From an uncultured Lachnospiraceae bacterium (GTDB lineage: Bacteria; Bacillota; Clostridia; Lachnospirales; Lachnospiraceae), in contig CAMEOT010000002.1 of NCBI GenBank assembly GCA_945929965.1, forward strand, positions 124,001-188,000: DNA of 64,000 bases. Direction: 5' to 3'. Below, piece after piece: positions 1-64,000 of this stretch (its first letter is position 1; the number at the start of each line of letters is the position of its first letter). Below the pieces are notes generated by a model. It saw nothing but the letters and a program-made list of their open reading frames with translations, had not been told where the DNA came from and did not search any database. The position numbers and the translations under genes are program-made.

Positions 1-1626
1 AGCAATGCCGGTCTCCTCTTTCCATTTTGCGCAGCGATCCTTCATATAATCCATAACGCGCAAGGCGAATTCCTTACCGGGCTCCACGGTCTGGCTGCAG
101 CCCTTCATCAGATAGGTCATCTCATATAATCCGATATAACCCAAAGACATAGTGGAATAACCGTTGTGCAGGTATTTATCGATGGTCTCACCCTTCTTCA
201 GACGGGCGATAGCGCCGTACTGCCAGTGGATGGGACTCACGTCGGATACCACGCCCTCCAGTGCCTTATGGCGGCACATCAGTGCTTCATAGCACAGCTC
301 CAGACGCTCATCCAACAGTTTCCAGAACTTCTCCTCGTTTCCTTTTGCCAGGATACCGATCTGGGGCAGGTTGATGCTGACAACGCCCTGATTAAATCGG
401 CCTTCCCACTTGTACTCTCCGTTTTCATCCTTCCATGGAGACAGGAAGGAACGGCAGCCCATGCAGGAAAATACATTGCCCTCGTAGTTCTCACGCATCT
501 TCTTGGCAGAGATATAGTCGGGGTACATTCTCTTAGCGGAGCACTGTGCGGCCAGCTTGGTCACATAGTCGTATTTCCCGCCCTTTAAGCAGTTATTTTC
601 ATCCAGCACATAGACTAACTTCGGGAAAGCGGGAGTCACATAGACACCCTTTTCATTCTTGGTTCCCTCGATGCGCTGACGCAGGATCTCCATAATGATC
701 TGTACGGTCTCTTCCACATATTCATCATTCTCATCAATATGCAAAAACAATGTCACGAACGGAGACTGTCCGTTGGTGGTCATCAAGGTATTGATCTGAT
801 ACTGGATGGTCTGTACACCGGACTTTAATTCGTCATGCAGACGCATCTGCACGATTTTATCCTTGGCTGCCTGATCCAGGGTATCTCCGAATTCGTCCTC
901 CAGCTGTTTTGCAAATTTTTCCCTGCTCTTACGCAGATATTTTCCCAGATGCTTGATATTCACGCTCTGACCGCCATACTGATTGCTGGCTACGGCTGCG
1001 ATGATCTGGGTGGTCACGGTACATGCCACCTGGAAGCTCTTGGGAGATTCGATCATTTTGCCGTTGATGGAAGTACCGTTGTCCAGCATATCCTTGATAT
1101 TGATCAGACAGCAGTTGAAGATCGGCTGGATAAAATAATCCGCATCATGGAAATGCAACACACCGTTGTCATGTGCCATAGCAATATGCTCCGGCAGAAG
1201 CAGACGTCTGGTAACATCGCGGGACACTTCGCCTGCAATATAGTCTCTCTGTGTGGATGCCAGGCGGGTATTTTTATTGGAATTTTCCTCCGCCAGCTCC
1301 TTATTCTCATTCCGGATCAGTTTTAAAATAGATTCATCCGTAGTGTTGGATTTGCGGAGCAGACTTCTCTGGTAACGGTATACGATATACTTCTTCGCCA
1401 GGGTATATTTGTTGTGCTCTACCAGATGTTCCTCAATCATATCCTGAATATGCTCCACGGTCTGGGTCTGTTTACCCTCTTGCTGCACATCCTCCAGAAT
1501 CTCTTCAATCAATCCCTCGCTGGCACGATACCGCTCCTCCACTTCGTTATTCGCCTTATGGATCGCTTCCCGGATCTTGTCCTCTTCATAAGGCACTACT
1601 CTGCCGTCTCTCTTCTGAATCTTCAT
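1..1626 (-). CDS. nrdD: Anaerobic ribonucleoside-triphosphate reductase (3'-truncated by window edge)
   Basis: Minus-strand reading from ATG at 1626 gives MKIQKRDGRVVPYEEDKIREAIHKAN..., then ...LHFHDADYFIQPIFNCCLINIKDML... and ...VFSCMGCRSFLSPW..., typical of NrdD with ATP-cone. Not in the ORF track because it runs off the window. Confidence 0.93.
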   Translation of the reverse strand, partial: MKIQKRDGRVVPYEEDKIREAIHKANNEVEERYRASEGLIEEILEDVQQEGKQTQTVEHIQDMIEEHLVEHNKYTLAKKYIVYRYQRSLLRKSNTTDESILKLIRNENKELAEENSNKNTRLASTQRDYIAGEVSRDVTRRLLLPEHIAMAHDNGVLHFHDADYFIQPIFNCCLINIKDMLDNGTSINGKMIESPKSFQVACTVTTQIIAAVASNQYGGQSVNIKHLGKYLRKSREKFAKQLEDEFGDTLDQAAKDKIVQMRLHDELKSGVQTIQYQINTLMTTNGQSPFVTLFLHIDENDEYVEETVQIIMEILRQRIEGTKNEKGVYVTPAFPKLVYVLDENNCLKGGKYDYVTKLAAQCSAKRMYPDYISAKKMRENYEGNVFSCMGCRSFLSPWKDENGEYKWEGRFNQGVVSINLPQIGILAKGNEEKFWKLLDERLELCYEALMCRHKALEGVVSDVSPIHWQYGAIARLKKGETIDKYLHNGYSTMSLGYIGLYEMTYLMKGCSQTVEPGKEFALRVMDYMKDRCAKWKEETGIA

Positions 1627-1832
1627 TGCTGTTCCCTCACTTTATATCATTCCCATCGAGGTGCGAATTTCTGCATAAGCCGAAAGAAAAGCCGCATCGG
1701 AAGCAAGTTCACGACACGACTCTCTACGCAAATCATAGTATATTACTAGATTTTGTGTTTTAAAATTCATTTCGCATCTACATCTTGTATATTTATTATA
1801 GTGAGGAAACCTAGAAAAAGCAAGTACCTTTT

Positions 1833-2510
1833 TTAAAACATTCCTCTTCCACCATATCCTCCGAAGCACAGACCGCCACCACCGCAGCACAGATTGCAGA
1901 ACAGGTTCGCCAGACAGATTTTTAGGCACAGGTCATTCCCACTCGCATTGGGATAGCCATAGGCTGCCTGTCTGCTCTCATACCATTGTCCGCCGCTCTG
2001 GAGTCTCTGCCGAAGCATCTGATATTCCATATTCTGCGGTTCCAGTGACACTGCTTTTCCTGCATGCTCCAAAGCTGCCACATTGTTGCCCAGTCCCATA
2101 TGCGCCATCGCACTGTAATAATACCATCTGGCAGTCTTTTCATGCTCTCCCATGCCGTCCAGGGTATTTCTGGCCTCTCTGTAATAACCGTTTCTGAGGT
2201 AATTGCCGGCTGCACGCAGTCTCGGTTCTTCCTCATATCCGGAAGTCTGCTGCTGCCAGCCTGCCTGCTGCCAGAAGTCTCCAAAGTCCCGGCCGAAGCC
2301 GCCATAACTCTGTCCTTCTGTCCGTTCCTTCATGATCTGCTGATACGCTGCCTGTATCTCCTTGAACTTTTCTTCTGCCTGATTCTTGTTTGGATTATTG
2401 ATATTGGCATCGGGATGATATTTTCTGCTCAGGGTCTTATATGCTTTTTTGATTTCTTCCTCGGAAGCATCTCTGCTCACCCCCAGGACACTATACGGAT
2501 CATAATTCAT
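1833..2510 (-). CDS. J-domain (DnaJ-like) protein with Cys/Gly-rich C-terminus
   Basis: [36 protein letters not shown] is a J-domain (HPD motif). TPR-like middle; tail [27 protein letters not shown]. Confidence 0.9.
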
Positions 2511-3357
2511 TTTCCGTTACCTCTTTTGCATTGTCTTTTTCCCGTTTTTTCCGCACGATCTCATAGCGGCACCATACACCGGAATACAGAATATTCCGCA
2601 GAATATCCACATTTTGTAATATAGGAAGCTGTTCGAATTCCTTACAGCACTCTGACATCATCATAGTCAGGATCTGTCTGCATTCCTCCTCGAAGCCAGG
2701 CTCCGCATAACGCTTCTTTAGCGGATTGTAGGTTCCTTTTTTGATATCCTGTTCAACGTCCTCGTAGGCATCCAGCAGGTAGATAAATTTTCCGAGGAAA
2801 AATCCCAGTCTCGCCAGATTATCCTTCCACTCATCCTCGCGGCAGGATACGATTTGCGCCATAACTTTTCCAAACAGTCCTGCCATGGTATCGATGTCCG
2901 CATTTCCCTGCTTTTCCGCATCTGCAAAATCCTGCATTGCCAGTGCGATGTTTTTCACTTTTTCTCCATACAGCAAAGGCTTTTTATGGAGTTTTCTCTC
3001 CAGAAGATGACCATACACCAATCCTCGCAGGCTGTTTTCGTCCTCCCAGTCATCCTCCGCCTTATAGCAGGCAAAAAGCACCGTCATATCCGCCACATAA
3101 TCCGTGAACAGATTTCTTCTCGTGGCATGCTTTTCCAGAGGATGTGCCACGCATCTGCACTGATCCTCCTGCTCCTTTGGTTCATATAAGCCGGTGAGCA
3201 ACATCAGGATAAAGGTCATATCGTAATTCAGTGAAAGCTGCCCCAGCACACCGTAGCGCTCCTTCAGGCTCTGACATAATCCACAGTAATAGGATCGATA
3301 CACATCATACTCCTTGAATTTCATCTCCGACTGATTGACCACAACATATCCGAACAT
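2500..3357 (-). CDS. DUF5685-like family protein
   Basis: [37 protein letters not shown]-terminus; family name from memory. Overlaps start of J-domain gene. Confidence 0.7.
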
Positions 3358-3423
3358 CTGACTCACCATCCTTTCTTATTTCCCGGTTTTGCTTATTTTC
3401 CATTTGTAATCCTGCCTGTCCTG

Positions 3424-3816
3424 TCAGGTCTTGCGGATAAATTCCTCTCCGCATTTTCTGCAGTGGATCGCAATCTTCCCTTTGTGTCTGGGCACCCGGA
3501 GCTTCTGTCCGCATTTCGGACATTTAAAGATCTTGTAATCCTTGCGTCCGGCAAATAACTGCTTCCGGCGCTGCCACCAGCTGCGCACCTTCATTTCTTT
3601 TTTGAGATACCATTGGTTCTCCGCGCTTCTCTTGCTCATATTTCTGGAAAACATCCGGTAATAGACATAGACCAGCAGGGCAAGAGCCAACACATAAAAT
3701 ATTTTCAGACCAAAAAAAGAGAGCGCCAGGCAGACCAAAGCCACAATCATCAGAAACTGATTGAAGCGGTCATTGCCATAACGCCCCCACATGAAACGCT
3801 GTAACTTCTCTTTCAT
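3424..3816 (-). CDS. Membrane protein with C-terminal zinc ribbon
   Basis: Two hydrophobic segments, then FKCPKCGQKLRVPRHKGKIAIHCRKCGEEF (two CxxC). Start chosen at the ATG preceded by a purine-rich RBS. Confidence 0.8.
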   Translation of the reverse strand: MKEKLQRFMWGRYGNDRFNQFLMIVALVCLALSFFGLKIFYVLALALLVYVYYRMFSRNMSKRSAENQWYLKKEMKVRSWWQRRKQLFAGRKDYKIFKCPKCGQKLRVPRHKGKIAIHCRKCGEEFIRKT

Positions 3817-3969
3817 GAAGTACCACCTCTCGTCCTTCACCATGTAGGGACACATTATCCAAATCTTTCAGAGACTCGTTTGCGAAGCCGGCTCTGAATA
3901 TTACCTACATTATGGTCTGCCGAAAGGCAAAAAGCAATTAACTAAATATAAACTTTTGTAAAAGAACTA

Positions 3970-5349
3970 TTATTTATTATTCTGATCCTTCTGCCACAGC
4001 TCCTGTGCCCGCACATCCCAGTTTTTTGCATACTCCGCACATTTTCCACACAGATGCTCTACAGATTCCGGTGACTGTAAGTCGGTGGAATGAGCTCCGG
4101 TCTCATGTACCATGCGCTGTAAGATCTCCGGATTCTCCAGCATCGGGCAGGGTTTTAAGTGATTACAGTTAAACGGTTGGTTCTCACGGTACGCCATGAA
4201 CAGAGGCTGCTTTAGTGCGGTCAGCAGGTCCACCTCCTTGATATTGGCACCGGAATAATGAATGAATACACAGGGTTCCACATCCCCATTGGGATTGATA
4301 TGACAGTAGTTTCTGCCGCCTGCGATACAGCCGCCCACATATTCACCATCGTTCTGGAAGTCAAAGGCGAAGATGGGCTTACCGCCCTTCATGGCACGGA
4401 TCTCACGGATGCGGTGATACATATACTCTCTCTGATCCGGATCCGGAAGCAGCTCACAGGATGCCTCATTTCCTACCGGCATATAATGGAAGTACCAGCT
4501 GAATCTGGCGCCCTTTTCAATGATCATATCCAGGAATTCATCACTGGTGACTACCTTATAGTTTTTGCTGGTGTAGCAGATAGAAGTACCGAAGATCAGA
4601 CCGTACTGCTTCATCAGATCCATGGCATGCATGACCTTATCAAACACGCCCTTGCCACGGCGCAGATCGTTTACTTCATTGAAGCCTTCCAGGCTGATAG
4701 CTACGGAGAAATTGCCTACACGCTTCATATCCTGGCAGAATTTTTCATCGATCAGGGTGCCGTTGGTAAATGCATGGAAGCCACAGTCATCATGTTTCTC
4801 ACATAAACGGATGATATCGTCCTTACGCACCAGAGGTTCGCCACCGGTGAAGAAATACAGATAAATGCCAAGCTCCTTACCCTGGGTAACAATACGGTCC
4901 ATATCTTCAAAGCTTAAGTTCAGGCGGTTGCCGTATTCTGCTGCCCAGCATCCGGTACAATGCAGATTGCAGGCACTGGTGGGATCCATCAGGATCAGCC
5001 AGGGAATATTACACTGATGCTTGACGCGCATCTCATTGATCTCTTTTTTGCCACAGAAGGCAGCCTCAAAGCCATAGTCCAGCGCAGACATTTTGATGAC
5101 ATGGGGATCTACTTCATTTAAGATGCGGTTCACATACTGCATCCATTTGCTGTCCGGTTCCCGGATCATACGTCTCGCCGCATCGTAGCTTTCCTTCGAA
5201 AACGTATTTCCCATAAATTTTTCGGACAGATCCACCAGCTTTAAGAAAGCTTTTTCCCTGTCCTCTTCATCCTTATTCACATACTTTAAAATCCCATCGA
5301 TCGCTGCACCGAAAGCAGCTCTCTCTACCTTGTGTTTTACGTCTGCCAT
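3970..5349 (-). CDS. Radical SAM protein with SPASM-like C-terminal cysteines
   Basis: CNLHCTGCW (CxxxCxxC), FFTGGEPL, C-terminal CNHLKPCPM and CGKC. Confidence 0.88.
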   Translation of the reverse strand: MADVKHKVERAAFGAAIDGILKYVNKDEEDREKAFLKLVDLSEKFMGNTFSKESYDAARRMIREPDSKWMQYVNRILNEVDPHVIKMSALDYGFEAAFCGKKEINEMRVKHQCNIPWLILMDPTSACNLHCTGCWAAEYGNRLNLSFEDMDRIVTQGKELGIYLYFFTGGEPLVRKDDIIRLCEKHDDCGFHAFTNGTLIDEKFCQDMKRVGNFSVAISLEGFNEVNDLRRGKGVFDKVMHAMDLMKQYGLIFGTSICYTSKNYKVVTSDEFLDMIIEKGARFSWYFHYMPVGNEASCELLPDPDQREYMYHRIREIRAMKGGKPIFAFDFQNDGEYVGGCIAGGRNYCHINPNGDVEPCVFIHYSGANIKEVDLLTALKQPLFMAYRENQPFNCNHLKPCPMLENPEILQRMVHETGAHSTDLQSPESVEHLCGKCAEYAKNWDVRAQELWQKDQNNK

Positions 5350-5394
5350 ATTAATCTACCTCTCTTTTGTATTTTTACATAAATATCCCTGTTT

Positions 5395-5970
5395 CTAGCT
5401 GTAATAGCGGAACAACACATCGATCCCTGCCAACAGGAAGATGATCGCACCACTGATCAGCACACGGCTTCTCCCGTGACATCCGATCCGGTATCCTGCA
5501 TAGATACCGGTAACCACGGCTAACGCAGCCATGATCGCCAGCTGTATGATCTGTACGGTTACTCCGGCGTCTAAAAATCCCATGCCGATTCCCGACAGAA
5601 AAGAGTCCACACTGGTAAGCATGGCCCAGACACATAACTGCTTCCAGGCAAATACATCCTCCCTGCGTTCTACCGGATCCCGCATACGGGATGCCCGTAC
5701 GATCAGCCAGATCGCGATCAGGAAAAAAATAACAGCGGAGGCTGCCCGGAACAATCTCTCTGTCCGCTGATAATTCATGGCTATATAGGGAATCTCCGAG
5801 ATCAGGCTTCCTAATAGCATCGCTCCGCTCTGCCAGCCAGTGAACAACAGAGTCATTTTCAGGATCTGTTTTTTATCCAGTTTAGAAAGCATTGCACCTT
5901 TATATAATGCATAGGTAAGAACATCCAGGGAAAGTCCTACCGATACGATCAGTATTTCATACCACGCCAT
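5395..5970 (-). CDS. Putative manganese efflux pump (MntP-like)
   Basis: Multi-TM protein starting MAWYEILIVSVGLSLDVLTYALYKGAML; internal pattern DSFLSGIGMGFLDAG. Confidence 0.7.
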   Translation of the reverse strand: MAWYEILIVSVGLSLDVLTYALYKGAMLSKLDKKQILKMTLLFTGWQSGAMLLGSLISEIPYIAMNYQRTERLFRAASAVIFFLIAIWLIVRASRMRDPVERREDVFAWKQLCVWAMLTSVDSFLSGIGMGFLDAGVTVQIIQLAIMAALAVVTGIYAGYRIGCHGRSRVLISGAIIFLLAGIDVLFRYYS

Positions 5971-6085
5971 CCATATATCTCCTTTCTGCGATTATGATAT
6001 GCTATTTCCGGACATATAGTAAGATACAACCCCGGCACAGAGTTTTTCCTGCTTTTACATTATTCCGATAAATGTAAACAATCCG

Positions 6086-6107
6086 CGACATTTTGTGGAA
6101 AGTGTCG
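6086..6107. promoter_or_regulatory. Inverted-repeat operator candidate upstream of TetR gene
   Basis: CGACATTTTgtggAAAGTGTCG, immediately upstream of promoter TTGAGA (6115-6120), 17 bp, TATAAT (6138-6143). Confidence 0.55.
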
Positions 6108-6114
6108 TTTTGGG

Positions 6115-6143
6115 TTGAGAAACGGTAATTTTTTGTTTATAAT
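6115..6143 (+). promoter_or_regulatory. Sigma-A type promoter of TetR gene
   Basis: TTGAGA-17-TATAAT. Confidence 0.65.
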
Positions 6144-6184
6144 ATTTCTATCTTGGTTCTTTTTATGGGAAAAGGAGTCATGTG

Positions 6185-6736
6185 ATGAAGACAAAGGAAT
6201 TATTGGCAGACAGCTTTCGGACACTTGTGCTTACCGTGCCTTTTCAGAAGATATCCATCAAAATGATCACGGATGGTGCTCATGTGATCCGCCCGACTTT
6301 CTATAATTATTTTCAGGATAAATACGAAGTGATCGAGTTCTTGTTCGACCGGGATATCGGCAGCAAGGTCGAAGTCATGATTGAAAATGACATGGAACAG
6401 GAAGCTATTAAACTGATGTTTATCTGCTTTGAGAAAAATAAGGAATATTACCGCAGACTTTTTGAGATCACAGGTCAGAACAGCTTCGGAGAATTTTTTG
6501 CCCATTACTGTGAAAAGACTTTTTTCTGTATTCTATCCAGACATCCCATGAAGAAAATGCCCTATGATCTGATCACTCCGCAGTCGCTTGCGCATTATAA
6601 TGCCCTATTACTGATCGAGATCCTGAAGCTTTGGCTCTCTTCTCCCAAGAATGTGCCTGCGGAGAAGATTTTCGAAGCTTATCAGTACATAATGCGGACG
6701 CCGATCCTGGACATGATCCAGTATCCGGAGATATAA
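6185..6736 (+). CDS. TetR/AcrR-family transcriptional regulator
   Basis: MKTKELLADSFRTLVLTVPFQKISIKMITDGAHVIRPTFYNYFQDKYEVIEFLF, a TetR HTH. Confidence 0.85.
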   Translation: MKTKELLADSFRTLVLTVPFQKISIKMITDGAHVIRPTFYNYFQDKYEVIEFLFDRDIGSKVEVMIENDMEQEAIKLMFICFEKNKEYYRRLFEITGQNSFGEFFAHYCEKTFFCILSRHPMKKMPYDLITPQSLAHYNALLLIEILKLWLSSPKNVPAEKIFEAYQYIMRTPILDMIQYPEI

Positions 6737-6737
6737 A

Positions 6738-6768
6738 AAGACAGGTCTTAATGACCTGCCTTTTTTAT
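6738..6768 (+). terminator. Intrinsic terminator of TetR gene
   Basis: CAGGTC-ttaat-GACCTG followed by TTTTTT. Confidence 0.75.
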
Positions 6769-6778
6769 ATCTTATCGA

Positions 6779-8098
6779 TTATAGTCTTGTAATTACAAAG
6801 ATATCATAAATTGCCTTGATCGCGGTTTCGAAATCATCATTTGCCACACCGATGATGATGTTCAGCTCAGAGGATCCCTGGTCGATCATCTTGACATTGA
6901 TATTTTTGTGTGCCAGTGCGGAGAAGATTCTGCCTGCTGTACCGCGGGTGGACTTCATGCCACGGCCTACCACGGCGATCAACGCCAGATCCGATTCAAT
7001 GTCTATCATATCGGGATTTGCAAGTCTGTGAATTCCCGCTACGACTTTCTGCTCCTTGTGCATGAATTCGTCCTGATGTACGAATACGGTCATGGTATCA
7101 ATACCGGAGGGAACATGCTCAAAGGAGATTCCGTTCTCCTCAAACGCCTGCAGTACCTTTCTGCCGAAACCGATCTCGGAGTTCATCATATCTTTTTCAA
7201 TATTCACAGAGCAGAAGCCTTTTTTACCGGCGATACCGGTGATGACATATTTGGACTTCTGGCAGGTGCTTCCCACGATCCAGGTACCGTTGTCTTCCGG
7301 CGCATTGGTATTGCGGATATTGATGGGAATACCCTCCTGGCGTACCGGGAAGATGGCATCCTCATGCAGTACGGTAGCTCCCATATATGCCAGCTCGCGA
7401 AGTTCGCGGTAGGTGATGGTCTCAATAGCCTTGGGATGATCGATGATTCTGGGATCTGCGATCAGGAAACCGGACACATCCGTCCAATTCTCATAGACAT
7501 CCGCTTTGGCAGCCTTAGCCACAATAGAACCGGTAATATCGGATCCGCCTCTGGAGAAGGTCTTTACCGTTCCGTCAGGCATCGAACCGTAGAATCCGGG
7601 AACTACCGCTTCCTTGCTCTCTGCCAGTCTGGCACGAAGTACTTCGTTGGTCTTCGCTGCATCAAACTCACCGTTTTCATCGAAGAAAATTACGGTTGCC
7701 GCATCAATGAAATCGTAACCCACGTAATTTGCCATGATAATACCGTTCAGATATTCGCCACGGGAAGCTGCATAATTGCTTCCGGATTTTGCCTTGAAAT
7801 TCTTCTCAATGGTCTTGAACTCTTCACTAAGGTCCAGATCCAACTGCAGACCATCGATGATCTCCTGGTAACGTGCCTTAATAGCATCCAGCTCTGCCTT
7901 GAAGCTCTTGCCCTGATCTGCCAGATCATAGCAGGCATACAGCATATCCGTTACCTTGGTATCATCGGAAAATCTTTTTCCCGGTGCGGAAGGTACCACA
8001 TATTTTCTCTCCTTATCCGCGCGGATGATGTTTCCTACCTTTTTAAACTGCTCTGCACTTGCCAGAGAGCTTCCACCGAATTTCACTACTTTTGACAT
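6779..8098 (-). CDS. Aspartate kinase
   Basis: MSKVVKFGGSSLASAEQFKKV and FSRGGSDITGS, with ACT domains. Confidence 0.93.
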   Translation of the reverse strand: MSKVVKFGGSSLASAEQFKKVGNIIRADKERKYVVPSAPGKRFSDDTKVTDMLYACYDLADQGKSFKAELDAIKARYQEIIDGLQLDLDLSEEFKTIEKNFKAKSGSNYAASRGEYLNGIIMANYVGYDFIDAATVIFFDENGEFDAAKTNEVLRARLAESKEAVVPGFYGSMPDGTVKTFSRGGSDITGSIVAKAAKADVYENWTDVSGFLIADPRIIDHPKAIETITYRELRELAYMGATVLHEDAIFPVRQEGIPINIRNTNAPEDNGTWIVGSTCQKSKYVITGIAGKKGFCSVNIEKDMMNSEIGFGRKVLQAFEENGISFEHVPSGIDTMTVFVHQDEFMHKEQKVVAGIHRLANPDMIDIESDLALIAVVGRGMKSTRGTAGRIFSALAHKNINVKMIDQGSSELNIIIGVANDDFETAIKAIYDIFVITRL

Positions 8099-8150
8099 AA
8101 CATTTTCTCCTCAAATATATATTTAGTACTCTTTATAATATTCTTGTTTC

Positions 8151-9362
8151 TTACACCAGGCGGATCCTGCCAAGCATCTGCTCACCCAGTGCTTCGTATT
8201 TTGCCAGGAACTCGCTCTCCTTCATGGGCTGTGTGAAGTATCCGAAGTCTTCCTTACGGTCTTCTAAATGTATCTCTTTGCCTCCGGGGAAAGCTGCCTC
8301 TACTGCACTCTCCGCACCGGCTTTTGCTCTGATAAAAAAGCTTCTTACGGTCTCACCTGTATCCGCTAACTTTACTTCCTCTTTGTCCCAGAAGCACATG
8401 ATCACCTTGCCCTGATGTCTTGCACAGTCGATGACATCTGATACCACTGCACTGGCGGTAGGAAGCTTGCCTGCGCCCTGTCCGTAGTACATGGAATCTC
8501 CCAGCATATTGCCGGTGACAAATACGGCATTGAACACACCGTGTACCATAGCCAGAGGATGTTCCTTGGGAAGCATGAACGGTGCCACCATAACTTCCGC
8601 GGTGTCATCGTCAATAGCACGGCTTCTGCCCAACAGCTTGATGGTATGCTCCGTAGCGTTGGCATATTCGAAATCCGCTGCGGTGATCTTCGTAATCCCC
8701 TCGGTGGGGATTTTCTCGGAATCCACATTTTTGCCAAACATCAGAGAAGACAGAATCGCGATCTTACGACAGGCATCATGACCCTCCACATCCGCTTCCG
8801 GATTGCGCTCCGCATAGCCCTTGTCCTGTGCTTCCTTCAGGACAGTATCGAAATCCGCGCCCTCTTTTTCCATTTTGCTTAAGATATAGTTCGTGGTACC
8901 GTTTAAGATACCGTTGACAGCCTCGATCTTCTCTGCGGTCAGGGAATAGTTCAGCGGACGGATAATGGGAATACCGCCGCCCACACTTGCCTCGAATAAG
9001 TAGTTGCAGTTATGCTCTCTGGCGATCTGCAGCAGTTCGGGACCATGCTTTGCTACCAGCTCCTTGTTGGAGGTGCAGACACTCTTGCCCAGTTCCAGTG
9101 CCTGCTTCGTGAACTGGTAAGCAGCTCCGACACCACCCATGGTCTCACAGATGATGGTTACGCTGTCATCCTGTAAGATCGTATTGAAATCATGAATGAC
9201 CTTATTCTCATAAGGGTCTCCGGGGAAATCTCTCAGATCCAGAATGTATTTCACTTCCAGTTCCTGTGCGGACTTTTTATTTACCATGTCCTTATTTTTC
9301 TCGATAACTTCTACCACACCGCTACCGACGGTGCCGTAGCCCAATACCGCAACATTGATCAT
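8151..9362 (-). CDS. hom: Homoserine dehydrogenase
   Basis: MINVAVLGYGTVGSGVVEV, VNGILNGTTNYILSKM. Confidence 0.94.
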   Translation of the reverse strand: MINVAVLGYGTVGSGVVEVIEKNKDMVNKKSAQELEVKYILDLRDFPGDPYENKVIHDFNTILQDDSVTIICETMGGVGAAYQFTKQALELGKSVCTSNKELVAKHGPELLQIAREHNCNYLFEASVGGGIPIIRPLNYSLTAEKIEAVNGILNGTTNYILSKMEKEGADFDTVLKEAQDKGYAERNPEADVEGHDACRKIAILSSLMFGKNVDSEKIPTEGITKITAADFEYANATEHTIKLLGRSRAIDDDTAEVMVAPFMLPKEHPLAMVHGVFNAVFVTGNMLGDSMYYGQGAGKLPTASAVVSDVIDCARHQGKVIMCFWDKEEVKLADTGETVRSFFIRAKAGAESAVEAAFPGGKEIHLEDRKEDFGYFTQPMKESEFLAKYEALGEQMLGRIRLV

Positions 9363-9398
9363 AATATTCTCCTCACTTTTATCTTTTTCGTTCCGACA

Positions 9399-9842
9399 TT
9401 ATTCCTTTGCCAGTATTTTTACATGATGCACACTGGTCTGCCCCTCCAGCTGTTCGATCATCCGGGAGATATCTCCCGTAGTCTGCAGTACCTGTATACT
9501 CAGTGTCAGAGATGCGATTCCGTTGATGGGAATACTCTGATGGATCGTCAGGATATTCGCACGGTACTCTGCGATGATCTTCAGCACATCCGACAGAATT
9601 CCCGGTTCGTCATCCATCTGGAAAGTCAGCGTGATGGTCGTTCCCTGAGAATTGTCATGGAACGGAAAAATATCATCCTTGTACTTATAAAAAGAACTGC
9701 GGCTGATGCCAACTGCATCAACCGCTTCCTGTATGGTCAGAACCTTCTCTGACTCAAGAAGCCGCTTTGCTTCCACTACCTTTAACAGCACCTCGGGGAT
9801 CGCCTTCTGCTTCACCACGAAATACTTGGTCGTTTCTCCCAT
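9399..9842 (-). CDS. ACT domain-containing protein (PheB/UPF0735-like)
   Basis: N-terminal HTH-like IQEAVDAVGISRSSFYKYKDDIFPF and C-terminal ACT-like domain. Confidence 0.8.
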   Translation of the reverse strand: MGETTKYFVVKQKAIPEVLLKVVEAKRLLESEKVLTIQEAVDAVGISRSSFYKYKDDIFPFHDNSQGTTITLTFQMDDEPGILSDVLKIIAEYRANILTIHQSIPINGIASLTLSIQVLQTTGDISRMIEQLEGQTSVHHVKILAKE

Positions 9843-9982
9843 ATGTTATCCTTTCTGCAGTTCGTATCTGTAGTACGGACACTTGTTTTTCACTGAGGGA
9901 TATTCTAGCACAGTAAAGTATGAAAGGCAACCCCCATTTTTATCTTTTTCAGGCCTTTTTAATACATTTCTAAGCATTTCTG

Positions 9983-10020
9983 AGTATAAGAAAAGAGCCT
10001 TTCGGCTCTTTTCTTATACT
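9983..10020. terminator. Bidirectional terminator-like hairpin
   Basis: AGTATAAGAAAAGAGCC-tttc-GGCTCTTTTCTTATACT, 17-bp perfect stem between glyA and the ACT gene. Confidence 0.75.
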
Positions 10021-10030
10021 CCTCCAAGCT

Positions 10031-11269
10031 TTAGATCAAAGGATACTTGTCTGTTAATTTCTGAATGATGGCTCTGGCTGCGGGAACCTGCTCTTCGCCG
10101 CCCTTGATGACCAGGGCAATGGCTTCTGCCACCTGATCCATGTCCTCGGTGTTCAGACCTCTGGAAGTAACCGCGGGAGTTCCCAGACGGATACCGCTGG
10201 TCACAAACGGAGACTGAGGATCGTTGGGGATGGTATTTTTGTTGGCTGTAATGTGAGCAGCATCCAACAGTTTCTCAACTGCCTTACCGGTCAGACCGTA
10301 AGGAGTCAGATCCACTAACATTAAATGGTTATCGGTACCGCCGGATACGATCTTGATATCCCGGCTCATCAGTCCCTTACACAATGCCTGGGCATTGTCA
10401 ATGATATTCTTCTGATATACTTTAAAGTCGTCGCTTAATGCTTCTTCGAAGCAGACTGCCTTGGCAGCGATCACATGCATCAGAGGACCGCCCTGGATGC
10501 CGGGGAAGATGGCTTTGTTGAAGTTGAACTTCTCATTGGCTTCCTTATTACACAGGATCATACCGCCTCTTGGTCCGCGCAGGGTCTTGTGAGTCGTAGT
10601 GGTCACTACATCCGCATAAGGGATGGGACTGGGATGAAGGCCCGCTGCCACCAGTCCTGCGATATGTGCCATATCTACCATCAGTACGGCACCCACTTCG
10701 TCTGCTACTTCACGGAACTTCTTGAAATCAATGGTTCTGGCATACGCAGAAGCACCGGCAATGATCATCTTAGGCTTGCATTCCAGTGCCAGTTCTCTCA
10801 TTCTGTCGTAATCTAAGAATCCGTTGTCATCCACACCGTAAGGTACTACATGGAAATATTTACCGGACATATTTACCGGTGAACCATGCGTCAGATGTCC
10901 GCCGTGATCCAGGTTCATACCCATGATCGTATCACCCGGCTTCAGTACGGCAAACTGCACTGCCATATTCGCCTGTGCTCCGGAATGGGGCTGTACATTG
11001 GCATAATCACAGCCGAACAGCTTCTTGGCACGCTCGATTGCCAGATTTTCGATGACATCCACGCACTCACAGCCACCGTAATATCTCTTGCCGGGATAAC
11101 CTTCCGCATATTTATTGGTCAAGGGACTGCCCATAGCCGCCATGACTGCCTTGCTTACCCAGTTTTCGGAAGCGATCAGCTCGATATGACTGTTCTGACG
11201 ATTCTCCTCGTCGATAATGGCCTGTGCCACCTCGGGATCAACTTTTTTTACTTCATCCAATGAATACAT
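10031..11269 (-). CDS. glyA: Serine hydroxymethyltransferase
   Basis: [54 protein letters not shown]. Confidence 0.96.
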
Positions 11270-11430
11270 GCCTCATTCCTCCTTATGTTACGTTAATTCG
11301 CTAAACTTATGGTTTAGTATAGCATAGAACTATTCAGTTGCAAAGATGGAAAATGAACAATGTTGGCAGAAACCCCTGAGTGTGTTAGAATAAACTTTAG
11401 TTACATCCTTACGAAAGATGAGGTATCCTC

Positions 11431-12399
11431 ATGTATCATATTATTATCAATCCAGCCTCCCGCTCCGGCAGAGGTGCGAAGATCTGGTCTGAACAGATCG
11501 AACCTGCTCTGAAAAAAAGCGATGCCGTATTTCAGACCTATTTTTCCAAAAAAGCCGGAGAAGTAAAGCATCTGGCTGCACAGATCACCGCAGAATATAA
11601 AGACGATCCTGATTTAAAGCTCATTGTCCTGGGTGGAGATGGCACGGTGAACGAAGCCCTGCAGGGAATCGCTGATCCCTCCAAAGTAATCCTGGGTTAC
11701 ATTCCCACCGGCTCCAGCAACGATCTGGCCAGGGATCTCGGCATCCCCAAAGAGCCGAAAGCAGCCCTTGATCTGATCCTTCGGAATGCTGCTCCCAGAG
11801 TCATGGACTTAGGGAGACTTACTTATCTCGATGAGGGTCAGCCGGAAGAATCCCGACTGTTCGCTGTCAGCTGTGGAATCGGCTTTGACGCAGCTGTCTG
11901 TGCAGAAGCCATGCATTCCCCCATCAAGGATACCATGAACCGGATCGGTCTTGGCAAGCTGACTTATTTAGGAATCGCCTTAAAGCAGCTGATCACCGCA
12001 CGCAAGGTCTCCTGTACGCTGACGATGGAAGATACCGTGCATAACCGTCAGGAATCCTTAGAGCTTCCCCGCTTTCTGTTTGTGACCTGTATGAGTCATC
12101 GCTACGAGGGCGGCGGCTTCATGTTCTGCCCGCCCGCTGCAGATAACGATGGCGTACTGGATCTGTGTTCCGTCGGCAATATCTCCAAAGGGCTGGTACT
12201 GCTGGCACTGCCCACCGCCTTTTTTGGCAAGCACTATTTTGTTAAGGGTATTAATGCACATACCGCGACCCGGATGTCCATTACCACCTCCTCTCCGCTG
12301 TGGGTACATACCGACGGAGAAGTGACCAGAAAAAGCTGTGGTTTCCGGGTAGAATGCCTCCCCGGCGCCATCCGGATGATCACTCCCGAAGTGAAATAA
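11431..12399 (+). CDS. Diacylglycerol/lipid kinase family protein
   Basis: MYHIIINPASRSGRGAKIW..., VLGGDGTVNEALQGI. Confidence 0.88.
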   Translation: MYHIIINPASRSGRGAKIWSEQIEPALKKSDAVFQTYFSKKAGEVKHLAAQITAEYKDDPDLKLIVLGGDGTVNEALQGIADPSKVILGYIPTGSSNDLARDLGIPKEPKAALDLILRNAAPRVMDLGRLTYLDEGQPEESRLFAVSCGIGFDAAVCAEAMHSPIKDTMNRIGLGKLTYLGIALKQLITARKVSCTLTMEDTVHNRQESLELPRFLFVTCMSHRYEGGGFMFCPPAADNDGVLDLCSVGNISKGLVLLALPTAFFGKHYFVKGINAHTATRMSITTSSPLWVHTDGEVTRKSCGFRVECLPGAIRMITPEVK

Positions 12400-12521
12400 A
12401 CACACTCTAAAGATTTTCTTAAGAATGCTTAAGTATTCCAAAAAAGCCTTGATTTTTTTATATCTTTGACTATACTAAAATTGATTTTGGAGCATAGGTT
12501 TTGTAGAGAAATGAGGTTTTT

Positions 12522-13205
12522 ATGGAAAGATTTAAGACATTCTATTTGAAATACAAACATGCCATTCCTCTTATTATATATGGTATTATTTATATGACCT
12601 GGTTCGTATGGTTAGAGAAAAATACCACCGGGCATTATCGGATCATACATATGGCGGCGGATGATTACATTCCCTTCTGTGAAGTATTCGTCATTCCTTA
12701 CTTTTTATGGTTTGCATATGTGTCGGCAGTGGTCGTCTACTTTTTCTTCAAAAATAAAGAGGACTACTACCGCACTTGTATTTTCCTCTTCACCGGCATG
12801 ACGATCTTCCTGATCGTATCCACTCTGTGGCCCAACGGACAGCACCTTCGCCCGGCGGTGATGCCCAGAGACAACATCTTCACCCGCATGGTAGCTGCTC
12901 TGTACCGGACGGACACGCCTACCAACCTGTGGCCCAGCATTCACGTATATAATTCCCTGGGCGCACACTTTGCGATTATCCGCAGCAAGTGCTTCGAGAA
13001 GAAAAAAGGAATCCGGATCGGATCTCTGATTTTGGCTTCTTTGATCATCCTGGCGACCATGTTCATCAAACAGCACTCTGTCTTCGATGTACTCACCGCT
13101 TTCGTTATGGCAGCGATAATGTATACCCTGGTATATCGTTACGACCTGCTGATCGCAGTCAGAGAGTTCCGCAACAAGAGAAAAGCAAAACCGCAGATTG
13201 GTTAA
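12522..13205 (+). CDS. Phosphatase PAP2-family membrane protein
   Basis: Multi-TM with PAP2-type NLWPSIHVYNSLG and KQHSVFDV motifs. Confidence 0.75.
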   Translation: MERFKTFYLKYKHAIPLIIYGIIYMTWFVWLEKNTTGHYRIIHMAADDYIPFCEVFVIPYFLWFAYVSAVVVYFFFKNKEDYYRTCIFLFTGMTIFLIVSTLWPNGQHLRPAVMPRDNIFTRMVAALYRTDTPTNLWPSIHVYNSLGAHFAIIRSKCFEKKKGIRIGSLILASLIILATMFIKQHSVFDVLTAFVMAAIMYTLVYRYDLLIAVREFRNKRKAKPQIG

Positions 13206-13225
13206 TAAAATTTATTTTGGGGCAT

Positions 13226-13260
13226 AAAAATGCAACGACGTGATCCGCCGTTGCATTTTT
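13226..13260. terminator. Bidirectional intrinsic terminator
   Basis: AAAAATGCAACG-acgtgatccgc-CGTTGCATTTTT between convergent genes. Confidence 0.8.
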
Positions 13261-13277
13261 TATTATCTTATCTTTTC

Positions 13278-14393
13278 TTATAAAACTTCTTCACTCTTTT
13301 TCAGTGCTGAAGCAATCACCGCATCCATGTCATAATAGCGGTATTCCGCCAGTCTTCCTCCGAAGATCACATTCTGCTCGGCATCCGCCAGCTTCTTATA
13401 CTCGGCATACAGTGCTCCGTTCTTCTCATCGTTCACCGGATAGTAAGGCTCATCTCCCGGTTTCCACTCGGAGCTGTACTCTCTGCTGATGACCGTCTTC
13501 GGTAATTCCTGTCCCTGTTCGTCCTTGCCGAACTCGAACCATTTATGTTCAATGATCCGGGTCCAGGGAGTCTCACGATCCGTGTAGTTCACTGCCACAT
13601 TGCCCTGGAAATTCGGAATATCCAGCACCTCTGTCTCGAACCTGACGGAACGGTATTCCAGTGCTCCCAGCGAATATCCGAAATACGCATCGATAGGACC
13701 GGTATAGACAATTTGTTCCGCCAGTTTATCCAGTTCTGCCTTCTGCTCCAGATAATCCGTGTTCAGACGCACCTCAATGCCTTCCAACAAATGCTCCACC
13801 AGCTTCGTGTAACCGCCGATGGGAATGCCCTGATACAGGGCGTTGAAGTAATTATTATCAAAAGTCAGTCGCACCGGCAGACGCTTGATAATGAATGCCG
13901 GAAGATCCTTGCAGTCACGTCCCCACTGCTTCTCGGTATATCCCTTGATCAGCTTTTCAAAAATATCTCTGCCTACCAGCGAGATTGCCTGTTCCTCCAG
14001 ATTCTTCGGTTCTGTGATACCGGCTTCTTTTTTCTGCTCTTCAATCTTCGCCGCAGCCTCTTCGGGAGTCACCACACCCCACATTTTATTGAAGGTATAC
14101 ATGTTAAAAGGCAGGGAATACAGTTCTCCGCGGTAATTTGCCACCGGGGAATTGGTGAACCGGTTGAACTCTGCGAATCTCGTAATATACTTCCATACCT
14201 TCGTATCATTGGTATGAAAAATATGGGCACCGTATTTGTGGACATGGATTCCTTCCACTTTTTCTGTGTAAATATTGCCCGCCACATTGGGGCGCTTGTC
14301 GATCACCAGGACCTTTTTTCCTCTGTCGGCGGCTTCTCTTGCGAACACCGCACCATAGAGACCGGAACCGACGACCAGATAATCGTACTTCAT
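13278..14393 (-). CDS. glf: UDP-galactopyranose mutase
   Basis: MKYDYLVVGSGLYGAVFAREAADRGKKVLVIDKRPNVAGNIYTE; GRLAEYRYYDMDAVI. Confidence 0.95.
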   Translation of the reverse strand: MKYDYLVVGSGLYGAVFAREAADRGKKVLVIDKRPNVAGNIYTEKVEGIHVHKYGAHIFHTNDTKVWKYITRFAEFNRFTNSPVANYRGELYSLPFNMYTFNKMWGVVTPEEAAAKIEEQKKEAGITEPKNLEEQAISLVGRDIFEKLIKGYTEKQWGRDCKDLPAFIIKRLPVRLTFDNNYFNALYQGIPIGGYTKLVEHLLEGIEVRLNTDYLEQKAELDKLAEQIVYTGPIDAYFGYSLGALEYRSVRFETEVLDIPNFQGNVAVNYTDRETPWTRIIEHKWFEFGKDEQGQELPKTVISREYSSEWKPGDEPYYPVNDEKNGALYAEYKKLADAEQNVIFGGRLAEYRYYDMDAVIASALKKSEEVL

Positions 14394-14412
14394 GAATCTG
14401 AATATTTCCTTT

Positions 14413-15969
14413 CTATTTCTGTGCGCTCTGTGCGACAGCCTTTTCTCCGAAGATACGCTTCAGTACAAACAGTGTCACCAGTGTCAGCAGAATACCGATC
14501 ACCAGACAGATTACCACATTCTGTACAAATCCGGCAATTACATAACTTACAAAAGAGATTGCCGCCACAGTCAGTACGTAAGGTACCTGGGTGGATACAT
14601 GGTTGATGTGGTTACACTGTGCTCCTGCGGAAGCCATGATCGTGGTATCGGAGATGGGGGAACAATGGTCACCCATAACAGCACCTGCCAGACATGCGGA
14701 TACACCGATGATGATCAGATGCTCGGCTCCGGGTACGATAGCTCCGGTGGTGGGATTGGTAAATACGCCGGTTACGATGGGGATCAGAATACCGAAGGTT
14801 CCCCAGCTGGTACCGGAAGCGAAAGCTAAGAAGCATGCTACCAGGAAGATAATTGCGGGAAGCATGTTGGTCAGTCCTGTGGATGCGCCCTGCATCAGAC
14901 CTGCCACATAGACATCCGCACCTAACAGACCGGTCATGGTCTTCAGCGTTACAGCAAAAGTTAAAATCAGCATGGCGGGTACCATGGCGATAAAGCCCTG
15001 GGTCAGGCAGTTCATGGCTTCCTTAAAGGATACCAGTCTTCTGCACATATAATATACAATGGCAAACAGCAGCGCGATCAGCGATCCCCAGGGAAGTCCC
15101 ACAGAAGCATCTGTAGCACTGAAGGCATCGATGAAATCCACGCCTTCGAAGAATCCGCCGACATAGATCATTCCTACGACGCAGCAGACGATCAGTACAA
15201 TTACAGGAATCAGCAGATCATATACTTTTCCTCTCTCAGATCCCTTGGGTGCATTGTCTGCATTGGTCACACGCTCACCTTCGGTGAACAGGTCACCCTT
15301 TTCTCTGGCATTACGCTCGTGCTTAGCCATGGGACCGTAATCGAATCCCATCAGCGCCATACCGATGACAAATACAATGGTTAATAAGGAATAATAGTTA
15401 TAAGGAATCGCTCTGACGAACAGTTCGATACCGGAATACACACCCTCATCCACCATACCGGATACTGCTGCCGCCCAGGAAGAGATCGGTGCAATCATAC
15501 AGATAGGCGCTGCCGTAGCGTCAATGATATATGCCAGCTTGGCACGGGAGATCTTGTGTCCGTCTGTAACCGGCATCATAACGGATCCTACGGTCAGACA
15601 GTTGAAATAGTCATCCACGAAGATCAGCACGCCTAATAAAAATGTAGCAAGCAGCGCACCCGCTCTGGTCTTTACATGCTTTTTCGCCCATTCACCGAAA
15701 GCAGCGGAGCCTCCTGCCTTGTTCATCAGTGCCACCATGGTTCCTAACAAGATCAGAAACATGAAAATACCGATATTCCATGCATCCGCCACGGAATTGA
15801 TGAATCCTTCATTAATCACCGTATCCAGCGTCGCAATGGGAGAAAATCCGGTATAGATCAGTGCTCCCGTAACGATACCGATAAAAAGTGATGAATATAC
15901 TTCTTTTGTGATCAGTGCCAGTACAATTGCTACCACCGGCGGTAGTAATGCCCAAATTGTTCCGTACAT
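14413..15969 (-). CDS. Na+/H+ antiporter NhaC-family protein
   Basis: Multi-TM; FASGTSWGTFGILIPI; GDHCSPISDTTIMASAGAQCNHINHVSTQVPY. Confidence 0.88.
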   Translation of the reverse strand: MYGTIWALLPPVVAIVLALITKEVYSSLFIGIVTGALIYTGFSPIATLDTVINEGFINSVADAWNIGIFMFLILLGTMVALMNKAGGSAAFGEWAKKHVKTRAGALLATFLLGVLIFVDDYFNCLTVGSVMMPVTDGHKISRAKLAYIIDATAAPICMIAPISSWAAAVSGMVDEGVYSGIELFVRAIPYNYYSLLTIVFVIGMALMGFDYGPMAKHERNAREKGDLFTEGERVTNADNAPKGSERGKVYDLLIPVIVLIVCCVVGMIYVGGFFEGVDFIDAFSATDASVGLPWGSLIALLFAIVYYMCRRLVSFKEAMNCLTQGFIAMVPAMLILTFAVTLKTMTGLLGADVYVAGLMQGASTGLTNMLPAIIFLVACFLAFASGTSWGTFGILIPIVTGVFTNPTTGAIVPGAEHLIIIGVSACLAGAVMGDHCSPISDTTIMASAGAQCNHINHVSTQVPYVLTVAAISFVSYVIAGFVQNVVICLVIGILLTLVTLFVLKRIFGEKAVAQSAQK

Positions 15970-16126
15970 AATTTTGCCCTCTCTCGTAGTTTTTTCGCAG
16001 TTTTCACTACATATTTAACTTTATGGCAAACGTTTCATTGTGTCAATATAATTTTCCAAATTAACGCTTTAGCACAGCAATTTATTTATTTCTTTTCTCT
16101 TTTTCGCTTTAAATCGCTAAATTCTC

Positions 16127-16155
16127 TTGCATCCGGGCGCGATCTGGGCTATAAT
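16127..16155 (+). promoter_or_regulatory. Sigma-A type promoter of DAHP synthase gene
   Basis: TTGCAT-17-TATAAT. Confidence 0.6.
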
Positions 16156-16205
16156 GAGCAATGACATTTAGCAGAAAGGACGTGCCCCGCGCACGATGGA
16201 ATACT

Positions 16206-17234
16206 ATGAGTTTCGAATTCATCAAAAAACTTCCCACACCTGCGGAGATCCGTAAGGAACTGCCCCTTCCGGCAGAATTAGTCAAGATCAAAGAAGAAAG
16301 AGACGCTGAGATCCGTGATGTTCTCACCGGTAAAAGTAATAAATTCCTCGTAATCATCGGACCCTGCTCCGCTGATAACGAGGATTCCGTATGCGATTAC
16401 GTTAATCGTCTGGCAAGAGTTAACGAACAGGTCAAGGACAAGCTGATTCTGATCCCCAGAATCTACACCAACAAGCCCCGTACCACCGGTGAAGGCTACA
16501 AGGGCATCACCAGCCAGCCCGATCCCGAGAAGAAGCCGGATTTCCTGGCAGGTCTGATGGCAATGCGTAAGATGCACATCCGTGCGATTCAGGAGACCGG
16601 GCTGACCGCCGCAGATGAAATGTTATACCCTGAAAACTGGGGTTATGTATCCGACATCCTCTCCTATGTGGCCATCGGTGCCCGTTCCGTAGAGGATCAG
16701 CAGCATCGTCTGACCGTCAGCGGTTTCGATGTGGCTGCCGGTATGAAGAACCCTACCAGCGGAGACTTCTCTGTAATGCTGAACTCCGTATATGCGGCAC
16801 AGCATCCCCACTCCTTCATCTACACCGGATGGGAAGTGAATACTCACGGCAACGACCTGGCACATACCGTACTGCGTGGTGCTACCAACAAGCACGGTGC
16901 CAACATTCCCAACTACCATTACGAAGATCTGATCCGTCTGTGGGATATGTACGGCAAAATGGATCTGAAGAATCCCGCCTGTGTCATTGATGCGAACCAT
17001 TCCAACTCCAACAAACAGTTCAAGGAACAGATTCGTATCACCAAGGAAGTCATGCACAGCCGTAAGCTGAGTTCCGATCTCCATCAGCTGGTCAAGGGTG
17101 TTATGATCGAAAGTTATATCGAAGAAGGCAACCAGAAGGTAGGTGCCGGCTGTTACGGTAAGTCCATCACCGATCCCTGCCTGGGTTGGGAAGACAGCGA
17201 GCGCCTGATCTACGATATTGCAGAGTACGAATAA
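16206..17234 (+). CDS. 3-deoxy-7-phosphoheptulonate synthase (class I)
   Basis: LPLPAELVKIKEERDAEIRDVLTGKSNKFLVIIGPCSADNEDSV; PRTTGEGYKG. Start at ATG 16206 preferred over 16161. Confidence 0.94.
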   Translation: MSFEFIKKLPTPAEIRKELPLPAELVKIKEERDAEIRDVLTGKSNKFLVIIGPCSADNEDSVCDYVNRLARVNEQVKDKLILIPRIYTNKPRTTGEGYKGITSQPDPEKKPDFLAGLMAMRKMHIRAIQETGLTAADEMLYPENWGYVSDILSYVAIGARSVEDQQHRLTVSGFDVAAGMKNPTSGDFSVMLNSVYAAQHPHSFIYTGWEVNTHGNDLAHTVLRGATNKHGANIPNYHYEDLIRLWDMYGKMDLKNPACVIDANHSNSNKQFKEQIRITKEVMHSRKLSSDLHQLVKGVMIESYIEEGNQKVGAGCYGKSITDPCLGWEDSERLIYDIAEYE

Positions 17235-17246
17235 GTTAAAGCAGTT

Positions 17247-17849
17247 TTAGAAAAATTGCAGGAATCCTTTTAGTAAGACAGGATTCACGAAACATTCCAA
17301 TACACATCCGAAAATGAGCACCATCAGAATGAGTGCCAGTTTTCCCAATCTACCGGGCAGGGACTTTTTTCCCTGCCCGGTTATATTATGATAAAAATAA
17401 ATACTGCGATGCAGATTCTCACACCATCTGATCAGCAGAAGTATCGCCGGCACATAACACAGGTACTGTGGAAATGCACCTACGATCCCCAATAAAAGCC
17501 CTTTGATTCCATACCGGTAAACAGCCGAACTTATAAAAAAACCTATGGAGAATCCGTACTTTACCGTAATTCCCCCACAGAACACCAGCCCCAGATATGT
17601 GGTTGCCATAATGATGAGCACGAAAAAATTCCGGCATCTTTTACACAGCACATATGCAAACAGAACACCGCTGTCCACTGTCATATATTTCATCCGGTAC
17701 AATGTGTCTTCGTCCAGTATCCCCGTGGTCTGAAACCAGATTCCCCTTCCGAAATATGCTGCAAACAATCCGATTCCAAACCCGATCAGAAACAAAAAAC
17801 GCAGCGGAAGCTTTCCCGCCGGCAGCATCGATCTGTCCCATTTCCACAA
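17247..17849 (-). CDS. spoIIM: Stage II sporulation protein M-like (SpoIIM)
   Basis: Multi-TM SpoIIM-like architecture: ...DSGVLFAYVLCKRCRNFFVLIIMATTYLGLVFCGGITVKYGFSIGFFIS... Confidence 0.65.
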   Translation of the reverse strand: MWKWDRSMLPAGKLPLRFLFLIGFGIGLFAAYFGRGIWFQTTGILDEDTLYRMKYMTVDSGVLFAYVLCKRCRNFFVLIIMATTYLGLVFCGGITVKYGFSIGFFISSAVYRYGIKGLLLGIVGAFPQYLCYVPAILLLIRWCENLHRSIYFYHNITGQGKKSLPGRLGKLALILMVLIFGCVLECFVNPVLLKGFLQFF

Positions 17850-17935
17850 ATCCCCATCCTCCGCTTCACCATGTTATGCTAATATATGCGGACAACATAC
17901 CGGATCATGCTTTGCCGGCGCAAAAAAGCCCCACC

Positions 17936-17973
17936 TGACAGTTTTATCTGTCAGATGGGGCTTAACATCTTAA
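17936..17973. terminator. Intrinsic terminator
   Basis: AAGCCCCACCTGACAG-ttttat-CTGTCAGATGGGGCTT flanked by A and T runs. Confidence 0.75.
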
Positions 17974-17982
17974 ATTTATATA

Positions 17983-18525
17983 TTATGCATTCAGATATTT
18001 TGAAGCATAAGTCAGAATGCCACAGATGGTCTTGGAATCCTGAATCTTGCAGTCATAGATCATCTGCTTTAATTCCTCCACAGAATATGCCTCTACATTG
18101 ATGAATTCATCTTCATCCAGATGCTGGCTTCCTCTGTCCTTCAGACCTCTTGCCAGATAAATGTCGATCTTCTCATTACAGAAAGCCACCGTGGTATAGA
18201 TGGAAGTCAGCAGTTCCACATGGTCGGTATGATAGCCGGTCTCTTCCTGCAGTTCCCGCATGGCCGCCTGGTCCGTAGGCTCTTCCCTGCCGTTGAGTCC
18301 ACCTGCCGGGATCTCCAGCGTCTCTCTCTCCAGGGCATTACGGTACTGACGCACCATCAGAAGCTTGCCGTCCTCTCTCACAGCCACCACCGCAGCCGCA
18401 CCCTTATGGTCGATCAGATCCCATTTTGCAATATTGCCATTGGGAATCTGCATGGTATCCTGATAATAATCGAGAATGGCACCTTTTGCTACCAGATCAC
18501 GGCTGATACGCCTGAATTTTTCCAT
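17983..18525 (-). CDS. NUDIX hydrolase (ADP-ribose pyrophosphatase-like)
   Basis: Nudix box GGLNGREEPTDQAAMRELQEETGY. Confidence 0.93.
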   Translation of the reverse strand: MEKFRRISRDLVAKGAILDYYQDTMQIPNGNIAKWDLIDHKGAAAVVAVREDGKLLMVRQYRNALERETLEIPAGGLNGREEPTDQAAMRELQEETGYHTDHVELLTSIYTTVAFCNEKIDIYLARGLKDRGSQHLDEDEFINVEAYSVEELKQMIYDCKIQDSKTICGILTYASKYLNA

Positions 18526-18564
18526 GACTCATCGTCCCTTCTCATCCAAATATCACTAATAAAC

Positions 18565-19851
18565 TTATTTGCTCTCCAGTAATTTATCTACGCTTACCAT
18601 CTTGACACAAAGTACGAACAGATCCGTAGCCATTGCCATCTCTTCCGGTGTCGGGAAAGAAGGTGCAATACGAATATTGGAATCCTTCGGATCCTTCTTG
18701 TAAGGGAAGGTTGCTCCTGCTCCGGTCAGAGTTACTCCTGCTTCCTTACACTTTGCCACGATTGCCTTCGCACAGCCCTCCATGGCATCAAAGGAGATGA
18801 AGTATCCACCGTTGGGTTTAGTCCAGGTACCAATACCTAAGCCGCCCAGCTCGTCCTCTAATACCTGTAATACTGCCTCGAACTTGGGTCTCATGATTGC
18901 CGCATGCTTCTTCATATGTTCACGAATACCGTTAATATCCTTAAAATAACGTACATGGCGTAACTGATTGATCTTATCATATCCAATCGTCTGAATTGTC
19001 ATGGACTTTCTCATATCATCCAGGTTGGCTTTGGAAGATGCGATCGCCGCAATGCCGGAACCGGCAAAGCTTACTTTGGAGGTAGAGCAGAACTCGAATA
19101 CCATATCGGGATGTCCTGCTTTTTCACACTCGGAAAGAATCTCCAGCAGCTGATCCTGTCTGTCATCATATAAATGATGAATCGCATAAGCATTATCCCA
19201 GAAAATACGGAAATCCGGTGCCGCAGGCGTAAGAGCGGCGAATCGTCTTACGGTCTCATCGGAGTAAGAATATCCCTGAGGGTTGGAGTACTTCGGTACG
19301 CACCAGATCCCCTTGATGGCGGGATCTTCAGACACCAGCTTCTCTACCAGATCCATATCCGGTCCTTCCGGTGTCATAGGAACGTTTATCATTTCGATTC
19401 CGAAATGCTCTGTGATTCCGAAATGTCTGTCATAACCGGGTACGGGGCACAGGAACTTCACATGATTCAGCTTGCACCAGGGAGTATTGCCCAAAAGTCC
19501 GTGAGTCATAGCCCGGGATACGGTATCATACATAATATTCAGGCTGGCATTGCCGCAGACGATCACATTCTCCGGCTGAACTCCCATGATATCTCCCATC
19601 AGCTTCTTCGCCTCGGGGATACCATCCAGGCCACCGTAGTTTCTCACATCCATTCCATCCTCAGCCTTCATGGCACTCTGAGAATTGACAGCATCCAGAA
19701 AATCCATTGCCATATCCAGCTGGTTGACTGCCGGTTTTCCTCTGGACATATCCAGTTTCAGGCCTTTGCCTTTTGCATCTTCGTATGCAGCATTAAGCTC
19801 TGCCTTCAACGTTAAAAGTTCTTCCTTGGTTAATTCCTGATATGCTTTCAT
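18565..19851 (-). CDS. PLP-dependent aminotransferase (class I/II)
   Basis: MKAYQELTKEELLTLKAELNAAYEDAKGKGLKLDMSRGKP; CSTSKVSFAGSGIA with PLP lysine. Start set at the internal Met. Confidence 0.9.
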   Translation of the reverse strand: MKAYQELTKEELLTLKAELNAAYEDAKGKGLKLDMSRGKPAVNQLDMAMDFLDAVNSQSAMKAEDGMDVRNYGGLDGIPEAKKLMGDIMGVQPENVIVCGNASLNIMYDTVSRAMTHGLLGNTPWCKLNHVKFLCPVPGYDRHFGITEHFGIEMINVPMTPEGPDMDLVEKLVSEDPAIKGIWCVPKYSNPQGYSYSDETVRRFAALTPAAPDFRIFWDNAYAIHHLYDDRQDQLLEILSECEKAGHPDMVFEFCSTSKVSFAGSGIAAIASSKANLDDMRKSMTIQTIGYDKINQLRHVRYFKDINGIREHMKKHAAIMRPKFEAVLQVLEDELGGLGIGTWTKPNGGYFISFDAMEGCAKAIVAKCKEAGVTLTGAGATFPYKKDPKDSNIRIAPSFPTPEEMAMATDLFVLCVKMVSVDKLLESK

Positions 19852-20009
19852 TTCGTACCATACCTTTCTCGCCTTTTCCCGCAGGGAATACGCCTTCTTC
19901 TGTGGATGTTGGATAATCGTATACAATCATACACTTCGAATATCATACTATAAGATAGCGGATAACACAATAGGGAACTTTCACTTTTTTTGGTACAAAA
20001 TGCATTAAA

Positions 20010-20041
20010 ACAGCCGTTGCATGTTTCCATACAACGGCTGT
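20010..20041. terminator. Intrinsic terminator
   Basis: ACAGCCGTTGcATGtttcCATaCAACGGCTGT downstream of rny. Confidence 0.65.
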
Positions 20042-20080
20042 CTGTTACATCTTATGAAATTGTCATTTCTGACTGGTCAG

Positions 20081-21652
20081 TTATTTGGCGTAATCAATTA
20101 CGCGGCTCTCACGGATCACATTTACCTTGATCTGTCCGGGATATTCCAGTTCAGCTTCGATCTGCTTGGAAATATCTCTTGCCAACAGTACCATATCGGC
20201 ATCTGAGATCTGCTCAGGCACTACCATAACACGAACTTCACGACCTGCCTGAATAGCAAAAGATTTATCTACACCTTTGAAATTGTTTGTGATATCTTCT
20301 AACTGTCTTAATCTGCTAGTATAGGTTTCTAATGTTTCCCTTCTAGCCCCCGGTCTTGCAGCGGATATTGTATCAGCAGCTTGTACAATACATGCAATCA
20401 GGGAAGTAGGCTCTACATCGCCATGGTGAGATTCCACTGCGTTGATAACAGTAGCATTCTCCTTGTATTTCCGACACAGTTCAGCACCCAGCTGAATATG
20501 GGAGCCTTCCATTTCGTGGTCTACTGCCTTACCGATATCATGCAGCAGTCCCGCTCTCTTGGCAAGTCTCACATCCAGTCCCAGTTCTGCAGCTAACAGC
20601 CCTGACAGCTGTGCCACTTCGATGGAATGCTTTAATGCGTTCTGACCATAGCTGGTACGGAATTTCATCTTGCCGAGTAATCTTACCAGTTCGGGATGGA
20701 TGCCATGTACACCAGCCTCCAGGGTTGCGGCTTCTCCCTCTTCCTTGATCATTACTTCGACTTCCTTCTGCGCCTTCTCTACCATCTCTTCGATTCTGGC
20801 CGGATGGATACGTCCGTCCACAATCAGCTTCTCCAGCGCAATTCTCGCTACCTCACGGCGGATCGGATCAAATCCGGACAGGATAACTGCTTCCGGTGTA
20901 TCATCAATAATCAGGTCTACACCTGTCATGGTCTCAAGGGTACGGATATTACGTCCCTCACGTCCGATGATACGTCCCTTCATCTCGTCATTCGGTAACT
21001 GTACAACGGAAATTGTAGTCTCAGAGACATGATCTGCTGCACATCTCTGTATTGCGTTAACCACATATTCCTTTGCCTTTTTGTCTGCTTCTTCTTTGGC
21101 CCGACTCTCCATTTCCTTGATCATCACGGCCGATTCATGTTTCACTTCATCTTCAACAATTTTCAATAAGTAGTCTTTTGCTTGTTCAGAGGTTAATCCG
21201 GAAATTCGTTCCAGTTCCTGCACACGCTGCTCATTCAGCTTGGAGACTTCTTCCTTCATACGGTTGAGGGTTTCTTCTCTGGATGCTAAACTTGCTTCAC
21301 GCTTCTCGATGGCATCTGCTTTCTTATCGATGTTCTCTTCCTTCTGCTGAACTCTGCGCTCATACCGCTGAGCTTCCGCTCTGCGTTCCTTGATCTCTTT
21401 GTCCAGTTCATTCTTGGTACGAATGGACTCTTCCTTGACTTCCAGGAGTGATTCACGCTTTTTGTTCTCCGCAGTTCTCAGAGCTTCATCAATAATCTCT
21501 CTTGCCTTCTCCTCCGCATTACCGATCGTACTCTCCGCATTATTCTTCAGGCGGGAAGTAGTAACTTTGGCTGTGATCAGCACAGCTGCGATAACGGCTA
21601 CGACAAGAACGATCGCAGAAACCACTAATACTATTACAATATTAGTGTCCAC
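20081..21652 (-). CDS. rny: Ribonuclease Y
   Basis: N-terminal TM, coiled coil, KH domain ([31 protein letters not shown]), HD domain ([17 protein letters not shown]). Confidence 0.97.
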
Positions 21653-21862
21653 TACAGGAGCACCTCCTTATGAAATTTTCATTGTACATTTTGCTCCGAC
21701 AATACAAATTATCGTTCATAATAGAATGCAATTTATGTACATTCTAACAAGCAATTCACAACAGTATTAGTGTAAACTGAAAATACTCCTCTGTCAAGTA
21801 CAAGTCGCAATTACTCCAAAAATAGTTCCGATATCAAAACAATCTTTGTGCATTATTCCACA

Positions 21863-22495
21863 TCACTGGAAATCATCGCCGTGCATGCCGCCGATCGCCT
21901 TACGAATTGCTTCCGCGGAGAAGCCCTTCCTTGCCAGAAAAGCATAGATCTTCTGCCGTTCCTTCCAGTCCGTCTCGCCTTCCGGATCGTAATGCTTCTT
22001 ACGAAGAAGCTCCCGGATCATGCTCTGTTCGTCCTGCTGTCCGCCGTTCTCTCTGTAGATCTGCCAGGCTTCTTCAATCGTTGCTGCCAGGATTCCCTTG
22101 CCCTGCAGATCCTGTTCGATTCGGCGTCTGCTGCGGCTGTTTTCATGATAGGTAATATAGTCCACGGCATACCGCAGGTCATCAATATAATGAAAGCCTG
22201 CCACGTAATCAATTGCCTGTTCAATGATCCCCGGCGGATAAAAGCCCTGCTGCAGCTTCGTCCGAAGCTGCGATGTGGTGTATTCTCTCCCCTGCAGCAG
22301 ATTCATGGCACGCAGCTTCACCCGCTTGGGAAGTACTTCCTCCATGATGATCCGGTAGTCCTCTTCCTTTAACGGTTCGCCCTCTTTTATATGGTAGAGA
22401 CGCAATTCGCCTTTGTATAATACAAAGGCGAATTCCTGGTCAATATATACTTTACTTCTCGATTTTGAAAGTTCCGTAACCTGTGTTACCAGCAT
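21863..22495 (-). CDS. recX: Regulatory protein RecX
   Basis: Position next to recA; helical repeats ...REYTTSQLRTKLQQGFYPPGIIEQAIDYV... Confidence 0.88.
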   Translation of the reverse strand: MLVTQVTELSKSRSKVYIDQEFAFVLYKGELRLYHIKEGEPLKEEDYRIIMEEVLPKRVKLRAMNLLQGREYTTSQLRTKLQQGFYPPGIIEQAIDYVAGFHYIDDLRYAVDYITYHENSRSRRRIEQDLQGKGILAATIEEAWQIYRENGGQQDEQSMIRELLRKKHYDPEGETDWKERQKIYAFLARKGFSAEAIRKAIGGMHGDDFQ

Positions 22496-22499
22496 GAAT

Positions 22500-23528
22500 C
22501 TACTCTTCCTTCTCAGCTGCGGCAGTAGCGTCTGCCTTCAATCCGTAATGCTCTCTAACCTTCTCGGCAATCTCATCGCAAATGGCGGGATTGTCCTTCA
22601 GATACTGCTTGGCATTCTCGCGCCCCTGTCCGATCTTGTTCCCTTCATAGGCATACCATGCACCGGACTTTGCCACCACATCGCAGCTGGCTGCCAGATC
22701 CAGAATATCTCCTACCATGGAAATACCCTCACCGAACATGATATCAAACTCTGCTTCCTTGAAAGGAGGTGCGATCTTATTCTTAACGACCTTAACGCGG
22801 GTACGGTTACCGATGACTTCACCGCCCTGCTTCAGTGCTTCGATTCTTCTGACATCCAGTCGTACGGAAGAATAGAACTTCAGCGCACGTCCACCGGTGG
22901 TCGTCTCCGGATTACCGAACATTACGCCCACCTTCTCACGCAGCTGGTTGATAAAGATAACGGTACAGTTGGACTTACTGATGACAGCGGTCAGCTTACG
23001 CAGTGCCTGTGACATCAGTCGTGCCTGTAAACCTACATGGCTGTCTCCCATGTCTCCGTCGATCTCCGCCTTCGGTACCAGTGCTGCTACAGAGTCTACT
23101 ACAATAATATCAATGGCGCCGGAACGTACCATAGTCTCGGTGATCTCCAATGCCTGCTCACCGTTGTCCGGTTGGGAAATGTACAGATTGTCAATGTCTA
23201 CGCCGATATTCTTCGCATAGACGGGATCTAAAGCATGCTCTGCATCGATGAATCCGGCAATACCGCCTCTCTTCTGTACCTCTGCGATCATATGTAAGGT
23301 AACGGTGGTCTTACCACTGGATTCCGGTCCGTAGATCTCTATGATTCTTCCCTTGGGAATACCGCCCAGTCCCAATGCTATATCCAAACTTAAAGAACCG
23401 GTGGGAATGGTCTCCACATTCATCTGCGCCGTGGGATCTCCCAGCTTCATTACCGCGCCCTTTCCGTACTGCTTCTCGATCTGGCTCAGTGCCGCGTCCA
23501 ATGCTTTAAGCTTATCGTCTTTTTCCAT
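22500..23528 (-). CDS. recA: Recombinase RecA
   Basis: [53 protein letters not shown]. Start at internal Met 23528. Confidence 0.98.
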
Positions 23529-23550
23529 GTTGGTCTCCTTTTCATTTAAG

Positions 23551-23592
23551 GAACAAATGTTCTGCTTTTTATTTAGAATAAAACATTTGTTC
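23551..23592. promoter_or_regulatory. Tandem LexA/SOS boxes upstream of recA
   Basis: GAACAAATGTTC (23551-23562), exact GAACN4GTTC; near-match AAACATTTGTTC (23581-23592). Confidence 0.8.
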
Positions 23593-23745
23593 GTATTTGT
23601 CAATGTCTATTTTTATTATACACGCTTTGTGTCCATTAAAACTCTCTCATTCGCATTCCCCCTTATTTTTTTCCGATAATCGTCTGAAATTTTGGCGAAT
23701 GCCTGAACTATCGATGATCAGAGATAAAAAGAGCTAAAAAAGATA

Positions 23746-23812
23746 CAAAAAGAATGTACCACACATCCCCGCTTCCCGCAAGGACGCATGATACATTTCT
23801 TTTTTTTCGGCA
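23746..23812 (-). terminator. Structured terminator-like region downstream of cinA
   Basis: Minus strand AAAAAGAAATGTAtCA...TGgTACATTcTTTTT pairs around a GC-rich loop. Confidence 0.4.
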
Positions 23813-23868
23813 CTATCTACAATTTTTACCCCTCCGGTTTTGAGGGTATCTCACAAATTAATTTTTTG

Positions 23869-25134
23869 TTACTTTTTACCAAAAGTAACCTTGCTGAAGT
23901 ATTTCAGAATACAGCTGCGCATGAGAATCAGCGCTGCGGAGGTGGTTGCCTCTCTGATCTGGCTGCGGGTTCCGGAGAAATGATACTCCTTCACCGTAAC
24001 CTCTCCCTTCACGCTGCATCCGATGTATACCAGCCCTACCGGCTTCTCCTCGGTTCCGCCGTCCGGGCCCGCGATGCCGGTCACAGCCACTGCCACATCC
24101 GACTTCATCAGCATTGCCGCTCCTTTTGCCATCTCACCGGCGGTTTTGCTGCTGACAGCACCGTATTTATCCAGTGTGCTCTTACGTACACCTAAGAATT
24201 TTCTCTTGGCTTTGTTCGAATAAGTTACCAGTCCCGCCTTATAGCATTCCGATACTCCGGGCACGTTGATGATCCTTGCGGCAATCATGCCGCCGGTGCA
24301 GGACTCTGCGGTGGTCACCTTCAGATCATTGGCAAGCAGCAGATCCGCCACTGCCATCTCCAGAGTGGTCTCTTCCTTCGTGCTGTAGATATCGGCTCCG
24401 AAGCGGGATTTTAATTCCTTCACTACGGGCTTGATGGCTTTTCCGGCTGCCTTGACATTTTCTCCGGAAGCAGTCACCCGGATATGTACTTCGCCTGTCT
24501 TGGCATAGGTGGCTATGGTAGGATTGGTCTGCTCATCGATCAGATCCTTCAGGGCATCCTCCACCTGGCTCTCCGGCACACCGCATACTTTCACGGTCTG
24601 GGAACAGATAATTCCGGGCGTCAGTGCTTCCAGATAAGGGAATACCTGCTGTTCAAACATGGGAATCATCTCCGCAGGAGGTCCCGGCAATAATATAATG
24701 CGGTTCCTCTCTGTCTCCAGGATAATGCCCGGTGCGGTTCCGTTCCCATTGTCCAGCACTTTCGCTCCTTCGGGTATCATTGCCTGCTTCCAGTTATTCT
24801 CTGTCGGCTGTATGTCTTTTTCGGCGAAAAATTCTGCAATACGCTCCATGCTGTGATCATCCACGGATAAATTCTTCCCGCAGACTTTTGCCACGGTCTC
24901 CTTGGTCAGATCATCTTCCGTGGGTCCCAGTCCGCCGGATAACAGGATCACATCCGAGCGGTCCATGGCGCATTTCAGTACTCCGGCAAGTCTCTCTGCA
25001 TTATCTCCCACCACTGTCTGGTAGTAGCAGTCCAGTCCGGCTCCCGCCAGCTTTTCCGCCAGATATGCCGCATTTGTATTCACAATGTTCCCCAGTAATA
25101 TTTCGGTACCTACACAGATGATCTCCGCTGTCAT
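23869..25134 (-). CDS. cinA: CinA-family competence/damage-inducible protein with C-terminal amidase domain
   Basis: MTAEIICVGTEILLGNIVNTNAAYLAEKLAGAG; LLSGGLGPTEDDLTKE; TTAESCTGGMIAARI. Confidence 0.95.
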   Translation of the reverse strand: MTAEIICVGTEILLGNIVNTNAAYLAEKLAGAGLDCYYQTVVGDNAERLAGVLKCAMDRSDVILLSGGLGPTEDDLTKETVAKVCGKNLSVDDHSMERIAEFFAEKDIQPTENNWKQAMIPEGAKVLDNGNGTAPGIILETERNRIILLPGPPAEMIPMFEQQVFPYLEALTPGIICSQTVKVCGVPESQVEDALKDLIDEQTNPTIATYAKTGEVHIRVTASGENVKAAGKAIKPVVKELKSRFGADIYSTKEETTLEMAVADLLLANDLKVTTAESCTGGMIAARIINVPGVSECYKAGLVTYSNKAKRKFLGVRKSTLDKYGAVSSKTAGEMAKGAAMLMKSDVAVAVTGIAGPDGGTEEKPVGLVYIGCSVKGEVTVKEYHFSGTRSQIREATTSAALILMRSCILKYFSKVTFGKK

Positions 25135-25226
25135 TTCTTTACCGCCTTTCACTACGTTACCTATTGTTCTGTCATTTTGTCCACAGACAGTATACTACAC
25201 TTCGGAAGCTGAGAAAAGGGAATATT

Positions 25227-26672
25227 TTACTCCAATGTAAATTCCGACAGGTCAAAGCTGCCCTCTCCACGGAATCTGAAATACAGTGGATACACTCCGG
25301 CAGGGATCTGCACCGGGATCGTAAGTGTCTCCCATTCTTCCGTATCTATATCGCAGACACAGCTTCCCACCGCATTTTCCGGGAGCTTCTGCGCACATCC
25401 GCCTTCCTCATGACAGGTCACATACAGGGTTCCTTTTGCCTTCCCTCGCAGCTTCAGTTGAATGCTTTGCAGTGCTCCGCCTTCAAAATAGCGATATCCC
25501 ACGATACAGCCGTTACTGATCCCGCGGATGTACTGTCCCGGCGGGCACTCTCTGTCTTCCCCATCCTGGGTGATGCAGGCGATTCTGTCCTCTTTTGCCA
25601 CGGTCTTTTCATAATATAATACACAGGCGATATAGGCGGGGTAAGTTCCGCTTCCCACAAGCCATCCGTCATTTAATCCGCAGCTGGTGACCTCTGCCTG
25701 GGCGATCCGACCCTGTGCATCGATGGTCACGGGCTCCGCCACGCCCTGTCTGCAGGAGGAGCTGTGGTTCGTATGTCTGTGGTCAAAAATATAATATCTG
25801 CCGTTTACTTCCACCAGTCCGCCGTGGGTATTGCCCATGACATAGCAGGGTTCCTCCTCAGAGTAACCGTTGATCCCCACATCCGAAGTGGAATGGATCC
25901 GTCCACCGTAGTGGAAATCCCCGTCTGGTCTGTCACTGATAAAATAATGCAGACCTGTATTTCTCACGGAGTAGACCAGATAATAGCGCCCGTTTATTTT
26001 TCGCATGGAGGGTGCTTCAAAATAGACCGCTCCAACAGGAACCGGAGTCTCTCTGGTGATTGCAAGTATCGGACCTCTGCGCACCGTCAGCATGTCCTGC
26101 TCCAGTTCGTACATATGACATCCCACGAATTGCCTTCCTATACTGTCCACCTCCCGGTTCGTGGGGCAGAATCCGGAATAGAGGTAGATCCGCCCGTCAT
26201 CGTCGATGAAAATACTGGGGTCAAACTGGAAATATTCCTCTGCTGCCTCCCCCAGGATACGTCCGTCCGGATAGACCACATCCCCGAGATAGGTATAATG
26301 CCCTGCCGAGGTATCACAGACCGCCACAGAGATGATGGAGGAATCTGCGATGGAATAATATAGGTAGAATCTGCCATCCCTCCCCCGGATCACATCCGGT
26401 GCAAAGAGATAATACCGCCCGTTTTTCTCTGCCTTTTTATGTATTTCATCCATGGGATGATCTGTGTGCCGGAAAATCACACCATCACACCGCCAGTCCG
26501 ACAGATCTGACAACGGCGCCGACCAGCAGACATAATCATTCTCACAGTAAAAGGTGCCGCCGAAGCGGTCATGGCTTCCATAAATATAAAGCCGGTCTCC
26601 GAACACTCTCGGTTCTCCGTCCGGAATATATTCATAGCTGGGCAGGTAGGGATTAAAAATCTGTTTTTTCAT
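25227..26672 (-). CDS. Glycoside hydrolase family 43 (xylosidase/arabinofuranosidase-like)
   Basis: FNPYLPSYEYIPDGEPRVFGDRLYIYGSHD; FAPDVIRGRDGRFYLYYS; FQFDPSIFIDDDGRIYLYSG. Confidence 0.88.
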   Translation of the reverse strand: MKKQIFNPYLPSYEYIPDGEPRVFGDRLYIYGSHDRFGGTFYCENDYVCWSAPLSDLSDWRCDGVIFRHTDHPMDEIHKKAEKNGRYYLFAPDVIRGRDGRFYLYYSIADSSIISVAVCDTSAGHYTYLGDVVYPDGRILGEAAEEYFQFDPSIFIDDDGRIYLYSGFCPTNREVDSIGRQFVGCHMYELEQDMLTVRRGPILAITRETPVPVGAVYFEAPSMRKINGRYYLVYSVRNTGLHYFISDRPDGDFHYGGRIHSTSDVGINGYSEEEPCYVMGNTHGGLVEVNGRYYIFDHRHTNHSSSCRQGVAEPVTIDAQGRIAQAEVTSCGLNDGWLVGSGTYPAYIACVLYYEKTVAKEDRIACITQDGEDRECPPGQYIRGISNGCIVGYRYFEGGALQSIQLKLRGKAKGTLYVTCHEEGGCAQKLPENAVGSCVCDIDTEEWETLTIPVQIPAGVYPLYFRFRGEGSFDLSEFTLE

Positions 26673-26705
26673 CGGTTTCTTTGCTTCCTTTCTGATCTTC
26701 CGCGT

Positions 26706-27554
26706 CTATTTTTTCCTGATTCCAGAGCTGATGCCGTATTTTTCATCGGTTCCTCTGTGACTTTTCTCCCGCCACTGGGTGGGCGTACATTCATACCGCT
26801 TCTGGAAACTGCGATGAAATGATCGCATGTTGGGGAATCCGCACTCGTAGCTGATCTCCGTCACGGTCTTACGGCTGTCCTTTAACAGATTGCACGCCAG
26901 GATCATCCGCTGTTGCGCTACATAGGAAGGAAACGAGATATTTAACTGGGAAGAGAATATATGTGACAGATAATAGGGGCTAATGCCCAGCTCCTTCGCC
27001 ACCTTCTGTGCCGTCAGTTCCCCGGTAATATTGTCATTAATATATTGCAGAAGCTTCTGCGTGATGTTCAGATCCGAGGGCTTGTCCTTTTTGATCACCG
27101 GGATATTTTCATACATATCCGCAAGCAGTGCCATCAGCAGCCCCTTATCCTGTCTGAACGGTCGCAGTTCCTTATGTAACCCGATGTCCGCCAGGATGTC
27201 TAACACCATCTGCCCGTATCGGCTGAGCATTCCTTTTTGAAAATAGGGAGATTCCATATCATAATAGTTAAGTTCTTTCTGAAATTCCCCGATGGAATCC
27301 ATGTCCGCAATGATCAGGAGCATTCCCACATCTCCCACAGAGCTGTAGGAATGGATCTGGTTCGGATAGATCATCAGGCAATCTCCTGTGGTCAGGTGGT
27401 AGCTTTCTCCCGCCACCGTAGCATCCATCTCCCCCTCTGTCACATGGACGAATTCCATATGCTTATGCAGATGGAACGGGAAGTTCGGGTGCCACCAGAA
27501 ATGACAGTCATAGACCTTTTTTCTGCTCTCATAAAATGGTTTTACGGTGTTCAT
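26706..27554 (-). CDS. AraC-family transcriptional regulator
   Basis: N-terminal cupin; C-terminal TAQKVAKELGISPYYLSHIFSSQLNISFPSYVAQQRM...TEISYECGFPNMRSFHRSFQKRY. Confidence 0.93.
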   Translation of the reverse strand: MNTVKPFYESRKKVYDCHFWWHPNFPFHLHKHMEFVHVTEGEMDATVAGESYHLTTGDCLMIYPNQIHSYSSVGDVGMLLIIADMDSIGEFQKELNYYDMESPYFQKGMLSRYGQMVLDILADIGLHKELRPFRQDKGLLMALLADMYENIPVIKKDKPSDLNITQKLLQYINDNITGELTAQKVAKELGISPYYLSHIFSSQLNISFPSYVAQQRMILACNLLKDSRKTVTEISYECGFPNMRSFHRSFQKRYECTPTQWREKSHRGTDEKYGISSGIRKK

Positions 27555-27701
27555 ACGATCTCCTTCCGACGCTTATATATTCTACATACCATATTCTGTC
27601 ACTGATTTCCACTGTTTTTCTCAAAAATAGCAATTTTTGTCCCATATGTAATTTCTTTTTGTCGTGCAGTTCACACATTTTTCACGTACAATAAGATCAA
27701 A

Positions 27702-27715
27702 TGAAAGCGGTACCA
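27702..27715. promoter_or_regulatory. cre-like (CcpA) site in GH3 promoter region
   Basis: TGAAAGCGGTACCA, one mismatch to TGWAANCGNTNWCA. Confidence 0.5.
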
Positions 27716-27745
27716 ATCCTGAAACCATGAAAAATGAGGTACTTT

Positions 27746-29875
27746 ATGAATCGTACAGAAGCAAGAGAAAAAGCCGCCGCACTGGTGGCGAAAATGACAA
27801 TAGAAGAAGCTGCATCACAGCTGCTGCACTCCTCTCCCGCGATTCCCCGTCTGAACGTTCCCGCCTATGACTGGTGGAGTGAAGCACTCCATGGTGTCGC
27901 CAGAGCCGGCACCGCTACCTGCTATCCGCAGGCAATCGGTCTAGGTGCAACTTTTGACCGTGATCTTCTGCAAAAAATTGCCGGTTCCATTGCACTGGAA
28001 GCCCGGGCAAAATATAACGCATATTCCCGTCTGGGGGATCGTACCCGTTACAAGGGTGTGACCATGTGGTCTCCCAACATTAATATTTTCCGTGATCCCC
28101 GCTGGGGACGAGGTCAGGAGACCTACGGAGAGGATCCCGTCCTTACTGCAACGCTTGGCTGTGCTTTTGTGAAAGGATTGCAGACGAAACGGGACGGTTA
28201 CTTAACCACTGCCGCCTGTGCCAAACATTTTGCGGTGCACTCCGGTCCGGAAGCCCTGCGCCACAGCTTTGACGCCAAAGCTACGAAGAAGGATCTGTGG
28301 GAAACATATCTTCCCGCGTTTGAAGCCCTGGTGACCCAAGCAGATGTGGAAGCTGTCATGGGCGCTTACAACCGTACCAACGAGGAGCCCTGCTGTGCCC
28401 ATTCCTATCTTATGGAAGAGGTTCTTCGCGGCAAATGGCATTTTGAAGGGCATTTCGTCTCCGATTGCTGGGCGATCCGGGATTTCCACGAAGGGCACCA
28501 TGTGACTGCTTTCCCGGAAGATTCCGCTGCTCTCGCTCTGGAAAAAGGCTGCGACTTAAACTGTGGCTGTACCTATGAATATATTTTACAGGCTTATAAG
28601 CAGGGAAAAGTAAGTGAAGAAGAAATCCGCCGCAGTGCAGAAAGACTTTTCACCACCAGATATCTGCTGGGACTCTTTGACCACAGTACATTAGACGAGA
28701 TTCCTTACAATGTGGTGGGCTGTAAGGAGCACCGGGAACTGGCATATCAGGCTGCTGTGGAGAGCTGTGTTCTGTTAAAAAATGACGGTACACTGCCCCT
28801 TTCCTTAAAGGATAAAAAGCGTGTGGCCGTCATCGGTCCCAACGCCGACAGTCATGCCGCATTAGTCGGTAACTACAACGGTACCCCGCCCCGCTCCATC
28901 ACTGTGTTGGAGGGAATTACAAGAATCTGTGAAGATACCGGCTGGGATGTCAACTGCGCGGAAGGGTGTCTGCTTTATGATGATCCTTCTATTCGTAAGG
29001 TATTCCAAAATTACCGCATTCCCGAGGCTATGGCTTTAGCAGAGTCCTGTGACCTTGCCATCCTCTGCGTCGGTCTCGATGCAACCTTAGAAGGCGAGCA
29101 GGGCGATGCCGGCAATTCTTTTGCCAGCGGAGACAAACCGGATCTGCTGCTTCCTAAGATTCAGAGAGATCTGATAGAACAGGTACTTGCTACCGGCACT
29201 CCGGTGATCCTGGTCAATCTCGCCGGAAGCCCTATCGACTTATCCGCTTATGAGGATCAGGTGTCTGCGATCCTGCATGCCTGGTATCCCGGCGGCGAAG
29301 GTGGACGTGCCATTGCGGATATTCTGTTCGGCAGAGTATCTCCCGGTGGCAAACTGCCCCTTACCTTCTATTATAATGACAGTCCTCTTCCGGACATTAC
29401 CGATTATCGCATGACCGGACGTACCTATCGCTATTTTGAAGGTAACCCCTGGAAGCCTTTCGGTTTCGGACTGACCTACGGGGAGCTGCAGATTACAGAA
29501 GCGAAAGTATCCAAGGTGGACTACACGAAAGAGATTCCCTCCGCACAGATCACTCTGCACTGTCAGAACCCCACGGATCGTGACTTAAGTGATGTCATAC
29601 AGGTCTATGTCCATGTGAATGGCTCCGCCAATGAAGTGCCGAATCACAAGCTGGCAGCCTTTGAACGGATCCGCCTGGAAGCCGGAGCAGACAAGGAATT
29701 GCGAATTGAAGTTCCCGCCGTGGCATTTACTACAGTAGATGATTCCGGTAATCGTAACTGCGATGGTACATCCGTTACATTATATGTAGGATTTGCCCAG
29801 CCGGATCTGACCGAAGAAGGTCAGAAGACCTATGAATACGGCAGAGGACAGATCCTCGAGATCCCATTACACTGA
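27746..29875 (+). CDS. Glycoside hydrolase family 3 (beta-xylosidase/beta-glucosidase-like)
   Basis: MTIEEAASQLLHSSPAIPRLNVPAYDWWSEALHGVARAGTATCYPQAIGLGATFD; WSPNINIFRDPRWGRGQETYGEDP; fibronectin-III-like C-term. Confidence 0.93.
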   Translation: MNRTEAREKAAALVAKMTIEEAASQLLHSSPAIPRLNVPAYDWWSEALHGVARAGTATCYPQAIGLGATFDRDLLQKIAGSIALEARAKYNAYSRLGDRTRYKGVTMWSPNINIFRDPRWGRGQETYGEDPVLTATLGCAFVKGLQTKRDGYLTTAACAKHFAVHSGPEALRHSFDAKATKKDLWETYLPAFEALVTQADVEAVMGAYNRTNEEPCCAHSYLMEEVLRGKWHFEGHFVSDCWAIRDFHEGHHVTAFPEDSAALALEKGCDLNCGCTYEYILQAYKQGKVSEEEIRRSAERLFTTRYLLGLFDHSTLDEIPYNVVGCKEHRELAYQAAVESCVLLKNDGTLPLSLKDKKRVAVIGPNADSHAALVGNYNGTPPRSITVLEGITRICEDTGWDVNCAEGCLLYDDPSIRKVFQNYRIPEAMALAESCDLAILCVGLDATLEGEQGDAGNSFASGDKPDLLLPKIQRDLIEQVLATGTPVILVNLAGSPIDLSAYEDQVSAILHAWYPGGEGGRAIADILFGRVSPGGKLPLTFYYNDSPLPDITDYRMTGRTYRYFEGNPWKPFGFGLTYGELQITEAKVSKVDYTKEIPSAQITLHCQNPTDRDLSDVIQVYVHVNGSANEVPNHKLAAFERIRLEAGADKELRIEVPAVAFTTVDDSGNRNCDGTSVTLYVGFAQPDLTEEGQKTYEYGRGQILEIPLH

Positions 29876-29918
29876 GCACTATGGTGGTAAGCCATTTGCT
29901 ATAGAGAGATGTATTTTT

Positions 29919-30040
29919 AAAACAAGAAGGATAAATCCTCTCCTCGACATAGAGGTCTGGATTTTCCTTCGGAAAACAAGGAGGATAAATCCTCTCCTCG
30001 ACATAGAGGCTCGGATTTTCCTTCGGAAAACAAGGAGGAT
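29919..30040 (+). repeat. 54-bp tandem direct repeat (two units plus partial third) in 5' leader
   Basis: AAAACAAGRAGGATAAATCCTCTCCTCGACATAGAGG(T/C)(C/T)(T/C)GGATTTTCCTTCGG starts at 29919 and 29973; partial third unit AAAACAAGGAGGAT at 30027. Confidence 0.95.
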
Positions 30041-30044
30041 TACA

Positions 30045-31667
30045 ATGAAAAGAAACAAGATCTTAAGCTTACTGCTGTCAGTTTCCATGCTGACCGCGCT
30101 CACCGCCTGCGGAAGCCAGGGTTCCGATGCTACCGCAGCATCCACCAATGCCGCAAGCACTGCAGCGGCTACCGAAAGCGCCGCTTCTTCCGATAACGGC
30201 TATGTGCTGGACAAAGTTACTCTTGTCGTAGACGGTACTTTCAATGCATCCGTAGATGCGTATCAGGACAAGTTCATCGAACAGTGGGACGTTGCTGTCA
30301 GTGAAGCACTTGGTCATCCCATCAGCCTGAATATCCAGCAGTTAGACCATTCCAGTTACGTAGACGGTGTCGGTCGTCTGTTCGCCAGCGGTGATTATCC
30401 TGATGTGATTCTGCTGAATGCAAGCCAGTATGCCGAATATGCAAAAACCGGTCTTCTGTGGGATATGACAGATGCCTATGATAATGCAAAGTTCCAGAGC
30501 CATATGGTACTTCCCGCAGTGAACCAGAGCGTTCGCATCGACGGCAGACAGTATGGTCTGTCCAGCGGTCTTGGCGGCGGTTGTATCACTTACGTAAAAC
30601 AGGCATGGCTGGATGCTGTTGGCATGAAGGCTGAGGATATTACCGACTGGGATTCCTACTATGCAATGTTAAAGGCATTCACCGAGCAGGATCCTGACGG
30701 CAACGGCAAGAATGATACCTATGGTGTTGCTGCAGCAGGATTTATCGGTTCTGAGGCTCCTTATACCAACTACCTGCCTCAGTTCTGGCAGAATGCATAC
30801 CCCAGCTTCACCTATGATGAGAATGGTGTATGGTATGACGGTTTCAACACTCAAAAGACAAAGGATGCTCTTCTTCGCTTACAGCAGGCTTACGCTGACG
30901 GCGTTATCGATCCAGAGTCCCTGACCATGGGTACCAAGGATGTTCGTGAAAAGTGGTGGTCTTCCGACCAGTCCGGTTCCTTCGGTGCTTTCACTTACTG
31001 GGCGGGTTACTGGAATGATAACCTGATCAACAACATGGATAAAAACGGTATAGATTCCGGTCTGGCAAGACTGGCTCCCCTCGCTGAAATGGATGGCTAC
31101 CTGAACAGAGAATCTCCTGTGTACTGCATTATTGATGACGGTGACGGCGATGATTCCAGAGAACAGGCAATTTTTGATGCAGTCTTCGAAACCATGTTTG
31201 ATGGTGGCACTGTACAGACACTGTGGGTATACGGTGCTGAGGGTTATCACTGGTCTACCGAAGCAGAAACTATTGTTACCGGTGAAGGTACCGACAATGC
31301 AAAGACCTATGAATATAAAGATGGTGAATTTCATCTTCGCCTGAACCCTTCCGATCCCAGTGCTCTATGGAAAAAGAATGCTATTGATCCTTCTTCCATG
31401 ATCTGCTCCTTAGAGAATGGTTTTGAATCCGCTACCGACCTAACCAAAGAATGTAACGAGTTTTTCTCTGAGCACAGCGTAGATGCTCCTCATTCCGCAT
31501 CCTGTGATGCCATCACCAACTACGGTGGCACCATCACCGATGCCAAGAACGCAGTCATTGCTGAAGTGGTTGTAAAGGGTGGCAATGTAGATGCCGCTAT
31601 GGACAACTATGTGAAGACAACTCAGGATATGGTAGATGAGATTCTCTCCGAGTTGAATGCACAGTAG
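30045..31667 (+). CDS. Extracellular solute-binding lipoprotein (ABC sugar transport type)
   Basis: MKRNKILSLLLSVSMLTALTACGSQGS lipobox; ATG at 30045 preceded by AAGGAGG. Confidence 0.9.
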   Translation: MKRNKILSLLLSVSMLTALTACGSQGSDATAASTNAASTAAATESAASSDNGYVLDKVTLVVDGTFNASVDAYQDKFIEQWDVAVSEALGHPISLNIQQLDHSSYVDGVGRLFASGDYPDVILLNASQYAEYAKTGLLWDMTDAYDNAKFQSHMVLPAVNQSVRIDGRQYGLSSGLGGGCITYVKQAWLDAVGMKAEDITDWDSYYAMLKAFTEQDPDGNGKNDTYGVAAAGFIGSEAPYTNYLPQFWQNAYPSFTYDENGVWYDGFNTQKTKDALLRLQQAYADGVIDPESLTMGTKDVREKWWSSDQSGSFGAFTYWAGYWNDNLINNMDKNGIDSGLARLAPLAEMDGYLNRESPVYCIIDDGDGDDSREQAIFDAVFETMFDGGTVQTLWVYGAEGYHWSTEAETIVTGEGTDNAKTYEYKDGEFHLRLNPSDPSALWKKNAIDPSSMICSLENGFESATDLTKECNEFFSEHSVDAPHSASCDAITNYGGTITDAKNAVIAEVVVKGGNVDAAMDNYVKTTQDMVDEILSELNAQ

Positions 31668-31711
31668 TCCTTATATTTGGTAAAAGCTATCATTTCATTT
31701 CTATAACTTCC

Positions 31712-31755
31712 AAAAAAGGCTGTCCCACATATATGATATGTAGGGCAGCCTTTTA
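31712..31755. terminator. Bidirectional intrinsic terminator
   Basis: AAAAAAGGCTGTCCCACATATatgATATGTAGGGCAGCCTTTT between convergent genes. Confidence 0.8.
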
Positions 31756-31772
31756 CAGTTTCTGTCATATAT

Positions 31773-33425
31773 CTAGTTATTTACTTTGCCTTCATCCATT
31801 TCCTCTTCCGTGGTAATGGCAAATGCAATGTTGGTGGCATGGTCTGCAACTCTCTCCAGACCGGATACGACATCAGAGAAGATCATACCGGCTTCGGGAG
31901 AACATTCTCCCTTGGTAAGACGCTCTACATGCTTCTTCTGCAGTTCGCGTTCCTTCTCATCTACCTGATCCTCTAAAGTGATGATCTCCTGCATATGGGT
32001 CTCATCGCTCTTGGCGAACATCTCTACGGCATAACGGATGATCTTATTGACCATCTCCAGCATGTCTCCCAGTTCCTTCTGGGCTTCCTTACTGATGGAG
32101 ATTCCCTCTTCCTTGCGCTGTCTCGCTGCATCCGCTACGTTCTCTGCATGGTCACCGATACGTTCGATATCGTTCACCACGTGGAACAGAGCGCCCAGAC
32201 TGTTCAGGTCTTCGATGGGCAGCGTCGTCTGGTTGATCTTCACCAGATAATCCGTAATGGCATGATTCAGGAAATTGATATTTTTCTCTACCTCGTAGAC
32301 TTCCTCAATGTCTTCTTCATCTAATGTGATGAGGGCATTCATGGCACGGTTTAAGTTCTCCTCCGCCAGAGAAGCCATACGCTCCAGCTCCTTGACAACC
32401 TCTACCACTGCAGTAGCGGGATTGAACACCACTTTGTCGCCGATGTATTTTAACTGATAGCTTTCTCTGTAACCAACCTTCTGGTCTTCGCCGGGAACGA
32501 TCAGATAGGTCATCTTCACCAGCCAACCGGTGAACGGGAACAGCATAATTACCTGAGCAATCTTGATCATCGTATGTGCATTTGCCACGAATCGGCCGTT
32601 GTCTGCGGAGATAGACTTGATCAATTCCACGATCTGATCCCCTGCCACGAACAGAGCAATGTAGATAATAACAGTGCCAATGATATTGAACAGCAGATGG
32701 ATCAGTGCAGCTCTCTTCGCATCCTTTTTACCGGTCATGGAAGCTAACATTGCGGTAGCGCAGGCACCGATATTACATCCTAAGATAATGTACAGTGTAA
32801 TAGGTAACGGCAGCAGATCCTGATTGGCAAGTAACAGTACGATACTGACCGTTACGGATGAGCTCTGAATAACAGCAGTCAGGGCAAAACCCATAAGTGT
32901 GGCTAAGAACGGATTCTTCAGAGACATCAGCAGATTCACTACCTGGGGTTCATTCTTCATATTCGCCATCGCCTGAGACATGGTGCTCAGTCCCACGAAC
33001 AGGATACCGAATCCTACGATCACTTCCGCAACCTTGCGGACTTTTTCTTTTTTCGTGAACATCATCACGACCACACCTACTAATAAGATCAGCGGTGCTA
33101 TTTTCGATAAATTAAATGATACCAGCTGTGAGGTGATGGTAGTACCGATGTTGGCACCCAGAATAACTCCCGCTGCCTGATACAGATTCATCAACCCGGA
33201 GTTAACGAAGCTGACGACCATGACCGTACATGCTGAGGAAGACTGGATGATACCGGTGAAAATAATACCTACGATCATACCCATGAAACGGTTCGTGGTA
33301 AAGATCTCCAGAATGCGACGAAGCTTGGCACCTGCTACCTTCTCGATGGAATCACTCATAAGTTCCATTCCGAATAAAAACAGTCCAAGACCTCCGGCCA
33401 TTGTCAATATTGTTCCAAAGCTCAT
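31773..33425 (-). CDS. Na/Pi cotransporter family protein with PhoU-like C-terminus
   Basis: GGLGLFLFGMELMSDSIEKVAGAKLRRILEIFTTNRFMGMIVGIIFTGIIQSSSACTVMVVSFVNSGLM; QSSS motifs repeated. Confidence 0.92.
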   Translation of the reverse strand: MSFGTILTMAGGLGLFLFGMELMSDSIEKVAGAKLRRILEIFTTNRFMGMIVGIIFTGIIQSSSACTVMVVSFVNSGLMNLYQAAGVILGANIGTTITSQLVSFNLSKIAPLILLVGVVVMMFTKKEKVRKVAEVIVGFGILFVGLSTMSQAMANMKNEPQVVNLLMSLKNPFLATLMGFALTAVIQSSSVTVSIVLLLANQDLLPLPITLYIILGCNIGACATAMLASMTGKKDAKRAALIHLLFNIIGTVIIYIALFVAGDQIVELIKSISADNGRFVANAHTMIKIAQVIMLFPFTGWLVKMTYLIVPGEDQKVGYRESYQLKYIGDKVVFNPATAVVEVVKELERMASLAEENLNRAMNALITLDEEDIEEVYEVEKNINFLNHAITDYLVKINQTTLPIEDLNSLGALFHVVNDIERIGDHAENVADAARQRKEEGISISKEAQKELGDMLEMVNKIIRYAVEMFAKSDETHMQEIITLEDQVDEKERELQKKHVERLTKGECSPEAGMIFSDVVSGLERVADHATNIAFAITTEEEMDEGKVNN

Positions 33426-33621
33426 TTTAAATCCCTCAATCTCTCTCGATTCTCTTCCGAAAATCAAAACAATTATTTTCAAATTTATTCTTATATAAAC
33501 AATCCAAAATATATTTTACGAGATAAAATTAAAACTTGCAATGAATATTTTACTTTTCTTTTACGTTTCTTTACAAAACTTTACGCTTTTACGCCGTTTC
33601 TGTGCATAATAAACTTATTAT

Positions 33622-34533
33622 TTATGCATTTCGGCCATCCGCAATATCTAGGTCCAACTGGCTTTTTAACTCCTCTAAGGACCCGAATCTGCGTTCCGGG
33701 CGCCGGAAGCTTTTTAAGGTCACTTCAATCTCCTGTCCGTAGATATCCTGATTGAAATCATACAGATAGGATTCCACACCCATCACTTTTTCGGAAGAAA
33801 CGGTCGGCTTGGTTCCCACATTGCTGATTGCCTTGTATATCTTCCCATTATGGCGCACCGACGCATAGTAGACACCGTTCGGAGGCAGCAGTTTACCTGC
33901 GGGAGGCAGAAGATTCACCGTAGGGAATCCCAGGGTATGCCCGATATGGTTGCCATGTTCCACACATCCCAGCAGAGTATAAGGCATTCCCAGCATCTTT
34001 TCCGCTTCTTCCATCCGCCCCTCTTCCACCAGCTTACGGATGTAAGTGGAGCTGACCTCGATACCGTCCACTTCGATCTTCTCTATGGTCTGGACGCAGA
34101 AGCCCAGCTGCGGCGCCATTTTTTCTAAAAGTTCAGCATTGCCTGCTCCGTTCCTGCCAAAGGACAGGTCTTCGCCGGCTGCCACAAAACGGGTATTCAT
34201 CTGTTTCGCCAGAATCTCCGTCACAAATCGCTCCGGCTCTGTGGCTGCCGTCTCCTTCGTTAAGGGGAATTCGATCAGGATATCGATTCCCAGCCGCTCA
34301 AACAGCCGTCTCTTCTCTTCTCTTGTTGTCAATTCCTTGCCGTCAGACAATCCGAACAGTACCGCCGGTGTGGGGTCGAAAGTGAACACACATGCCGCCA
34401 GTCCGTTCTTTTTCCGGTTCAGGATCTCCTCTAAGAGTCTTCTGTGTCCCAGATGCACTCCGTCGAATTTGCCGATGGCTACCGCTGTATCTTTTTCCAG
34501 ATAAAAGTCTGTTGTTCCTGCAATGATTTCCAA
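33622..34533 (-). CDS. ribF: Bifunctional riboflavin kinase/FAD synthetase
   Basis: AVAIGKFDGVHLGHRRLLEEI; TLGFPTVNLLPPAGKLLPPNGVYYA. Confidence 0.96.
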   Translation of the reverse strand: MEIIAGTTDFYLEKDTAVAIGKFDGVHLGHRRLLEEILNRKKNGLAACVFTFDPTPAVLFGLSDGKELTTREEKRRLFERLGIDILIEFPLTKETAATEPERFVTEILAKQMNTRFVAAGEDLSFGRNGAGNAELLEKMAPQLGFCVQTIEKIEVDGIEVSSTYIRKLVEEGRMEEAEKMLGMPYTLLGCVEHGNHIGHTLGFPTVNLLPPAGKLLPPNGVYYASVRHNGKIYKAISNVGTKPTVSSEKVMGVESYLYDFNQDIYGQEIEVTLKSFRRPERRFGSLEELKSQLDLDIADGRNA

Positions 34534-34573
34534 GTCTGTTTCCTGCTTTCTGTATTACGAGTACAACGTTGGT

Positions 34574-35488
34574 CTAATTATTTGAAACCGTTGTACCTGG
34601 GAATATTTTCACGGGTTTGTACCACTCTTTTGCCCCATCATACGCATAGATGCCCACGAAGCTGTTATCCTCTCTGTAGACGCGCACCCATTCTCCCGCC
34701 GGATAAGTGATCTGCTCCAGGGTCTGTCCCGGATAAAAAGCATTCCCGTTATCGATCAGTTTCCGCCATTTTTCCTCTACATACACGGCGTTAAAATCCG
34801 CAAAAATACGGTCTGTGGGAAGCAGTGCCTCCTCTAATCTGTCCTTATCCCGAAGTTCCTGCAGCTGTCCTAAGGTCAGGGCATCCGCAAGCCTGAATTC
34901 TCCGACTCTGGTACGGACGAGGCTCTGCATGGTACCGCCGCAGCCAAGCTTCTCGCCGATATCGGCACAGAGACTGCGGATGTAGGTTCCCTTGGAGCAT
35001 TCCACACGGAATTTTACCACGGGAAGCTTGATTTCGAGGATCTCGATCGCCGGCAGATCCACATGTCTCGCCTGGCGCTCTACTTCCTTGCCCTCTCTGG
35101 CAAGTTCATAGAGCTTTTTCCCATTGACCTTCAGTGCGGAATACATGGGTGGGATCTGGTCATAACCGCCGACGAAGCTTCCGATTGCTTCACGTACCTG
35201 TGCCTCATCCACCGCTACTTCCCGCTCTTCCAGAACGGTTCCCGTGGTGTCCTGGGTATCTGTGATCTGCCCCAGCAAAAGTTCCGCCACATATTCCTTG
35301 GTTCTGTCCGTCAGCATTTCGCATGCTCTGGTAGCACTCCCCAGACATACAGGGAGCACACCGGTAGCCTGTGGATCCAGTGTACCTGTGTGCCCTATCT
35401 TTTTCTGCCGGCAGATCCCGCGAAGCTTTGCCACCACATCATGGGAGGTAAAACCCGCTTCCTTGTATACATTGATGATGCCGTCCAT
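34574..35488 (-). CDS. truB: tRNA pseudouridine(55) synthase
   Basis: MDGIINVYKEAGFTSHDVVAKLRGICRQKKIGHTGTLDPQATGVLPVCLG. Confidence 0.97.
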   Translation of the reverse strand: MDGIINVYKEAGFTSHDVVAKLRGICRQKKIGHTGTLDPQATGVLPVCLGSATRACEMLTDRTKEYVAELLLGQITDTQDTTGTVLEEREVAVDEAQVREAIGSFVGGYDQIPPMYSALKVNGKKLYELAREGKEVERQARHVDLPAIEILEIKLPVVKFRVECSKGTYIRSLCADIGEKLGCGGTMQSLVRTRVGEFRLADALTLGQLQELRDKDRLEEALLPTDRIFADFNAVYVEEKWRKLIDNGNAFYPGQTLEQITYPAGEWVRVYREDNSFVGIYAYDGAKEWYKPVKIFPGTTVSNN

Positions 35489-36444
35489 TAATCCTGTTCT
35501 CCCCGCAATTGCTTGTCGATGTGCAGTGACAAATTGTTGACACAATCATGGAACGTTCCCTTCATGGTACATCCTGCGGCACGCACATGGCCGCCACCTC
35601 CGAAGAAGGATGCCACCTTCGCCACGTCTACGTTCTCATTGGAACGCATGCTGACCTTGTACTCCAGTACATTGGTCTCGTACATGAAAATCGCACAATC
35701 CACGCCCTTGATATTGCGCAGCTGATTTACAATACCGTCCAGATCACCCGGTACCGCATTGTAGAAATCCATGGTCTTACGATCCACCATGCTCACGATA
35801 CAGCGTCCGTCCATGAAACGGATACTCTCCATCAATGCTCTTCCCATGATCTGGCTCTGCAGATATGTCTTCTGGTAAAAGCTTTCTTCGATCAGCTTCG
35901 GGAAATTGAAACCGAAAGAGATCAGAAATGCCGCCGCCTGCAGCGTCTCCGGTGTCGTATTGGAATACTGGAATACGCCGGTATCGTGAATGATGCCGGT
36001 GTACAATGCTTCCGCAATGTCTTTGTCGATGAGTTCCGCATCCATGATATGATACAGTACCTCGCAGGCACTGCCCACCTCGGGACGAACGAGATTCACA
36101 TCACCACAGCCGGAATTGCTGATATGATGATCGATATTGATCTTCTTTTTCGCATTCTGAAAATATTTCTCTGCGTCTCCCAGTCTGTCTCCGCTGCAGT
36201 CCAGTGCAAAATATACATCAAAAGGATCCTGATCCGGACACTCGGTCTGAATTTCATCGTATCCCTTCAGGTAAGAAAACTCTTCGGAAGGCTTCTGTAA
36301 ATATACGGTAACTTCCGCTTTGGGAAGAAGCTTACGCAGGTATATCTGTAAGGACAGACATACACCCACACAGTCTCCATCGGGACGAATATGTCCGCTG
36401 ATGCCGATCTTTTTTGCGCCATGACATTCTTCACGCAAATCCAT
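35488..36444 (-). CDS. DHH-family phosphoesterase (NrnA-like oligoribonuclease)
   Basis: GHIRPDGDCVGVCLSL; NIDHHISN; GGGGHVRAAGCTMKG. Confidence 0.93.
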   Translation of the reverse strand: MDLREECHGAKKIGISGHIRPDGDCVGVCLSLQIYLRKLLPKAEVTVYLQKPSEEFSYLKGYDEIQTECPDQDPFDVYFALDCSGDRLGDAEKYFQNAKKKINIDHHISNSGCGDVNLVRPEVGSACEVLYHIMDAELIDKDIAEALYTGIIHDTGVFQYSNTTPETLQAAAFLISFGFNFPKLIEESFYQKTYLQSQIMGRALMESIRFMDGRCIVSMVDRKTMDFYNAVPGDLDGIVNQLRNIKGVDCAIFMYETNVLEYKVSMRSNENVDVAKVASFFGGGGHVRAAGCTMKGTFHDCVNNLSLHIDKQLRGEQD

Positions 36445-36884
36445 TATTCATCACCTTCCTCTGTCTCTTCCGTATCTTCGATATTTTCCATTTCTTCCAC
36501 AACTTCATTTTCCGGCTTCTGTGCCTGTTCGTCCGCAGCAATGACCTCATCGATCTTGTGGGACATGTTGACACCGTATTCGATGGACTGGTCCATCACA
36601 AAAGTGATGTCCGGAGTGTTACGCAGATTGATGGTACGCGCCAGCTCTCTGCGGATAAAGCCTTCGGCACTCTTCAGTCCCTGCAGGGTGGACTTTCTGA
36701 CTTCCTCATCACCCAGCACGCTGATCCATGCCTTACAGCTTTTTAAATCCGGTGCCACTTCCACAGCAACGACACTGGTCCAGGGACTGATCCGGGGGTC
36801 CTTAAGACCGCCCCGGATGATCTCCGCCAGAACGCGCTGCACTTCCCCGTTGACACGGGTATTTTTCACACTATTCTTTCTCAT
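36444..36884 (-). CDS. rbfA: Ribosome-binding factor A
   Basis: NGEVQRVLAEIIRGGLKDPRISPWTSVVAVEVAPDLKSCKAWISVLG. Confidence 0.94.
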   Translation of the reverse strand: MRKNSVKNTRVNGEVQRVLAEIIRGGLKDPRISPWTSVVAVEVAPDLKSCKAWISVLGDEEVRKSTLQGLKSAEGFIRRELARTINLRNTPDITFVMDQSIEYGVNMSHKIDEVIAADEQAQKPENEVVEEMENIEDTEETEEGDE

Positions 36885-36926
36885 TCTTATTCCTTCTCAA
36901 AATAACTAACAAATACCAAGACACCG

Positions 36927-37010
36927 GAAGATTCGCATAGCGAATCTTCTCGGCAGGGTCTAGTTCTTCTTAGATTACGTATTTTTTAATCTTAGAAGAA
37001 CTCCCTACCG
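36927..37010 (-). other. Two hairpins in the infB-rbfA junction, one overlapping the infB stop codon
   Basis: GAAGATTCGC-ATA-GCGAATCTTC (36927-36949); CGGCAGGG...AGTTCTTCTTAGATT...AATCTTAGAAGAACT CCCTACCG (36951-37010). Confidence 0.75.
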
Positions 37011-39998
37011 TGGTACCTCGACCATAATATAGGCTTCTACGATATCCAGCTCCTGCATCTTGTCAAAGCCTTCAAATACGAGACCACACTCATATCCTGC
37101 CTTAACTTCCTTCACATCATCCTTGAATCTCTTCAGGGAAGCCAGGTTGCCCTCGAAGATCTGCTCGCCCTCGCGGGTGATACGAACCTTACAGCCTCTC
37201 TGGAAGACACCGTCTAAGACATAGGAACCGGCAATGTTACCGATAGCGGATGCCTTGAAGATTTGACGAACCTCTGCATGACCGATGACCTTCTCCTCGT
37301 ATACGGGATCCAGCATACCCTTCATGGCAGCTTCGATATCTTCGATTGCCTGATAGATGACCTTATACAGACGTACATCCACGCCCTCTCTCTCTGCGGT
37401 TGCCTTGGCAGTCGCATCGGGACGAACGTTGAATCCGATGACGATGGCGTTGGACGCACTTGCCAGAGATACGTCGGACTCATTGATGGCACCTACGCCG
37501 CCGTGGATACATTTTACTACTACCTCTTCGTTAGACAGCTTCAACAGGGACTGTTTTACAGCCTCGACACTACCCTGTACGTCAGCCTTGACGATCAGGT
37601 TCAGTTCCTTCAGATTACCCTCCTGGATCTGGCTGAACAGATCATCTAAGGACATTCTGCCCTTGGTCTCTTCCAGCATCTTTTCCTTATTCTGTGCCAG
37701 GTAGGTCTCTGCATAGGATTTTGCTGTCTTATCATTATCATGTGCCAGGAATACTTCACCGGCACTGGGAACATCAGACAGACCCAGAATCTCTACGGGA
37801 GTAGAAGGTCCTGCTTCCTTAACTCTGCGTCCCTTATCATCGATCATGGCTCTTACCTTACCATGAGCCACGCCTGCGGAGATAAAGTCTCCCACATGCA
37901 GGGTACCCTTCTGTACCAGTACGGTAGCTACGGGACCGCGTCCCTTATCCAGCTCTGCCTCGATGACCAGACCTCTTGCCTTTCTCTTGGGGTTCGCCTT
38001 CAGCTCCATGATATCTGCGGTCAGCAGGATCATATCAAGCAACTGGTCGATACCCTCGCCGCTTTTTGCGGATACGGGTGCAAATATGGTGCTTCCGCCC
38101 CAATCCTCGGGAATCAGCTCATACTCAGCCAGCTCCTGCTTTACTCTGTCAATGTTGGCAGAGGGCTTATCGATCTTGTTCACTGCTACGATGATCTCAA
38201 CCCCTGCTGCCTTTGCATGATTGATAGCTTCTACGGTCTGGGGCATTACGCCGTCATCCGCTGCTACTACCAGGATAGCGATATCGGTCGCATTGGCACC
38301 ACGCATACGCATGGCGGTAAATGCTTCATGTCCGGGAGTATCTAAGAAAGTGATCTTACGATCTCCCACATTTACAGTATAAGCGCCAATGTGCTGGGTA
38401 ATACCGCCTGCCTCACGATCGGTGACGTTGGTCTTACGAATAGCATCCAGCAGGGAAGTCTTACCATGGTCAACGTGACCCATAACACAGATGACGGGAG
38501 GTCTCTCCACCAGATCTTCCTCTTTCTCTTCGTCTTCCTTCAGCAGTTCTTCGATGACATCGACCTTAACCTCTTTTTCACAGAGAATGTCGTATTCCAT
38601 GGCGATGTTCTCTGCATCCTCGTAAGAGATCTCCTGGTTCACGGTTACGATCTTGCCCTCCAGGAACAGCTTCTTGATGATGGCTGCGGGCTGTAACTTC
38701 ATCTTCTCAGCCAGCTCTTTGATGGTGATGGACTCAGGCAGCACGATCACCTTGATCTGCTCCTCCTGAACCTCTTCCTTCTTCTTTTCCGGCTTGATGA
38801 AACGTCCGGGCTTGTTCTTCAGTGCATCCTCGTCCTCGTAGATATGGTCCTTCTTGGAGCGCTTGTTGTCCTTCTCCTGGCTGAAACGTCTCTTTTCATC
38901 TTCGCGCTTCTTCTCAAGATCCTTGCCTGCAGGTTCCGGAGCGAAGTCTTTATTCTGTCTGTTATCTCCGAATCGATTACCCGATCCGCCATTGCCTCTT
39001 CCATCGCGGCCGTTATTGCCGTAACCGCGCTCACCGTTGCCGTTATTCCTGCGATCACCCTGGCCGCCTTCCATACCCGGACGACCCTGTCTGTTAAATC
39101 CGCCTCCCTGAGGTCTGCCATTGCCCATACCTCCTCTGTTTGCGTTCTGTCCGCCCTGACGGTTGCCCTGACCGTAGCCGCCCTGACGATTGTCACGATT
39201 GCCATCTCTGTTGTCGCGGTTGTAGCTGCCCTGACCGCGATTATCACGATTATTCTGACCGTAACCACCCTGACGGTTATCACGACCATCTCTGTTGTCG
39301 CGGTTATTGTTCTGCGGTCTGTCCGCCGGTCTTGCCTGTGCGGTGTTCTGTGTATTCTGAGGTGCCTGCGTGGCTGCGGTATTGGTATTCTGCGCTGCCT
39401 GCTCCTTTACAGGAACCTGTGCAGCTGCTGCGGTATTGTTTGCGGGCTTTTTCGCAGGCTGCTGTCCCTTATTGCCGGGTACCATTGCCACACTGGGTGT
39501 GGGAGAAGGCGGGGTCAGCGGCTTGATGGGACGTACCGGAGCCTGTGCCTGCACACGGTTATTGTAAGAATTATTCTGATAACCGTTGTTCTGGTATCTG
39601 TTATTCTGTCCCTGATTCGGACGCTGTCCGCCGGCGGGTCTCTGTCCCTGTCCGTTCTGTCCGCCCTGACGCTGTCCGGGCATCTTGGAATTCTGAGGGT
39701 TGCTTACGAAGATGATCTTTTTCTTCTTTTTCGTCTCTTCGGGAGACCTGGTCTCCTCCTGTGCCTTTTCCTCAGCGGGCTTTGTATTTTCAACCTTTGC
39801 AGGAGCTTCCTTTTCCGCAACAGGTGCCGTGACTGCCTTCTTGTGTCCTAAGCTGTTACGTACCAGTGCTGCCGCATCCTCTTCCAGAGAGCTCTGTGCT
39901 GCCTTCGCCTCAATTCCTTTTTCCTGTAAAAAATTCAGTATATCCTTACTCTGTAGTTCTAATTCTTTTGCGAGTTCATGTACTTTGATTTTCGCCAT
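37005..39998 (-). CDS. infB: Translation initiation factor IF-2 with long low-complexity N-terminal region
   Basis: [48 protein letters not shown]-rich N-terminal domain. Confidence 0.97.
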
Positions 39999-40015
39999 GC
40001 TTTCCTCCATTCTGC

Positions 40016-40363
40016 CTAACCGGGCAAATTCGCTTCCAATTGCTTGATGAGTGCATCTGCCAGTCCCGCATCACACACACCTACCGAAGATCTCAGGTTC
40101 CGGCCGATCGCCCAGCCGAGCTCTTCTTTTGTGCCATATTCATATACCGGGACTTCATAATAGGAACATTTGTCGTGAAACAACTTTTTCGTATTGGCGG
40201 ATGCATCTTCTGCAACGATCACCAACATGGCAGAACCTTTTTTCACAGCGTCCTCCGTCTGGAATTCACCGCTTACCAGGTTACGCCCCCTCATCGCAAG
40301 TCCCAAAAGGGAATAAATCTTATTCTGTTTCAAGCTGATCAAACTCCTTTTCCAGCATATCAT
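40016..40363 (-). CDS. L7Ae-like ribosomal protein (YlxQ); true start may be TTG near 40333
   Basis: [42 protein letters not shown]; between ylxR and infB. Confidence 0.85.
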
Positions 40364-40592
40364 AACTTTCCGGAGAAATACTCATCTTGAAAGAACGCTC
40401 TAAGCCTTTATTCTTCCGGGCCTTCTGCAGACATTCCTTCTGTCTGCAAATATATGCGCCGCGTCCGTTCTTTTTGCCCGTTGTGTCTAAACAGATCTCT
40501 CCTTCCGGAGTCTTCAGAACACGCAGCATCTCTTTTTTGCCTTTCATTTCTCCGCAGCCTACGCACTGCCTCAGTGGAATCTTTTTTGCCAT
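40320..40592 (-). CDS. YlxR-family protein (RNase P modulator RnpM-like)
   Basis: KKIPLRQCVGCGEMKGKKEMLRVLKTPEGEICLDTTGKKNGRGAYIC. Confidence 0.92.
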   Translation of the reverse strand: MAKKIPLRQCVGCGEMKGKKEMLRVLKTPEGEICLDTTGKKNGRGAYICRQKECLQKARKNKGLERSFKMSISPESYDMLEKEFDQLETE

Positions 40593-40595
40593 TGA

Positions 40596-41720
40596 TTATT
40601 CCTGCTCTCCATCAAAATCGTCTTCGGTTTCATCCTCATAATCGTCCACATAGTCCTCATAACGGAAGCCGGGAGCATCCTTGGCCTGTGTCTCGGATTT
40701 GATGTCGATCTTGTAACCGGTCAGTCTTGCTGCCAGTCTTGCGTTCTGACCTTCCTTACCGATTGCCAAAGACAGCTGATAATCAGGTACGACTACCTTT
40801 GCGGTCTTCTCATCGGGATCTGCAAATACTGCTACGATCTTGGCAGGAGAAAGTGCATTTTGAATCAGGTTACCGGGGTTCTCATCCCAGTTCACGATAT
40901 CGATCTTCTCACCGCGCAGCTCTTCTACGATAGCATTGACACGGGCACCGTTCATACCTACGCAGGCACCGACTGCATCTACATTGGGGTTATTGCTCCA
41001 TACAGCGATCTTGGTACGGCTTCCTGCCTCTCTGGCAATGCTCTTGATCTCTACGGTACCGTCCTTGATCTCGGTAACTTCAGACTCAAACAGTCTCTTT
41101 ACCAGCTCCGGATGAGTACGGCTGACATTGATACGGGGTCCCTTCGGGGTGTTCTTTACTTCCACGATGTAGACCTTGATACGCTCGGTGGGTTTGAATA
41201 CTTCACCCTTTACCTGCTCGTTCTCGGTCAGCATGGCATCTGCCTTACCCAGGTTGATGCTGATGTTCTTACCTACATAACGCTGTACCACGCCAGTGAC
41301 AACATCCTTTTCCTTCTCATAATACTGATTGTAAATTACGCTTCTCTCTTCCTCACGGATCTTCTGTAAGATCACGTTCTTGGCATTCTGCGTAGCGATA
41401 CGTCCGAATTCCTTGGACTTGATCTCTACATGGATCATATCGCCGACCTGTGCCTTTTTGGAGATCTCCTGTGCATCTTCCAGAGCGATCTGTAAGCAGT
41501 CATCCTCTACATCGTCCTTCGCAGGTACAACTTCCTTCTCGGCATATACCAGGAAATCGCAGGTCTCTCTATTGATCTCCACATGGATATTGTCAGCCTT
41601 TCCAAAATGGTTCTTGCAGGCTGTCATCAGGGAGTTCTCGATGGCTTCAAACAAGGTCTCCTTGCTGATCTCCTTCTCCTTCTCCAGAACATCCAGTGCC
41701 TCCATTAATTCCTTATTCAT
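40596..41720 (-). CDS. nusA: Transcription termination/antitermination factor NusA
   Basis: MNKELMEALDVLEKEKEISKETLFEAIENSL; VDAVGACVGMNGARVNAIVEELRGEKIDIV. Confidence 0.96.
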   Translation of the reverse strand: MNKELMEALDVLEKEKEISKETLFEAIENSLMTACKNHFGKADNIHVEINRETCDFLVYAEKEVVPAKDDVEDDCLQIALEDAQEISKKAQVGDMIHVEIKSKEFGRIATQNAKNVILQKIREEERSVIYNQYYEKEKDVVTGVVQRYVGKNISINLGKADAMLTENEQVKGEVFKPTERIKVYIVEVKNTPKGPRINVSRTHPELVKRLFESEVTEIKDGTVEIKSIAREAGSRTKIAVWSNNPNVDAVGACVGMNGARVNAIVEELRGEKIDIVNWDENPGNLIQNALSPAKIVAVFADPDEKTAKVVVPDYQLSLAIGKEGQNARLAARLTGYKIDIKSETQAKDAPGFRYEDYVDDYEDETEDDFDGEQE

Positions 41721-41843
41721 CATTTCCTCCATTCCGGCTTTCGCCTTTTCTTAGTGTATGGTTTCTTATTCTACAAGCTATAACTATTCAGAACCTCATT
41801 CCCAAAACGCATCTTCGATGCTCTCTTTTTGCTCTGAATAGTA

Positions 41844-42308
41844 TCAAAAATCTAACGCCAGGCGGATCAGTGCGGCGTCTGCTCTGGCAAAAGTTCTCGG
41901 GGTTCCTTCTTCTGTGATCGTAATAGTATCTGCATCAAAACTTTCCAGAATGCCGGAAAATTCCTTGCATTTGTCGATGGGCTTGAACAGCTTGATCTCC
42001 ACCTCTTCGCCGATGCTCTTCTGTAAGTGTTTATCCTTTTTCAGGGTTCTGCCCAATCCCGGGCTGCTGACTTCCAGAATGTATGCATCCGGAATGAAAT
42101 CCGCCTTGTCGAGAGCTTCGGATAATGCTCTGCTGACATTCTCGCAATCCAGAATGTTCACACCTTCCGGCTTGTCGATGTAGGCTCTCAGATAGTAGTC
42201 ACTGCCTTCCTTTACATACTCCACATCGTAGATCTCCACCTGATTTGCTTCTGCGATGGGCGTAAGCAGTTCTTCGGTTCTGCTTTCGTAGTCCTCTCGT
42301 TTGGACAT
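41844..42308 (-). CDS. rimP: Ribosome maturation factor RimP
   Basis: VEIYDVEYVKEGSDYYLRAYIDKPEGVNILDCENVSRALSEALD; YILEVSSPGLGRTLKKDKHL. Confidence 0.95.
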   Translation of the reverse strand: MSKREDYESRTEELLTPIAEANQVEIYDVEYVKEGSDYYLRAYIDKPEGVNILDCENVSRALSEALDKADFIPDAYILEVSSPGLGRTLKKDKHLQKSIGEEVEIKLFKPIDKCKEFSGILESFDADTITITEEGTPRTFARADAALIRLALDF

Positions 42309-42405
42309 GTATGCCCTCCTTTACTGATATGAACTGTCGTCACAACAACAAGAAAGAGTGGCGCGCGTCCACTCTTACTCTAGTAATCATCTTTAAACTA
42401 TACAC

Positions 42406-42434
42406 AGTATAGACCCTGTGTAATGAAATGTCAA
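42406..42434 (-). promoter_or_regulatory. Sigma-A promoter of rimP-nusA-infB operon
   Basis: Minus strand TTGACA-17-TATACT. Confidence 0.8.
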
Positions 42435-42440
42435 TAGCTT

Positions 42441-42623
42441 CTTATTGTAATACCCACGAATTGCTCCCCTGCTTTGCAGCTTTCGCAATTCTACAAACAT
42501 TCGGATTCCGCTGATTTGCTTCGCAAATCGCTTTTTCCTCATGTTTGGGCGCTTTTTCGGTTCATATGCCTTATCATGCAAGCATGAACGGCATCTAAAC
42601 CCAAAAGTTGGTATTACAAATAG
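42441..42623. repeat. ~183-bp inverted-repeat-bounded element with internal hairpins
   Basis: Ends CTTATTGTAATACC (42441) and GGTATTACAAATAG (to 42623), 12/14 complementary; internal GATTTGC-TTC-GCAAATC, GAATTGC...GCAATTC, TTTGGG...CCCAAA. Confidence 0.6.
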
Positions 42624-44368
42624 TTATGTGTTTCAAAATACAACTCGTTCACATGCTCGGAATGCAGGAGCTTGTGGGCGGTGCGGCTTAAGGGTTTCTC
42701 CAGGAACTCTTCGTAGACTTTCTGTACCTCGGGGTTCTCGTGGGAGAAACGAAGCTTTCTCTCGCTGTCCAGACGGTACAGGGTGCCTCCGCGCTGCTCC
42801 GCGAATTCACATCCGTCGTGGATGGGCTGTCCGCCGCCTCCGACACAGCCGCCGGGGCATGCCATGACTTCCACGAAATCATAGGATACTTTTCCTGCCT
42901 TGATGTCCTCTATCAGTCTCTCCGCATTTGCCAGTCCACTGACGGTACAGGTATGCAAGGTCTTATCCCCCAGTACAAAATCCGCTTCTCTTCTGCCGTC
43001 TCTTCCTCTGACCGCTCTAAAGGCATCCGCTTCCGGATTCTTCCCTTCCACTACCGCATAGGCAGTACGAAGTGCCGCCTCCATGACACCGCCGGTGACA
43101 CCGAAGATCACTCCGGCACCGGTGCTTTCTCCCAGAGGAGAATCAAAAGCCTGTTCCTTTAAAAACCGGGTATTGATATGCTCCGCACGGATCATCCGCA
43201 CGAATTCTCTGGTGGTCAGTACGATATCCACATCCTGCCCGGCTCCGGCACTCTTCATATAAGAAAGAGATGCCTCTCTCTTCTTGGATACGCAGGGCAT
43301 AATGGAGATACAGCAGATATTATTGGGGTCGATGCCCTTTTTCTGTGCAAAATGAGTCTTCGCCATGGCACCGAACATCTGCTGGGGGGATTTTGCCGTA
43401 GACAGATTCCGCAGATACTCCGGATACTTCTTGGATACGAAGCTCACCCAGCCGGGACAGCAGGAGGTAAACATGGGCCATGCGTATTTCCGGGAATTGT
43501 CCAGGCGCTCCAACAGTTCGCTTCCCTCTTCCATAATGGTCAGATCCGCCGCAAAATTGGTATCGAATACATAGTCAAAACCGATGCGCTTCAATGCTGC
43601 CACCATTTTGCCTTCAGAAGCTTCCTCTGCACTCAGTCCCAGTTCCTCGCCCCATGCGGTTCTCACCGCCGGTGCCACCTGAACTACCGTGATCTTCTCA
43701 GGATCCGCCAGTGCCTCGAAAGCCTTGTAAGTGTCATCGCGTTCTCTCAGTGCTCCGGTGGGACAATGGGTAATGCACTGTCCGCACAGGGTGCAGTCGG
43801 AACAGTCGATAGTCTTGTTATCCGCCACATCCACTGTGGTACGGGATCCGGTGTTCTGCACATCCCAGACATGCATCTCCTGGACCTTATCGCAGATCTG
43901 TACGCAACGCATACATTTGATACATTTTCTGGAGTCCCGGATCAGGGGGAAAGAATGGTCCCATGGAGTCTCGGGAACTTCTTCCGTAAAAGGTACTTCC
44001 AGAATTCCCAGATCATTGGAAATCTGCTGCAAATTACAGTTGCGGCTTCTGACGCAGGTTGCACAGTGGCAGTCATGCTGTGACAGGATCAATTCCACAT
44101 TGGTCTTGCGCACGCGGCGTACCTTCGGAGAATTGGTGAATACCACCATTCCCTCTTCCACCGGACTGTTGCAGGCAGTGATCAGTTTACTCTTCCCCTG
44201 CACTTCCACCACGCAGACTTTGCAGGCACTGATCTCATTAATATCTTTCAAAAAGCACAGATGCGGCACTTCGATGCCGATACCGGCTGCTGCGCTCATG
44301 ACACTGGTTCCTTCCGGAACCTGCAGCTGTATGCCGTCTATTGTAAGGTTTATCATTTTCTCGCCCAT
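42614..44368 (-). CDS. [FeFe] hydrogenase catalytic subunit (M3-type with 2Fe-2S, His-Cys and 4Fe-4S domains)
   Basis: H-cluster motifs FTSCCPGWVSF, IMPCVSKKREA, EVMACPGGCVGGGGQP; HDCHCATCVRSRNC; two CxxCxxCxxxC ferredoxin motifs. Confidence 0.95.
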   Translation of the reverse strand: MGEKMINLTIDGIQLQVPEGTSVMSAAAGIGIEVPHLCFLKDINEISACKVCVVEVQGKSKLITACNSPVEEGMVVFTNSPKVRRVRKTNVELILSQHDCHCATCVRSRNCNLQQISNDLGILEVPFTEEVPETPWDHSFPLIRDSRKCIKCMRCVQICDKVQEMHVWDVQNTGSRTTVDVADNKTIDCSDCTLCGQCITHCPTGALRERDDTYKAFEALADPEKITVVQVAPAVRTAWGEELGLSAEEASEGKMVAALKRIGFDYVFDTNFAADLTIMEEGSELLERLDNSRKYAWPMFTSCCPGWVSFVSKKYPEYLRNLSTAKSPQQMFGAMAKTHFAQKKGIDPNNICCISIMPCVSKKREASLSYMKSAGAGQDVDIVLTTREFVRMIRAEHINTRFLKEQAFDSPLGESTGAGVIFGVTGGVMEAALRTAYAVVEGKNPEADAFRAVRGRDGRREADFVLGDKTLHTCTVSGLANAERLIEDIKAGKVSYDFVEVMACPGGCVGGGGQPIHDGCEFAEQRGGTLYRLDSERKLRFSHENPEVQKVYEEFLEKPLSRTAHKLLHSEHVNELYFETHNYL

Positions 44369-44383
44369 TGTTTGCTCCTCTTT

Positions 44384-46237
44384 TTACCAGATGGCCGCAC
44401 GGCCGCCCTTTAAGCTTCCGTAGCCGTATTTGTCGCAGCGTAAGCATCTGCCCGCTTCCTGGCAGGCCTCCTGCTTCGTCATGCCGCATTCGAAAGCATC
44501 AAAATTCGTCTTACGCTCTCCGGCTTCTTTTTCACTCAACTGGATCCGTCCGCAGGGCTCCTTGTCTTCATAGGATACGGGAGGGATCTCCACATCGCAG
44601 GGTACCACGTGGTGATAACCCAGATATTCATCAATGTTGGCTGCTGCTACTTTTCCGGCAGCAATGGCACGGATGACGGTTGCGGGACCGGTCACGCAGT
44701 CACCTCCGGCGAATACGCCGTGGACATCCTTAACTTCACTGTCACTCATGGCAGTGATGGTACCGCGCTTTACAGAGATACCGGCTTCTTCAAAATGGCG
44801 GGTCTCAATACCCTGACCAATGGCCACCACAACGATATCACAGGGGATTCGAAGCAGGGGCACATCCGCCTGGATCGGACGGGCACGTCCCCAGGCATCG
44901 ATAGGGCCGATGATCTGCGGCTCCACCCACAGCGCCGTCACATTGCCGTTCTCATCGGCTTCGATCTTGTGCGGAGCTTTCAGGCTGTAGAGTTCCGCAC
45001 CCTCTGCGATGGCTCCTTCCACTTCCTCGGGAAGCGCTGTCATATCATTCTGTCTTCTACGGTAGGCAATTCCCACCTTTTTCGCACCCAGACGGATGGC
45101 GGAACGGGTACAGTCCATGGCTACATTACCGCCGCCGACTACAACTACGGTTTTGTCCTTGAAATCCGGCATGTCATCGTCACCGATGCGACGCAGCATT
45201 TCCACTGCAGACATTACACCGTGGGCATCCTCGCCCTCGATACCGATCTTTTTATCCGTATGAGCACCGATGGCAATGTAGACCGCATCGTATTCTTCAT
45301 GTAACTTATTATAAGAAATCTCGCCTTCTCCGTTGCCGACTCTGGTGTTCAGTTTCACTTCCACTCCGGTGGACAGGATGGTATCAATATCCTCCTGCAG
45401 ACGTTCTCTGGGGAAACGGTAGTTGGGGATTCCATAGCGTAACATACCGCCTAATTTGCTCTTTTCCTCAAATACTACGGCATGGTGTCCCATGAGTTCC
45501 AGGTAGTATGCCGCGGATAGACCGCCGGGACCTCCGCCGATGATTGCAACCTTTTTGCCGGTGCTCTCCGCCTTCTCGGGAACGGGAACGGTATTGGCTC
45601 TGGCATTGTCCACTGCCATACGTTTCAGCCCTCGGATGTTGATAGCGCTGTCGATCATGTTGCGGCGGCATCTTGCCTCACAGGGATGCTCGCAGATCAG
45701 GGCGCAGGCTGTCGGGAAAGGATTGTCCTTACGGATCAGCTTCACAGCATCCGCATAGCGCTCTTCCTTCACCAGAGCTATGTAACCGGGGATATCCACG
45801 CCTGCGGGACACAGTGCCACGCAGGGAACCGGCTGGGTGATATGGCAGGAGCATTTGCCGCCATGCTCGATATGGTAGACGTAATCTTCGCGGAAACCCT
45901 CCAATCCCGCCAGTACCATATGGGCTGCCTCATAGCCGATGGCGCAGTCCGCGGAATCCACGATGTCGGAAGCGGTATCGCGGATCAGGTCCAGTGTCTT
46001 CAGAGTGGCTTTACCTGCCAGCACTTCTTCCATCAGGTTCTGCAGCTGTCCCAGTCCCACACGGCAGGGAACGCATTTACCGCAGGTCTGGGCATGGCAC
46101 ATTTTCAGGAAAGAAAGCTGCAGATCCACCGGGCACAATCCGGGCGGGCTGGCAATGATTCTTCTCTCTAAGTCTTTATACAGGCGTTCTACCGTAAGCT
46201 GTGCCTTATTCGTGGTGGCAATCTTCAATCGGCTCAT
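44384..46237 (-). CDS. GltD-like NAD(P)-binding flavoprotein fused to NuoF-type 4Fe-4S domain; hydrogenase partner
   Basis: N-terminal SFLKMCHAQTCGKCVPCRVGLGQLQNLMEEVLAG (NuoF C-term-like), then KKVAIIGGGPGGLSAAYYLELMGHHAVVFEE and TVVVVGGGNVAMDCTRSAIRLGAKKV. Confidence 0.9.
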   Translation of the reverse strand: MSRLKIATTNKAQLTVERLYKDLERRIIASPPGLCPVDLQLSFLKMCHAQTCGKCVPCRVGLGQLQNLMEEVLAGKATLKTLDLIRDTASDIVDSADCAIGYEAAHMVLAGLEGFREDYVYHIEHGGKCSCHITQPVPCVALCPAGVDIPGYIALVKEERYADAVKLIRKDNPFPTACALICEHPCEARCRRNMIDSAINIRGLKRMAVDNARANTVPVPEKAESTGKKVAIIGGGPGGLSAAYYLELMGHHAVVFEEKSKLGGMLRYGIPNYRFPRERLQEDIDTILSTGVEVKLNTRVGNGEGEISYNKLHEEYDAVYIAIGAHTDKKIGIEGEDAHGVMSAVEMLRRIGDDDMPDFKDKTVVVVGGGNVAMDCTRSAIRLGAKKVGIAYRRRQNDMTALPEEVEGAIAEGAELYSLKAPHKIEADENGNVTALWVEPQIIGPIDAWGRARPIQADVPLLRIPCDIVVVAIGQGIETRHFEEAGISVKRGTITAMSDSEVKDVHGVFAGGDCVTGPATVIRAIAAGKVAAANIDEYLGYHHVVPCDVEIPPVSYEDKEPCGRIQLSEKEAGERKTNFDAFECGMTKQEACQEAGRCLRCDKYGYGSLKGGRAAIW

Positions 46238-46254
46238 GATCTTCTCCATTCTGT

Positions 46255-46268
46255 GTAAGCGCTTACAT
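46255..46268. promoter_or_regulatory. Perfect palindrome matching cre/LacI-family operator
   Basis: TGTAAGCGCTTACA just upstream of the flavoprotein RBS. Confidence 0.6.
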
Positions 46269-46324
46269 TTCTATTTAAAAAAAATAGTCGTTTTCACGAC
46301 TTTACTTTTGTTTATACACATGTA

Positions 46325-46353
46325 ATTATATACTATTTAATAAAATCTATCAA
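46325..46353 (-). promoter_or_regulatory. Sigma-A promoter of hydrogenase operon
   Basis: Minus strand TTGATA-17-TATAAT. Confidence 0.75.
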
Positions 46354-46382
46354 TAGGTTTGGCAAAAGTTAATTTTTTATCA

Positions 46383-46396
46383 TGTAAGAGCTTACA
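46383..46396. promoter_or_regulatory. Second operator palindrome
   Basis: TGTAAGAGCTTACA, 128 bp from TGTAAGCGCTTACA, upstream of the -35. Confidence 0.55.
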
Positions 46397-46408
46397 TAAA
46401 GAAAGTAT

Positions 46409-46652
46409 AGACGCCCGCGGGGAATGAAACATCCTTCCTCGATGTAAGGTCTCCCGGTGGGAATTTTCTGACGAAAAGCGAGGAACGGTTCTCATCATGA
46501 CGGGGTCGCCTACACGCGCCCTCCATAGCGCGGATCGGCTGACGCGGACATCGTGTCCGCTTTCCCGCTGTCTTTCAACACTTTTCGAGAAAATGTCACC
46601 ACCTCCCTACAAACATCCTCGGAAGGACATTCCATCCACCGCGGGCGTTCTG
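46409..46652 (-). ncRNA. Candidate large structured non-coding RNA (~244 nt); strand tentative
   Basis: Closing stem ACGCCCGCGG/CCGCGGGCGT plus TCCTTCC/GGAAGGA and GGAATG/CATTCC; internal GCGGACA-CGA-TGTCCGC and ACATTTT-CTCG-AAAAGTGT hairpins. No coding ORF; U-rich tail after the closing stem on the minus strand. Confidence 0.65.
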
Positions 46653-46678
46653 CATCCTAGAAAGCTTTAGAAAAGCCA

Positions 46679-46764
46679 GTAGCCCCGGCTGGGTATAAGA
46701 AACGCGGCACGCTCTGCGACAGAGTGCGAGCGTGCCGCGTTTCTTATACCCTGTCAGGGGCTAC
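46679..46764. repeat. 86-bp near-perfect palindrome
   Basis: 24-bp perfect arms GGGTATAAGAAACGCGGCACGCTC / GAGCGTGCCGCGTTTCTTATACCC, flanked by GTAGCCCC/GGGGCTAC. Confidence 0.9.
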
Positions 46765-46772
46765 GGAGATTC

Positions 46773-48083
46773 TTAAAAGATTACCCGTATCGTCGTTCCT
46801 TTGCCGGGTTCGCTCTCAAGCTGCAACTGGGCATGGCTCTTGGCGATGATGTGTTTTACGATAGCGAGCCCCAGACCGGTACCTCCGGTGGACTTGGAAC
46901 GGCTCTTGTCGACGCGGTAGAAGCGCTCGAAGATCCTATCCTGATGTTCCTTGGAAATGCCGATTCCGGTATCTTTTACCACGAGATAGGTATGTCCCTC
47001 TCTGGCGTAGGTCTGCACATCCACGCTTCCTCCGGGATTGTTATAACGGATCGCGTTATCGCAGAGATTATACAACAGTTCCTCCATCATCTGTCGGTTT
47101 TCCGTCACATAAGCATCTGTTCCGGCTAGCTGAATGGTCACATTATGTTTCTCTGCACTCATGGAAATCATTTCCACACAATTCTTCGCCATCTCATGGA
47201 GGTTCAGAAGTTCTGTATCCGCTTCCTCTTCCGTGCCGTCTAACTCCGACAGGCGAATAATATCATTAATTAATGTAAGCAACCGGTTCGCGCTGTTATG
47301 GATTCCGTGGGCGAAACGCACGGTATCCTGTTCGGAAGCCATTCCGGTCTCGATGAGTTCCGCATAACCGGAAATGGATGTGAGCGGTGTCTTTAGCTCA
47401 TGGGATACATTGGCACTGAATTCCTGCCGCATTTTGGCATTTTTCATAATGTCCTCATGCTGTTTGCGGATCATTGCCATGAACGGGGTCAGTTCCTCAT
47501 AGGTCTGCATCTCCGTACATTCCCCGATGTTCTGTGCCAGCTTCTCGATAGGCGCCACGAGCTTGGTGGTCAGTACTCTTGCCGCCACCATGCACAGCAC
47601 CAACAGGATGATGAAGATTCCCACCATCATAGGCAGTGCCTGGCTGAAGATACTGTAAATGCTCCTGGCATCCTTGGACAGACGTAACACACTGCCATCC
47701 TCTAAGCGGATCGCATAGTAAAAGGTGGACCGGGACAGGGTTTCGGAATTACGGACTGCTTCGCCCTCTCCGTCCTGCATTGCCTCCTGAATTTCCGGAC
47801 GGGAAGCGTGGTTTCCCATCGCTACAGAGTCTGCCTCATTGTCATACAGTACACGTCCGTCACTGCTGATCAGTGTCAGTCGCAGATCTGATTCTACGGG
47901 TGCTCCGTTTGCCTCGATCTCTTCTACCGAAGAGCAGCTTTTTAACAGAGAGCCATAGCTTTTCAGATCCTCCAGCACCTGTCTGCGGAACAGATCATAA
48001 TACACTATTGTGATCAGCACCATGGTGAGCAAAATCGTCACCGTGGCAATGAGAACCATCATCTTGTTAATCTTTTTCTTCAT
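46773..48083 (-). CDS. Sensor histidine kinase (PhoR-like)
   Basis: EFSANVSHELKTPLTSISGYAELIE; DTGIGISKEHQDRIFERFYRVDKSRSKSTGGTGLGLAIVKHI. Confidence 0.93.
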   Translation of the reverse strand: MKKKINKMMVLIATVTILLTMVLITIVYYDLFRRQVLEDLKSYGSLLKSCSSVEEIEANGAPVESDLRLTLISSDGRVLYDNEADSVAMGNHASRPEIQEAMQDGEGEAVRNSETLSRSTFYYAIRLEDGSVLRLSKDARSIYSIFSQALPMMVGIFIILLVLCMVAARVLTTKLVAPIEKLAQNIGECTEMQTYEELTPFMAMIRKQHEDIMKNAKMRQEFSANVSHELKTPLTSISGYAELIETGMASEQDTVRFAHGIHNSANRLLTLINDIIRLSELDGTEEEADTELLNLHEMAKNCVEMISMSAEKHNVTIQLAGTDAYVTENRQMMEELLYNLCDNAIRYNNPGGSVDVQTYAREGHTYLVVKDTGIGISKEHQDRIFERFYRVDKSRSKSTGGTGLGLAIVKHIIAKSHAQLQLESEPGKGTTIRVIF

Positions 48084-48089
48084 CTTCTG

Positions 48090-48776
48090 TTACGCTTTCT
48101 CACCATTCATAATGTATCCCACATTACGTACCGTCTTGATCAGGCTGCCCTCTTCCTTTAGCTTCTGACGCAGAGTCTTGATATGCATATCCAGCGTTCT
48201 GGACTCTCCCTCGAAATCAATCCCCCAGACGCGGTCTAATATCAGTTCCCTGGTAGTCACGATGCCGGCGTTCGTCATCAAAAGCTTCAACAGTTCATAT
48301 TCCTTGTAAGTCAGTTCCACCGGCTTCTTACCTACCATCACGGAATGTTTCTCTCTGTCCAGCACAATATTGCCAAGCTTCAGCACCTTATCCTTCTCCT
48401 GGGTCTTCTGGCTTCTGCGAAGCATTGCTTTGACCCTGGAGATCAGTTCCATGACGCCGAAGGGCTTCGTGATATAATCGTCTGCGCCCAGATCCAGGCC
48501 TTTTACCTTGTCGATTTCCGTGGTCTTTGCCGTGACCATGATCACCGGCACCAGTACGGTATCCTGTCTGGCACGAAGCTTTTTCACGATACTCAGTCCA
48601 TCCTCGTCCGGCAGCATGATATCTAACAGGATCAGATCCGGTGCTGTCTCGTTCAATGCTGCATAGAAATCTGTGGCGGAGTCAAATCCTTTTACCTCAT
48701 ATCCTACATTTGCCAGGGCAAAGGTCTCGATCTCCTGAATATTTTTATCATCCTCTACTACATAGATCAATGCCAT
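48090..48776 (-). CDS. Winged-helix response regulator (PhoP/PhoB-like)
   Basis: LILLDIMLPDEDGLSIVKKLR; ELTYKEYELLKLLMTNAGIVTTRELILDRVWGIDFEGESRTLDMHIKTLRQKL. Confidence 0.94.
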   Translation of the reverse strand: MALIYVVEDDKNIQEIETFALANVGYEVKGFDSATDFYAALNETAPDLILLDIMLPDEDGLSIVKKLRARQDTVLVPVIMVTAKTTEIDKVKGLDLGADDYITKPFGVMELISRVKAMLRRSQKTQEKDKVLKLGNIVLDREKHSVMVGKKPVELTYKEYELLKLLMTNAGIVTTRELILDRVWGIDFEGESRTLDMHIKTLRQKLKEEGSLIKTVRNVGYIMNGEKA

Positions 48777-48833
48777 CTCACAGCACTCCTCTCTGACTGT
48801 GCTTTCTCTTCTTAACTATACCCCTGTAATTCC

Positions 48834-50654
48834 TTACTCCGCAAGTAATTTTGCATTCTTTTCCATAACACGTTCCTGCTTTGTGGGCGGTAACTGGTAT
48901 TTCTCACGGCAAGCCATCACCTTGCCCTGGAAATCCAGGTTATCCTCCTGGCGCAGTTCGTCCAGATAAGCATGGGTGTCAAATTCATCTTCATTCACCT
49001 GTACCAGGCAGACCGCGATATTGGAGCAGTGATCACTCACACGTTCAAAGTTCGTAATTACATCGGATAAAATGAATCCCAGTTCAATGGTACATTTTCC
49101 CTTGCGGAGTCTGCGTACATGACGCTGCTTCACATCCAGGCTCAATCCGTCAATAACCTCTTCCATGGGTTCTACCTGTCTTGCCAGGTTCAGGTCTCCC
49201 TTTATAAAGCTGTTCATGGTAATATCCAGAATGTCATGTACCGCTCTTTCAAATACCTTCAGTTCTTCCTGTGCTTTATCAGAAAAATCCAGCTTTTTGT
49301 CATACATTTCCTGTGCAGCCTCTTTCACATTTCGGGCATGGTCGGATATTCTCTCAAAATCACCGATGCAATGTAAAATAGTGTTCAGCGTCTCGCTGTC
49401 TTTACCGGACAGCTGTCTGGAGCTGAGCTTCACCAGATAAGTACCAAGCTCATCCTCAAAGCGGTCTACATCCGTCTCCATTTGTGCTACCTGCTCTGCT
49501 TTTGCGTCATCATACCCCTGCAGTAATTCCATGGCAAGATCCATTGCCTTGCGGGATTTGTCCGCCATAACAGACGCCACCTGTCTGCTCTGCTCTACCG
49601 CATAAGCCGGCGTATCCAGGAATCGGGAATCCAGAAGACTCAGTGTCTTGTCTGTCTCAGACATTTCCTTCACATCTTCATGCGTAGGCAGTGTCAGGCA
49701 GGCAAGCTTTACCAGTCCATTGGAAAAAGGCAGCAATACCAGTGTGGCAGCAACATTAAAGCAGCTGTGGACCACTGCAATGCCGAAGGGGGTTGCCACT
49801 TCTCCCAAAAAAGCAAAGGGATGAATAGCATTCGCAGTATAAAAGATTCCAAGGAACAATACCGTTCCGATAATATTGAAATACAAGTGGATCAGTGCCG
49901 CACGCTTTGCGTTGCGGGAAGCACCGATACCGGAGATCATGGCGGTAACACAAGTACCGATATTCTGTCCCATGATAATGGGAACTGCTGCGCCGAAGCT
50001 TACCGCTCCGGTCATGCACAGTGCCTGCAAAATACCTACAGATGCGGAAGAAGACTGGATCACCGCTGTGAGGATGAGTCCTGCCAGTACACCGAATACA
50101 GGATTTTGGAACTTGATCAGCAGATTGGTAAACTCCGGTACCTCTGCAAGAGGTGAAACTGCTGCGCTCATGGAATCCATGCCAAACATCAGAATTGCAA
50201 AGCCCACCAGGATGGTTGCCGCATTTTTTAATTTATCTTTATGGGAAAACAGCAAAATACCCACACCCACGATTGCCAGAATCGGCGAAAAAGAACTGGG
50301 TTTGAGCATACGGATCCAGAAGGCATCACTCTCAATGCCTGTAAGGCTTAAGATCCAGGAGGTCATCGTGGTACCGATATTGGCGCCCATGATGATGCCT
50401 ACTGCCTGTTTCAGGCTCATAATGCCGGAATTGACAAAACCGACTACCATAACAGTGGTCGCAGAGGAGGACTGGATCACGCCGGTGACCACCGCCCCCA
50501 TCAATACTGCCTTGATCGGGTTGCTGGTCAGTTTCTCCAGGATACGCTCCAGACGTCCGCCGGATGCCTGGGACAATCCATCACCCAACAGATTCATTCC
50601 ATACAGGAACAGTGCAAGTCCTCCTACCATCTTCAGTAAATCAAAAAAGCTCAT
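48834..50654 (-). CDS. Na/Pi cotransporter family protein with PhoU-like C-terminus (second paralog)
   Basis: GGLALFLYGMNLLGDGLSQASGGRLERILEKLTSNPIKAVLMGAVVTGVIQSSSATTVMVVGFVNSGIM. Confidence 0.92.
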   Translation of the reverse strand: MSFFDLLKMVGGLALFLYGMNLLGDGLSQASGGRLERILEKLTSNPIKAVLMGAVVTGVIQSSSATTVMVVGFVNSGIMSLKQAVGIIMGANIGTTMTSWILSLTGIESDAFWIRMLKPSSFSPILAIVGVGILLFSHKDKLKNAATILVGFAILMFGMDSMSAAVSPLAEVPEFTNLLIKFQNPVFGVLAGLILTAVIQSSSASVGILQALCMTGAVSFGAAVPIIMGQNIGTCVTAMISGIGASRNAKRAALIHLYFNIIGTVLFLGIFYTANAIHPFAFLGEVATPFGIAVVHSCFNVAATLVLLPFSNGLVKLACLTLPTHEDVKEMSETDKTLSLLDSRFLDTPAYAVEQSRQVASVMADKSRKAMDLAMELLQGYDDAKAEQVAQMETDVDRFEDELGTYLVKLSSRQLSGKDSETLNTILHCIGDFERISDHARNVKEAAQEMYDKKLDFSDKAQEELKVFERAVHDILDITMNSFIKGDLNLARQVEPMEEVIDGLSLDVKQRHVRRLRKGKCTIELGFILSDVITNFERVSDHCSNIAVCLVQVNEDEFDTHAYLDELRQEDNLDFQGKVMACREKYQLPPTKQERVMEKNAKLLAE

Positions 50655-50725
50655 ACTCTAATCCTCTCATTTTACATAGCTGTTTTTTACATTTATCGGT
50701 TTCTATCTTCACTTTATCTTGCTTA

Positions 50726-50764
50726 TGTAAAATGTGTTACCAGCGAATGTAAAATTTATGTAAA
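50726..50764 (-). promoter_or_regulatory. PHO-box-like repeats upstream of second Na/Pi cotransporter
   Basis: Minus strand TTTACA repeats; plus-strand TGTAAA at 50726, 50748, 50759 (22 and 11 bp apart), degenerate unit between. Confidence 0.6.
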
Positions 50765-50785
50765 GTTGCAACGATGCAGAGCCTT

Positions 50786-51451
50786 CTAGTATAATTTTAC
50801 CCCTTCCATGTCTCCTGTCATACGGAAGATCGCCCACTGGGCAATATTTACTGCATGGTCGCCTACCTTTTCAAGGTACTTTGCCATCATCAGATAATCC
50901 ACCACGCGGTCGGCATCCAGATTCTGTTCCCGGATAGCCTGCATCATCTCTTTCTTCATATCGTTAAAAAGGGCGTCCACCACATCGTCATGCTCCACAA
51001 CTTTTTGAGCATTCGCTTCGTCTCCCTCCACGAAAGCCTCTACGGAATTATGGATCATATCCTTTGCCTCTTCCATCATTTCCAGAAGCAGCTTTTCCTG
51101 TTTTCCTTCGGAATTCATATTCCCCATCCGCAGATACAGCTCCACCATATCTGCCACATGATCACCGATCCGCTCAATGTCTGTTACAACCTTCAGTGCT
51201 GCACTCACCAGCCGCATATCTCTCGCCACCGGCTGCTGTCTGGTCAGTAAGCTCAGACACATAGCTTCAATGCTTCTCTGCATGTCCACCATCTTGTGAT
51301 CCGTATCCAGCAGAGTCTTTAAAAGATCCTCTTTGTTCTCCCGGATTCCATATAACATATGGTCATAACTGATCTCCGCATGTTCTCCCATCTCCGATAC
51401 TTTATTTTTCAAAGTCTCAAGATCCTGCTCAAATAATACTCTGGGTGACAT
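50786..51451 (-). CDS. phoU: Phosphate signaling complex protein PhoU
   Basis: FEQDLETLKNKVSEMGEHAEISYDHML; VVTDIERIGDHVADMVEL; VGDHAVNIAQW. Confidence 0.95.
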   Translation of the reverse strand: MSPRVLFEQDLETLKNKVSEMGEHAEISYDHMLYGIRENKEDLLKTLLDTDHKMVDMQRSIEAMCLSLLTRQQPVARDMRLVSAALKVVTDIERIGDHVADMVELYLRMGNMNSEGKQEKLLLEMMEEAKDMIHNSVEAFVEGDEANAQKVVEHDDVVDALFNDMKKEMMQAIREQNLDADRVVDYLMMAKYLEKVGDHAVNIAQWAIFRMTGDMEGVKLY

Positions 51452-51481
51452 CTCCCATTCCTCCTATCTTTTCATTCAAAA

Positions 51482-52240
51482 TCAGCCAAACCGTCCGGTG
51501 ATGTAGTCTTCTGTCCGTTTATCCTGGGGTCTTGCAAAGATCTCTGAGGTTGCATTCTTCTCGACCACTTCTCCTACCAGGAAAAATGCGGTATCATCCG
51601 ACACACGGGCTGCCTGCTGCATATTGTGTGTTACGATGACCACGGTGTACTTTTTCTTCAGGGTCTCCATCAGTTCCTCGATCTTTAATGTAGAGATCGG
51701 GTCCAGGGCGGAAGTGGGTTCATCCATCAGAAGCACCTCCGGGGATACCGCCAGAGCTCTGGCAATACACAGTCTCTGCTGCTGTCCGCCGGAGAGACCC
51801 AGTGCGGATTTGTGCAGACGGTCCTTTACTTCTTCGAAGATAGCAGCACCCTGCAGAGAACGCTCCACGATCTCATCCAGTTCCTTTTTATTCTTGATGC
51901 CATGCAGTCTGGGACCATAGGCGATATTATCATAGATAGACATAGGGAAAGGATTGGGCTGCTGAAATACCATGCCGACCTTTTTACGAAGCAGTGTGGT
52001 GTCCACCCGCTTATCGTAGATGTCCTCTCCGTCTAAGATTACTTTTCCTTCCACTCTGCAGCCGTCCACCAGATCATTCATCCGGTTCAGGCAGCGCAGA
52101 AACGTGGATTTGCCGCAGCCGCTGGGACCGATAAAGGCGGTGATGGCGTGATCTGCGATCTCCATATTTACATCTTTCAGTGCGTGGTTCTCTCCGTAGT
52201 GGAGATTTAAGTTTTCCACGGTTATTTTACTGTTAGCCAT
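51482..52240 (-). CDS. pstB: Phosphate ABC transporter ATP-binding protein
   Basis: [57 protein letters not shown]. Confidence 0.97.
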
Positions 52241-52266
52241 AAGGTTGCTCCTTCTTGTGATTTCTC

Positions 52267-53160
52267 TTACTCTCGTCTTAACTTGTTTGCCGCCAGCTTG
52301 GTCAGCAGGTTCAGGATCAATACGATAATGATCAGAACGCAGCCGATACCGAAGGCGTTGTCATACTGTCCCTTCTGCATCTGTAAATACAGTTCGATGG
52401 TCAGGGTACCGCCGGATTCCAACGCTTTGTGCGCCAGCTTCGCCAGATTGTCCCCGAAAGCTCCGGTGAACTTCGGCAGCTTGTAGTCACTTCCTGCGGT
52501 AAATAAAAGTGCCGCGGACTCTCCTACAATTCGTCCCAGTGCCAGGATGATACCGGTGACGATACCCGGCATGGAGGAAGGCAGAAGGATTGTCCGGATC
52601 ATATGCCATTTCGTGGATCCCATTCCCAGCGCACCGGTACGATAGCTGTCCGGTACGGTACGCAGTGCTTCCTGCGTATTTCTGGTGATCAGAGGCAGCA
52701 CCATCAGTGTCAGGGTAAAAGAACCTGTGAGCAGTGAGTAACCGAATCCCAAAGTCTCTCCGAAGAAGATCATACCGAACAGACCGAAAATGATAGAAGG
52801 AATACCGGACAGGGTCTCGGTGGTAAATTCAATGATGGAGACCAGCTTGCCGGGCTTGGCATATTCATTCAGGTAAATAGCACTTCCCACGCCGATAGGG
52901 GTCGCAATCAGCAGGGTGATCACGATGATGTACAGGGTATTTAACAGGTTGCCCGCAATACCAGTGGTCTGTTTTCTGGCACTGGTCACAGTGGTTAAAA
53001 ATGCCCAGTTAACGGTGCGGATACCCTTTATGAAAACATACAGGATAATGCCCAGCAAAAGTGCTACCGCCAGTGTGGCAGAGATGTAAATGGCTGCCAG
53101 CAAAAGCATGTCTGTGGGGCGTTTTCTTTTTACATATAAGGTGTCCTTATTCATTGTCAT
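52267..53160 (-). CDS. pstA: Phosphate ABC transporter permease PstA
   Basis: [40 protein letters not shown]. Confidence 0.95.
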
Positions 53161-54085
53161 CCGCCCCCTTTTTCAGTATTTTGTTCAGTACTACATTAAT
53201 GATCATAATGAATACAAACAGCACCAGTCCGATGGTGAACAGCACCTGTCTGTGCAGTCCGGAAGAATATCCCATCTCGCTGACAATGGCTGTGGTCAGG
53301 AATCGCACGGAGTTAAAGGGCAGGGGCACATTTACGCTGCTGCCGGATACCAGGGTGATCGCCATAGCCTCACCGATAGCTCGTCCCACTCCCAGAACGA
53401 TGGCGGTCACGATACCGGATTTGGCTGCCGGAAGGATGGACCGGAAAATGGTCTGCACATGGGAAGCTCCCAGTGCCAGGGAGGAGGATTTGATCCCCGC
53501 CGGAACCGCCCGGATGGAAGTCTCACTGATATTGATTACCGTGGGCAAGATCATGATTGCCAGTACGATTACGGCAGACAGCAGGTTCGCGCCGCCGGTG
53601 AACTGGTGTGTTGTGGATCCCTGGAAGATCAGTCTTTCTAATTTATACATGAGAGGATTCAATAAGTAGATTCCCAACAGTCCGTAGATGACGGAAGGGA
53701 TGCCTGCTAACAGTTCAACCGCAGGCTTTACAATGGCGGCTAAAGGCTTCGGTGCCACCTCTGCCAGAAATACTGCCGTCAGTACACCGATGGGCACACC
53801 CAGTAAAATTGCCAGCGTCGTACCGACGATGGAGGTCAGAATAACCCACAGAATACCGAATTTCGGGTCTGCCGCCGTCGGCATCCATTCGGTGCCGAAT
53901 AAGATTTCTCCCAGACCTACTTTTAAGATAGCGGGGGTACCGCTGATGATCATATATAAGGTAATAGAAACTACCGCCAGTACGGCGAAGAAGGCACAAA
54001 TGGTAAATACTATTTGTGCCACAGTTTCCACGACCGCTTTATTTTTTCTGTTTCCCATTACGGAAGCGTGTGTTCCACCATTCAT
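53147..54085 (-). CDS. pstC: Phosphate ABC transporter permease PstC
   Basis: GVPIGVLTAVFLAEVAPKPLAAIVKPAVELLAGIPSVIYGLLG. Confidence 0.95.
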   Translation of the reverse strand: MNGGTHASVMGNRKNKAVVETVAQIVFTICAFFAVLAVVSITLYMIISGTPAILKVGLGEILFGTEWMPTAADPKFGILWVILTSIVGTTLAILLGVPIGVLTAVFLAEVAPKPLAAIVKPAVELLAGIPSVIYGLLGIYLLNPLMYKLERLIFQGSTTHQFTGGANLLSAVIVLAIMILPTVINISETSIRAVPAGIKSSSLALGASHVQTIFRSILPAAKSGIVTAIVLGVGRAIGEAMAITLVSGSSVNVPLPFNSVRFLTTAIVSEMGYSSGLHRQVLFTIGLVLFVFIMIINVVLNKILKKGADDNE

Positions 54086-54114
54086 CGCTTTTTTCCTTTA
54101 TCTGTGTCAGGCTA

Positions 54115-55029
54115 TTACTTTACAGTGATCAGACCAACTTCGGACGCTACCTGCTGTCCTTCGTCACCCAGTACAAAGTCGAACCATGCCTGTACCAGAT
54201 CGTTCTGCTCGGAGATCTCACCCTTGGTAGCCATTACGAAAGGTCTGCTTAAGAAGTAATTGCCGGCCTTGATGTTCTCTGCGGTAGCTTCTACACCTTC
54301 CAGGGAAAGTGCCTTAACGCTGTCATCCAGAGCATCCAGGGAAGCATATCCGATGGCGCCGGGAGTAGATGCAACTTTTGCAATGACTGCACCGGTGCTG
54401 TCCAGTTCGTTTGCATATTTGCAGCCGTCTACCAGATCAACCAACTCTTCAAAAGCGCCTCTGGTACCGGAACCTGCCTCACGGCCGATTACGATGATAG
54501 GCTCATCTGCACCGCCAACATCCTTCCAGTTGGTGATGGTGCCATTATAGATGTTGGTCAGCTGCTCTTTGGTCAGATCTGCTACTTCGTTGGCAGGATC
54601 TACACATACGGCAATACCGTCGATTGCTACTACGTTCTCTACAACGTCTGCTGCCTTTTCCTCATCCTTTAAGCTTCTGGAAGAGTTACCGATATCTGCA
54701 GTTCCGTTGGTAACAGCTTCGATACCTGCGCCGGATCCTACGAACTCAGCGGTTACGGTTACATCGGGATATGCTTCCATGAAAGCTTCGCTCAGTGCAT
54801 TGGCTAACTTCTCCATAGAAGTACTTCCTACCATGGAAATGCTGCCGGACAGATCTGCGGTGGTCTCAGCGGGTGCAGCCACACTGCTCTCCGCTGCGGT
54901 ACTTACTTCTGCGGAAGATGCTGTGTTTGTTGTGTCTGCTGCGGTATTGCTGTTGCCGCATGCTGCCAGGCTCATTGCAAATAATATACATGCTCCTATC
55001 AGAGCCAATCCTTTACTGTGTCTTACTCT
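54115..55029 (-). CDS. pstS: Phosphate-binding lipoprotein PstS
   Basis: Lipobox SLAACGNS; GSISMVGSTSMEKLANALSEAFMEAYPDV; GSGTRGAFEEL. Confidence 0.95.
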   Translation of the reverse strand, partial: RVRHSKGLALIGACILFAMSLAACGNSNTAADTTNTASSAEVSTAAESSVAAPAETTADLSGSISMVGSTSMEKLANALSEAFMEAYPDVTVTAEFVGSGAGIEAVTNGTADIGNSSRSLKDEEKAADVVENVVAIDGIAVCVDPANEVADLTKEQLTNIYNGTITNWKDVGGADEPIIVIGREAGSGTRGAFEELVDLVDGCKYANELDSTGAVIAKVASTPGAIGYASLDALDDSVKALSLEGVEATAENIKAGNYFLSRPFVMATKGEISEQNDLVQAWFDFVLGDEGQQVASEVGLITVK

Positions 55030-55121
55030 CATAATAATGTTCCTCCATGTTTTGTTTTTTTCTTTCTCTTGATTACAAAAACATACTAGCATGAAGGAAA
55101 TTCACATAATATCACAGTGCG

Positions 55122-55149
55122 GTAAGATGTTTGTAAGAAATAAGTAAAA
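55122..55149 (-). promoter_or_regulatory. PHO box (three 11-bp-spaced repeats) upstream of pstS
   Basis: Minus strand TTTTAC-N5-TCTTAC-N5-TCTTAC, with -10 like TATTAT at 55106-55111. Confidence 0.7.
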
Positions 55150-55674
55150 TCATATGCTCTCCAGAATCCCATCGGCAATCGCCCGGGCGATCTCTTCAAG
55201 CCGGCTGTCAAAGAGTTCATTGTCCGCATCCGTATTGATGAATCCTACTTCCACCAACACCGCCGGCATATTCGTACTGTTTAGCACCACCAGATTCGGT
55301 CGCTCGTTCACTCCCAGATTCACAAACCCCACCTGCTCCAGCCTGGCATTAATGTTGTACGCCATCCTGGCTGCCGCTCCATAGCGATTATAGACCAGGC
55401 TCTCCACTCCGCTGTACTGGTTCGGATAGGGACTGGAATTGCGATGGATTGACACAAAATAATCTCCTCCCACCTCATTTCCCTCCTGCGCTTTCTGATA
55501 GGGAGACTCGTAGACATCCGTGGTCCGGGTGTAATACACATCCACTCCGTTTTCCTCTAAGATGCTTCCCACCGCCAGCGTCAGCGCCAGGGCATCCTCA
55601 CTTTCTTTTCTTCCATTATATGTGGCCCCGGGGTTCGCAGCTCCGTGCCCCGCATCCAATACGATCAGTGACAT
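55150..55674 (-). CDS. N-acetylmuramoyl-L-alanine amidase (Amidase_3)
   Basis: MSLIVLDAGHGAANPGATYNGRKESEDALALTLAVGSILEENGVDVYYTR. Confidence 0.93.
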   Translation of the reverse strand: MSLIVLDAGHGAANPGATYNGRKESEDALALTLAVGSILEENGVDVYYTRTTDVYESPYQKAQEGNEVGGDYFVSIHRNSSPYPNQYSGVESLVYNRYGAAARMAYNINARLEQVGFVNLGVNERPNLVVLNSTNMPAVLVEVGFINTDADNELFDSRLEEIARAIADGILESI

Positions 55675-55677
55675 AAA

Positions 55678-55719
55678 AAACTCCCACATATCCTTTTGTT
55701 TCATGATATGCGGGAGTTT
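55678..55719 (-). terminator. Terminator hairpin after the anti-sigma gene whose 3' arm contains the amidase ribosome-binding site
   Basis: Minus strand AAACTCCCgCATATC-loop-GATATGtGGGAGTTTTTT immediately followed by ATG (55674). Confidence 0.75.
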
Positions 55720-55740
55720 CCCCATTTAGATATTTTTTGC

Positions 55741-56718
55741 TTACTTTAAAATTGCTGCCGTCACTTCCTGCGGAATTACAAATTCCGGAGCTCCCATAGA
55801 ACCGGGAGCCACTTCGTATTCATCAAAGGCAATGACCAGTTCTCCCTTTTCATTAAAATAGAAGTTCGTCTGCTCCGTGATCCCCTGAAAATTAAATTCC
55901 GGCATATCCTCATCATCCAGGAAATAAATCACGCCTTCATCCGCTGCCATCTGCTCCCGCATCTGGGTCTTAATGTTCTCACTGATCACGGTAAGATAGT
56001 TGCTCCCCTCTGCAAACAGATCTGCCAGTGTCACCACATTTCCCGTCTGTTTATCGATGGTATAAAACTGATTATGCTCGTAGCCGCTGGCTTCCGTCTC
56101 CAGAACACTCAATTTTACGGTGTAATACTGTGCATTATCCGTAACAACCTCCTGGGATACATGCAATCCATGATACCCTTCCTCGGATAAGGTATCCTCG
56201 AACTGACGGATCAGTTCCTCTACCGTAGCCGTCATATCCTGATTGACCGCTTCCAGTCCGTCTTCTGACAGCTTCGCCGCGGCAGCCTCTTTTTCATCAC
56301 CATCTGCGTTTCCGGCATCTGCGCCCTCCGGAACGGCTGCACCGACTGCCACTTCTCCCACGGGAATACCTTCCCCCGTATCCTCTCCGTAGGTGATCTG
56401 TGCCAGTTCGATCTCCGCGTCATGGTTCTCATCACTGTAATTATACTGCCGCACCGTCACCAGCCGGAAGAAACCTCCCAGTACCGGAATATTCTCCATG
56501 GCATGGGCGATCTGCATATTGGTGTTGGGCAGTGCGATCATCACGACCGCTGCCGCAGCCACTGCCGTCCATGCAGAACGCCTTCTGGCACGCTCTGCTC
56601 TTTTTTTCTCCATCCGGGCTCTGTCGATACCTGCCAGTAGCCGTTCCCGTCCCGCTTCGGGTATTGTCATATTCTCATACTCCTCTTTTAACTGTCTCAA
56701 TTGTTCCTGTTCTGTCAT
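55741..56718 (-). CDS. Membrane anti-sigma-factor-like protein with DUF3298/RsiV-like extracellular domain
   Basis: One TM (SAWTAVAAAAVVMIALP), extracellular domain ...QFYTIDKQTGNVVTLADLFAEGSNYLTVISENIKTQM..., next to an ECF sigma gene. Confidence 0.75.
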   Translation of the reverse strand: MTEQEQLRQLKEEYENMTIPEAGRERLLAGIDRARMEKKRAERARRRSAWTAVAAAAVVMIALPNTNMQIAHAMENIPVLGGFFRLVTVRQYNYSDENHDAEIELAQITYGEDTGEGIPVGEVAVGAAVPEGADAGNADGDEKEAAAAKLSEDGLEAVNQDMTATVEELIRQFEDTLSEEGYHGLHVSQEVVTDNAQYYTVKLSVLETEASGYEHNQFYTIDKQTGNVVTLADLFAEGSNYLTVISENIKTQMREQMAADEGVIYFLDDEDMPEFNFQGITEQTNFYFNEKGELVIAFDEYEVAPGSMGAPEFVIPQEVTAAILK

Positions 56719-56853
56719 ATCTATTCTCCATCTGTCCGGTCTTTTCGGACCGGTCACGTTATCTCTTTCTATATCTCTTTTCCTGTATCTGTCTTATGTC
56801 CTGCATATATATGATGTCGGGGTCAAAAGCCCCTGACTTTGACTACGGATTAC

Positions 56854-57333
56854 TCAGCCCATGCTACCCTCGAGGTTCAGCCGCAGCTTTTTCATCACCC
56901 GGTATAGCCTGCTCTTTACCGTACTCAGGTTCTCATCCAGGATCTTCGCGATCTCCTCCAGCTGCCTGTCCTCAAAAAATCGTAGGACTACGATGGCACG
57001 ATCCTTTGGGTCAAGATTTTCTATTGCGCGTTTTAAATCAATATTTTCATAGATATCTTCACTTGCCGCCTGGATCTCCTCCACATCTGTGCTCTCCTTC
57101 CGGTTGCGCAGGAAGCTGCACGCCTCGTTGATCACGATCCGGTACACCCAGGTCTCCACGTATTGCAGCTCCTTCAGGCTATCACTTTTTAAAATGGCTT
57201 TATAGGCTGCTTCCTGTACAATATCCAGCGCGTCCGCCTCATTATGTACATAACTATAAGCAAGACGGTAATACTTCTCATACCCTTCCGTCAGGGCACG
57301 CTCCACCGCCTGTTCTTTTTTTCTGTCCGACAT
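56854..57333 (-). CDS. RNA polymerase ECF-type sigma factor
   Basis: YKAILKSDSLKELQYVETWVYRIVINEACSFLRNRK; LDPKDRAIVVLRFFEDRQLEEIAKILDENLSTVKSRLYRVMKKLR. Confidence 0.92.
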   Translation of the reverse strand: MSDRKKEQAVERALTEGYEKYYRLAYSYVHNEADALDIVQEAAYKAILKSDSLKELQYVETWVYRIVINEACSFLRNRKESTDVEEIQAASEDIYENIDLKRAIENLDPKDRAIVVLRFFEDRQLEEIAKILDENLSTVKSRLYRVMKKLRLNLEGSMG

Positions 57334-57502
57334 ATATCCTTTCCTCACTTTTGAAAACTGCATGCAATTATTTTTCGGTATTTATTGTAACACATATTCT
57401 TTTGATATATTCTACTATTTTGACGCTGTATTCCCGCAAAAAGTTTCACCGGCAAAAAATATTCCGGACTGCTTCAGATGCACAAACCTCAGATGCACAA
57501 AA

Positions 57503-57526
57503 AATCCCGGGCTACTCACCCGGGAT
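57503..57526 (-). terminator. Intrinsic terminator downstream of GH43
   Basis: Minus strand ATCCCGGGtgagtagCCCGGGATTTTTTG. Confidence 0.75.
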
Positions 57527-57578
57527 CCTTTGAAAAGAGATGTATGAAACTATGCGTTGCATTTGTTCCTGTCGATCC

Positions 57579-57600
57579 AAAATGTAAGCTCTTACATTTT
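57579..57600. promoter_or_regulatory. Long perfect palindrome containing TGTAAGCTCTTACA
   Basis: CAAAATGTAAG-CT-CTTACATTTTG. Confidence 0.6.
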
Positions 57601-57702
57601 GAACCATAATTATTTTACCATTATTTCGACTATTTGGCAAACAGATTTCTTACAGTTGCGAGTTTTTCGCACTTTTAGCCAAAATCAGGACTTCTTTTTT
57701 GT

Positions 57703-59247
57703 CTAATCCTCATATTTAAAGTAGTCAAAATCCGCTGCTTTGCGGCTTCCACAGCCTCCGTTGTTGGCATAGATGCCTACCAGCGTACCGGTATGGCGCT
57801 TGGGATCGTCGGGAACACCCTCGTCGCAAAGGTAAATGCAGTTTTCCAGAGCACCTAACAGTTCCCAGTTCTCACCGTCGTAGCTGTAATAAAAAGTTCT
57901 TGTCAGCTTCTCCACCACTACCTTCAGATACAGAGGGGCTTCCTTCACATTGTCCACTTCCGCCATCAGTTCCTCTCCGTGGTTGCGGTTGATGACCAGT
58001 TGGATCTTCCGTCCGCCCTCATAGCACAGAGAGCATCTGGCATAGGTGGCTGTGCTGTAATAGCAGGTCAGTCCCGCCTGTTCTCCGTCCTTATCCGGGT
58101 AGAACTCCAGCTTCGTCTCCGCCACGTAGGACAGCTCCTGTTCTCTTCGTAACAATGTATTTTTCGCACGGATCTCATTCAGCTGTCCGTCTCTGGTCCA
58201 GATCCGGAAATATCCGGGACGTTCCGTCAGTGACCAGGATCCGTTGTCCGGGTTGCGCACGAACTCCCATTCCAGATTCAGCTTGGTATCATTAAAGTCA
58301 TCGAACAGATTTCTCTCATAAATGCACTCGGGAAGATTGGGCGCAACCTGTGTCAGGCTGGGACCTTTTCCTTCGTTAACGGTAAACCATCCGTCCTTCG
58401 TCCACTGTACGGGATCCAGCGCCGACTCTCTGCCTACGGTAGTGTATTTGCCCCCATTGGGTCTGCCACAGAGATAATAACACCACCACTGACCGTTCTG
58501 ATCCTGTACCAGTTTGCCGTGTCCGGCTCTCTGAATGGGTGCTGCAGGATCCTTCTGGCGCATCACCGGATTGTAGGGGGAGCACTCGTAGGGGCCGTAG
58601 AAATTCTTACTTCTTCCCACGTTGATGCCATGACCGTAACCGGTGCCACCCTCAGCCACGATAGCGTAATAATAGCCGTCCTTTTTCATGATATGGGGAC
58701 CTTCGGAGCAGCGCTCGCCCGTGCCTTCCCATGCGGTCTTCGCCGGACCCGCCACTGCCAGTCCGTCTGCCGTCAGGGGAACTGCCTGTGCTGCCTTGGC
58801 AATGATCATATATCTGCTGCCGTCATCATCCACAAACAGGGACGGATCAATATCGTCCACTTCCAGACATACCGGCTTGCTGTAAGGGCCTTCCGGCTTA
58901 TCGGATACCATCACCAATTGTCTTCGCATCACATTATTGTCACGCTTGCCGTCCGCATTCAGACGCAAAGTTACATAAATATAGTATTTTCCGTCCACAT
59001 ATTCGATATCCGGTGCCCAGATGCCATGGGAATCCCGGATGTCACTGATGTCCAGCCACTCCGGATTCGTGATGGCATGGCCGATGATATGCCAGTGCAC
59101 CATATCTCTGGAATGGGAAATGGGGATTGCCGGAAAATACTGGAAGCTCGAATTCACCATGTAATAATCGTCACCGACACGGATCACGGAAGGATCCGGG
59201 AAAAAGCCTCGCTGTACAGGATTGTGATAGGTTCTCTGTTCGCTCAT
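57703..59247 (-). CDS. Glycoside hydrolase family 43 (beta-xylosidase type, with concanavalin-like C-terminus)
   Basis: TYHNPVQRGFFPDPSVIRVGDDYYMVNSSFQYFPAIPISHSRDMVHWHIIGHAI. Confidence 0.94.
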   Translation of the reverse strand: MSEQRTYHNPVQRGFFPDPSVIRVGDDYYMVNSSFQYFPAIPISHSRDMVHWHIIGHAITNPEWLDISDIRDSHGIWAPDIEYVDGKYYIYVTLRLNADGKRDNNVMRRQLVMVSDKPEGPYSKPVCLEVDDIDPSLFVDDDGSRYMIIAKAAQAVPLTADGLAVAGPAKTAWEGTGERCSEGPHIMKKDGYYYAIVAEGGTGYGHGINVGRSKNFYGPYECSPYNPVMRQKDPAAPIQRAGHGKLVQDQNGQWWCYYLCGRPNGGKYTTVGRESALDPVQWTKDGWFTVNEGKGPSLTQVAPNLPECIYERNLFDDFNDTKLNLEWEFVRNPDNGSWSLTERPGYFRIWTRDGQLNEIRAKNTLLRREQELSYVAETKLEFYPDKDGEQAGLTCYYSTATYARCSLCYEGGRKIQLVINRNHGEELMAEVDNVKEAPLYLKVVVEKLTRTFYYSYDGENWELLGALENCIYLCDEGVPDDPKRHTGTLVGIYANNGGCGSRKAADFDYFKYED

Positions 59248-59371
59248 AGGGGTCTCCTTTTATCACTCATAATTATACTGTAAGTGTAGCTTCTTCCCGG
59301 ACTTCTGTCGTGCCAGTTTTCTTTTTATTTTATGACAAATATTGCATTAAATACAGATTGATCCTCCGGAA

Positions 59372-59545
59372 TTATTCCATGATGGAGTACTGCATCCACT
59401 CGTACAACAACTTCGTGCCCTCCACGATCTCGGGCGGGAGCAGTGCACGCGCTACCAGCTTTAATTCATCGGATTCGATGTCCGTTCTGCGAAGATGGGC
59501 ATAATCGCCGTCAATGCTTTCTACGATATATTCAAAACGATTCAT
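59372..59545 (-). CDS. Small conserved-looking protein (57 aa), below the ORF-track cutoff
   Basis: ATG at 59545: MNRFEYIVESIDGDYAHLRRTDIESDELKLVARALLPPEIVEGTKLLYEWMQYSIME*. Purine-rich RBS upstream (AAAGAGGTATCCCT-ATG). Confidence 0.65.
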   Translation of the reverse strand: MNRFEYIVESIDGDYAHLRRTDIESDELKLVARALLPPEIVEGTKLLYEWMQYSIME

Positions 59546-59715
59546 AGGGATACCTCTTTCTTTGATGTGTTTGAGATAAGTTTAAGAGGTTTTTGGGGGA
59601 GAGTCAAGGGAATCCGCTGTATCTTCGAAAATCGCTTCGACGCAGCAGCGGCTTATCGCATAAATTGCTTCGCAATTCATGCGATATCCGCTGGACTTCG
59701 TCATATCCGTGACAT

Positions 59716-59760
59716 AAAAAATACCCGATTCCCCAAGCAAGCTTGGAGATCGGGTATTTT
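59716..59760. terminator. Bidirectional terminator-like hairpin
   Basis: AAAAATACCCGAT-tcCCCAAGCaaGCTTGGag-ATCGGGTATTTT. Confidence 0.7.
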
Positions 59761-59836
59761 GCACATCCACGTTTATATCTTCGAAAATCGCTCTGCTTCG
59801 CAGAGCACGTGCTTCGCACTTATGATTTTCTCGATA

Positions 59837-59897
59837 AACACCCATAAAAAACAAATGCCACACCCGAAGGTGTGGCGCTTGTTTTTTCTATGGGTGT

Positions 59898-59900
<3 letters not shown>
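59837..59900 (-). terminator. Long hairpin/terminator overlapping groEL stop codon
   Basis: AACACCCATAaAAAACAAatGCCACACC-cgaa-GGTGTGGCgcTTGTTTTttcTATGGGTGTT. Confidence 0.75.
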
Positions 59901-61550
<1,650 letters not shown>

Positions 61551-61610
61551 TTAGTCTTAATTTCTTTTTAGGTCTTTGCAATTACTGGTAACTATTCAGA
61601 ATAGTTACAA

Positions 61611-61895
61611 TTACTGAATGATTGCAAGGATGTCGCTCTGTTTAACGATGATGTACTCTTCGTCATCCAGCTTTACTTCGGTTCCGGAATATTTAGAATA
61701 GATGACCTGATCGCCAACCTTAACTTCCATCTTTACTTCCTTGCCGTCTACAACACCGCCGGGACCTACAGCAACAACTTCTGCCTGCTGGGGCTTTTCC
61801 TTATTCTGACCGGGGAGTACGATACCGGACTTGGTAGTCTCCTCTGCAACTAACTGTTTTAATACTACTCTGTCACCTAAGGGTTTCAAATTCAT
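61611..61895 (-). CDS. groES: Co-chaperonin GroES
   Basis: [28 protein letters not shown]. Confidence 0.98.
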
Positions 61896-61941
61896 GACAA
61901 CTGCCTCCTTATAACTATTTAAATATCATATTACTCTTTTG

Positions 61942-61968
61942 TTAGCACTCGTTTTTATCGAGTGCTAA
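61942..61968. promoter_or_regulatory. CIRCE element (HrcA operator)
   Basis: TTAGCACTC-N9-GAGTGCTAA exact match upstream of groES. Confidence 0.95.
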
Positions 61969-62126
61969 TTTCTATAGCTTATATTAGTTTTATATGCCGA
62001 GTTTTTCAAACGTATTCTCAGATATTTAAAATGTTATTTCTTTTATTTTCTCATTTTATCTCATTTTTTCTAATGTTTTTATATTACATGTTTGAAAATG
62101 CGATTTAATATTTCGTTTATAATTCT

Positions 62127-62163
62127 AAAAAAGCAGCCCTGGACTGTTCGTCTCCGGGCTGCT
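62127..62163. terminator. Terminator-like hairpin downstream of formate/nitrite transporter
   Basis: GCAGCCC-tggactgttcgtctcc-GGGCTGC with an A-run (T-run on minus strand). Confidence 0.65.
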
Positions 62164-62196
62164 CCGCTTTGCTCTGTATTTACTTTGTGACTCGCC

Positions 62197-63060
62197 CTAC
62201 GCGGTCTTGGAATCCTCATGCCATTTCTGCCACTTCTTCTTATAGATAAAGAAGCAAGGGATTCCTACGAATACCATTCCACCTAAAATATTGCCGATGG
62301 TAACGGGAATAAAGTTGTTCAGGCTGTGAAGCACTGTCAGTCCCTGGATCTGCTCGGCGGTCAGGCCGTAAGCTTCCTGTGCCTTTGCCACATAAGCGGG
62401 ATTCTGTGCAGCCATCATGCCTACGGGAATGTAGAACATATTTGCAACACAGTGCTCAAAACCGCCGACTACGAATGCCATGATCGGGAAGAAGAACGCC
62501 CAGACCTTACCTACGATATCCGTAGCTGCCGCTGCCATCAGGATCGCAATACATACCAGAATATTGCACAGGATGCCGGAGGTGACTCCCTTCAGAGGAG
62601 AAATGCCTACCTTGCCGACTGCCACTTTGATGGCATAGGCACCCAAAAGCCCACCGGTGTAATCCAGATTACCGGAAAAATAAATCAGGGTATCAATGAT
62701 CAACGCACCGATCAGATTGCTGAAGTAAACCACGATCAGATTGCGGATACATTCGAACCAGGTCACCTTTTTGCCTACCACATCCATGACGATCAAACAG
62801 TTACCAGTAAAAAGTTCTCCGCCCACAAATACAATGATCATCAGTCCCACAGGGAAGATGATGCCTGCCACGAATCGTGCCAGACCTACATTGTCAATGG
62901 CATGTGCTGCGGTACTGCTGGTAGCTCCGCCCAGTGCAATGAACGCACCTGCCATAATGCCTAACAGGATCATCTTACCCAGGGGAAGATGCGCCTTGCC
63001 CTCTCCTGCTTTCATGTTGGTATCAATGACTTCCGACGGGGTATTAAAATGCTGTTCCAT
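62197..63060 (-). CDS. Formate/nitrite transporter family protein
   Basis: GKMILLGIMAGAFIALGGATSS; GGELFTGNCLIVMDVVGKKVTW; GFEHCVANMFYIPVGMM. Confidence 0.93.
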   Translation of the reverse strand: MEQHFNTPSEVIDTNMKAGEGKAHLPLGKMILLGIMAGAFIALGGATSSTAAHAIDNVGLARFVAGIIFPVGLMIIVFVGGELFTGNCLIVMDVVGKKVTWFECIRNLIVVYFSNLIGALIIDTLIYFSGNLDYTGGLLGAYAIKVAVGKVGISPLKGVTSGILCNILVCIAILMAAAATDIVGKVWAFFFPIMAFVVGGFEHCVANMFYIPVGMMAAQNPAYVAKAQEAYGLTAEQIQGLTVLHSLNNFIPVTIGNILGGMVFVGIPCFFIYKKKWQKWHEDSKTA

Positions 63061-63264
63061 AGATTCCCTCATTTCCGTACAGCCCTTATCTGCCGTACTT
63101 TCTCATACTCATATAATGCCTATATTACACGAAAGCTGCGCAGAAAAGCAAGCTTTTCCCAGTATGTATCTGATTATATACATTTTTCTCATTTTCTTCT
63201 GCACTTTATTTTCTAAGCAAAAATTATTTTTGCAATTTTTTTGCCGATTTTTGCAAAAAAATGG

Positions 63265-63293
63265 TAGACAAAAGCCATATTGTGTACTATACT
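63265..63293 (+). promoter_or_regulatory. Sigma-A type promoter of an intergenic transcript
   Basis: TAGACA-17-TATACT with no downstream ORF. Confidence 0.55.
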
Positions 63294-63298
63294 AAACA

Positions 63299-63420
63299 TG
63301 TTCGGTGAGAGCCGAACCGCTTATATAAGTAGATTTCCGGAAGAATTCCCCTTTTACACAATTAAAGTGGTTGCAGGTTTCCCGCCTGCGGCTGCTTTAA
63401 TTGTGTTATAAGTTATTTTT
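63299..63420 (+). ncRNA. Candidate small RNA (~120 nt) ending in a terminator-like hairpin
   Basis: TTCGG-tgagag-CCGAA 5' hairpin; 12-bp perfect stem ACACAATTAAAG/CTTTAATTGTGT capped by GCAGG...CCTGC; ATTTTTTG tail. Confidence 0.5.
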
Positions 63421-63472
63421 TGTGGTTTCCTTTGGAATTGCAAAAGTTTTTGCAAAAATTTGAAATTTTCAC

Positions 63473-63502
63473 TTGCTAAATAGTAAACATCTATGCTATA
63501 AT
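63473..63502 (+). promoter_or_regulatory. Promoter of tRNA-Trp
   Basis: TTGCTA-18-TATAAT. Confidence 0.6.
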
Positions 63503-63537
63503 AACTTTCGTCAGTGATTCAACTGATACAATTTCAT

Positions 63538-63608
63538 AGGGGAATAGTACAGCGGTAGTGCGGCGGTCTCCAAAACCGTTAACGGGGGTTCGATCCCCTC
63601 TTCCCCTG
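63538..63608 (+). tRNA. tRNA-Trp (anticodon CCA)
   Basis: Cloverleaf: AGGGGAA acceptor / TTCCCCT; anticodon arm GCGGT-CTCCAAA-ACCGT; T arm GGGGG-TTCGATC-CCCTC. Confidence 0.95.
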
Positions 63609-63616
63609 CTTTAAAA

Positions 63617-63640
63617 AGTCGATGTTATCGGCTTTTTTTA
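63617..63640 (+). terminator. Intrinsic terminator of tRNA-Trp
   Basis: AGTCGATgttATCGGCTTTTTTT. Confidence 0.75.
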
Positions 63641-63757
63641 TTTGTTAGCTATCTTTGCAGCTTTATCATACATTGACAGACATGGTGACGATAATAACAA
63701 AAAGAAATAGCATCCCCTCGCCAAAGTAGATACTATTTCTTTTCTTTTTCAGTACTG

Positions 63758-64000
63758 TTAAATTTCCTCTTTCTCCGAATCCGGCGCGATCACGGACCCT
63801 ATCGCGGTAGCGTAATCGGAGTACTCCGGAATGCTGATCTTCACGTCCCACAGGCTCTTGAAGTCCTCGATGATCTGGCGGCACTCGAAGAATTTGGTCA
63901 GACCGCCGATGAGGATGTAATCCTTGATGCCGGTGTTCACGGAGGCTAAAATTCCTGCCTGACAGATGTTCTCGATGACCATATGTACAATACCGGCTGC
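63758..64000 (-). CDS. Type II pantothenate kinase-like / ASKHA-fold protein, C-terminal part (runs off window)
   Basis: ...AAGIVHMVIENICQAGILASVNTGIKDYILIGGLTKFFECRQIIEDFKSLWDVKISIPEYSDYATAIGSVIAPDSEKEEI. Confidence 0.6.
   Translation of the reverse strand, partial: AAGIVHMVIENICQAGILASVNTGIKDYILIGGLTKFFECRQIIEDFKSLWDVKISIPEYSDYATAIGSVIAPDSEKEEI

Follow-up and report, generated by a model that had tools for sequence, protein, structure and literature searches.

The window analyzed here is a stretch of 64,000 nucleotides of contig CAMEOT010000002.1 from the genome of an uncultured Lachnospiraceae bacterium (GCA_945929965.1), referred to below as the source genome. The region of interest is flanked by genes encoding a histidine kinase and a response regulator, a Na/Pi-cotransporter-PhoU protein, and subunits of an [FeFe]-hydrogenase. 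It contains a long hairpin on the minus strand (Table 1), preceded by a separate hairpin module that begins directly after the stop codon of the kinase gene (46775-46773). A first-pass annotation had proposed a large structured RNA at this place; all strings quoted in it are present on the minus strand (46652-46409), and, as it stated, no gene-like open reading frame extends across the interval. Neither a promoter-like site upstream of this copy nor a terminator-like site after its closing stem was found.

Table 1. Features of the structured region in the window; positions are counted from the first nucleotide of the window.
Feature	Position	Strand	Basis
Complete hairpin: outer arms and TwoAYGGAY core	46409..46652	-	Sequence, fold; limits match the repeated unit
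TwoAYGGAY core (RF01731), full model 1-168	46448..46611	-	78.3 bits, E 1.3e-11
Hairpin 1, GCGGA-C[ACGAU]G-UCCGC; pentaloop, GGA lost	46544..46560	-	Sequence, Rfam alignment, loop comparison
Hairpin 2, hexaloop AUGGAG, U.G closing pair	46515..46532	-	Sequence, Rfam alignment, loop comparison
5' module, long hairpin GTAGCCCC...GGGGCTAC, short T-rich tail	46669..46772	-	Aligns with 5' modules of GAM79 and with copy T12 of the source genome
Decayed right end, boundary approximate; CTAACT..TTA motif missing	46401..46408	-	Alignment to intact copies

The minus strand of the hairpin folds with a minimum free energy (MFE) of -120 kcal/mol, compared with -89.0 +/- 5.05 kcal/mol in dinucleotide shuffles (z = -6.1; none of 200 shuffles was as good), and the folding of the plus strand is weaker (z = -4.75). 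The region does encode a structured RNA with conserved, covarying hairpins, and the minus strand was correctly chosen as the RNA strand. As for the individual stems of the first-pass model, the end-to-end stem and the stems of hairpin 1 (GCGGACA/TGTCCGC) and hairpin 2 (CGCGC/GCGCG) belong to the conserved fold, but neither of the local hairpins, ACATTTT-CTCG-AAAAGTGT or CTTTTC-GTCA-GAAAAT, is part of the conserved pairing. The Rfam consensus and the MFE fold both show these strands joined across the junction, UUUUCU to AGAAAAU and GAAAAGUG to CGCUUUUC.

Comparison with Rfam assigned the RNA to the TwoAYGGAY family (RF01731), the match covering the full model length and scoring far above the gathering cut-off of 43 bits; the outer stem is longer than the model and reaches past its limits. 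Weinberg et al. (2010; PMC2864571), who described TwoAYGGAY, considered it a probable RNA, and it has been without an assigned function since then. The window copy shares with the family the two hairpins on a closing stem and differs from it in the loops, ACGAU (shortened) and AUGGAG (changed) standing in place of the AYGGAY-type loops. No other Rfam family, including raiA, 6S, OLE and HEARO, with which a comparison had been suggested, gave a meaningful score here with E values of up to 10 allowed, and raiA (RF03072) had zero matches across the source genome. What spoke for an RNA of one of these types was only size and general shape; the likeness to raiA is one of size class only, the fold being different. 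A raiA-, 6S-, OLE- or HEARO-type identity, of which the first-pass annotation had favored raiA as a guess, is refuted at the level of sequence and structure, and its probability is close to nil.

Nor is the RNA a discrete single-copy gene between two operons: it is one of 16 dispersed RF01731 copies above the threshold in the source genome, and its ends are decayed. Thirty copies were found in the relative Lachnospiraceae bacterium GAM79 (G006; AP018536.1, one contig of 4,078,671 bases), 13 and 12 in two congeners, and none in 27 of the 36 congeners. In a phylum sample of 401 genomes, 34 passed the RF01731 cut-off and 52 had matches at E <= 0.001; most of the RNA-bearing genomes have at least several copies each, up to six being scored per genome.

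When the copies in the source genome are aligned, the part that repeats is about 250 bp long, running from -41 to +207 relative to the core, and it has the limits given for the stem in the first-pass annotation. In GAM79, the unit is mostly found within near-identical modular elements of 465-700 bp with inverted ends, and 18 of the 23 intact elements have at least seven partners each at >95% identity. A terminator-like module is located directly upstream of the RNA in these elements. They start with TA-A[AC]TGGAAAGTTAG or TA-AATTGAGAGTTAG and end with the inverse; in intact elements the inverted ends are 13-14 bp long, with TA at the outer start and finish. TA adjoins 22 of the 23 left and 20 of the 23 right ends of the GAM79 elements and may be part of the ends; among the sites compared there was no clean empty site with a single TA, and a target-site duplication is not separable from the ends. 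The end motif occurs 56 times in the source genome, 37 of the occurrences being within 350 bp of a contig end (expected 1.4%). Since the motifs cluster at contig ends, the elements break the source-genome assembly. Compared with the GAM79 elements and with copy T12 of the source genome, the window copy has the 5' hairpin and TwoAYGGAY modules, both inverted ends being gone. The RNA family is a known one, of which the window copy is a genuine though decayed member; the element that carries it is present in high copy number and resembles miniature transposable elements (MITEs). In another place of the source genome (C5:34568-35486), the same inverted ends enclose no TwoAYGGAY core and the interior is taken up by short hairpin units in tandem array.

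A MITE is a short element mobilized by a transposase whose gene is located elsewhere, and the Correia/NEMIS and RUP elements are MITEs linked to IS630-type transposases. Many near-identical, non-coding copies with shared terminal inverted repeats (TIRs), which define a MITE, are present in both GAM79 and the source genome, but the window copy itself has lost the repeats. Like Correia/NEMIS and RUP, the elements are short non-autonomous intergenic repeats with foldback structure and inverted ends with TA at both outer edges. Unlike them, they have other ends and a modular interior with a conserved RNA family, and the source genome has no IS630-type DDE_3 domain; no match to this domain was found in three element-rich congeners (G007, G008, and G010) either. 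A single IS630 transposase copy is present in GAM79, where it is unlinked to the elements, and an IS630 transposase was rejected as the current mover. No TIR-bounded copy examined contained a transposase, and the single open reading frame within a TIR-bounded GAM79 interval does not encode one. A phage or plasmid carrier was also rejected (no plasmid match; two unannotated, unverified virome contigs only, one of them with cellular-looking open reading frames). Insertion of the core into pre-existing hairpin tips is not supported, since what looked like an empty arm at C9:67979 is an asymmetric core deletion.

Occupancy of the sites varies between species. The window locus has no element in GAM79; in Waltera intestinalis it is occupied, directly from the kinase stop codon, by another element whose ends are the same. 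Two GAM79 sites, L072 and L086, have no element in the source genome, a lone end-like motif being retained there at L086. Two further sites (C9/L079 and C6/L070) carry an element in both species, the contents differing or the orientation being inverted, and two copies without recognizable ends (T04/L064 and T16/L087) are found in the same place in the source genome and GAM79. As sites differ in occupancy and content between species, element presence is dynamic, from which we infer transposition; as several sites are common to both species, some copies are either old or exchanged by recombination. Dispersal of the element is well supported. In the source genome, one element (C34:13336-13952) joins the flanks of two separate GAM79 element loci (L089 and L071), a sign of rearrangement by recombination between copies.

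For the core hairpins (39 sequences), the covariation score was 0.714, shuffled controls giving 0.177 and slid ones no more than 0.207; covariation, the absence of which the first-pass annotation had named as refuting the RNA, is strong. The outer arms pair within a copy with a mean score of 24.4, versus 6.7 (99th percentile 12) when paired with the arms of other genomes, and when arms were swapped between copies of one genome in G010, G008, G034, and G007, every such pair scored below the worst true pair. In G010, the core is nearly invariant between copies and the arms differ. Outside the source genome and GAM79, the arm mismatches comprise 201 G-U and 219 A-C, without G-U excess; because the two kinds are equally common, the arms bear no signature of selection on the RNA strand, and their maintenance at the DNA level is possible. 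Long outer arms are missing from most of the six distant order-sample loci compared (L050-L055). At other loci in distant Lachnospiraceae (L097-L102 of G307, and L045-L047), apparent inverted-repeat arms of at least 200 bp surround the TwoAYGGAY core, although chaining in the alignment may account for part of this length. Arm alignments of over 250 pairs, the longest obtained, may string together unrelated sequence, and no conclusion rests on them.

Rfam files RF01731 under Cis-reg, and the window copy does lie directly upstream of the hydrogenase operon, on the same strand, as would be expected of a leader of these genes. However, the best promoter-like site (TTGATA-17-TATAAT, 46353-46325, minus strand) falls between the element and the hydrogenase genes. 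In GAM79, with genes defined by simple ORF calling, half of the copies (15 of 30) are located between convergent genes, the others being antisense (8) or sense (7) in tandem contexts, with none between divergent genes; all 30 adjoin at least one gene 3' end, and a downstream gene on the same strand follows only the seven. Because the copies are not 5' leaders, the Cis-reg label is not supported, and the discoverers themselves scored TwoAYGGAY as probably not cis-regulatory (PMC2864571). Given the gene context and the promoter position, a leader function of the window copy is very improbable. In annotation, the label would mislead in the source genome and its relatives: in the source genome and GAM79 the copies are dispersed repeats at gene ends, and TwoAYGGAY, until now a "cis-regulatory candidate", is better seen as a module of a dispersed element present in many copies. 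Many elements begin exactly at the stop codon of the neighboring gene; with A as its first base, an element inserted next to TA would recreate a TAA stop. In the literature consulted, we found no description of the element anatomy, the copy-specific arms or the placement at gene ends.

The loops of the family are hexaloops (A-N-G-G-A-Y) or pentaloops (A-GGA-Y) with a C-G closing pair. At least one C-A(N)GGA[CU]-G hairpin was found in all 17 distant genera (two in 13 of them) and in all 29 genomes of the order sample, compared with zero on the antisense strand and approximately 0.001-0.004 sites per core in shuffles. This motif equals the published CsrA sites, namely the SELEX consensus RUACARGGAUGU, CAGGA(U/A/C)G of CsrB, and the hexaloop ANGGAN seen in the structure of RsmE (PMC7652899). 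TwoAYGGAY has already been proposed as a CsrA-binding sRNA by Gardner and Eldai (PMC4333381), and no later CsrA binding test was found in the literature searched. In most copies of the source genome, GGA is present in one loop only: in hairpin 1, 12 of the 16 copies (25 of 30 in GAM79) read ACGAU and lack GGA, and hairpin 2 is AUGGAU in most copies other than that of the window. A recurrent ACGAY pentaloop takes the place of GGA in several lineages. The window copy keeps GGA only in hairpin 2, the loop of which has a non-canonical closing pair, the canonical C..G pair and the last pyrimidine being lost. Judging from the loops, CsrA binding is a good reading for the family and a weak one for the window copy, which is probably a weak CsrA binder or a relic; CsrA binding would be the most likely molecular activity of intact copies.

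Candidate csrA genes are present in 49 of the 52 RNA-bearing genomes and in 245 of the 349 genomes without the RNA (Fisher p = 8e-5, kinship ignored). This co-occurrence is weak evidence, because FliW tracks the RNA equally and motile lineages are a confounder. In one genome (G522, 94% complete) with at least six RNA matches, no CsrA was detectable. The source genome has three csrA matches. Its canonical csrA adjoins fliW, and divergent extra csrA paralogues (about 64-66 bits) were observed at C1:264908 and C48:10181 of this genome, as well as at C1:3905192 of G006.

Taken as a whole, we consider it probable that the window contains a decayed copy of a dispersed non-autonomous MITE-like repeat whose TwoAYGGAY module can bind a CsrA dimer. 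The elements would have been moved by transposition, using a transposase encoded elsewhere. The TwoAYGGAY module is a long hairpin, its tip being a junction with two small hairpins, and a transcript of it should hold one CsrA dimer across the two C-A(N)GGA(U/C)-G loops; collectively, the many copies could form a distributed decoy that lowers free CsrA. Several observations would fit a purely selfish palindromic repeat, whose hairpins are needed for it to move as a cruciform or a folded single strand of DNA and whose GGA loops are recognized by an unknown recombinase and not by CsrA: the copy number is high and patchy, within each copy the arms are complementary along at least 50-100 bp with no G-U bias, orientation relative to genes is near random in the tandem contexts of GAM79, and GGA is repeatedly replaced by the ACGAY pentaloop. 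However, distant genera keep A(N)GGA(Y) loops on one strand only and in exactly the CsrA consensus, and the DDE_3 searches mentioned above identified no recombinase, so that a role confined to movement seems rather unlikely.

CsrB/CsrC and RsmX/Y/Z are many-site sRNAs of Gammaproteobacteria. TwoAYGGAY resembles them in having hairpin loops with A(N)GGA, of both the pentaloop and the hexaloop type, and may act in a similar way, but it has one or two sites per RNA in many dispersed copies, occurs in Lachnospiraceae and other Clostridia, and its CsrA binding is predicted from the loops only. A free-standing CsrB-like gene for a CsrA-sequestering sRNA, multiplied by ordinary duplication with no mobile carrier, would agree with the loop motif and the two-site architecture, with the excess of CsrA in RNA-bearing genomes, confounded as it is by FliW, and with the two copies kept at the same place in both species. 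Such a gene is difficult to reconcile with the near-identical elements with common ends at many loci, with the terminator-like module directly upstream of the RNA in GAM79 elements, and with the lack of a promoter-like site upstream of the window copy, and we regard this explanation as improbable. Returning to the MITE-like repeat with a CsrA-binding module, a broader scenario can be put forward tentatively, in which a mobile element spread CsrA-binding hairpins to dozens of clostridial gene ends, the arms diverging between copies while remaining self-complementary, and thereby gave rise to a decoy tuned by copy number, which would be the first RNA antagonist of CsrA there. If CsrA does bind, Clostridia would have RNA decoys of CsrA, spread by mobile DNA, besides the protein antagonist FliW. 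Both the binding of CsrA by these RNAs and the identity of the mover are now testable in cultured gut bacteria.

The neighborhood of the hydrogenase genes contains several other candidate elements. A Clostridiales-1 RNA (RF01699, 110 bits), a member of another Rfam family without known function, is located at 42448-42616 on the minus strand, directly after the stop codon of the hydrogenase large-subunit gene. In the hydrogenase upstream region (46397-46254 of the window, minus strand), the TTGATA-17-TATAAT promoter is flanked by the palindromes ATGTAAGCTCTTACAT (46397-46382) and TGTAAGCGCTTACA (46267-46254), which look like operator sites. Between this promoter and the hydrogenase start, a terminator-like hairpin, AGTCGTGAAAACGACT (46301-46286, minus strand), is followed by a T run and could be an attenuator.
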